Shown: positions 1-36,481 of the stretch, one piece after another
How the letters are laid out: every line of letters begins with the position of its first letter
How positions within the stretch are numbered: position 1 is the first letter of the stretch
NCBI GenBank assembly: GCA_027065125.1
Contig: JAMOOV010000135.1
Span: forward strand, 1 to 36,481
Origin: Campylobacterales bacterium
GTDB lineage: Bacteria > Campylobacterota > Campylobacteria > Campylobacterales > JALSKU01
Direction: 5' to 3'
Length of the DNA stretch: 36,481 bases
Made by a program: the position numbers and the translations under genes
The notes under the pieces: model-generated
The model's input: only the letters and a program-made list of their open reading frames with translations
Database searches by the model: none
Told to the model about the DNA's origin: nothing

Positions 1-1056
1 CTCGGCAAATCTCCTTGCCCAAACGATAGTTAAAACATCAGGATCAAAAAGTTTTCCCGTTTGATTTGCCACCTCTTCAAAAAGAATTCTTTTTAAGTGT
101 TTTTTTCTGCCTATAAGCTGATAGTCTTCATGCTCTTCAAACCAGCTAACAAGCTGTTTGTCCGCCCAATATCTCATATTTTGAGCATTTGTGATGCCTA
201 TGATTTCGCATTTTCCTTTGACATCTTTCCACATCTCATTTGCCACTTTTTCGTGAATCTTTGATACTGCATTTGCTATCTTTGCCGATTTTAAAGCACC
301 GATAGTCAAAGAGAAATTATCATCATAATAATCAAGAGTCTTTTTCACTTCATCAACTGAAAATCCATTAAAAAATCCCATTCTTCCAAGAAGTTCAACA
401 TTATGCTCTTCATTACCAGCCATTTCAGGAGTGTGGGTAGTAAAAACGACTCTTTTTTTTACCTCATCCAAACTTTTATATTTTTTTAAAAGCTCAAAAA
501 CCAAAGGAAGTGCATGACCTTCATTGAGATGATAAATATCTATCTTTTCGCCCAAAGCTTCAAGAACTTTAACTCCCCCTATACCAAGAACTATCTCTTG
601 AGCTATCCTTGTTTCTTCATTCGCATCATAAAGTTTATGAGTAATTGTTCTTGCAAGATAGTCATTTTCAAAAATATCCGTAGAAAGAAGTATCAAAGGA
701 GCGGTATCAAAACATTTTGAAGGTAATAGATATGCTTTTACGGTTATTGGTTTTCCATTTATCTTAACTTGAACTTTTAGATTTAATTCCTCTATGAAGT
801 AGTAGAATTTTCTTAAAAATTCCACTTTCAAAGTTCCATCTTCATGTCTGTTTTGGTCATAATACCCATAACTCCAAAGTATTCCTACTCCTATGATATT
901 TTGACCAAGATCATTCGCACTTCTTAGATGGGAACCCGCCAAAAAACCAAGTCCTCCGCTATAGTTTTTAAAAGCTTGATCTATGGCAAACTCCATAGAA
1001 AAATATGCCACTTTTTTACTATATTTTTCATCAATTCTATAATCAACCAATTCCAC
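1..1056 (-). CDS. Short alpha-glucan phosphorylase (GT35), 3′ end outside window
   Basis: This is the N-terminal 352 codons of a second glycogen/maltodextrin phosphorylase; the reading frame stays open to base 1. It starts with GTG at 1056, directly after the pgi stop codon, with AAAGGGAA as ribosome binding site. The protein opens without the N-terminal DUF3417 domain carried by the other phosphorylase in this run. It shows the family landmarks YFSMEFA, YSGGLGFLAGSHLRSA, YHLNEGHALP, TTHTP and DPDVLTIVWARR. The last of these matches DPDVLTIGFARR of the 705-residue enzyme, so the two are paralogues. The region with the PLP lysine is not in the window. Family role is release of glucose 1-phosphate from alpha-1,4-glucan, which suits its place directly after pgm and pgi. 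Confidence 0.85.
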   Translation of the reverse strand, partial: MELVDYRIDEKYSKKVAYFSMEFAIDQAFKNYSGGLGFLAGSHLRSANDLGQNIIGVGILWSYGYYDQNRHEDGTLKVEFLRKFYYFIEELNLKVQVKINGKPITVKAYLLPSKCFDTAPLILLSTDIFENDYLARTITHKLYDANEETRIAQEIVLGIGGVKVLEALGEKIDIYHLNEGHALPLVFELLKKYKSLDEVKKRVVFTTHTPEMAGNEEHNVELLGRMGFFNGFSVDEVKKTLDYYDDNFSLTIGALKSAKIANAVSKIHEKVANEMWKDVKGKCEIIGITNAQNMRYWADKQLVSWFEEHEDYQLIGRKKHLKRILFEEVANQTGKLFDPDVLTIVWARRFAE

Positions 1057-2319
1057 TTAATTCCCTTTAAATTTTTTAACCAATATCTTTTTGCCAAATT
1101 CCACTCCGGGTTGGTCATATGTATTTATATCAAAAATTGCACCCGCATAAGAGGTCAAAAGCTCAAAATATGCTATCAATTCACCTACATTTTCTTCATT
1201 TACTTTATCAAGAGTTATGGTATCTACGGGTATGCCCTCTTTTACAAGACTCTCTTTTGTGGCATCACACTCCGCATTTATCAACTCGTTAAAAGTATGG
1301 TTATTGATATAATCGGTTTTTTCAATGTATTTTAGCGAAATATCAGGAATTTTCAAATCATTTTCAAAATCTTCCACCTTGATAAATGTTACCGTTTTAT
1401 CTCTTGGTCCTTGCATGATAAGTTGCAAAAATGAGTGCTGATCGATTGAGCCTATATGAGCTACTGGAGTTAAGCCTACATTTTTTCCATCTTTATCAAT
1501 TTTCCCAAGAGACTCCGCCCAAAGCTGAATAAACCATTTGGTAAAATCCTCTAAAAAGTCAGCATAAGAAAACAGTACATTTATGGGAGTTTTTTGGTAA
1601 TTTTTACAATAATATAGTGCTTTTATAGCTATATGCTCCTCTTTTGAATTGAAAAATCTTTTTATCATATGCTTTGCACCCTTTAAAACATTTCTCATAT
1701 CATATCCCGCAAGAGATAAAGGAACAATGCCGACCGAAGATAGTACAGAAAATCTACCACCTACATTTTTAGGTATCGTAAAAGCTTTTATGCCGTAAAA
1801 ATCGGCAAATTTACAAAGAGGGGATCCCTCATCGCTGATGATTAGAACCCTTTTTGCATCTTCACTTTTCAAATCCATATCAAACTCTTTTAGAACTGTT
1901 TTAAATATGGAAGTTGTCTCTATGGTCCCACCGGATTTTGATATGACTACAAATATGGAATTGTGTTTTTTTATCCGGTTTAATGTTTTTGATATACTAA
2001 CTGGATCCGGATTTTCCAAAAAAAGCAGTTTTTTTAAGTTGTTATATTTATGCCTAAGCATAGAGTCTATCGCTTTTGCTCCCAAGGATGAGCCACCTAT
2101 GCCGATAACCACGATATTTTCGGCATTTTGATACACCTCATCTTCTTGAATGATATAGCTATTGATCTCTTTTAAAAGATTTTCTCCGTCAATTGGGAGA
2201 TTGTAATATCCGCTAATGCCTTTTTCTTTTTCATGCATTAAAAATCCAAAAGCATTCATCATCAATCTACTCTTCTCTTCATTTGCCTCTAATTTAAAAA
2301 ATCTTTCATATCTTATCAC
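1057..2319 (-). CDS. pgi: Glucose-6-phosphate isomerase
   Basis: Interconverts glucose 6-phosphate and fructose 6-phosphate in the cytoplasm. At 420 residues it is the short form, well below the roughly 550 residues of the E. coli enzyme. The phosphosugar-binding SIS motifs are clear: GIGGSSLGAKAID at about residues 73–85, and VVISKSGGTIETTS at about 124–137, where SKSGGT binds phosphate. GGRFSVLSSVG follows further on. Its start overlaps the end of pgm by 4 bases (ATGA), which suggests translational coupling, and the next gene begins directly at its stop. The neighbours place it between fructose 6-phosphate and the glycogen branch. Confidence 0.97.
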   Translation of the reverse strand: MIRYERFFKLEANEEKSRLMMNAFGFLMHEKEKGISGYYNLPIDGENLLKEINSYIIQEDEVYQNAENIVVIGIGGSSLGAKAIDSMLRHKYNNLKKLLFLENPDPVSISKTLNRIKKHNSIFVVISKSGGTIETTSIFKTVLKEFDMDLKSEDAKRVLIISDEGSPLCKFADFYGIKAFTIPKNVGGRFSVLSSVGIVPLSLAGYDMRNVLKGAKHMIKRFFNSKEEHIAIKALYYCKNYQKTPINVLFSYADFLEDFTKWFIQLWAESLGKIDKDGKNVGLTPVAHIGSIDQHSFLQLIMQGPRDKTVTFIKVEDFENDLKIPDISLKYIEKTDYINNHTFNELINAECDATKESLVKEGIPVDTITLDKVNEENVGELIAYFELLTSYAGAIFDINTYDQPGVEFGKKILVKKFKGN

Positions 2320-3953
2320 TTTAACTCCTTTTTAAAAATAACATTTACTATCGATTTTGCCTCATTTTGCAAATCTTTTAAATGCTCTTTAGATATAAAA
2401 CTCTCTGTATATATCTTATAAATATCCTCCGTACCCGATGGTCTTAAAGCCACCCAACCGCTTTTTGTCACTATCTTAAGCCCTCCTATATCTGCATCGT
2501 TTCCGGGAGCTTTTGATAGGATTTTCTCTATCTTTTCTCCTCCTAAAACACTTTCTTTTATATCTTTAGGCTCTATGCTTTTAAGTATCTCTTTTTGCTC
2601 TTTGGTGGCTTTTGCATCAATTCTCTCATAAAAAGATTTTCCAAATTTTTTCTCAAAATCCCCATAAATTTCACTTAAATCTCTTTTTTGACTTGCCAAT
2701 ATCTCAGCCGATAAAAGATTTAAAATGATGCCGTCTTTATCTGTTGTCCAAACAGTTCCGTCAAATCTCAAAAATGATGCCCCAGCACTCTCTTCCGCCC
2801 CAAGTCCGAGTTTACCTTCATACAATCCTTGTGAAAACCATTTAAAACCGACCGGCACTTCATAAATCTCTCTGCCAAGAGAGTTTGCCACCTTGTCTAT
2901 CATAGAGCTTGATACAAGAGTTTTACCGACTTTCAAACTCTTATCCCATCCTCTTTTACTAAAAAGATACCACACAGCCACACTAAGATAGTGATTTGGG
3001 TTTAAAAGTCCGCCTTTTGGTGTTACAATACCGTGTCTATCAGAGTCGGCATCATTGCCAAAAGCTATGTCATATCTATCTTTCAACTCTATAAGTCCTG
3101 TCATAGCATAAGGAGAAGAGCAATCCATCCTGATCTTTCCGTCATGATCTAAGTGCATAGATGAAAATGTCGGATCTACAAATGCATCTACGATATCCAT
3201 ATTAAGTCCATAAATCTCATTTATCTTTTTATAAACCGCTATACTGGCTCCGCCCAAAGGATTTACCCCTATTTTAAGATTTGCTTTTTTGATAAGCTCC
3301 ATATCAATGATATTTTTAAGTTCGTTCACATAAGGAGTTATAAAATCATACTCTTTGACAAAATCACTATTTATCGCTTTTTCATAAGGCAAACTTTTGA
3401 CATCTTTTAGCCCATTTAAAAGTATCTCGTTGGCTCTTTTTTCTATCTTTGAAGTTATATCGCTTTCGGCCGCTCCTCCGTTTGGGGGATTGTATTTGTA
3501 TCCTCCGTTATTCGGAGGATTGTGAGATGGTGTTATAACAACTCCGTCACCCTTTTTTGTGTGAGTTTTATTATAATTTATAATCGAAAAAGATATAAGC
3601 GGGGTAGGTGTAAACTCTTGTGAGAAAAAAACTTCCACTTTATTTGCCGTAAAAACTTCTAAAGCACTCATTTGAGCCGGAATAGAAAGAGCATGAGTAT
3701 CTATCCCCAAAAACAAAGCACCCTCAATCCTCTCTTCTTTACGATAGTCGCAAATAGCTTGTGTGATAGCTTTTACATGATTTTCGTTAAAACTTTTCTT
3801 GTATGAATCTCCTCTATGACCTGAAGTACCGAAAGAAACTCTTTGTTCTTTTATCTTAGGATCAGGAGATAGCTCATAGTAAGAGCTTATGAGTAATGGT
3901 ATATTTTCAAGCATCTCTTTGGATGCAACTTGTCCCGCTCTTTTGTCTATCAT
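2316..3953 (-). CDS. pgm: Phosphoglucomutase, alpha-D-glucose specific
   Basis: Interconverts glucose 1-phosphate and glucose 6-phosphate, joining the phosphorylases to Pgi. The 545-residue length matches the E. coli Pgm type. The phosphoserine loop is TPSHNPPNNGG, with the catalytic serine at about residue 143. The magnesium loop DADSDRHG lies at about 301–308 with its three aspartates intact. The sugar-binding GAEESAGA and the C-terminal phosphate-binding RPSGTEDIYK are also present. The start at 3953 has AAAGGAT about 6 bases upstream. The 3954–4109 spacer before it is the only sizeable gap between neighbouring genes in this run and contains the possible micro-gene described separately. 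Confidence 0.97.
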   Translation of the reverse strand: MIDKRAGQVASKEMLENIPLLISSYYELSPDPKIKEQRVSFGTSGHRGDSYKKSFNENHVKAITQAICDYRKEERIEGALFLGIDTHALSIPAQMSALEVFTANKVEVFFSQEFTPTPLISFSIINYNKTHTKKGDGVVITPSHNPPNNGGYKYNPPNGGAAESDITSKIEKRANEILLNGLKDVKSLPYEKAINSDFVKEYDFITPYVNELKNIIDMELIKKANLKIGVNPLGGASIAVYKKINEIYGLNMDIVDAFVDPTFSSMHLDHDGKIRMDCSSPYAMTGLIELKDRYDIAFGNDADSDRHGIVTPKGGLLNPNHYLSVAVWYLFSKRGWDKSLKVGKTLVSSSMIDKVANSLGREIYEVPVGFKWFSQGLYEGKLGLGAEESAGASFLRFDGTVWTTDKDGIILNLLSAEILASQKRDLSEIYGDFEKKFGKSFYERIDAKATKEQKEILKSIEPKDIKESVLGGEKIEKILSKAPGNDADIGGLKIVTKSGWVALRPSGTEDIYKIYTESFISKEHLKDLQNEAKSIVNVIFKKELK

Positions 3954-3985
3954 CTTTTATCCTTTAAAATATTTCGTTTAACACC

Positions 3986-4113
3986 TCATCTATATGACAT
4001 ATAAGCATAATAGTCAATCATCCCTGAAAAAACAGTAAAAAGTACAAAATATGTTACAAAAAGCTTAAAAAATCTTTTAAAAGTAACTTTTTTCTATATT
4101 TTTTATAACTCAT
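3986..4113 (-). CDS. Possible frameshifted micro-gene for a small membrane peptide
   Basis: An ATG at 4113–4111 overlaps the gpmA stop as ATGA. Its own frame reads MSYKKYRKK and ends after 19 codons. At codons 7–9 the message reads AGA AAA AAG, so the heptamer A AAA AAG is in the phase used for −1 slippage in dnaX and IS3 elements. After a −1 shift the frame continues to TGA at 3988–3986. The result is a 42-residue product with a basic N-terminus, one hydrophobic stretch (FKLFVTYFVLFTVF) and a tyrosine-rich end (DYYAYMSYR). A single missing A in the six-A run would give the same picture, so mutation or sequencing error is an alternative. AAAAG/CTTTT and GTTAC/GTAAC complementary pairs follow the heptamer. 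Function unknown. Confidence 0.35.
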
Positions 4114-4808
4114 TTCTTAATCTTTAAAATATTTTTACTCTCTACTTTAAGAGTCTTGTCAAATTCATACACGATAAGCTCTCCTGTCGGTATCTCAAGT
4201 TTTGCTACATCTTTTTTAGATATTCCCTCAAGCTCCATTACCAAAGCTCTCAAAGAGTTTCCATGAGCTGAAACAAGAACTGTTTTATTTTTACTTAAAT
4301 ATGGAGCTATCTTTTCATAAAAATAGTTTACTACCCTCTTTTTTGTATCTTTTAAAGATTCACTTTTTGGCAATATATCTATATCCAAGTTTTGATATTT
4401 TTTTTCATTTTGAGGTAATCTTTTATCCCCATCTTCAAGAGGTGGAGGAGGAGCAGCATATCCTCTTCGTATCTTTAAAAACATTTTTTCTCCAACCTCT
4501 TTTTTTATTTTATTTTTATCTTTTCCTTGCCAAGCTCCATAATGCCTTTCGTTTAATTTCCAGCTTTTTATCACATCGATTTGTTCCCAATTTAACTCTT
4601 TTAAAACTATTTGTGAAGTATGTATGGCTCTTTTTAACCAAGAAGTAAAACAAACTTCAGGCAAAATACCACTTTTTCTCAAAAGCTCTCCTGCCTCTTT
4701 TGCCTCTTTTTTACCTTGTTTGCTCAAATCCACATCGCTCCAACCGGTAAAGATATTTTTTTGATTATAAACACTTTGCCCATGCCTTAAAAGTATAAGT
4801 TTAGCCAT
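4110..4808 (-). CDS. gpmA: 2,3-bisphosphoglycerate-dependent phosphoglycerate mutase
   Basis: Interconverts 3- and 2-phosphoglycerate. The phosphohistidine motif LLRHGQS is at residues 6–12, with catalytic His9. NIFTGWSDVDLS and NERHYGAWQGKD follow, and the second active-site histidine is in SAHGNSLRAL at about residue 182. The length of 232 is slightly shorter than E. coli GpmA (250). Finding the cofactor-dependent type here does not exclude a GpmI elsewhere. It starts 2 bases after the gap stop with GGAG upstream. Its stop overlaps the ATG of the possible micro-gene. Confidence 0.95.
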   Translation of the reverse strand: MAKLILLRHGQSVYNQKNIFTGWSDVDLSKQGKKEAKEAGELLRKSGILPEVCFTSWLKRAIHTSQIVLKELNWEQIDVIKSWKLNERHYGAWQGKDKNKIKKEVGEKMFLKIRRGYAAPPPPLEDGDKRLPQNEKKYQNLDIDILPKSESLKDTKKRVVNYFYEKIAPYLSKNKTVLVSAHGNSLRALVMELEGISKKDVAKLEIPTGELIVYEFDKTLKVESKNILKIKK

Positions 4809-4810
4809 AT

Positions 4811-5821
4811 TTACTCCATTTTAGAAGCTACAAAATCAGCAAGCTCAAGCAGTCTTTGCGAATATCCATACTCGTTATCGTACCATGCAAGAACTTTTAC
4901 CATCCTATCCCCCACAACAGAAGTAGAGAGTCCATCTATGATGCTTGAGTGAACATTGCCAAGAATATCGCTTGAAACAACTTCATCCATAGTTATCTCA
5001 AGTATTCCATTAAGCTCTCCTTTGGATGCATCTATAAATGCTTGATTAACCTCATCAGGTGTCACACTTTTTTTCAACACTGCAACTATCTCGGTGATAG
5101 CTCCGTCAGGCACAGGAACTCTAAGAGCCATAGCCTCCATTTTACCTTTTAAAGCCGGTATAACCTCGGTCGTAGCTATCGCGGCTCCGGTGGTAGTCGG
5201 GATGATATTTACTGCTGCTGCTCTGCCTCTTCTTCTTTTTTTGGCTCTTTTGTCAACTGTTGTTTGAGTTGAAGTATAAGCATGAGTTGTAGTTATCATA
5301 GCATTTTCCACACCAAAAGCATCTTCAAGCACTTTCATAGCTGGTGCTAAAGAGTTGGTGGTGCAAGATGCATTTGAAATGATATGATGATTTTTCGGAT
5401 CATATTCGTTTTGATTGACACCAAGCACTATCGTTTTGTCTATATTTTTTCCGGGTGCGGAGATGATCACCTTTTTAGCTCCCGCCTGCAAGTGTTCTTT
5501 TGCAAGATTACCGTCGGTATAGTGTCCCGTACACTCAAGAACTATATCTATGCCAAGCTCTTTCCACGGAAGCTTTGTGGCATCATGAGAGCTGACTATA
5601 GTTATCTCTTTATCGCCTATAGTTAATTTCTCATTTTTTTCCGTTTTTATATCAAAATCGGCTCTTCCGTGAACAGAATCATACTTTAACAGATAAGCCG
5701 CATCCTCTACACTTGAAGTATTTGCTACTACTATTTCATAATTTTTAGGCAAATTTTTCATATAGTGCCTTAATACTTGATTGCCTATCCTGCCAAGTCC
5801 ATTTATAGCTACTCTTTTCAT
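4811..5821 (-). CDS. gap: Glyceraldehyde-3-phosphate dehydrogenase, probably NADP(H)-preferring
   Basis: Interconverts glyceraldehyde 3-phosphate and 1,3-bisphosphoglycerate. The nucleotide fold INGLGRIG is at residues 6–13. The catalytic cysteine is Cys153 in SNASCTTN and the catalytic histidine is His180 in TTTHAYT; WYDNEYGYS lies near the C-terminus. Two coenzyme sites differ from the usual NAD enzyme. The aspartate of the IND motif that holds the adenosine ribose is replaced (ANTS, Thr35). The Leu-Pro pair near position 187/188 is Lys191-Arg192 inside a very basic stretch. Both changes fit NADP(H), which would suit gluconeogenic use; this is inference. Its start overlaps the end of glgP by 4 bases. 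Confidence 0.95.
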   Translation of the reverse strand: MKRVAINGLGRIGNQVLRHYMKNLPKNYEIVVANTSSVEDAAYLLKYDSVHGRADFDIKTEKNEKLTIGDKEITIVSSHDATKLPWKELGIDIVLECTGHYTDGNLAKEHLQAGAKKVIISAPGKNIDKTIVLGVNQNEYDPKNHHIISNASCTTNSLAPAMKVLEDAFGVENAMITTTHAYTSTQTTVDKRAKKRRRGRAAAVNIIPTTTGAAIATTEVIPALKGKMEAMALRVPVPDGAITEIVAVLKKSVTPDEVNQAFIDASKGELNGILEITMDEVVSSDILGNVHSSIIDGLSTSVVGDRMVKVLAWYDNEYGYSQRLLELADFVASKME

Positions 5822-7935
5822 ATTTCATCCTTTAGATTTATTTTTTTAGATATTGGTAAATAAAATTTTTCCAAATACTCTTTCATCATTCTTCTTGCAC
5901 TAAAATTTGGGGAAATAGTTGAGATAGATTCTTTCATTTTTTCTATCCACTTATCTTTGTTGCCGTAATAGAGCGGAACTATTTCATTTTCCAAAATATC
6001 ATAAATAGCCGATGCATCTTTGCCGTCATTTGATATTTTACCGCCAATTACCCAACCGTTTTTTTGATTGTATCCCTCTATCCACCATCCGTCCCAACTT
6101 GATAAATGGATAGTACCGTTAATAGAAGCTTTCATTCCACTCGTTCCACAAGCTTCTAATGGTATTTTTGGATTGTTAAGCCACACATCAACACCTTTTA
6201 CAAGATATTTTGCCACCTCTTCGCCATAATCTTCTACAAAAGCAATCCTCCCTTTAAATCTTGGATTTTGTGCCGTTTTGAAAATATTTTGAATTATTTT
6301 TTTACCCGGATTGTCGGACGGATGAGCTTTTCCTGCAAAAATGATTTGTACCGGTTTTTCACTATTGCAAACTATTTTTTCAAGTCTGTCCAAATCTCTC
6401 AGTATCAAATCGGATCTTTTGTAACTTGTCATTCTTCTGGCAAAACCTATGGTTAAAACATCAGGATCAAGCATTACTCCTTCAGCCATAGCCACAAGAG
6501 GATCAATTCCCTCATTGGACCATTTTTGTCTTACTCTTTCTCTGATGAAATTTACCATTGCCATTTTATTTGCATAAGCTATATCCCATAATATTTTATT
6601 GTCGATATTGTCTATCTGACTCCATAAACTAATGTCATCTTGCAAATCAAGCCAATTTTCTCCAAATGTTTTATCAAGATTTTTACGAAATTCATCTCCA
6701 AGCCAAGTCGGAAGATGAACACCATTTGTTACATAGTCGATTTGGGTTTTATCTTTTTTATCCTCTTTAAAAACACTTTTCCAAATCTCTTTTGTAACTT
6801 CACAATGTTTTTTGCTAACAGCATTTCTTTGATCGCACATTTTAAGTCCAAATACCGTCATATTAAATCCGACTTCGGGTGCATCGGGATTAAGTCCGAG
6901 ATTTAAAAACTCATCTTTGCTCATCCCAAGTCTTTTCCAATAGTCACTAAAGTAGTTACTCATCATATCGAAACTATATACATCTGTTGCTGTCTGCAAA
7001 GGTGTGTGAGTCGTAAATATAGATGTTTCCCTTACTTTTTGAAGTGCATCATTAAGACTTAACTTCTCCTTTTCCATAAAATTTCTCACTCTTTCAAAAA
7101 GAGCAAATGCGGGATGTCCCTCATTTAAATGAAGTATCGAATACTCTATCCCCAACTCTTCAAGGACTCTATACCCTCCAATTCCCAAAACTATCTGCTG
7201 TCTTAACCGTTGGTTGGGATCGGGTACATACAAATGTGAGCTTATTTGTCTATCCCAAGGATCATTTTTATCTATATCTGTATCAAGTAGATATAAAGTT
7301 ACTCTCCCTACATTTATTTTCCATACTGCAGTATAAACCGGAGGATCGATAAAAGGAACCTTTATAATAAAGTGATTATTCTCTTTATCCATCACTCTTT
7401 CGATAGGTGCAATATCTTTATTTATAGTTTCATTTGCTCCGTTTTGCCATCCATCACTTCCTATGATCTGTCTTATATACCCTTGTGGATACATAAACCC
7501 AACTCCTACCATCGGGATATTCATATCACTTGACTCTTTTAAAATGTCTCCGGCTAAAAAGCCAAGACCGCCGGAATAGATGGGAACAGAGTGATGAAGT
7601 CCATATTCGGCACAAAAGTAAGCTATAGGCAAAGAGTTTTGTTTTTGTGCAGAATTATTGATATAGTTTTCAAAAAGAGTCAAAACATATCTATACTCTT
7701 TCATAAAATTTTCATTTTTTACCAAAGCTTTAAAATCTTCATCCGACAAACTTTTCAATAACTTTATAGGATTATGTCCACTCTCTTTCCATAGGTATGG
7801 GCTGATGTATTTAAAAAGTGCTTTTCCTTGCGGATTCCATGTCCACCAGAGATTTAAAGAGATTTTTTCAAGTCCTTCTATCTCTTTTGGAAGTTTAGGT
7901 ATAGCTATATTGGTTGAAGGATCACTACCTAACAT
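5818..7935 (-). CDS. glgP: Alpha-glucan (glycogen) phosphorylase with DUF3417 N-terminus
   Basis: Phosphorolysis of alpha-1,4-glucan to glucose 1-phosphate. I chose the ATG at 7935, one base after the eno stop, with GGA 6 bases upstream, giving 705 residues. An in-frame TTG at 7968 would extend it by 11 codons into eno and is less likely. An N-terminal DUF3417-type segment (ISLNLWWTWNPQGK) precedes the catalytic part. That part carries YFCAEYGLHHS, YSGGLGFLAGD, LHLNEGHPAF, TTHTP, NGVHLPTWLG and DVLTIGFARRM. The PLP-binding lysine is in EACGTSGMKASINGT, at about residue 602. A shorter paralogue lies at the end of the run. The 4-base overlap with gap suggests coupling. Confidence 0.95.
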   Translation of the reverse strand: MLGSDPSTNIAIPKLPKEIEGLEKISLNLWWTWNPQGKALFKYISPYLWKESGHNPIKLLKSLSDEDFKALVKNENFMKEYRYVLTLFENYINNSAQKQNSLPIAYFCAEYGLHHSVPIYSGGLGFLAGDILKESSDMNIPMVGVGFMYPQGYIRQIIGSDGWQNGANETINKDIAPIERVMDKENNHFIIKVPFIDPPVYTAVWKINVGRVTLYLLDTDIDKNDPWDRQISSHLYVPDPNQRLRQQIVLGIGGYRVLEELGIEYSILHLNEGHPAFALFERVRNFMEKEKLSLNDALQKVRETSIFTTHTPLQTATDVYSFDMMSNYFSDYWKRLGMSKDEFLNLGLNPDAPEVGFNMTVFGLKMCDQRNAVSKKHCEVTKEIWKSVFKEDKKDKTQIDYVTNGVHLPTWLGDEFRKNLDKTFGENWLDLQDDISLWSQIDNIDNKILWDIAYANKMAMVNFIRERVRQKWSNEGIDPLVAMAEGVMLDPDVLTIGFARRMTSYKRSDLILRDLDRLEKIVCNSEKPVQIIFAGKAHPSDNPGKKIIQNIFKTAQNPRFKGRIAFVEDYGEEVAKYLVKGVDVWLNNPKIPLEACGTSGMKASINGTIHLSSWDGWWIEGYNQKNGWVIGGKISNDGKDASAIYDILENEIVPLYYGNKDKWIEKMKESISTISPNFSARRMMKEYLEKFYLPISKKINLKDEI

Positions 7936-7936
7936 A

Positions 7937-9211
7937 TTATTTCCAATAATATTTAGCTCTATCGCCAAGTTTATCTTCTATTTCAAGAAGTCTGTTATAT
8001 TTTGCAAGTCTTTCACTTCTTGAAGCAGAACCGCTCTTTAAGTGTCCCGTTCCCATGGCCACAGTAAAATCAGCCAAGAAAGTATCACAAGTTTCACCTG
8101 AACGATGAGAAACGAAAGCTCTCCAGTTATGCTCATAGCAAAGTTTAACGGCATCAACCGTTTCACTTACCGTTCCTATCTGATTTAGCTTGATCAAAGA
8201 TGCATTTGCCGCATGTTCCTCTATCCCTCTTCGTATAAATTTGGTATTGGTGACAAATATATCATCTCCAACAACCTCTATCTTGTCTCCAAGCTCTTTT
8301 GTAAACTTTTTAAAACCTTCCCAATCCTCTTCTGCCAAAGGATCCTCCCATAAAATGATAGGATACTTCTTAACCCACTCTTTTGCCATTTCTATCATTT
8401 CATCTGTTGTTTTTTTGCCAAGTTTCGACCACTTCATATCGTACATACCTTTTTTTCCAACTACAAAAGAGGTAGCCGCACTATCGAGTGCTATACTTAT
8501 ATCAACACCGGGTTTGTATCCAGCCTTTTCTATCGCCTCTATGATGATCTCTATCGCTTCTTCATTGCTTTTAAGATTTGGGGCAAAGCCTCCCTCATCT
8601 CCCACTGAAGTAGCCAAACCTCTATCTTTTAAAAGTTTCTTTAAAGTATGAAATGTTTCGGCTACATATCTAAGCCCCTCTTTAAAAGTAGGAGCACCGA
8701 AAGGTACCGCCATAAACTCTTGGATATCGACACTATTGTCGGCATGTTCTCCGCCGTTTAATATATTCATACAAGGTACGGGTATCCTGCAAGCCTCAAC
8801 TCCTCCAAGATATTCATATATCTCAAGATGGTGGCTTTGTGCTGCCGCTTTAACCGTTGCCATAGATACTCCAAGTATCGCATTGGCTCCAAGCTTTTCC
8901 TTGTTTTTCGTTGCATCAAGTTCAATCAATTTTTTATCTATCTCAAGTTGAGCAGTCGCATTTATTCCCTTAAGTGCCGGAGCTATAATCTCATTGACAT
9001 TTTTAACAGCTTCTAAAACACCTTTGCCACCATATCTTTTTTTGTCACCGTCTCTTAATTCACAAGCTTCATACTCTCCGGTACTCGCTCCGCTTGGAAC
9101 GGAAGAGCTTACTCTTGTACCATCTTCAAGCTCCATAAAAACTCTAACAGTAGGATTACCCCTGCTGTCAAGTACCTCTAAAGCTCTTATATCTTTTATC
9201 ATATCGCTCAT
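7937..9211 (-). CDS. eno: Enolase
   Basis: Interconverts 2-phosphoglycerate and phosphoenolpyruvate. The 424-residue length is normal. Motifs seen are [29 protein letters not shown], the acid/base region [21 protein letters not shown] with the catalytic lysine, and SHRSGET. The C-terminal [20 protein letters not shown] replaces the more usual KTGSLSRSER form. The start at 9211 has AAAGGAG upstream; an internal ATG three codons later is less well placed. It lies directly downstream of the disulfide reductase with almost no gap. Confidence 0.97.
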
Positions 9212-9212
9212 T

Positions 9213-10604
9213 TTATCTCCTTTTCATCATATTTTTAAAAAAAATTTGTTGAGCCAATTTCCCAAATCCTTCAGAGAGTGTCGGATGAGAGTGTATGGAA
9301 TTCAACACCTCTCTTGCTTTCATTCTGTTTGCCACTATCAATGAAGCTTCTCCAGAAAGAGACGAAGCATCTTCACTAAGTATCTGCACACCTTTGATAA
9401 CTTCATCGCCTTTATCTATAACAAACTTTATGAAGCCTACCTCATCTTTATCTATCTGAGCCCTTGCATCAACTTTGTAGTCATACTTAGCCACATCCAC
9501 ATCAAAACCTCTATCTTTGGCCTCTTTTTCACTTAACCCTACGGATGCTATTTGTGGATCGGTAAACAATACCCACGAATTTTTATCATAGTTCACTTCA
9601 TGAGGCATAGGAGCAAACATATTGTGTACGGCTATACCCGCCTCATAAGTTGCTGTATGGGCAAATCTTGGAGCATCTATACAATCTCCACAAGCAAAAA
9701 TATGCTCTTTTGCAGTTCTTAAAAATTTATCAACTTTTATACCTCTTTTATTATACTCCACTCCTATCTTTTTAAGCCCTAAATTATCCACATTTGCCAC
9801 TCTGCCTGTAGCAAGAAGTACTTGTTCGCTTTGCAAAACTCTCTCTTTTGAATTTTGAGAAAAAAATATTTTAAAAACTTCATCCTCAAAATCAACTCTT
9901 TGAAGATTGACATTTAACTCTATCCTAACTCCATTTTTTATCATTCTATTTTGTACCGATAGAGCCGCTTCGCTATCTACTCTTTTTAGTATTCTATCTC
10001 CTCTTTCAAGAATAGTACATTTTACTCCAAGCTCATTAAACATACCGGCAAGCTCACAACTTATCGCACCGGCTCCTATAAAAATTATCTCTTTGGGTAT
10101 CTCTTTTTCAAAGAAAACATCTCTATTTGTCCATGCTTTTTCTACTCCGCTTCCTTTAAAAGGAGGAAGATTTACTTTGCCTCCTGTTGCTACAAGAACC
10201 TTTTTAAATCCAAAAACTTCATCGCCTACTCTTATATGAAACTCATCTTCAAAAGTTGCTTCACCCTGAAGATACTCTAAGTTTGGATTTTTCTCTATTT
10301 GTTCAAAAGCGGCATCGGCTCGTCTTTTTATGATAGCCTCTTTATCTTTTAAAACCTCTTCCCAATGTATCTGAGGATTGCTTTTTAGAGCCACATGAAA
10401 CTTTGAAGCATCTTTTAACATTTTATATCTATTTGCAGCATTTTCAAGAACTTTAGAGGGGATACAACCCTCAAAAAGACACTCTCCACCGGGTCTATCT
10501 CTTTTATCAACAAGTAAAACTTTTTTACCGAACATCGAAGATGCCATAGCTACCGGAGTTCCGGCAGGTCCCGCCCCTATAACTATTAGGTCGAACTCTC
10601 TCAT
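9213..10604 (-). CDS. Dihydrolipoamide dehydrogenase-family flavoprotein
   Basis: A class I pyridine nucleotide–disulfide oxidoreductase of 463 residues. The FAD-binding GxGxxG is at residues 10–15 ([11 protein letters not shown]). The redox-active disulfide is Cys42–Cys47 in [14 protein letters not shown] second dinucleotide fold is [13 protein letters not shown], and the FAD motif is [10 protein letters not shown]. The C-terminal HPTLSE supplies the His-Glu pair. These residues fit lipoamide dehydrogenase better than transhydrogenase SthA. No E1 or E2 dehydrogenase genes are in the window, so its partner complex is unknown. It sits between eno and fba with a 4-base overlap with fba. Confidence 0.85.
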
Positions 10605-11503
10605 TTTAACTCCTTTAAAGCCTCTTTTACGGTAGCATTATTGACGGTGATAGCATATATGGCATTTGCCATTTTTACTGCCTCTTTTAACTCTCTTTGA
10701 TGGATATTTCTTCCCGTTCCGTTTCCTCTGCTTTTACCTATATGTATCTGCTCATACAACTCTTTTAAAAACACTTTCTCATCTATCTTGTTTCCACCTT
10801 CACAAAGCACTCCTACTCTACCGGCAGCAGTCGTAACTTCTCTTAAAAGATTAGCCTCAAACCTTCCCTTTTTATAGGGAACTTTCAGCTTTACAAAATC
10901 AGCCCCAAGAGCAGCTCCCACTCCGGCTGCTCCGGATATAAGGTGAGCATCGTGTTCATCTTTTACATAATTTCCTTTAGGATATATCCAAAGTACAGCC
11001 AAAAGTCCGTTTTTATGAGCTTTATGTACTATATTTGCCGCTTCATGAAACATCTCTCTCTCATACTCGCTTCCAAGATATACGGTATAACCTACTCCAA
11101 GTATATCAAGTTTGCTATCTTTTTTAAATTCCATTACATCATCAACACTAAACCACTCTTTTGAGTATGGGTCTTTATCGCTATATGGTATAAGATTGGT
11201 TTTGGCATTTAACTTTACAAGATATGGGATATCTTTATAACTTCTTGCATACTGACTAATAAGTCCGAATTGTGTAGCAAAAACCCCTATATTGGCTTTT
11301 GAAGCTATCTTAAAAAGGTGTTCAGGATCATTATCCTCCAAAGAAATACCTTTGCCATAAAAATCATTATTTAAATGCTCTACTTTTTGATCCCCTGCAA
11401 ACAGCATAAGCCTTCCGCTCCCGCCTGTTGCTTTTTTAAAATTTCTTAAAAACTCTTTCTCTTTTTTTGCCGGTACATCAGCCGGCAATATCTTTTGTTT
11501 CAT
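10601..11503 (-). CDS. fba: Fructose-bisphosphate aldolase class I (archaeal/FbaB-like family)
   Basis: Interconverts fructose 1,6-bisphosphate and the two triose phosphates through a Schiff base. At 300 residues it fits the DhnA/FbaB-type class I family rather than the zinc class II enzyme. LMLFAGDQKVEHLN near the N-terminus carries the conserved Asp-His region. GADFVKLKVPY holds the likely Schiff-base lysine. GVLCEGGNKIDE and SRGNGTGRNIHQR form the phosphate-binding end. AAGGATAAATT precedes the ATG. The next gene overlaps its end by 4 bases. The type of aldolase and the neighbours suggest mainly gluconeogenic use. Confidence 0.9.
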   Translation of the reverse strand: MKQKILPADVPAKKEKEFLRNFKKATGGSGRLMLFAGDQKVEHLNNDFYGKGISLEDNDPEHLFKIASKANIGVFATQFGLISQYARSYKDIPYLVKLNAKTNLIPYSDKDPYSKEWFSVDDVMEFKKDSKLDILGVGYTVYLGSEYEREMFHEAANIVHKAHKNGLLAVLWIYPKGNYVKDEHDAHLISGAAGVGAALGADFVKLKVPYKKGRFEANLLREVTTAAGRVGVLCEGGNKIDEKVFLKELYEQIHIGKSRGNGTGRNIHQRELKEAVKMANAIYAITVNNATVKEALKELK

Positions 11504-11525
11504 AATTTATCCTTTTCGCTTACTG

Positions 11526-12458
11526 TTAGCTATCTTTATAATCTATTTCACAACTATCTTTTAAACAATTCGGTAGCGGCTTACCTGCTATAAAGGCTAT
11601 AATATTTTCATACGATATTTTTATAATTCGCTCCAATGCTTCTTTGGTGTAATAAGCCATATGTGGTGTATATAAAATATTTGGTCGAACGATAGACTGC
11701 AAGTCCGAAGTAACATCTATGCAAAGTATATTAGGAAGTGAGCGATAGAGTGATTTTTCTATAATTTCTCCACGTGCAACATTCACAATAATCGCCTCTT
11801 TTTTCAAAACCGCTACTCTTGAACTATTTATCAAATTCTTTGTTTTCGGTGTTAAAGGCAATGCTATCATAATTACATCGCTCTTTTGTAATACTTCATT
11901 TAAAGTACAAAAATCAATACCAAGTTCATCTATGATCGGCTTGCGACTTCTAGACCAAGCACTAATATTCATACCAAATCCATTAGCTATACAAGCTATT
12001 CGCGAACCAATCGTTCCAAGCCCAAGAATACCGATTCGTTTACCATACAATTCAACTCCTTTTAGATCATGATAATCAAAAAGCCCCTGTTTACTATGTT
12101 GTAATGCTACATGAGTATGTCGTGTTGCACACAAAAGCAGAGAAAATGCAAACTCTGCCACAGCAGGTCCGCCATATCCTGCTACATTGGAAACTGCAAT
12201 GTTTCTTTTATATAATTCTTTGCATTTTATATGGTCATACCCTGCAGAGCGTGTCTGCAAATAGTGCAATTTAGGAAGTAGTGCCAAAATACTATCGGTG
12301 ATATGCGAATGAACAAACACCGATACAATATCATAATCTTGCGGTTCTTTCAATTCTTCATTGATCGTACCTTTGAAAAAGTATAATTTATGCTCGTTCA
12401 AATATTTTGAAAAAAACTCTTTATCTTCTGTTTTAGTTTCAAAAAATGCAATTTTCAT
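11526..12458 (-). CDS. D-isomer-specific 2-hydroxyacid dehydrogenase (D-lactate dehydrogenase-like)
   Basis: A 310-residue NAD-dependent 2-ketoacid/2-hydroxyacid oxidoreductase. The Rossmann motif is GILGLGTIGSRIA. The substrate-binding arginine is in NVARGE and the catalytic histidine in TPHMAYYT. The usual DVFExEP segment that supplies the catalytic glutamate is shortened and reads DVTSDLQS, so the third catalytic residue is missing or displaced. Arginine is mostly encoded by CGA, CGC and CGT here, whereas neighbours use AGA almost throughout. That points to a different origin. It lies between ppsA and fba, starting 1 base after the ppsA stop. Substrate is unproven; pyruvate/D-lactate is the obvious guess. 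Confidence 0.8.
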   Translation of the reverse strand: MKIAFFETKTEDKEFFSKYLNEHKLYFFKGTINEELKEPQDYDIVSVFVHSHITDSILALLPKLHYLQTRSAGYDHIKCKELYKRNIAVSNVAGYGGPAVAEFAFSLLLCATRHTHVALQHSKQGLFDYHDLKGVELYGKRIGILGLGTIGSRIACIANGFGMNISAWSRSRKPIIDELGIDFCTLNEVLQKSDVIMIALPLTPKTKNLINSSRVAVLKKEAIIVNVARGEIIEKSLYRSLPNILCIDVTSDLQSIVRPNILYTPHMAYYTKEALERIIKISYENIIAFIAGKPLPNCLKDSCEIDYKDS

Positions 12459-12459
12459 T

Positions 12460-14883
12460 TTACAGTCTTCCTCTTCCTGTTTTTTTCTCCATCTTTACAA
12501 TATCATGCATAGTACTAAGTACACTATCTGGATTTAAACTGATAGAATCGATTCCAAGTTTTACTAAGAATTCAGCCACTTCGGGATAGTCTGAGGGTGC
12601 TTGACCGCAGATACCGCTATGTTTTTTATTTCTTTGGCAACCCTTTACCGCCATCTCTATCATCTTCATCACTCCCGGATCTCTCTCGTCATAATCAAAT
12701 GCAACTATCTCACTATCTCTATCCACTCCCAAAGTGAGCTGAGTTAGATCGTTGCTTCCTATGCTAAACCCGTCAAAGATTTTACTAAACTCATCTATCT
12801 GTATGACATTGTTGGGTATTTCGCACATAACATAGACTTTTAAGCCGTTCTCTCCTCTTTTTAAGCCGTATTTTTCCATAGTTTCAAGCACTTTTTTACC
12901 CTCATCCACTCTTCTGCAAAAAGGTATCATTAAGATGATATTATCCATACCGATAACTTCTCTTGCTCTTTTCATAGCTTTACACTCAAGAGCAAAACCA
13001 TCTTCATAGGCAGGATGAGAGTATCTTGCCGCACCTCTAAATCCTATCATAGGATTGTCCTCTTCCGGTTCAAAAAATTTACCTCCAAGAAGAGTAGCAT
13101 ATTCGTTTGATTTAAAATCACTCATTCTAACTACACAAGGGTCGGGATATACCGCTGAAGCGATAGTGGCTACACCTTCGCTTAGGGTTTTTACAAAAAA
13201 CTCCTCCATATTTTCAAAAGCCCTACTTAACTCTTTTAACTTTTGTCTTGTAGTCTCATCCACCTTTTCAGGGTGCTTTAAAGCCATAGGGTGAGCTTTT
13301 ATATACTCATTTATGATAAACTCCATCCTCGCAAGACCTATACCCACAACAGGTAAAGAGCTGAGAGAGAAAGCTTGGTCTGGATTGCCAAGGTTCATCA
13401 TAATATCTGTTTTTGGTTTTGGAAGATTGCTAAGGTCTATCTCTTGAAGCTCATATTTTAACTCTCCTTCATAAATATTTCCATTTTCTCCTTCTGCGCA
13501 ACTAACCGTAACTTTCATACCGTTTTTTAAAACTTCGGTAGCATTATCACACCCTACAACGGCAGGGATACCAAGTTCTCTGCTAACTATAGCCGCATGA
13601 CATGTCCTTCCGCCTCTATTTGTAACGATAGCAGAAGCTGTTTTCATGATAGGTTCCCAATCCGGAGTAGTAGTATCGGCAACTAAAACTTCACCTGCTT
13701 TAAATTCGCTAAGCTTTTTAACATCATCAATGATATGTATATTGCCTACTCCTATCTTTGTTCCTACCGCTCTGCCTTGTACTAAAATTTTTCCTCTCTC
13801 TTTTAGATGATATATTTCTAAAATATTCCCTTTTCTTTGAGATTGAACTGTTTCCGGTCTTGCTTGAACCATATAAAGATGTCCGTCAAGTCCGTCTTTC
13901 GCCCACTCCATATCCATAGGCTTTCTGTATCCTGCTTTTTTTGAGTAGTGTTTTTCCACTTTGATGGCATAATCAGCCAAAACCATAACATCATCATCAC
14001 TTATACAAAACTTCTCTCTTTCCTCTTTGGTTGTAGGAATATTTATAGTATATTCTACCGCTATATTGTCGGTATTTAATTTATCAGTAAAGACCATTTT
14101 AAGTTTTTTGCTACCAAGCCTTCTTTTCAAGATCGCTCTTTTTCCTTTGTTGAAAGTTGGCTTATGCACATAAAAACTATCCGGATCAATAGTGCCTTGA
14201 ACGACATTTTCCCCAAGCCCTAAAGCAGCATTTATAAAAACAACATCTTTAAATCCCGTCTCCGTATCCAAAGAGAACATTACCCCACTTGCACCCTTGT
14301 CGCTTCTTACCATCTTCATAACAACAACACTAAGATAGACTTTAAAATAGTCGAAGTTATTATCATATTTATAGTGTATCGATCTATCCGTAAAGTTTGA
14401 TGCAAGACATCTTTTATAAGCTTCTAAAAGCTCCTCTTTTGTAGTTATATTTAGATAGGTGTCATTTTGTCCCGCAAAGGATGCCTCAGGAGAATCCTCC
14501 GCAGTCGCCGAAGATCTAATAGCCATAGAGAGAGTCTCTCCATACTCTTGTTTTAATTTTTCATAACCATCTAAAATCTCATTTTTTAAATCGCTCGGAA
14601 ACTCACACTCTTGTATAGCTTTTCTGCAAGCCGCTCCACTCTTTTGCAACTGTTTTATATCATTAGGATCCAAATCATCAAGCTCTTTATGAAGTATTTT
14701 CCAAGTATCGTTAAAATCCAGCATATATCTATAAGCTTCCGCAGTTATAGCAAATCCGTTAGGAACTCTAACCCCCTCACTTGTTAAATTTTGATACATT
14801 TCGCCAAGAGAAGCATTTTTGCCTCCCACTTGGGCTACATCCTCGATGCCAATCTCTCCAAACCATTTGATATATCGACTCAT
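12460..14883 (-). CDS. ppsA: Phosphoenolpyruvate synthase
   Basis: Converts pyruvate, ATP and water to PEP, AMP and phosphate, the entry step of gluconeogenesis. I place the start at the ATG at 14883 (MSRYIKWFGE) because AAGGAT lies just before it; an in-frame ATG at 14925 lies upstream of the probable −10 box. The product has 807 residues. The N-terminal ATP-grasp domain begins with VGGKNASLGEM and contains RSSATAEDSPEASFAGQ. The phosphohistidine is at about residue 429 in GGRTCHAAIVSRELG. The C-terminal PEP/pyruvate domain ends with SIGSNDLTQLTLGVDRDS and the catalytic cysteine in GICGQAPSDYPE. It is the first gene of the minus-strand run and divergent from the regulator. Confidence 0.96.
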   Translation of the reverse strand: MSRYIKWFGEIGIEDVAQVGGKNASLGEMYQNLTSEGVRVPNGFAITAEAYRYMLDFNDTWKILHKELDDLDPNDIKQLQKSGAACRKAIQECEFPSDLKNEILDGYEKLKQEYGETLSMAIRSSATAEDSPEASFAGQNDTYLNITTKEELLEAYKRCLASNFTDRSIHYKYDNNFDYFKVYLSVVVMKMVRSDKGASGVMFSLDTETGFKDVVFINAALGLGENVVQGTIDPDSFYVHKPTFNKGKRAILKRRLGSKKLKMVFTDKLNTDNIAVEYTINIPTTKEEREKFCISDDDVMVLADYAIKVEKHYSKKAGYRKPMDMEWAKDGLDGHLYMVQARPETVQSQRKGNILEIYHLKERGKILVQGRAVGTKIGVGNIHIIDDVKKLSEFKAGEVLVADTTTPDWEPIMKTASAIVTNRGGRTCHAAIVSRELGIPAVVGCDNATEVLKNGMKVTVSCAEGENGNIYEGELKYELQEIDLSNLPKPKTDIMMNLGNPDQAFSLSSLPVVGIGLARMEFIINEYIKAHPMALKHPEKVDETTRQKLKELSRAFENMEEFFVKTLSEGVATIASAVYPDPCVVRMSDFKSNEYATLLGGKFFEPEEDNPMIGFRGAARYSHPAYEDGFALECKAMKRAREVIGMDNIILMIPFCRRVDEGKKVLETMEKYGLKRGENGLKVYVMCEIPNNVIQIDEFSKIFDGFSIGSNDLTQLTLGVDRDSEIVAFDYDERDPGVMKMIEMAVKGCQRNKKHSGICGQAPSDYPEVAEFLVKLGIDSISLNPDSVLSTMHDIVKMEKKTGRGRL

Positions 14884-14913
14884 TTTACATCCTTTATGTT
14901 TTTCTTTATTGAA

Positions 14914-14919
14914 ATTATA
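14914..14919 (-). promoter_or_regulatory. Probable −10 box of the ppsA-led operon
   Basis: TATAAT on the minus strand, about 31 bases before the chosen ppsA ATG. The start of transcription would fall near 14907. No good −35 hexamer is seen at the normal distance. That is common in Campylobacterota and also fits control by an activator bound at the palindrome about 40 bases upstream. Confidence 0.5.
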
Positions 14920-14952
14920 CTCCAATTTTTATTTTCTTCTTATTGAATATGG

Positions 14953-14969
14953 TTATGATTTTATCATAA
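14953..14969. promoter_or_regulatory. Perfect palindrome, candidate Crp/Fnr-type operator
   Basis: TTATGAT-TTT-ATCATAA is a perfect 7+7 inverted repeat with a 3-base centre, in the divergent ppsA/regulator spacer. Its centre is about 55 bases upstream of the inferred ppsA start and about 85 upstream of the inferred regulator start. Size and symmetry are those of a Crp/Fnr-dimer site, although the sequence is not the Fnr consensus TTGAT-N4-ATCAA. Binding by the adjacent regulator is inference. Confidence 0.5.
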
Positions 14970-15033
14970 TTGCTTTTTGTATATCCGTTAGTTGACCAAC
15001 AAAGAGCATCAATTACAAATAAAAAAATTTAGA

Positions 15034-15039
15034 TATAAT
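15034..15039 (+). promoter_or_regulatory. Probable −10 box of the regulator/permease operon
   Basis: TATAAT about 30 bases before the regulator ATG. A TTGACC at 14992–14997 is too far upstream (36 bases) to act as its −35. AAAGGAAT just before the ATG is the ribosome binding site. Confidence 0.45.
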
Positions 15040-15070
15040 TTCATATTCAGCAAAATGCAAAAGGAATAAA

Positions 15071-15793
15071 ATGAATGATGATTTGCTATTTTTAAACCAC
15101 TCCTTAAAAATTTTACAATCCTCTTTTTTATTTAGAGACATTGACCATCAAATTTTAAAAAGTATTATAAAAGATTTTAAACCCGTAAAATGGCAAAAAG
15201 GTGAATCAATACAGAGTAATATAGGTATGAAAAATCTATACATAATTTTAGAAGGAAGACTGAAAATTACAAAGATAGATCCGAAAACCGGCAGAAGTAT
15301 ATCTTTGTTTATACTTCATGTTGGAGATATATATGACATTTTTACACTTCTTGACGGCAAAAAGCATACAGCTTTCCCGATAGCTATGGATGATATAACA
15401 GCTATAAAAACACCATTGCACAAAGCAAGAGAGATCATAAAAGAGTATCCTCAATTTAATAAAAACTTTCTTCCGTATCTTGGAAAAAGATTAAGAGAGC
15501 TTGAGGATTTTAGCGAATCTTTAGTTTTTGACAATACGGTCACAAGATTGTCAAAACTTATATTAAAGCATGTAATTCCAAAAAAAGATAAAGACGACAA
15601 ACACTATCCGCTTGAACTTATAAATGATTTATCTCATGAAGCCATATCTGAACTCATAGGTTCGGTTAGATCGGTTGTTAGCACACAAATAAAACAACTT
15701 GAAAAAGAAGGTACTATTGTTACCAAAAGAGGTTATCTTGCCGTAAAAAATTTAAAAGAACTTATGAAAAAGTGTGATATATTTGAGGAATAA
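15071..15793 (+). CDS. Crp/Fnr-family transcriptional regulator
   Basis: A 240-residue DNA-binding protein. The N-terminal cyclic-nucleotide-type beta-barrel (about 20–125) includes LYIILEGRLKITK and HVGDIYDIF. The C-terminal winged helix (about 150–235) ends with ISELIGSVRSVVSTQIKQLE as recognition region, followed by EGTIVTKRGYLAVKNL. The only cysteine is near the C-terminus, so an Fnr-type iron–sulfur cluster is unlikely. The GELALI/RSA residues of cAMP-binding Crp are also not seen. The signal is therefore unknown. It is divergent from ppsA and 3 bases upstream of a permease gene, so it may control both directions. Confidence 0.85.
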   Translation: MNDDLLFLNHSLKILQSSFLFRDIDHQILKSIIKDFKPVKWQKGESIQSNIGMKNLYIILEGRLKITKIDPKTGRSISLFILHVGDIYDIFTLLDGKKHTAFPIAMDDITAIKTPLHKAREIIKEYPQFNKNFLPYLGKRLRELEDFSESLVFDNTVTRLSKLILKHVIPKKDKDDKHYPLELINDLSHEAISELIGSVRSVVSTQIKQLEKEGTIVTKRGYLAVKNLKELMKKCDIFEE

Positions 15794-15796
15794 AAA

Positions 15797-17107
15797 GTGA
15801 AAAAACTTCAACAAGAAAAAAAATTGGGACTCAAAGAGCTTATAGCCATAGGAATTGGGGGAATGGTTGGAGGTGGAATTTTTACCATTCTGGGTATTTC
15901 GGTATCTATGATCGGGACACTTGCGCCTTTTGCGATAGCACTCGGCGGTTTGGTAGCCTTTTTTGCGGCTTATGCTTATGTAAAACTTGGATTGTATTAT
16001 AAAGATGAAGGTGCTACATATGCTTTTTTTAAACGAACATATAAAGACTCTCATTTAGCCGCCTCTTTTATAGGTTGGTACACAATATTTGGATATATCT
16101 CCACACTTGCTCTGTATGCTTATACTTTTTCCGCTTATGGCTTGAGCGGAGGGGATTTTGCACATAATGAATTGGTTAGAAAAGGTGTTGCGATTTTGAT
16201 CATTTTGATCTTTGCTTTGATAAATATCTGGAGTGTAAAAGGCATGGGTGAGATAGAAGATGTGATGGTTTATATAAAACTTACTATTTTATTTATTATC
16301 TCTATGATGCTCATCTATCATACCGATGTGGATTTTGATAATTTTAGAAAAATTATATATAGCGATGCTAAAAATAGTTCCATTTTGGCAATATTGACCG
16401 TATCTTCCGTAACTTTTGTTGCTTATGAGGGGTTTCAGCTTGTTATAAATGCCGTAAAAGATATGAATAACCCCGATAAAAACATTCCTCGTGCCATATA
16501 TGCATCATTGATAATCGTTACTGGTTTATATTTTATTATAGCTTTGGCATCCGTTCTTTCTATACCGGCACACGATCTAATAGCAAATAAAGAGTATGCA
16601 TTAGCTTCCGGAGCAAAAGATGTTATGGGCAGTTTTGGCGAGGACTTGGTTATCATTGGAGCGGTATTGGCAACATCTTCCGCTATCAGTGGCACGATGT
16701 ACGGATCTTCAAGACAGATGGCAAGAATAGCTGATGACGGATATTTACCAAAAATATTAACCAAAAGAAGAGGCACTATACCTGTAAATGCTATTATAGC
16801 GATGGCTCTAACCGCTTCCGCTTTGATAATAGCCGGAGGTTTAAGGGTGATCTTGGAATTTGGAAGTATCACTTTTTTATTTGTTTCATTACTTATGGCG
16901 ATAGCAAATTTTAAAATCAGAAATTTAACAAGATCATCTACCGTGATGGGCATAGTAACAATTTTAGGTTTAAGTATAGGCTCTATATTGATACTTTTGT
17001 ATGAATATAAAAACAATGTAGAGCAGTTGATTTTTATAGCGATTATCTATATGCTTTTGACAATAGGTGCATATATTTACTCCAAATATTTACGAACTAA
17101 TAGATAA
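15797..17107 (+). CDS. APC-family amino acid/polyamine permease
   Basis: A 436-residue membrane transporter with about 12 hydrophobic segments. The first carries the APC substrate-binding signature GGMVGGGIFTILG. GFQLVINAVKDMNNPDKNIPRA is the conserved loop after the sixth segment, which matches the family, and SSAISGTMYGSSRQMARIADDG is the typical eighth-segment region. The start is GTG at 15797 with GAGGAA upstream, three bases after the regulator stop, so the two are probably co-transcribed. The substrate cannot be read from sequence. Confidence 0.88.
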   Translation: MKKLQQEKKLGLKELIAIGIGGMVGGGIFTILGISVSMIGTLAPFAIALGGLVAFFAAYAYVKLGLYYKDEGATYAFFKRTYKDSHLAASFIGWYTIFGYISTLALYAYTFSAYGLSGGDFAHNELVRKGVAILIILIFALINIWSVKGMGEIEDVMVYIKLTILFIISMMLIYHTDVDFDNFRKIIYSDAKNSSILAILTVSSVTFVAYEGFQLVINAVKDMNNPDKNIPRAIYASLIIVTGLYFIIALASVLSIPAHDLIANKEYALASGAKDVMGSFGEDLVIIGAVLATSSAISGTMYGSSRQMARIADDGYLPKILTKRRGTIPVNAIIAMALTASALIIAGGLRVILEFGSITFLFVSLLMAIANFKIRNLTRSSTVMGIVTILGLSIGSILILLYEYKNNVEQLIFIAIIYMLLTIGAYIYSKYLRTNR

Positions 17108-17222
17108 GTGTAAACTATTTAATTTTTATTTATATCTTTTTACTATACAATAGTCAAATAAGTATTTTATTGGAATTTTACTCTAATAAAACTTTATAAA
17201 TTATGTAAAAAAGGAGTCAAAA

Positions 17223-17777
17223 ATGTGGAACTATACAATGTTTCCAAAAGAGAAAGATCTTTTAAACAAACTTGGCAAATATTCTACAATAGCCGGTATC
17301 GTACTATCTTTACTTGGCATAGGAGCTTTTATATATCCTGCTTATGCTTCATTGGTAACAGTAGCATTTGTAGCTTGGATGATGATATTTGGCGGTTTGA
17401 CTACCGGATATTTTACTTTTATCTCAAACAAAGAGGATTGGCTTGGATGGCTTAAGACTATTATTCTCATCGGAACGGGACTTTTTATCCTTCTTGATCC
17501 TGCACTTGGTATCGCAACAGTCGGTATACTCTTTGCTATATACTTTTTCCTTGACGGTTTCACTGGGATTGCAATAGGCTCTTCCATGCAAGGAAACAAT
17601 GGATGGTGGCTTTGGTATCTAAACGGTTTTATATCTATCGTTTTAGCTATGGTATTTTTATTTTCTTGGAATTCTCTTTCTCAAGAAGCATGGCTTATAG
17701 GTATATATGTAGGTATAAGTCTGTTTTTTGATGGCTTAACTCTTTTATTTATGGGGAGAAATTTAAAAAATCTATAG
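17223..17777 (+). CDS. HdeD-like (DUF308) membrane protein
   Basis: A 184-residue integral membrane protein with about six hydrophobic segments arranged as three hairpins. The repeated DUF308 pattern is visible: LLGIGAFIYPAYASLVTV, then GTGLFILLDPALGIATV, each followed by a glycine/phenylalanine-rich helix (YFFLDGFTGI, ISLFFDGLTLL). The family includes the E. coli acid-resistance membrane protein HdeD; activity is unknown. The ribosome binding site is AAAGGAG. The gene begins 115 bases after the first permease, so it probably has its own promoter. The next gene follows after 8 bases. Confidence 0.8.
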   Translation: MWNYTMFPKEKDLLNKLGKYSTIAGIVLSLLGIGAFIYPAYASLVTVAFVAWMMIFGGLTTGYFTFISNKEDWLGWLKTIILIGTGLFILLDPALGIATVGILFAIYFFLDGFTGIAIGSSMQGNNGWWLWYLNGFISIVLAMVFLFSWNSLSQEAWLIGIYVGISLFFDGLTLLFMGRNLKNL

Positions 17778-17785
17778 GAGTTGTA

Positions 17786-18688
17786 ATGAATGAGATTATC
17801 TATGCAGTTTATACTGCATTTGAAGATTTGACAAATAAAAATATTATAAAAACAGCTATTTTGTATGGTATTGTACTACTATCTATATGGGCTATAATAG
17901 GATATGTCATTTGGATTCCTTTAACATCTTTTACCTCAAAATTATTGGAGTTTATACCATTTTCTTTTATCAAATCCGATGGTGCATCAATGCTTTCATC
18001 TATATTTTTTATACAAGCAATTTTTATAACACTTGCTTTTGCTATTATTATTTTCTCTGTTTTCATATCAAATGATCGCAAAAGTAAAGGTACACAATCT
18101 TATATGTTTGTAATTTTTTTAATAACAATAGTTTTTTGGTCTCTTATCTGGATTTATAATTATAACTATATACACGATTCTTTATCAAAAATTATTTTAT
18201 GGTTTCCTTTTGAAACAGTTAAAAAATCTATCTCCTATATGTTTGCCATATATATTTTATATGGTCTTTTTGTTGTATCGCTACTTATAATTTCCAGTAT
18301 CAGTAGTGAAAAAATTATCAATCATATATCAAATAGAGAGATAAGAAAAAAAGGAGAGATAAAAGCCATTTTCTATACATTAAGAAACTCTTTGGTATTT
18401 ATATTGGTTAGCATACTCTTTTTTCCCATCCTATTTATCCCCATAGCAAATGTATTTATTCAAGTTTTTGTGTGGATATTTTTGATAAAGGATACCTTTA
18501 CTTATGATATAGGATATATGTATTTTGATAAAGACGAACTCATAAAAATAAAACATGATAGAAAATTTGCTATATATACAATATCTCTTATTGCAACCAT
18601 ATTTAACTTTTTGCCTATAATAAATATCTTTAGTGCTTTTTTCGGTGAGTTTGCTATGTATCACTATTTCGAAAGTTTCAAAAAATAA
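17786..18688 (+). CDS. Polytopic membrane protein, EI24/CysZ-like
   Basis: A 300-residue protein with six or seven hydrophobic segments and no soluble domain. The pattern of long helices, the central loop with basic residues (ISNREIRKKGEIKA) and the closing FNFLPIINIFSAFFGEFAMYH resemble EI24/CysZ-type proteins, where the final NxxxPxxN-like helix is characteristic. That assignment is by eye and moderate. CysZ proteins transport sulfate; no such role is claimed here. GGAGTTG precedes the ATG. Only 8 bases separate it from the HdeD-like gene. It is noticeably A+T-rich. Confidence 0.6.
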   Translation: MNEIIYAVYTAFEDLTNKNIIKTAILYGIVLLSIWAIIGYVIWIPLTSFTSKLLEFIPFSFIKSDGASMLSSIFFIQAIFITLAFAIIIFSVFISNDRKSKGTQSYMFVIFLITIVFWSLIWIYNYNYIHDSLSKIILWFPFETVKKSISYMFAIYILYGLFVVSLLIISSISSEKIINHISNREIRKKGEIKAIFYTLRNSLVFILVSILFFPILFIPIANVFIQVFVWIFLIKDTFTYDIGYMYFDKDELIKIKHDRKFAIYTISLIATIFNFLPIINIFSAFFGEFAMYHYFESFKK

Positions 18689-18736
18689 GAGTCGAGATCA
18701 CAAAACAACAAAGATAATCAAGAAAGAAAATTACAG

Positions 18737-20032
18737 ATGAAAAACAAAGCTTTTGGCATCATCAGCACAGTAATGCTAGGTATCGGCTCTATGGTGGGTG
18801 CGGGTATATTCATCATCATAGGCCAAGCCGGAGCGATAGCGGGCAATACCGTATGGATATCTTTTATCTTTGGTGGCATAACAGCACTTCTTAGTGGATA
18901 TTCGCTTGCAAAATTATCTCTAAGATACCCATCCCGTGGAGGAATAGTGGAGTTTTTAGTGCAAACTTACGGAGAGGGAGTATTTTCTGGTTCAGCCGGA
19001 GTACTGTTTTACTTTTCAGGACTCATAACTATAGCCGCGGTCGCCAAATCTTTTGGAGTTTATGCCTCTACTTTTATGCACCATGGAGATAAATTCTGGA
19101 TAAATGTCTATGCCGTAGGAATAGTCTGCCTGTTTACATTTATAAATCTTGTAGGTGCAAGCATCGTAGCAAAATCCGAAAATATCATAGTCGGCATCAA
19201 ACTAACCATCTTAGTGGTGTTTGCCATAGCTGCAGTTTTCAATATAGACCCCAAACTCTTAAGTGTAGAGGATATGCCCCCTATGAAAGATATGCTTTTT
19301 GCCATAGGTTTAACTTTTTTTGCATATCAAGGCTTTAGTGTCATAACCAATACTGTAGAGGATATGCAAAATCCCAAAAAGACCATGATATACTCTATGA
19401 CCATAGCTATAGTACTAGTGGCACTTCTTTATATATTGACAAGCTTTGCAGTCCTTGGAAACCTCCCTCTGCCGGAGGTAATAAAAGCGAAAGATTATGC
19501 TTTGGCAGAAGCCGCCAAGCCTATATTTGGCGAACTTGGCTTTAAGATCATGGCAGCAACGGCACTCCTATCTACCGCTTCAGCCATAAATGCCTCTTTG
19601 TATGCCACTACAGAGATAGGCTACACGATGGCAAAAGAAGGAAATCTACCAAAGATTTATGAGTATAATATCTACAATTCAAATGAGGGGTTAATAGTCA
19701 GTACTCTATTAATTATTCCTATGATTATATTTTTTAATTTGACGGAAATTACAACAGTTGCAACACTATCTGTTTTGATAGTGCAAGGTTTTACTCACAT
19801 AGGACATCTAATAAAGATAAAACAAACTGAAGCCAATATTTTTATAGTCATCTTGGCCATATTGGCTATATTTAGCATCGTCGTTTTAACACTTTTTTAT
19901 ACATACGAACACTCACCTATAGTTATTTACTATCTTAGTTTCTCTTTTTTAGGAGCATTCATAGCTGAATTGCTTTTAAGAGCGATATATAAAAGAATTA
20001 TGTCAAAACAAACACAAAGTTTATTTGACTAA
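18737..20032 (+). CDS. Second APC-family amino acid/polyamine permease
   Basis: A 431-residue transporter with about 12 hydrophobic segments. The first has the APC signature MLGIGSMVGAGIFIIIG. FFAYQGFSVITNTVEDMQNP is the loop after segment six, and LLSTASAINASLYATTEIGYTMA is the segment-eight region. It is clearly a distant paralogue of the permease at 15797, not a recent copy. The ribosome binding site is weak (AGAAAG about 10 bases before ATG). It starts 48 bases after the EI24-like gene and may be read from the same transcript. A hairpin follows its stop. Substrate unknown. Confidence 0.87.
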   Translation: MKNKAFGIISTVMLGIGSMVGAGIFIIIGQAGAIAGNTVWISFIFGGITALLSGYSLAKLSLRYPSRGGIVEFLVQTYGEGVFSGSAGVLFYFSGLITIAAVAKSFGVYASTFMHHGDKFWINVYAVGIVCLFTFINLVGASIVAKSENIIVGIKLTILVVFAIAAVFNIDPKLLSVEDMPPMKDMLFAIGLTFFAYQGFSVITNTVEDMQNPKKTMIYSMTIAIVLVALLYILTSFAVLGNLPLPEVIKAKDYALAEAAKPIFGELGFKIMAATALLSTASAINASLYATTEIGYTMAKEGNLPKIYEYNIYNSNEGLIVSTLLIIPMIIFFNLTEITTVATLSVLIVQGFTHIGHLIKIKQTEANIFIVILAILAIFSIVVLTLFYTYEHSPIVIYYLSFSFLGAFIAELLLRAIYKRIMSKQTQSLFD

Positions 20033-20044
20033 CCGATAAATAAA

Positions 20045-20083
20045 ATAAACGATATAAGAACATCATGTTGCCATATCGTTTAT
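20045..20083. terminator. Two-tier hairpin after the second permease
   Basis: Outer arms of 11 bases (ATAAACGATAT at 20045–20055 and its complement at 20073–20083) enclose an inner AACAT-C-ATGTT hairpin at 20059–20069. It begins 13 bases after the permease stop. No T tract follows on either strand, so it may be a weak terminator or an RNA-stabilising end. Confidence 0.4.
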
Positions 20084-20145
20084 CAAGCACAAAGATTATT
20101 CTTTTTTCTCCAGTTTTACATGATCATTATATTTAATACTTTCGA

Positions 20146-20301
20146 TCATAGAAGATAAAATCTACACACAACTGTTTCCGTGTGTATCTTCACAATAGGA
20201 TCAATATCTACTGGAGTTGTTATTTGATATGTATAGTTTCTTACATATAGTAAACCAAATCCAAAAAACAATATCAAAATTATTATTTCAATTCGTTTCA
20301 T
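20146..20301 (-). CDS. Small hypothetical membrane-anchored peptide, possibly truncated by frameshift
   Basis: A 51-codon ORF too short for routine calling. AAAGGAAAAAT precedes the ATG at 20301. The N-terminus is one hydrophobic helix (residues about 5–19, IIILILFFGFGLLYV) after Lys-Arg, so it is probably inserted with the rest outside. One added T in the TTTT run near 20154 would join it to a further frame ending at 20096 with MIESIKYNDHVKLEKKE, giving about 67 residues. It may therefore be a slightly broken gene. No family recognised. Confidence 0.35.
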   Translation of the reverse strand: MKRIEIIILILFFGFGLLYVRNYTYQITTPVDIDPIVKIHTETVVCRFYLL

Positions 20302-20390
20302 ATTTTTCCTTTATTTTAATTTTAGATTCAAAGGTTTTGTGATCGCCTCGTAAAGCTATAGGCTTTTAAGCTTTACTTTCAGCAGATTTG

Positions 20391-20714
20391 TTATGATTCT
20401 AAAAAAAGTTTTTCTATTTGTGTATAAGTTTGTAAATTGGTGATATTTTTATGGTTTATTGAGATACTTTTTTTAAAGTCTTTAAGTTTTAAAGAAGAAG
20501 GATTTGATTTGGTAATTTTGAACTCTATTTTTCTCCACCATCAATCGATATCTCAACACTTAAAGTTTCAACAAAAATAGTATCCATTTTCACTCTCGAG
20601 TATTCTCTCTAAAAACACCCTCTCATTCTCTAAATCCTCAGGAAAAAATTCTATATCTTTAGGCAACTCGTAAAATTCTCTCTGATTGATTATTGCATCA
20701 TCAATATAGCCCAA
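20391..20714 (-). pseudogene. Decayed coding fragments, family unrecognised
   Basis: Two overlapping minus-strand frames look protein-like but are broken. The first (20714–20568, TTG start, 48 codons) has an acidic pattern such as FYELPKDIEFFPEDLENE. The second begins with ATG at 20587 (MDTIFVETLSVEISIDGGEK) and stops at 20525. One added A in the AAAAA run just before that stop restores a frame continuing to TAA at 20391, for 65 residues rich in lysine and isoleucine. The overlap of two small frames recalls a two-gene toxin–antitoxin layout, but I do not recognise either product. Confidence 0.35.
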
Positions 20715-20822
20715 ACTATCACTGCTTTATAAAAAATTGGGTAAAAATAGAAAAACAAATATTAGAAAGATATTTTTTATTTTTAATTTATATCGCAATA
20801 TCAGTAAGTAAATAAAAAGCAT

Positions 20823-20864
20823 AAAAAACAACAGTTGAAAAATATCATATTGTCATTGTTTTTT
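20823..20864 (-). terminator. Possible terminator of the second disulfide reductase
   Basis: Nine-base arms AAAAAACAA and TTGTTTTTT lie directly after the minus-strand stop at 20866, with a loop of about 24 bases. Read in the gene direction the structure ends in a run of T. Arms are almost all A·T, so strength is doubtful. Confidence 0.35.
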
Positions 20865-20865
20865 C

Positions 20866-22224
20866 TTATCCCTCTATTGCTTTGTAAAAGCTCTCTGACA
20901 TTGTAGGATGAGCAAATATCATAGACTTTATATCATCAAGTGATAACTTTGTGTTTATACATATCATCACTTGATTGATTATCTCAGTCATATCATATCC
21001 CACCATAGATGCCCCGAGGAGTTTTCTCTTTTTGTCAAACAGCAGTTTTACAAAACCACTATCATCACCTTTTATCTTGGGCATCCCAAGTGTTCTTAAA
21101 AATAGTTTTTTAACATCATATTCCATATCATTGCTTTTTAGATATCTCTCATTTTTACCTACACTTCCCACTTGCGGAGAAGTGAATACGACATTTGGGA
21201 CTACAGAGTCATTTAAAGCCTTAAATCCAAGTATATCGTAAGCCGCTTTTTTTGCCTCATAGTATGCCACATGGGCCAATGCGGCAGATGTTGTAACATC
21301 TCCTATTGCATATATATTGCTATTTGTAGTTTTTAACGAAAAATCAGTTTCTATAAACCCTTTTTCATCAATTTGCACCTTAGCATTGTCTATTGACATG
21401 GAAGAAGTATTCGGAATACGACCTATAGAAACTAATACTTTGTCGTAACTTTTTACAACTTTGCCTCTTTTTGTTTCAAAGACAACTTCAACTTTATCTT
21501 TTGTCTTTTTATATGAGATTACATTGGCAGAAGTGTCTATATCTATACCTCTTTTTTTAAATTCTTTTTGCACAATACTTGAAACATCACTATCTTCAAG
21601 AGGCAATATAGAAGGAGTAAATTCACACAGATGCACTTTTGATCCCAAAGCATTGAAAAAATCGGCAAATTCACATCCTATAGCTCCCGCCCCGACTATA
21701 AGTAAACTATCCGGTATATCCTCAAGAGAGAAAATATCATCACTCGATAGTATCATTTTGGAATCAAACTCTAAAACCGGATGTTTTCTGCTTATGGAGC
21801 CTGTAGCTATGATAAATTTGTCCGCTTTGATAGTCTCGCCTCTACTCTCCACTCTAATCTCATCTTCTGATAAAAATTCAGCTTTACCATACACTATCTT
21901 GACATTATTGCTTTGCAGTTTTTTTTCTATCCCCCCTCTTAGAGTATCTATAAGGGTTTTTGTATTCTCTTTTAAACAATTAAAATCAAAGCCTTTAATA
22001 TCTCCTTGGACTCCTTGGTTTTGAAAATATGAAAACTTTTTGATATAGTTTGAGCTTTCAAGAAAGTTTTTAGCAGGAATACATCCCTCGTTTAGACAGG
22101 TTCCTCCTATGTGATATTCTTTTTTTTCCACAAGACAAACTTTTTTGCCGTTTTTAGCCAATATTAAAGCTGCCTTATATCCCCCGGGACCAGCACCGAT
22201 GATGCAAATATCAAATTTTTCCAT
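20866..22224 (-). CDS. Dihydrolipoamide dehydrogenase-family flavoprotein (second copy)
   Basis: A 452-residue flavoprotein disulfide reductase, distinct from the one at 9213. The FAD fold is IIGAGPGGYKAA. The redox pair is Cys43–Cys48 in GGTCLNEGCIPAK, with alanine in place of the usual serine of GCIPSK. LIVGAGAIGCEFADFF is the NAD(H) fold and YAIGDVTTSAALAH the second FAD motif. The C-terminal HPTMSE gives the catalytic His-Glu pair. This layout is closer to classical lipoamide dehydrogenase than the first copy. No dehydrogenase complex genes adjoin it. It appears to be a single-gene unit. Confidence 0.87.
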   Translation of the reverse strand: MEKFDICIIGAGPGGYKAALILAKNGKKVCLVEKKEYHIGGTCLNEGCIPAKNFLESSNYIKKFSYFQNQGVQGDIKGFDFNCLKENTKTLIDTLRGGIEKKLQSNNVKIVYGKAEFLSEDEIRVESRGETIKADKFIIATGSISRKHPVLEFDSKMILSSDDIFSLEDIPDSLLIVGAGAIGCEFADFFNALGSKVHLCEFTPSILPLEDSDVSSIVQKEFKKRGIDIDTSANVISYKKTKDKVEVVFETKRGKVVKSYDKVLVSIGRIPNTSSMSIDNAKVQIDEKGFIETDFSLKTTNSNIYAIGDVTTSAALAHVAYYEAKKAAYDILGFKALNDSVVPNVVFTSPQVGSVGKNERYLKSNDMEYDVKKLFLRTLGMPKIKGDDSGFVKLLFDKKRKLLGASMVGYDMTEIINQVMICINTKLSLDDIKSMIFAHPTMSESFYKAIEG

Positions 22225-22301
22225 CTTCTCTCTTTTTTAAAAAATATAATTGTAAATTTTACCATTTAAAAAATAAAAAAGAAATATGTATTATACAAAT
22301 T

Positions 22302-22622
22302 TTATATTTTTAATTGATTGTATTTTTCATACTTTTCATCAAGCAATTTTTCGGCTGTTTTGTATCTGGAACTATCTTTAAACTCATTTTGTTTCAGTAT
22401 ATCTCTATATTTTTCAAAAGTCGTCCAAACCCTAAGAGCCTGTACTTTTTTACCTTTTATATATAAAGCAATAGCCGTAGCACCGTTTATCAACCCTTTT
22501 TGAAAATTTGCCTCCGTCATATCACTTTTTTTTAACTCTTTCCAAGACTCTTCAAGTATCTCGTGAGCTTCCACAAACCTATCTTCTCTCACCGCTTGTA
22601 TAAAACTATCTAAACAATCCAT
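22302..22622 (-). CDS. DUF309 domain protein
   Basis: A 106-residue helical protein. The DUF309 signature is the DRFVEAHEILEESWK motif at about residues 15–29, followed by FQKGLINGATAIALYIKG. The function of the family is not known. It lies 77 bases upstream of the disulfide reductase on the same strand and next to the tRNA gene on the opposite strand. Confidence 0.8.
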   Translation of the reverse strand: MDCLDSFIQAVREDRFVEAHEILEESWKELKKSDMTEANFQKGLINGATAIALYIKGKKVQALRVWTTFEKYRDILKQNEFKDSSRYKTAEKLLDEKYEKYNQLKI

Positions 22623-22639
22623 TTTTATATCCTACTATA

Positions 22640-22668
22640 TTGTACTTTAAAATATAAAGCTGTAAAAT
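22640..22668 (+). promoter_or_regulatory. Promoter of tRNA-Thr
   Basis: TTGTAC at 22640–22645 and TAAAAT at 22663–22668 are separated by exactly 17 bases. Transcription would start about 7 bases before the mature tRNA. Confidence 0.5.
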
Positions 22669-22682
22669 TATATCACACATAT

Positions 22683-22756
22683 GCTGATATAGCTCAGTTG
22701 GCTAGAGCACTTGATTCGTAATCAAGAGGTCGCGGGTTCAAGTCCCGCTATCAGCT
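22683..22756 (+). tRNA. tRNA-Thr(CGT)
   Basis: Full cloverleaf. Acceptor arms GCTGATA (22683–22689) and TATCAGC (22749–22755) pair perfectly, with T as discriminator. The anticodon stem CTTGA/TCAAG encloses TTCGTAA with anticodon CGT at 22717–22719. The T arm GCGGGTTCAAGTCCCGC is standard. CCA is not encoded. The integrase gene begins about 200 bases downstream, so the 3′ end is a plausible integration site. I found no second copy of the tRNA end in the window. Confidence 0.95.
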
Positions 22757-22875
22757 TTGCTTATATTGCAAAAAATGTTTATCGATTATATACAAAATAA
22801 GAGATTTGATGAAAATAATATATCCAAAAATAGCGATAATAGAAATATAGGAGGAATTTTTTTGTGATTTTATTT

Positions 22876-22909
22876 TTTAAGAAAGCCCTAAATTTAGGGC
22901 TTTCTTAAA
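22876..22909. terminator. 34-bp perfect palindrome, bidirectional terminator
   Basis: TTTAAGAAAGCCCTAAA is followed directly by its reverse complement, giving a 17-bp stem with no unpaired centre in DNA; in RNA the AAATTT centre opens as the loop. The strong CCC/GGG core and the T run TTTCTT on both strands make it an intrinsic terminator in either direction. It separates the tRNA from the integrase. Confidence 0.7.
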
Positions 22910-22960
22910 GCACTTACTTTTTATTAAGCATTTTTACTTTATACTGTTTTTTACCAAATA

Positions 22961-23904
22961 TTGATAAAAAAGTGTGGGAAAAAGTATGAGAAGGAGTATA
23001 AAACAAATGAACTTATACTGCAAATAAAATCCGGAAAACCAATAAATAAGAAACTTACACTAAGAACTGTATTTGATGAGTATATTGAGCATGTATCAAA
23101 GATACAAAGAGAATCTACAGTTAAAACAAAAGTATATTATTTCAATAAACATTTCAAAAAATTAGAAAGCAAACTTTTAAAAGATATAAAAACTGATGAT
23201 ATTCAAAAATTTGTAAATTCTCTTATAAAAAAAGGATATAAACCTCAAACGGCAAAACATCTTAGGAATTTACTCAAGGCTATATTTAATTATGCAATCA
23301 AAAAAAGATATATAGATTTAAACCCTGCCAACAATGTTGAACTTCCTAAGTTTAATAATGAGAGGAAATTTTATCTCCCAGAGGAAAAAGCTAAAGAGCT
23401 TTATCAAGAGATTTTAGAGATACCAGAAGACAAGTATAGACTTATGTTTCTATTTTTGTTAAGAGGACGGAGAAAAGGAGAGATATTAAGTCTTGAGTGG
23501 CAAGATGTTGATTTTGAGAGAAAAAGATATGTTATAAGAGATAAAAACAACAAAATAGGCGAAGAACAAACCCATCTTTTAGACGATGAGTTAATAGAGC
23601 ATTTTAAACTTTTAAAAAAGAAAAAAAAGGGATCATCTTTACATCACTTGTTGCAGGTAAAAAAATGAGCGATATACCAAGACGAACTTGGGCAAGAATC
23701 AAGTCAAAACTTGGCATTAAAATGAGAATACATGACTTTAGACATTTATTGGGTTTTTCTTTGATAAATAATGATATGCCGATAGAAGTTATCAGTAGAG
23801 CATTAGGACACAAAAGCATAAAAACAACCCAAAGATATAGTAATATGAAAGAAGAAATGGCAAAAGTTGGTACTGATGCTTTTTTAGAGTTGTTAAAAAA
23901 ATGA
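22961..23904 (+). pseudogene. Tyrosine recombinase (phage-type integrase) split by a −1 frameshift
   Basis: Two frames together make one integrase. The first (22961–23668, TTG start) has the SAM-like DNA-binding part (FDEYIEHVSKIQRESTVKTK, KYFNKHFKKLE-like) and the catalytic arginine in LLRGRRKGEILSLEWQDV. The second (23665–23904) has HDFRH, LGHKSIKTTQRYSN and the tyrosine nucleophile, so Arg, His-x-x-Arg, His and Tyr are all present. The break lies at the A8 run 23621–23628. The codons AAA AAA AAG there contain an in-phase A AAA AAG; a −1 slip restores IIFTSLVAGKKMSDIPRRTW-like continuity. Homologous sequence continues about 11 codons upstream of the TTG without an ATG, so the N-terminus may also be damaged. 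Confidence 0.75.
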
Positions 23905-23919
23905 TGATTAGGTTATAAT
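23890..23919 (+). promoter_or_regulatory. Promoter inside the end of the integrase
   Basis: TTGTTA at 23890–23895 and TATAAT at 23914–23919 with an 18-base spacer. It would drive the tiny ORF and the nuclease-like gene that follow. Confidence 0.45.
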
Positions 23920-23950
23920 ACAATTTTAACAAAATAAACAGGATTGTTTA

Positions 23951-23998
23951 GTGGCAAGTGTTAAGTTAATCAATTTAAGAATGGTATTTAATGAGTAG
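23951..23998 (+). CDS. Tiny ORF overlapping the nuclease-like gene
   Basis: GTG at 23951 opens 15 codons (ASVKLINLRMVFNE after the start) ending at TAG 23996–23998. That stop overlaps the next gene's ATG at 23991 by 8 bases. It may be a leader ORF coupling translation, or the leftover N-terminus of a deleted phage gene. No family recognised. Confidence 0.2.
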   Translation: MASVKLINLRMVFNE

Positions 23999-24380
23999 TA
24001 TCGAAGCTTTTATACAAAATTCTCTTGATAATGCATATTTTAACGAAATCTTTGAATTAAACATATCGGATGAAGTTTGCGATAAAATACAAAAACAATC
24101 AGGATTAAATGTAAAAAAATATAGATTTATAATAGAAGCTCAATATGTTAGACATATTAGAAATAGACATGAAGAGGATTTGTTTTTATTATCTAAGATA
24201 GAGACTATTTTAAATACATTCGATAAGGTAGAAAAAAGCTTGACAAGAAATAGTCAAACTGGTAAAACAGATATAAGCTTAGTGTTTGAAAAGAAAATTA
24301 ATGAAGATATTACAAAAATGATAGCTATAAGGATTATTAAATATAAGTTTTTATCATTGAAGACTTTGTACAGAAAATAA
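23991..24380 (+). CDS. Phage-type PBECR-like nuclease domain protein
   Basis: A 129-residue soluble protein. The centre reads RFIIEAQYVRHIRNRHEEDLFLL, followed by a segment reaching TRNSQTGKTDISLVFEKK, then SLKTLYRK at the end. This order (His-x-x-x-Arg-His core, a lysine/serine strand and a closing hydrophobic-Lys strand) resembles the barnase/EndoU/colicin/RelE-like PBECR domains found at the ends of phage head proteins. The assignment is by pattern and moderate. It is small and alone here, with no capsid genes. Its stop codon overlaps the T tract of the terminator of an opposing small RNA. Confidence 0.5.
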   Translation: MSSIEAFIQNSLDNAYFNEIFELNISDEVCDKIQKQSGLNVKKYRFIIEAQYVRHIRNRHEEDLFLLSKIETILNTFDKVEKSLTRNSQTGKTDISLVFEKKINEDITKMIAIRIIKYKFLSLKTLYRK

Positions 24381-24406
24381 AAAAGTAGCAGACCGAAAAC
24401 TGCTAC
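24379..24406 (-). terminator. Intrinsic terminator of the small RNA
   Basis: GTAGCAG at 24406–24400 and CTGCTAC at 24391–24385 (minus strand) form a perfect 7-bp stem with an 8-base loop. Six T follow immediately, then A and four more T. On the plus strand it would also help end the nuclease transcript, though without a T run. Confidence 0.75.
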
Positions 24407-24474
24407 AAATTTATAGATGTCGAGAGTTTTCATCCCATAAACGGTACAAGCCGCTCACTCTATCGGTTTTAGAT
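24379..24474 (-). ncRNA. Candidate small RNA, about 96 nt, with own promoter and terminator
   Basis: A consensus minus-strand promoter ends just upstream of 24474, and a textbook intrinsic terminator (7-bp G+C-containing stem then six T) ends at 24379. Between them there is no ORF longer than two codons with an ATG. Within the RNA, AGAGT and ACTCT (plus-strand 24423–24427 and 24457–24461) can pair, enclosing a smaller CGG/CCG hairpin (24442–24444 and 24451–24453). The RNA is convergent with the PBECR-like gene and its 3′ tail overlaps that gene's stop. It may be an antisense or antitoxin RNA, or a trans-acting regulator; the role is unknown. Confidence 0.6.
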
Positions 24475-24480
24475 AATACA

Positions 24481-24509
24481 ATTATAGCTAACAAAAATTA
24501 AAAAGTCAA
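24481..24509 (-). promoter_or_regulatory. Consensus sigma-70-type promoter of the small RNA
   Basis: On the minus strand TTGACT (24509–24504) and TATAAT (24486–24481) are separated by exactly 17 bases. This is the best-matching promoter I saw in the window. Transcription would start near 24474. Confidence 0.65.
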
Positions 24510-24526
24510 ATATCTGTTTTATATCC

Positions 24527-24544
24527 ACTTCTTTAACTACTTTA
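24527..24544 (+). repeat. Short repeat copy ACTTCTTTAACTACTTTA
   Basis: The same 18 bases occur again at 24579–24596 inside the left long repeat; the first 16 occur at 25926–25941 in the right one. Part of it (ACTACTTTA) is repeated once more at 24597–24605. Confidence 0.6.
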
Positions 24545-24563
24545 TAAATACTAATATATATTA

Positions 24564-24594
24564 AACCCCTAAAGTAGGACTTCTTTAACTACTT
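24564..24594 (+). repeat. Left 31-bp direct repeat flanking the ATPase gene
   Basis: Begins AACCCCTAAAG and ends AACTACTT. It matches 25911–25941 at 30 of 31 positions, differing only T/C at 24575 versus 25922. Its AAACCCCTAAAG can also pair, with one mismatch, with CTTTAAGGGTTT at 24600–24611. Confidence 0.8.
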
Positions 24595-24718
24595 TAACTA
24601 CTTTAAGGGTTTTTATAGCTGATGCTTTTATGGATTTACTAAAAAGAGAATAAATTAGAGTTATAAATCTAATTATGGTATAATATTTTAAACTTACAAT
24701 TCCAATACAGGATGTAAA

Positions 24719-25909
24719 ATGCTTAATGAGATACGACAATACCAAAGAAAACTTTTTAAAAAAAACAATTTTACTTATAAAAGATATTTTCACAACACTA
24801 TCAGCCTTGATAAAAAGTTAGTGGGAATAATTGGGGCAAGAGGTGTAGGAAAGACAACTTTTTTACTCCAATATCTAAAAGAGTTAGATATACCTTTTAG
24901 TAAAAAACTCTATATTAGTGCAGATATTATCACTATACCATCGCTTTTTGAAGTAGCAAATGCTTTTTCTAAAGAAGAGGGAGAAGTTTTAATCATAGAT
25001 GAGATACACAAATACAAAAACTTTGAGATAGAGTTAAAAAAAATATATGATATTTTGGATTTAAAGGTTATATTTAGTGGCAGTAGTGCATTAGAAATTG
25101 ACAATGCAAAAGCAGACTTAAGCAGAAGAGCCATAGTATATGATGTTTTTGGTTTATCCTTTAGAGAGTTTATAGAGTTAGAAAAAAATATAACTTTATC
25201 ATCATATAAACTTGAAGAGATTTTAAATAACCATATAGATATATCTTACGAGCTACTTACAAAATTTAATCTTACTCTGCTTTTTAGAGAGTATTTAAAA
25301 AGTGGTTATTATCCATTCTATTTTGAAGATAAAGAGGATTATCTAATCAAGCTAAATGAGACGATAAATACAGTTATAGAAGTAGATATTCCGTCAATTT
25401 TCCCCATAGAATACAATAGTATCCAAAATCTAAAAAAACTTGTTAGACTTATATGTTTATCACATCCATATACTCCAAACATAAAAGAGCTACTTGTTAA
25501 AATGGATATGAAAGATAACTATAAAGGGCTATATAGATTTATAGAGTACTTAAATCGTGCAAAGATATTTAACACTTTAAAATCAACTACAAAAGAGGAT
25601 AATATCTTTACAAAACCGGATAAAATATACTTAAATAATACAAATCTTCATTATGCCTATTGTCAAAACAGTAACACAGGAACAATTAGAGAAGTATTTA
25701 CAACAAGTATGCTGCAAGAAAAACATACTATAACCATCGCAAAAAAAGGAGATTTTTTAGTTGATGACAAATACATCTTTGAAGTAGATGGCAAAAACAA
25801 AAGTTTCAAACAAATTAAAGATATAAAAGACTCCTTTGTTGTAGCTGATGATATAGAAATAGGAAGCGGTAATAAGATACCGCTTTGGTTATTTGGATTT
25901 TTGTATTAA
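24719..25909 (+). CDS. AAA-family ATPase with DUF4143 C-terminus
   Basis: A 396-residue ATP-binding protein. Walker A is GARGVGKTTF at residues 39–48, Walker B is VLIIDEIHK at about 90–98, and FSGSSALEI follows as the sensor strand. The second half is of DUF4143 type and ends with FLVDDKYIFEVDGKNKSF. That end resembles the Asp…Glu-x-Lys core of PD-(D/E)XK nucleases, although catalysis is unproven. The family is widespread and often found in accessory regions; its function is not established. It stands alone, starts with ATG after CAGGATGTAAA, and is flanked by 31-bp direct repeats, the right one beginning 2 bases after its stop codon. Confidence 0.85.
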   Translation: MLNEIRQYQRKLFKKNNFTYKRYFHNTISLDKKLVGIIGARGVGKTTFLLQYLKELDIPFSKKLYISADIITIPSLFEVANAFSKEEGEVLIIDEIHKYKNFEIELKKIYDILDLKVIFSGSSALEIDNAKADLSRRAIVYDVFGLSFREFIELEKNITLSSYKLEEILNNHIDISYELLTKFNLTLLFREYLKSGYYPFYFEDKEDYLIKLNETINTVIEVDIPSIFPIEYNSIQNLKKLVRLICLSHPYTPNIKELLVKMDMKDNYKGLYRFIEYLNRAKIFNTLKSTTKEDNIFTKPDKIYLNNTNLHYAYCQNSNTGTIREVFTTSMLQEKHTITIAKKGDFLVDDKYIFEVDGKNKSFKQIKDIKDSFVVADDIEIGSGNKIPLWLFGFLY

Positions 25910-25910
25910 T

Positions 25911-25941
25911 AACCCCTAAAGCAGGACTTCTTTAACTACTT
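25911..25941 (+). repeat. Right 31-bp direct repeat flanking the ATPase gene
   Basis: The second copy of the 24564–24594 repeat, 1347 bases further on, with one mismatch. The interval from one repeat to the other contains only the ATPase gene and a short leader. Confidence 0.8.
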
Positions 25942-26012
25942 ATTTATTTGATCATAAAAGCCTAATTGCCTTTATATGCCAATGTGTTGTCATACAATAT
26001 ACAAATAAATAA
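25940..26012. repeat. 73-bp segment with 11-bp inverted ends
   Basis: TTATTTATTTG at 25940–25950 is the exact reverse complement of CAAATAAATAA at 26002–26012. The arms are low-complexity A+T. It could be a small miniature element or chance in A+T-rich DNA. Confidence 0.3.
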
Positions 26013-26074
26013 AGAAATATACTATTTTAAATTTAAATTTTCTAAGAAAATATAATTATAAAAAGAGGAAAGAG

Positions 26075-26327
26075 ATGAGTAGGATAGAAAACTTAAAAGA
26101 TAATGTATATAAAGCAACTCTTAAAAGATTAGAATATATATTTAATGAGTTTGATAATATCTATGTCTCTTTCAGCGGCGGTAAAGATAGCGGAGTTTTA
26201 CTTAATTTGACTCTTAAATATGCAGATAAGACAAACATGTTACACAAACTTGGGGTGTTTCATATAGATTATGAAGCTCAATTATAGCGAGACAACCAAT
26301 TATATTGATAGAGTTTACGACTCTTTG
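26075..26327 (+). pseudogene. Truncated PAPS reductase/ATP-pyrophosphatase-family fragment (IbrA/DUF3440-like)
   Basis: The intact 70-codon frame (26075–26287) holds the PP-loop YVSFSGGKDSGVLLNL at about residues 30–45 and ends HIDYEAQL. Removing one T at about 26282 restores a continuation, YSETTNYIDRVYDSLP, which is what follows DYEAQ in this family. All similarity ends at about 26327, two bases before the ruvX stop codon. The rest of the gene (the family is several hundred residues) is gone. GAGGAAAGAG precedes the ATG. It is best read as the 5′ stump of a deleted gene at the island border. Confidence 0.75.
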
Positions 26328-26328
26328 C

Positions 26329-26712
26329 CTATAAAAGCCATCTCTCAAGGATTAAAGCGGCAGCAATGGAGTCAATTTTACCATCTCTTTTTTGTTTGAT
26401 GATACCTTTTGTCATCTCCTTTGCTTCAGCACTTGAGCCATATTCATCTTGATAAAAAACTTCTCCGTCAAAATTAATTAGAGATACAAAGTGTTTAATT
26501 CGTCTTTGCATCTCCTCTTCGCTACTACCGCCTTTTGGTAAACCTACTACCAACTTTTCAATTCTATTTGTTTTTAAAAATTCGGTTATCTCTTTTGCGG
26601 CTTGGTTTCTATTTTTTCTGATAATTGCAGAGGAGGGTAGAACGATTTTTCCATCAGGAGATATAGCGACACCTATCCTTTTTAATCCCACATCGATAGA
26701 GGCTATTAGCAT
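26329..26712 (-). CDS. ruvX: RuvX/YqgF-family Holliday junction resolvase-like protein
   Basis: A 127-residue RNase H-fold protein. The first catalytic aspartate is Asp7 in SIDVGLKRIGVAIS. VVGLPKGGSSEEEM is the second motif, with DEYGSSAEA and the closing DSIAAALIL aspartate. The family is linked to Holliday junction resolution and to rRNA processing. It overlaps dprA by 7 bases and ends the minus-strand block that starts with ilvC. Confidence 0.92.
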   Translation of the reverse strand: MLIASIDVGLKRIGVAISPDGKIVLPSSAIIRKNRNQAAKEITEFLKTNRIEKLVVGLPKGGSSEEEMQRRIKHFVSLINFDGEVFYQDEYGSSAEAKEMTKGIIKQKRDGKIDSIAAALILERWLL

Positions 26713-27476
26713 ATTTGTATTATTCCGTTTTTTATCATAATTTCTCCGTTTAATTCAGCTTCATATATTCTATTTCCATATACCTTTATGGCTTCTTCGT
26801 ATCTAGGGGATTTTTGACAAAATTCCCAAAATTCATCTTGTATGGATTGATTTTGTTTTGCATGAGCAATATTTGATACAAATTCATCTATATCATAGAT
26901 AGCTTTAGCATAGCCATTTTTTAACAACTCATTGGTTCCTTCACTCTCTTTATATCTATGCGGTAAGACAAATATCTCTTTGTTTTGTTTTATAGCAAAT
27001 TCAGCACTTTTCATTGAACCGCTTTTTGTATCCGCTTGAGCGATTATCACAACTTTTCCGAGTGCGGTTATGATTTTATTTCTTAAAACAAAACTCCATG
27101 GAGTAGCCTTAAAATCCGGTTCAAATTGGCTAAGCAAAAGTCCGTTTTTTTCTATGTCTTTTATGAGGTTTGTGTTGATTTTTGGATAAATTTGGTTTAA
27201 TCCGTTTCCCATAATCGCAATAGTATTTTGGCTACCTGCTCCTTTATGAGCTATCGCATCTACTCCCATGGCTGCACCGCTAACTATGCAAATCCCTGCT
27301 TTTGAAAGTTTTTTTGATAATTCATATACTATATTTTTAGTATAATTATACGGTCTTCTGGAACCTACAATCGTTACTTTTTCCTTTTCTAATAATGAAA
27401 TATTTCCTTTATAATAGAGCTGTTTTATCTCTTTTATTTTTGATAATTCATTTGGAAGAGTAAGAAGAGTTTTCAT
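26706..27476 (-). CDS. dprA: DNA processing protein DprA
   Basis: Binds incoming single-stranded DNA and loads RecA during transformation. The 256-residue length is short, with only the Rossmann-like domain and a small tail. The signature VTIVGSRRPYNYTKN is followed by GICIVSGAAMGVDAIAHKGA, IAIMGNGLNQIYP, FVLRNKIITALGKVVIIAQA and KSGSMKSAEFAIKQ. The C-terminus (YEEAIKVYGNRIYEAELNGE) replaces the winged helix of longer homologues. It overlaps the genes on both sides. Suggests natural competence potential, to be judged with the rest of the genome. Confidence 0.93.
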   Translation of the reverse strand: MKTLLTLPNELSKIKEIKQLYYKGNISLLEKEKVTIVGSRRPYNYTKNIVYELSKKLSKAGICIVSGAAMGVDAIAHKGAGSQNTIAIMGNGLNQIYPKINTNLIKDIEKNGLLLSQFEPDFKATPWSFVLRNKIITALGKVVIIAQADTKSGSMKSAEFAIKQNKEIFVLPHRYKESEGTNELLKNGYAKAIYDIDEFVSNIAHAKQNQSIQDEFWEFCQKSPRYEEAIKVYGNRIYEAELNGEIMIKNGIIQIC

Positions 27477-28539
27477 ATATATCTTTCACATAAACAACTT
27501 TAACACTTTTTAAAATATCAGAAGAGCTTTGTAATGCTTTAAAAGTTTGTATATGAGGATGGCAAATAGCTATAGCATATCCATTTTTTTTGGCTATCTT
27601 TACAGCTTTTTTAAGTTGTTTCTTTATATAAGTTATATCGGGTTTATTGTCAAGAAAAACATTTCTGCTTAAAAGTTTTTCATTAAAATTTTTTGCTACT
27701 TTAAGAGCAACTGTTTTAGCAGTCGTTTTGCTATCTATAAAAACCATTTTGTTTTCTCTCAAAGCTTCAAAAAGCTTCATCATAGCATTGTAATTTGAAG
27801 TAAATTTACTTCCTGTGTGATTGTTTATAAATCTATCTTTAGGAAACCACTGTTTTATCTTTTTGATTCTTTTTCGTATTTGAGAAAGAGAAGAAGATGT
27901 TGTTAGTGTGTGTGGCTCCGGGTGGGGATAATTATATGCTTGTAGAGGCAAGTGAATCATATAAAAAGAGAACTCTTTGGCAATATTGGGTGTATTTGGA
28001 TGTATTTTTGTAGGGGGAAATATAGATGGAGTAATTTTAAACGGTAATTTTTTTATCTTATTTGCTTCGTTTTGAAAAGAGACATCATCCATAACAATAG
28101 CCAAAAGAGGCTTTTTTGATTTTACTATAATTTTGTGTTTATTTGTTTTGTTTGATTTTTTTGTTTCTATATCTAAACTTTTTTTATAATCTATAGCTTC
28201 TGATGAATATTTATTTTTTAGGATAGTAGTTTTATTAGTATCTGTTTTTATGATTTTTTTTCTGTTTTTTCTATTTTGCAACTCTTCTTTCAAAATATCT
28301 ACTTTTTTTCTTTCTACTTGTAGCATTTTATTCATTTTTTCTAATATTTTTTTATCTAAATAAGCTTTCTTTTTCGGTTTTTTCTTGACTTTTAAATTTT
28401 TTTCTATATAATTGTAAGTTATATATGAGAGAGGTGCTAATATAACAATTATCACAAGAAACCATAAAAAACTTTTTTGCTTTTTTGAGTAACTATTTTT
28501 CTTGTGTCTTTTTTTTACAGATTTTTTTCTTTTTGCCAT
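27448..28539 (-). CDS. Divergent polysaccharide deacetylase (YibQ/DUF610-like)
   Basis: A 363-residue membrane-anchored protein. A lysine/arginine-rich N-terminus precedes one transmembrane helix at about 25–46 (FLWFLVIIVILAPLSYITY). A lysine-rich linker, partly coiled-coil, runs to about residue 140. The domain starts with LLAIVMDDVSF and continues with FSFYMIHLPLQAYNYPHPEPH, FINNHTGSKFTSN, VFIDSKTT and YAIAICHPH. The order is that of divergent polysaccharide deacetylases, acting outside the inner membrane. It overlaps dprA by 29 bases. Its substrate is unknown. Confidence 0.85.
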   Translation of the reverse strand: MAKRKKSVKKRHKKNSYSKKQKSFLWFLVIIVILAPLSYITYNYIEKNLKVKKKPKKKAYLDKKILEKMNKMLQVERKKVDILKEELQNRKNRKKIIKTDTNKTTILKNKYSSEAIDYKKSLDIETKKSNKTNKHKIIVKSKKPLLAIVMDDVSFQNEANKIKKLPFKITPSIFPPTKIHPNTPNIAKEFSFYMIHLPLQAYNYPHPEPHTLTTSSSLSQIRKRIKKIKQWFPKDRFINNHTGSKFTSNYNAMMKLFEALRENKMVFIDSKTTAKTVALKVAKNFNEKLLSRNVFLDNKPDITYIKKQLKKAVKIAKKNGYAIAICHPHIQTFKALQSSSDILKSVKVVYVKDIYENSSYSSK

Positions 28540-28591
28540 ATTTTATCTTTTGTGCAGATGTATAGACGGGAGTTACCCGTCTATATTGTGA

Positions 28592-29656
<1,065 letters not shown>

Positions 29657-29741
29657 TTACTTTATATGTATTTAAAATAAAAGCAAAATATAAACTCTTA
29701 AAAGATAAAATTACAAATAAATTTGATAAAAAGGCGGACAT

Positions 29742-30554
29742 ATGAATGAATCATTGATTAGAAGGGTTAAAAATTTTCCTCCCTTGGATGAAACTGTTGT
29801 AAAGATACAAGAAATTGCAAATAAAAAAGATAGTTCAATTAAGGAATTAACCGAAGTTGTAGAAAAAGATCCGATGCTTACCGCCAATATACTTAAAGCT
29901 ACCAACTCACCTATGTATGGCTTTAGCAGAGAAATTAAAAGCATACAGCAAGCTATATCTCTTTTTGGAATGGCTACTATCAAAGGTTTTGCTCTATCTT
30001 CTACAATGCAAAACAATATCAAAATCGACTTAAGTCCATACAATTTAACAAAAGAGCAATTTTTAAATACTAGTTTAACACAAAATGCTCTTATGTTTGC
30101 ATGGTATTCAAGGGTAAATAGAAGTATGTTGGATATTTTAATGCCTGCATCTTTTCTTCTTGAAATTGGAAAAATTATACTTGCCGAAGAGTTAAAAGAG
30201 GAGAATAAGGCTGAAGATTTTTCAAAAGATATTCAAGATAAAAAAACAGCTTATGAAATATCCGAACTTGAAGAGAATTATCTAAATATCAATAGCGAAG
30301 AGATGACTGCTGCTATACTTAAACATTGGAATCTTGATCCCAAAATGGTTAATGCTATAAAATATTCGATGGAAATTGAGAAAGCTGATGAAAATATCAA
30401 ACCGTATTGTGTAGCTTTGAATATAGTAAAAAATGCAGTAAACAGTAATAGCAAATTTGAAAAAGAGGGACTCCAAGATGCATATAAGACTATCGAGAAG
30501 TACGATCTTGATAAAGAAAAGTTTATGAAAGTTTTGGAGAATATGGGAGAGTGA
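29742..30554 (+). CDS. HDOD domain protein
   Basis: A 270-residue cytoplasmic protein with an HDOD domain over about residues 8–210. Typical pieces are FPPLDETVVKIQEIANKKD, VVEKDPMLTANILKATNSPMYGF, IKSIQQAISLFGMATIKGFAL and EEMTAAILKHWNLD. HDOD proteins lack the catalytic HD pair and act in signalling. GGCGGA precedes the ATG. It overlaps rnr by 4 bases (GTGA), so the two are probably coupled. The specific role is unknown. Confidence 0.88.
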   Translation: MNESLIRRVKNFPPLDETVVKIQEIANKKDSSIKELTEVVEKDPMLTANILKATNSPMYGFSREIKSIQQAISLFGMATIKGFALSSTMQNNIKIDLSPYNLTKEQFLNTSLTQNALMFAWYSRVNRSMLDILMPASFLLEIGKIILAEELKEENKAEDFSKDIQDKKTAYEISELEENYLNINSEEMTAAILKHWNLDPKMVNAIKYSMEIEKADENIKPYCVALNIVKNAVNSNSKFEKEGLQDAYKTIEKYDLDKEKFMKVLENMGE

Positions 30555-32479
30555 GAGAGTTTTTATATGCTCTAACCGAAGGTATCCATCAAAATGATAT
30601 TCCCAAAGAATACCAATACCTTATAAAAGATTTTATAAAACTAAAATCAATAAAACAGAAAAAAGATTTTTATAAATTAAAATCGGATTATAGGTTTGGT
30701 TCTATAGATATAACCAGATCCAATCTTGGCTTTTTGGAAGTTATAACAAAAGAGAAAATGAAAGATTTATTTGTCGAAACAAAGGATTTGGCAAACTCAA
30801 GTAAAGGTGATCTTGTTTTAGCAAAAAGAATATATGCTTCTCATGGGCGACCTAAAGCCAAAGTTATTTATATAGTTCAGAGAAAAGATCGCTATCAAGT
30901 AGTCTATACAAAAATCGTAAACAAAAGAGTCGTAGGTGTCAATGTAAAAACAGGGTTTGAAAACACTATATCCGCATCTCAAAAGTCTTTAAAGCTTCTG
31001 CCTAAAAATAGTGTTTTAAAAATCGATCAAGAAACATCTTCTGTTGTCGAAGTTCTCGGTGTTTTGGGTGATTCCAAGGTAGATGAAAAGATATCTCTTG
31101 CTTTGTTTGACAAAAAAGAGGAATTTACCAAACAGAGTGAGCTTGAGGCAAAAAGTTTTGGAAATTTTGTGGATAAAAACATGTATCCAAATAGAATTGA
31201 TCTGACACATTTGCCTTTTTGTACCATCGATCCTAAAACTGCTAAAGATTTTGACGATGCTATATATTTTGATACCAAAAAGAGTGTGATATATGTTGCT
31301 ATAGCTGATGTAAGTGAGTATGTATTTTATAAAGGAAGCATAGATAAAGAGGCGATACAAAGAGGTTTTTCTATCTATTTTCCGCACAAATCCATACCTA
31401 TGTTACCAAGGTCTTTGAGTGAAAATATTTGTTCTTTAAAACCAAATGAAGATAGACTTACTTTTACATACAAGATAACGATAAATCCCAAAACTCTAAA
31501 AGTCGAAAAAGAGGAGTTGTTGGAAACCATTATAAACTCTAAAAGAAGATTTACTTATGATGAGGTAGATACTTTGTTAGAGTCGGGTAAAAGTGATGAC
31601 GAATTATCCTCGTCAATACTATCTTTGAACAATTTAGCCGTAAAGCTTAGAAAAAAAAGATTGCAAAAGGGCTATGATTTTCACTCTTCGGAGATAAGTA
31701 TGATACTTGATAGTGATCAAAATCTTATAAAAACCGTTAAAGAGGTGGAGACTCCTGCTCACTCTTTGGTGGAGGAGTGCATGTTACTTGCCAATAAAGC
31801 TGCTGCTAAAATGTTTGATTTTGGTATATTTAGGGTGCATGAGCCCCCATCTTATGATAGTATAGCTACTCTTTTGGAGCAGGTGGCAGAGCTTGGTATA
31901 TTTGTCCATTTTAAGACCGATTTGCACTCTCTCATACAAGAGATTCAACAAAAAGCCAAAGAGTTAAATCTCTTAGAGCATGTGGATAAACTCATCATAC
32001 GAGCTCAAAAACAGGCTCATTATAGTGCTACAAATGTAGGGCATTTTGGGCTTGGATTTGATAGATATACTCACTTTACCTCACCCATTAGAAGATATAG
32101 CGACTTGACTCTTCATAGGCTTTTAAAAGCCATCATAAGAAAAGATGAGAAGTTAAAGAAGTTTTTGCTAAAAGATATAGAGCCTCTTTGCGAAAAACTT
32201 AGTGAACTCGAAAGAGAAAGCGATAAAGTGGCTTATGATTATATGGACAGAAAGTATGCAAGATGGGCAAAAGAGAATCTTGATGAGATAGTAGATGCTG
32301 TTATATCAAGCACGAGTTCCACTTATATCGCTTCAAGCAGAGGAAATATAGAGGGAGCTAGGATATTTTTAAGTGATAAAGAGGGTGAACTTTTTGAAGA
32401 TATTAAGGTAAAACTTATAGGATCAGATATAGCTACTACTAAAATTATAGGAAAGATAACAGGCAAAGAAAATGTATAA
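30551..32479 (+). CDS. rnr: Ribonuclease R (RNB-family 3′–5′ exoribonuclease)
   Basis: Degrades structured RNA from the 3′ end. It starts with GTG overlapping the HDOD stop. The 642-residue length is shorter than E. coli RNase R, as usual in this group. An N-terminal cold-shock-like part precedes the RNB domain. The active site DPKTAKDFDDAI is at residues 227–238, with four aspartates. PLPRSLSEN-like (MLPRSLSENICSL) and HFTSPIRRYSDLTLHRLL are also standard. The C-terminal S1-like tail is short. It overlaps holA by 8 bases. Confidence 0.93.
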   Translation: MREFLYALTEGIHQNDIPKEYQYLIKDFIKLKSIKQKKDFYKLKSDYRFGSIDITRSNLGFLEVITKEKMKDLFVETKDLANSSKGDLVLAKRIYASHGRPKAKVIYIVQRKDRYQVVYTKIVNKRVVGVNVKTGFENTISASQKSLKLLPKNSVLKIDQETSSVVEVLGVLGDSKVDEKISLALFDKKEEFTKQSELEAKSFGNFVDKNMYPNRIDLTHLPFCTIDPKTAKDFDDAIYFDTKKSVIYVAIADVSEYVFYKGSIDKEAIQRGFSIYFPHKSIPMLPRSLSENICSLKPNEDRLTFTYKITINPKTLKVEKEELLETIINSKRRFTYDEVDTLLESGKSDDELSSSILSLNNLAVKLRKKRLQKGYDFHSSEISMILDSDQNLIKTVKEVETPAHSLVEECMLLANKAAAKMFDFGIFRVHEPPSYDSIATLLEQVAELGIFVHFKTDLHSLIQEIQQKAKELNLLEHVDKLIIRAQKQAHYSATNVGHFGLGFDRYTHFTSPIRRYSDLTLHRLLKAIIRKDEKLKKFLLKDIEPLCEKLSELERESDKVAYDYMDRKYARWAKENLDEIVDAVISSTSSTYIASSRGNIEGARIFLSDKEGELFEDIKVKLIGSDIATTKIIGKITGKENV

Positions 32480-33455
32480 ACAGGCTCTTGATAAACTTTT
32501 AATGCAAAAAAAACTTCCAAAATCAGTAATGCTATATGGAGATTGTACATATCTTAGAGATATTTATCTTGAAAAAATAGCCTCTTTTTATGGACCAAAA
32601 GAGGATAGGCTTGTTTACTATTTTGATGAGTATGATTTTAAGAGTGCAAAAAATTTTATATCTCAATCATCTCTTTTTGGAAATTTAAATATCCTCATTA
32701 TCAAATCTGAAAAAAATATTCCCAAAAAAGAACTTGAAGCACTTTTGAAAGTTTGTCAGGCAAATAAAAATAGCTATTTTATATTTGAGTATTTCGGAAC
32801 ATCAGCAAAAGCCAAAGATATATCTAAGATTTTCTCTAAAAAATTCTCTGCAGATTTTGTTAGATTTTTCAAGCCAAATAGCTATGAAGCTGTCAATTTT
32901 TTACAAGAGTATGCAAAAAATATTTTACTTGATATAGATAGATATGCTATAGAAGTATTGTATCGTATGCAAAATGAAGAGTTATCTTTATGTGTTAAAG
33001 AATTGGAAAAATTATCTATAATGAAAAAAAAGATTGATGCAAGAGATGTCGAGAGGTACTCTTTTGGACTTGGAATTGCTACATTGGATAAACTGATGGA
33101 GCAATTTATCTTAAAAAAGGATATTTCAGATATCATTAGCCAAATGCAAGAGACAGTAAATTCTAACGAAGTTTTTATCATCAATTCGTTTGAAAATTTT
33201 TTAACACAACTTTTTATGTTTCATATATATATAAAATCTCATGGAACTTTTAATGCAAAAGAGATACTCGGATACCCCCTTCCTCCTCAGCTTGCCAGTA
33301 AAAGAGCTGAACTTAGTATAAAAATAAACTTATCTATATATAAGAGACTTTTTATGGAGCTTGCAAAAATAGAACTCACTTTAAAAAAATCTACTCAGAT
33401 CGATAAAAATTCATTTTTCATATCCTCTTTAATAAAATTACAAAGTTTTTTATAG
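32472..33455 (+). CDS. holA: DNA polymerase III subunit delta
   Basis: The clamp-loader wrench that opens the beta clamp. A 327-residue protein with a divergent AAA+-like N-terminus (LPKSVMLYGDCTYLRDIYLEKI) lacking a Walker A motif. RFFKPNSYEAVNFLQEYAKN and the helical C-terminal part (DKLMEQFILKKDISDIISQMQE) are typical for the Campylobacterota protein. Its 8-base overlap with rnr and position just before rpsF match the conserved gene order of the phylum. Identification rests on overall pattern plus context. Confidence 0.85.
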   Translation: MYKQALDKLLMQKKLPKSVMLYGDCTYLRDIYLEKIASFYGPKEDRLVYYFDEYDFKSAKNFISQSSLFGNLNILIIKSEKNIPKKELEALLKVCQANKNSYFIFEYFGTSAKAKDISKIFSKKFSADFVRFFKPNSYEAVNFLQEYAKNILLDIDRYAIEVLYRMQNEELSLCVKELEKLSIMKKKIDARDVERYSFGLGIATLDKLMEQFILKKDISDIISQMQETVNSNEVFIINSFENFLTQLFMFHIYIKSHGTFNAKEILGYPLPPQLASKRAELSIKINLSIYKRLFMELAKIELTLKKSTQIDKNSFFISSLIKLQSFL

Positions 33456-33554
33456 TATAATATTCTCTTATTCTGCAAAGACGGAATAATAATACAAAGT
33501 GTCCTTACTTTTGAAAAGCCAAATTCAAGAGTTAGAGAACCACAAGGAGAAAAA
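33456..33554 (+). promoter_or_regulatory. Promoter and leader of the rpsF–ssb–rpsR operon
   Basis: TATAAT at 33456–33461 directly follows the holA stop and is a likely −10. The roughly 85-base leader contains an 8-bp hairpin (arms 33468–33475 and 33482–33489, loop CAAAGA) and ends with AAGGAG before the ATG. The CCG bulge of the known S6:S18 autoregulatory RNA motif is not seen. Confidence 0.45.
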
Positions 33555-33962
33555 ATGAGGCAATATGAATTGTTGGTAATACTAAAGCCAACATTAACGG
33601 AAGAGGAAAAGGCTGCTCAAGTATCGTCTTTAAAAGAGACTTTTGATAAAAACGGTGCAAAGATAGAAGTTATAGAAGATAAAGGCACAAGAAACCTTGC
33701 TTATGAAATCCAAAAGCACAAAAGAGGTCATTACTATGTGATTTATTTTACAGCTCCGGGTAGTGCAATATCAGAGATAGAGAGAGTTATTAGATTTAAT
33801 GAAGATATTATAAAATTCATGACGGTAAAATATGAAAATAAAAAAGAGATAGCTTTTTGGGAAACTCTTATTGAGAAGGTTAAAAAAACCAATCAACACA
33901 CAGAGGAAAAAGCAAAAGAAGAATCTTCAGAAAAAGAAGAGGAAGCCAAAGAAGAAAAATAG
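33555..33962 (+). CDS. rpsF: 30S ribosomal protein S6
   Basis: Binds the central domain of 16S rRNA as a pair with S18. The core (residues 1–100) starts RQYELLVILKPTL and contains GTRNLAYEIQKHKRGHYYVIYF and FNEDIIKFMTVK. A lysine/glutamate-rich tail of about 30 residues (TEEKAKEESSEKEEEAKEEK) extends the core, as in other members with acidic tails. It is the first gene of the operon with ssb and rpsR; 8 bases separate it from ssb. Confidence 0.97.
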   Translation: MRQYELLVILKPTLTEEEKAAQVSSLKETFDKNGAKIEVIEDKGTRNLAYEIQKHKRGHYYVIYFTAPGSAISEIERVIRFNEDIIKFMTVKYENKKEIAFWETLIEKVKKTNQHTEEKAKEESSEKEEEAKEEK

Positions 33963-33970
33963 GAGACATC

Positions 33971-34459
33971 ATGTACAATAGAGTTATTCTCGTAGGCAGA
34001 CTTACAAGAGACCCAGAGCTTAGATATTTACCAAGCGGAACGGCAGTTGCTACTTTCGGCATAGCCACAAGTAGAAGTTGGACCGATAAAAATACCAATG
34101 AAAAAAAAGAGGAAGTTATGTTTATAGATGTTACCTCTTTTGCAAGAAGTGCCGAAATCGTCAACCAATATCTAAAAAAGGGCAACAAAGTTCTTGTTGA
34201 GGGAAGACTTGTGCTTGATAGATGGACTGATCAAAACGGTCAAAATAGAAGCAAACATACTGTTAGAGCTGATACGGTACAGTTTATGGAGAGTAAAGCT
34301 GAGGCTCAAAATAGTGCCTCTTCTTATGGAAAATCTCAACAGAGCAACTACTCCAACACTAACCAATATCAGCAAAATCAAAACTACTCTTCACCAAAAC
34401 CTCAGGCAGAAGAAAAAATACCTGAGATAGATATTGACGAAGAAGAGATACCATTTTAA
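33971..34459 (+). CDS. ssb: Single-stranded DNA-binding protein
   Basis: Coats single-stranded DNA in replication, repair and recombination. The OB fold (about 1–105) starts YNRVILVGRLTRDPELRYLP and includes VMFIDVTSFARSAEIV and GNKVLVEGRLVLDRW. A glutamine/asparagine-rich linker follows. The acidic tip ends DEEEIPF, the partner-binding tail of bacterial SSB. AGGAGA precedes the ATG. It lies between the S6 and S18 genes, the usual bacterial order. Confidence 0.97.
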   Translation: MYNRVILVGRLTRDPELRYLPSGTAVATFGIATSRSWTDKNTNEKKEEVMFIDVTSFARSAEIVNQYLKKGNKVLVEGRLVLDRWTDQNGQNRSKHTVRADTVQFMESKAEAQNSASSYGKSQQSNYSNTNQYQQNQNYSSPKPQAEEKIPEIDIDEEEIPF

Positions 34460-34481
34460 AATATAGAAAAAAGGAAATATG

Positions 34482-34745
34482 ATGGCAGAGAGAAGAAAAT
34501 ATTCAAAAAAATATTGTAAATATTGTGAAGCAAAAGTTGAAATGATCGACTATAAGGATTTGGGATTGTTAAAGCAAACTCTTTCAGAGAGATATAAAAT
34601 AATGCCAAAAAGACTTACTGGAAATTGTAAAAAACATCAAGAGATGGTCGAAAAAGCTATCAAACGAGCAAGACAAGCAGCATTTATACCATATATTGTA
34701 GATAGAAAAAATGTTGCAGTTACTCCATTTGAGCTATTAAAATAA
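34482..34745 (+). CDS. rpsR: 30S ribosomal protein S18
   Basis: Partner of S6 in the 30S platform. Two ATG codons stand in tandem; I prefer the second ([11 protein letters not shown]), 6 bases from AGGA, while the first at 34479 is only 3 bases away. The product has 87 residues. [17 protein letters not shown] has a CxxC pair, FIPY and [15 protein letters not shown] close the protein. It is the last gene of the operon and is followed by a strong hairpin. Confidence 0.95.
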
Positions 34746-34755
34746 AATACTTCAA

Positions 34756-34786
34756 AGATAGGTTCGAATTTACCTCGAACCTATCT
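34756..34786. terminator. Bidirectional hairpin between rpsR and lon
   Basis: AGATAGGTTCGA at 34756–34767 and its exact complement at 34775–34786 form a 12-bp stem with a 7-base loop between two convergent genes. On the minus strand a T-rich stretch (TTGAAGTATTTTATTTT) follows, favouring termination of lon; on the plus strand the tail is weak. Confidence 0.7.
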
Positions 34787-34800
34787 AATATCTAAACCAA

Positions 34801-36481
34801 TTAAACTAAAGCCTCTTTTAAAACTTCCTCAATTCTTGTTACCGGGATTATCTCTATACTCTTTTTAACTTCATCAGGTATATCGTTCAAATCTTTTTCA
34901 TAATTCTTTTTACAAATGACAATCTTTTTGATCTTAGCTTTATATGCAGCTATCATTTTTTCTTTAAGTCCGCCGATAGGCAAAACTCTGCCGGTTAGTG
35001 TTAACTCTCCGGTCATCGCCACATCCGCCCTCACTTTTCTTTCGCTAAGTATAGAAGCTATTGCCGTAGCCATAGTGATACCGGCACTTGGACCATCTTT
35101 TGGAGTGGCACCTTCAGGAACATGGAGGTGTAGATCGTATCTTCTGTAAACTTCACTACTTGGCAAATCTTTCTTTTCGCTTTCCTCTTTTTCACTCTTA
35201 GGGATTATCTTTTTGGGTATTTTTATCTTGTCATTATCAATGAGAACTTTTATAACACTATAGGCTATCTTTGCAGACTCTTTCATCACATCGCCTAAAG
35301 AGCCGGTTAGTTGCAGTGAACCTTTGCCTTTTATCTTTATAGCTTCTATCTTCAAAACATCTCCGCCGACAGCTGTCCAAGCCAAACCGTTTACAACTCC
35401 TATGATATCTTTTTTCTCTTTCTCCTCTATCTCAAAAACCTCTTTATCCAAATAATCATCCAAATCTTTTTTAGAGATAGTTATTTTTTGTATAGATGGA
35501 TCTAAAAGTAGTTTTTTTGCCACTTTTCTCAATATATCAGCTATTCTTCGTCTTAAATTTCTAACACCAGCCTCTCTTGTGTAGTTAGAAATGATCCTAT
35601 CCAAGGCTGATTTTAGTATCTTTACTTCATAGGTTTTAAGACCATGTTTTTTAAGTTCTTGTGGTATAAGGAAGTTTCTTGCTATTTCATATTTTTCTTT
35701 TGGAGTGTATGAACTTAAAAATATAAACTCCATTCTATCTCTAAGTGGTGCGGGTATATAGCCTATCTCATTTGCCGTGGCTATGAAAATAACTCTGCTT
35801 AAGTCTATATTGAAGTTTAGATAGTAATCTCTAAATTTGTTATTTTGTTCCGGGTCTAATATCTCCAAAAGAACACTTGTGGGATCACCTCTATGACTTC
35901 TTGAAACTTTATCTATCTCATCAAGTACGACAACGGGATCCATCTGTTTTGCCTCTATAAGACCTTGAACAATCCTTCCGGGCATTGCTCCTATATATGT
36001 TCGCCTGTGTCCTCTTAATTCATTTACATCTTCAAGTCCCCCAAGAGCTATCCTTATGAGATCTCTTTTGAGTGCTGTTGCTATGGAATTTGCCAAAGAT
36101 GTTTTACCGACTCCCGGAGGTCCTGCAAAGCAGATGATAGCTCCTTTGTTTTCTTGATCCTTTATACCTCTTAGCTCTAAAAGCTCTTTTACTGCAAAGT
36201 ACTCCTCTATCCTATCTTTCGGTTTGTCAAGAGAGTAGTGATCTGCATCAAGTTGTTTTCGTACTGCATTTATATCAAGTTTTTTCTTTGAATAAGCCCC
36301 AAAAGGTATCTCTAAAACCCAGTCAAGATAGCCTTGTATGACATTGGCATCAGCTGAATCGGGATGCATTCTTGAGAGTCTGTCTATCTGTTTTTTTATC
36401 TCTTTGTAAGCATCTTCTTGCATATGGGCTTTTTTGAGTTCAAGTTTTTTTCTATACTCTTCTATCTCTTCGTCTCTTTGG
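34801..36481 (-). CDS. lon: ATP-dependent protease Lon, 5′ end outside window
   Basis: An AAA+ serine protease that degrades damaged and regulatory proteins. The frame is open to the window edge, beyond the ATG at 36423, and reads [20 protein letters not shown], the coiled region before the ATPase, so that ATG is internal. The N-terminal substrate-binding domain lies outside. Walker A is [10 protein letters not shown], Walker B is [10 protein letters not shown], followed by [17 protein letters not shown]. The proteolytic Ser-Lys dyad is in [11 protein letters not shown] and [25 protein letters not shown] replaces the more usual LPW ending. It is convergent with rpsR. Confidence 0.96.

Follow-up and report, generated by a model that had tools for sequence, protein, structure and literature searches.

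The stretch of DNA analyzed here (the window; 36,481 nucleotides from a Campylobacterales bacterium) appears to carry a small RNA gene that runs head-on into the end of a gene for a predicted nuclease, which raises the question of whether this RNA is genuine and, if so, what it does for its neighbor. A preliminary description had proposed an orphan RNA of about 96 nucleotides and had offered three possible roles: an antitoxin for the nuclease, an antisense RNA, or a trans-acting regulator. The sequence elements on which that proposal was built are indeed present. On the minus strand, TTGACT (-35, 24509-24504) and TATAAT (-10, 24486-24481) are separated by 17 nucleotides and together (24481-24509) match 11 of the 12 consensus promoter positions. 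Transcription is predicted to begin near 24474 and to end near 24379, at a hairpin (24379-24406) whose 7-bp stem GTAGCAG/CTGCTAC (24406-24400 with 24391-24385) is followed by TTTTTT (24384-24379). The convergent, phage-type nuclease gene on the plus strand (23991-24380) likewise exists as described, and its stop codon overlaps the 3′ end of the RNA (24379-24474).

Neither the promoter nor the terminator alone is clearly above chance in the AT-rich DNA of the window. We counted 45 promoter-like sites where shuffled sequence predicts 50.7, and 8 terminator-like sites where 3.7 are expected. Moreover, the predicted fold of the RNA is only slightly more stable than those of shuffled versions (minimum free energy z-score of -1.44). 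A fortuitous promoter and terminator with no RNA gene between them could therefore be proposed, since each element alone is expected and the folding energy is ordinary. This explanation is already contradicted, and retains almost no probability, because a covariance model derived exclusively from the type-A set of relatives, with the window sequence left out, matches the RNA (24384-24473) with an E value of 1.4e-5 in a search of its own genome, and because the structure covaries in dozens of relatives. Promoter-like sites are also conserved, in that one matching at least 10 of 12 positions lies upstream of the homologous RNA at 16 of 25 loci, usually about 30 nucleotides from the pseudoknot described below if a 5′ hairpin is present and otherwise about 9 to 13 nucleotides away. 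Several loci (e.g., L044, L051, and L059) have no recognizable promoter in the 110 nucleotides examined. This conservation, together with the independent model match, places the RNA gene in the window beyond chance and bears out the proposal of a 96-nucleotide RNA with a promoter of its own.

The expectation that promoter and terminator would be conserved together fared less well. The U-tract is clear in the window copy, where the call of an intrinsic terminator stands, but it is weak or absent in most homologues, and thus the terminator role seems local to this copy. Because most relatives keep the hairpin without the U-tract, the hairpin is first of all a pseudoknot element. The further claim that nothing in this interval can encode a protein also needs correction. 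A minus-strand open reading frame of 59 amino acids (24254-24433) does begin within the RNA, but we rejected it as a gene because its translation would require read-through of the terminator and because it is absent from the close homologues L034, L035, and L040.

The window RNA is a member of a pseudoknotted family that had not been described before. Strict and permissive scans of the window and eight relatives against Rfam 15 gave no match at gathering score, in agreement with the earlier view that this is not a known family. Homologues occur at about 46 distinct loci on chromosomes, phages, and one plasmid, all of them in Campylobacterota or on viral contigs, with a single RNA copy per locus. 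When the RNA body was compared by blastn with 397 genomes of the class, copies of about 80% identity were recovered in two genomes (G205 and G310) and partial copies in two others (G333 and G344). RNA matches occur in 15 of the 397 class genomes and in 20 of 140 genomes of one family. A strict RNA-only pattern matched four viral contigs and 12 genome contigs, and all 12 of the latter are titled Campylobacterota although the genome collection spans 84,980 species from all phyla; some of these loci are redundant with genomes identified otherwise (L054 with G041, L062 with G155, L064 with G049, and L065 with G048). Blastn with the RNA in phage and plasmid collections gave nothing but short matches, most of which fell on the AT-rich promoter; one, on a plasmid of Arcobacter cloacae, was subsequently borne out by the covariance model. 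Early blastn matches in relatives were set aside as mostly promoter-like AT-rich stretches, and two other candidates (L031 and L010) were rejected as chance matches within genes. As a separate observation, the G344 contig carries an above-threshold match to Flavo-1 RNA (RF01705; L043 1241-1307) about 90 nucleotides upstream of its nuclease-associated RNA.

Members of the family share an architecture in which a 5′ ACC(A/G) segment base-pairs with loop nucleotides of the 3′ hairpin, and the resulting pseudoknot encloses an internal branched domain. In the window, ACCG (24464-24467) pairs with CGGT in the hairpin loop (24395-24392). The internal domain (24414-24462) is closed by a helix between 24462-24460 and 24416-24414 and contains two hairpins (24456-24451 with 24444-24439, and 24437-24433 with 24425-24421), all on the minus strand. 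Across 47 aligned sequences, 95.7% of pair cells are formed and 20 of 28 pairs include double changes. The number of doubly changed cells (201) far exceeds that in shuffles (62 ± 8), and the signal is lost when partners are slid by one to three columns. Because this alignment was fitted to the covariance model, it leans toward the structure; MAFFT alignments made independently of the model agree with it. Among the 16 type-A RNAs, 94.9% of cells are paired and 15 of 28 pairs are doubly changed, and no shuffle reaches either value. The subtype comprising the window, L034, L035, and L040 has another internal domain set in the same frame, with 98% of cells paired and six pairs doubly changed, and compensatory changes among these four sequences back the internal domain. 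The 4-bp pseudoknot itself is 98.9% paired and shows three A-U to G-C compensatory switches, with ACCA:UGGU in most homologues becoming ACCG:CGGU in the window, L034, and L077. Since G-U cells (27) outnumber A-C cells (6), the selected strand is the RNA strand rather than its complement.

The partner protein is a 129-amino-acid predicted RNase of the PBECR3 family (Pfam PF18812, E value 4.9e-10), scoring 39.8 bits against a curated cut-off of 30; some RNA-paired relatives of this nuclease score below that cut-off. Its AlphaFold2 model is confident (pLDDT 92.4). Six residues are invariant (H55, H60, T90, K119, K124, and T125), with H55 lying in a helix and T125 in the last strand. PBECR RNases are laid out with a histidine in a helix and a C-terminal threonine or serine (Iyer et al. 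2017, PMC5512222), and H55 and T125 fit this active-site layout. Foldseek searches of the PDB gave no confident match, the weak ones including RelE and HigB2, and the viral Foldseek matches are phage polyvalent proteins, several of them named nucleases. A tblastn search for the nuclease in phage collections found nothing, and weak protein matches at L024-L027 look unrelated to it.

It is the close association of this protein with the RNA that removes the label of orphan. Most RNA homologues lie convergent against the 3′ end of a PBECR3-family gene. Among 16 loci found through the RNA, nine have an intact nuclease, whose stop codon falls a few bases from the RNA, and four retain a C-terminal remnant. 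A PBECR3-like gene also ends against the RNA in G205, G333, and G344, and only the ends of the nuclease gene are left at the G310 locus found by blastn. Searches with the protein only bear on the possibility that the RNA acts autonomously on other targets, as a regulator or decoy encoded by the element, and that the nuclease is just a frequent neighbor. All eight intact subfamily nucleases newly found in this way have the RNA directly at their 3′ end (G048, G041, and the phage contig L040 from a protein-first search; G155, G251, a second G310 locus, G371, and G386 from an alignment search). In addition, other PBECR3 genes do not carry the RNA. Although orphan RNA copies exist, including one that accompanies a complete module in L040, we consider an autonomous RNA very unlikely. 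Likewise, no support was found for the earlier suggestion that it regulates other genes in trans.

The association is specific. PF18812 is present in 75 of the 397 genomes, but the 30 best Campylobacterota PBECR3 loci, which are mostly long reading frames, give no RNA match even at an E value of 10, and Helicobacter polyvalent PBECR3 proteins lack the RNA. A profile of the RNA-paired proteins misses these 30 loci with one weak exception. Therefore, the RNA goes with one subfamily and not with PBECR3 proteins in general.

The pattern of loss is equally informative. In a tally of about 46 loci, counted by hand and with a few weak remnant assignments, about 26 have the RNA with an intact nuclease, 12 have it with a broken nuclease, and eight have it without a detected nuclease; every intact nuclease of this subfamily that was examined has the RNA. 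The remnants are mostly the C-terminal end adjoining the RNA. In one case, the nuclease of G371 (L045) is deleted at the same place in G343 (L071), where the RNA is 97.1% identical and the flanks are 87.0% and 82.6% identical. These data bear on the idea that nuclease and RNA form an active ribonucleoprotein, with the RNA serving as cofactor, guide, or substrate mimic. Strict co-occurrence and conserved structure would suit any protein-RNA complex, but a dedicated cofactor is not expected to persist without its nuclease (about eight loci) or beside a broken one (about 12), and the RNA alignment shows no variable segment resembling a guide. We therefore regard such a complex as quite unlikely.

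Antisense control similar to that of type I systems, in which base pairing of the RNA to the 3′ end of the nuclease mRNA would trigger decay of that mRNA, has to be weighed because the genes overlap at their ends, in this case at the nuclease stop codon. A plus-strand hairpin and T-run at 24564-24615, noted by eye and absent from the terminator scan output, is a possible end of the nuclease transcript, and would extend that mRNA over the whole RNA gene. There is also precedent, in that RatA and SR4 act on txpA and bsrG at their 3′ ends (PMC4147584). Pairing of this kind, though, needs no conserved sequence, branched structure, or pseudoknot, and all of these are kept while the partner nucleases are only 27-43% identical to that in the window. 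The RNA is also nearly unchanged after the nuclease deletion described above. We consider antisense control possible but unlikely as the mechanism.

The local setting suggests that the nuclease and RNA arrived as mobile cargo. A tRNA-Thr(CGT) gene (22683-22756, plus strand) just before the integrase gene is the likely, though still putative, integration target of the element. In relatives of the genus, where an empty insertion site was sought, the gene and the tRNA that precede the integrase in the window are not neighbors. The tyrosine integrase gene (22961-23904, plus strand), directly upstream of the nuclease, is split by a frameshift into parts at 22961-23668 and 23665-23904; the shift lies in an A-rich tract near 23605-23629 and may reflect decay, assembly error, or programmed frameshifting. 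Following the RNA is the 3′-end remnant of a second integrase gene (24611-24652, plus strand, direct repeat D4; translated by eye, ending ADAFMDLLKRE-stop), and thus the nuclease-RNA unit sits between two integrase ends. Behind this tail is a second cargo gene, encoding an AAA_14 ATPase of 396 amino acids (24719-25909), which is flanked by a 31-nucleotide direct repeat with 97% identity (24564-24594 and 25911-25941). The repeat and the integrase tail suggest successive insertions of cargo behind integrase ends. At its far end, the island has a truncated PAPS-reductase/PP-loop gene (26075-26287), which is likely a remnant. Elsewhere in the window, ARAGORN predicts a tRNA-Ile(tat) (9079-9176) that Rfam does not, and its unusual length suggests that it could be false.

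Similar homes recur in other genomes. A tyrosine integrase gene, or the end of one, precedes the nuclease gene in the window, G344 (L037), G251 (L046), and L122, and phage genes for terminase, portal, or capsid proteins surround the modules of L040, L050, and L052 (the L040 capsid being assigned by eye). The L050 terminase large subunit (5290-8310) has a LAGLIDADG-like insertion. The L040 phage contig holds, besides its complete module, an additional RNA (4993-5092), which is an orphan and belongs to the other subtype. At four loci (L039, identical to L065; L056; L063; and L119), genes of a type I-F CRISPR-Cas operon flank the module on both sides, as named by NCBIfam except that Cas3 of L056 and L119 was recognized by eye from their starts, and an array of about 29 repeats adjoins L039. 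By eye, an HsdS-like gene precedes L044 and an HsdM-like gene follows L078. In G041, G155, L125, and L131, the RNA lies downstream of the PBECR3 domain, in antisense orientation to the long reading frame that contains it. Finally, the Arcobacter cloacae plasmid pACLO (NZ_CP053834.1) carries the RNA and a broken nuclease (L083 5989-6339), both unannotated and flanked by annotated genes, and an AbiEii-type toxin gene lies a few kilobases away. Integrases, phages, a plasmid, restriction-modification genes, and CRISPR loci are homes typical of toxin-antitoxin modules.

With the RNA family, its pseudoknot, strand, and promoter, the close pairing with one nuclease subfamily, and the one-way loss established, we infer a two-gene toxin-antitoxin module in which the RNA binds and blocks the RNase as in type III systems, and assign this reading a probability of about 0.62. 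Specifically, the plus-strand gene would produce a small BECR-fold RNase, predicted to do harm in its free state, and the minus-strand gene, from its own strong promoter, would produce an RNA of about 96 nucleotides that folds around the interaction between the 5′ ACCG and the CGGU of the 3′-hairpin loop. The folded RNA would then bind the nuclease and block its activity, and the pair may stabilize or defend its carriers, both mobile elements and CRISPR-Cas loci. Direct neutralization by a pseudoknotted RNA would account at once for the pairing with the nuclease, the conserved structure, the loss in one direction, and the mobile contexts. Among the roles originally listed, that of antitoxin is thus the one best supported by the pairing and the loss pattern, although it remains a prediction.

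Perhaps Campylobacterota and their phages put the same protein and RNA antidote to several uses, as an addiction module for minimal integrase elements, a guard of type I-F loci, an antidote encoded antisense within the gene for an injected phage effector, and a decoy that phages deploy against the host's own module. We consider this broader proposal possible but tentative. Where the RNA is encoded within phage effector genes, it may serve to protect the cell that produces the effector, and the orphan second RNA in L040 suggests a decoy, just as phage PhiTE uses a decoy RNA against ToxIN (PMC5449768). How producers keep effectors harmless becomes testable with the copies in CRISPR-Cas operons and phage effector genes.

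Several known systems invite comparison. In TxpA/RatA and BsrG/SR4, which are type I systems, the RNAs also overlap at their 3′ ends, but the toxins are mostly small membrane peptides, control is by antisense pairing, and no conserved pseudoknot has been described (PMC4147584). The PBECR domains of phage polyvalent proteins share PF18812 with the nuclease, and four RNA loci lie inside such reading frames. The founding paper for these domains does not mention a noncoding RNA partner (PMC5512222). The module gives a partner to a predicted phage RNase family that lacks a named inhibitor in the literature compared. CreTA and CrePA similarly place an RNA-controlled toxin within a CRISPR-Cas locus (PMC12737573), as do the four type I-F loci here. 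However, CreA is crRNA-like and needs Cascade (PMC12737573), whereas the present RNA mostly occurs without CRISPR, and a crRNA-like origin was rejected because, by eye, the RNA bears no meaningful similarity to the 28-nucleotide type I-F repeat beside L039. In the AbiF/RCd22 system of Clostridioides difficile, a structured RNA neutralizes a defense toxin by direct binding in trans (PMC12373285), but RCd22 is located upstream and has two motif copies, and its toxin is an Abi_2/AbiD/F protein related to Cas13 rather than a BECR RNase (PMC12373285).

The closest parallel is with type III systems (ToxIN, CptIN, TenpIN, and AbiQ), which also combine a small endoRNase-like toxin with a pseudoknotted noncoding RNA in mobile or defense settings. 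In known type III systems, the antitoxin consists of tandem repeats and precedes the toxin gene in a shared operon, separated from it by a terminator, and the toxin adopts a MazF/Kid-like fold (PMC5086642), whereas the toxin candidate in the window is a PBECR3/BECR protein and its RNA is a convergent single copy. The convergent order, the single RNA copy, and the separate promoter are unlike known type III systems and count against our favored reading. Also weighing against it are the RNA copies with no nuclease beside them, which might point to an independent role, the several loci that lack a recognizable promoter, and the prospect that the RNA instead works by pairing with an extended nuclease mRNA. 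Covariation does reveal the pseudoknot, but three defining features fail (tandem repeats, operon order, and a MazF/Kid-like fold of the ToxN/CptN type), and therefore we do not file the module as type III. Its convergent layout and toxin fold are undescribed for RNA antitoxins in the literature compared here. Besides contributing a structured RNA family absent from Rfam 15, the module would broaden the known range of RNA antitoxins, both to a second fold of RNase and to a new arrangement of genes.
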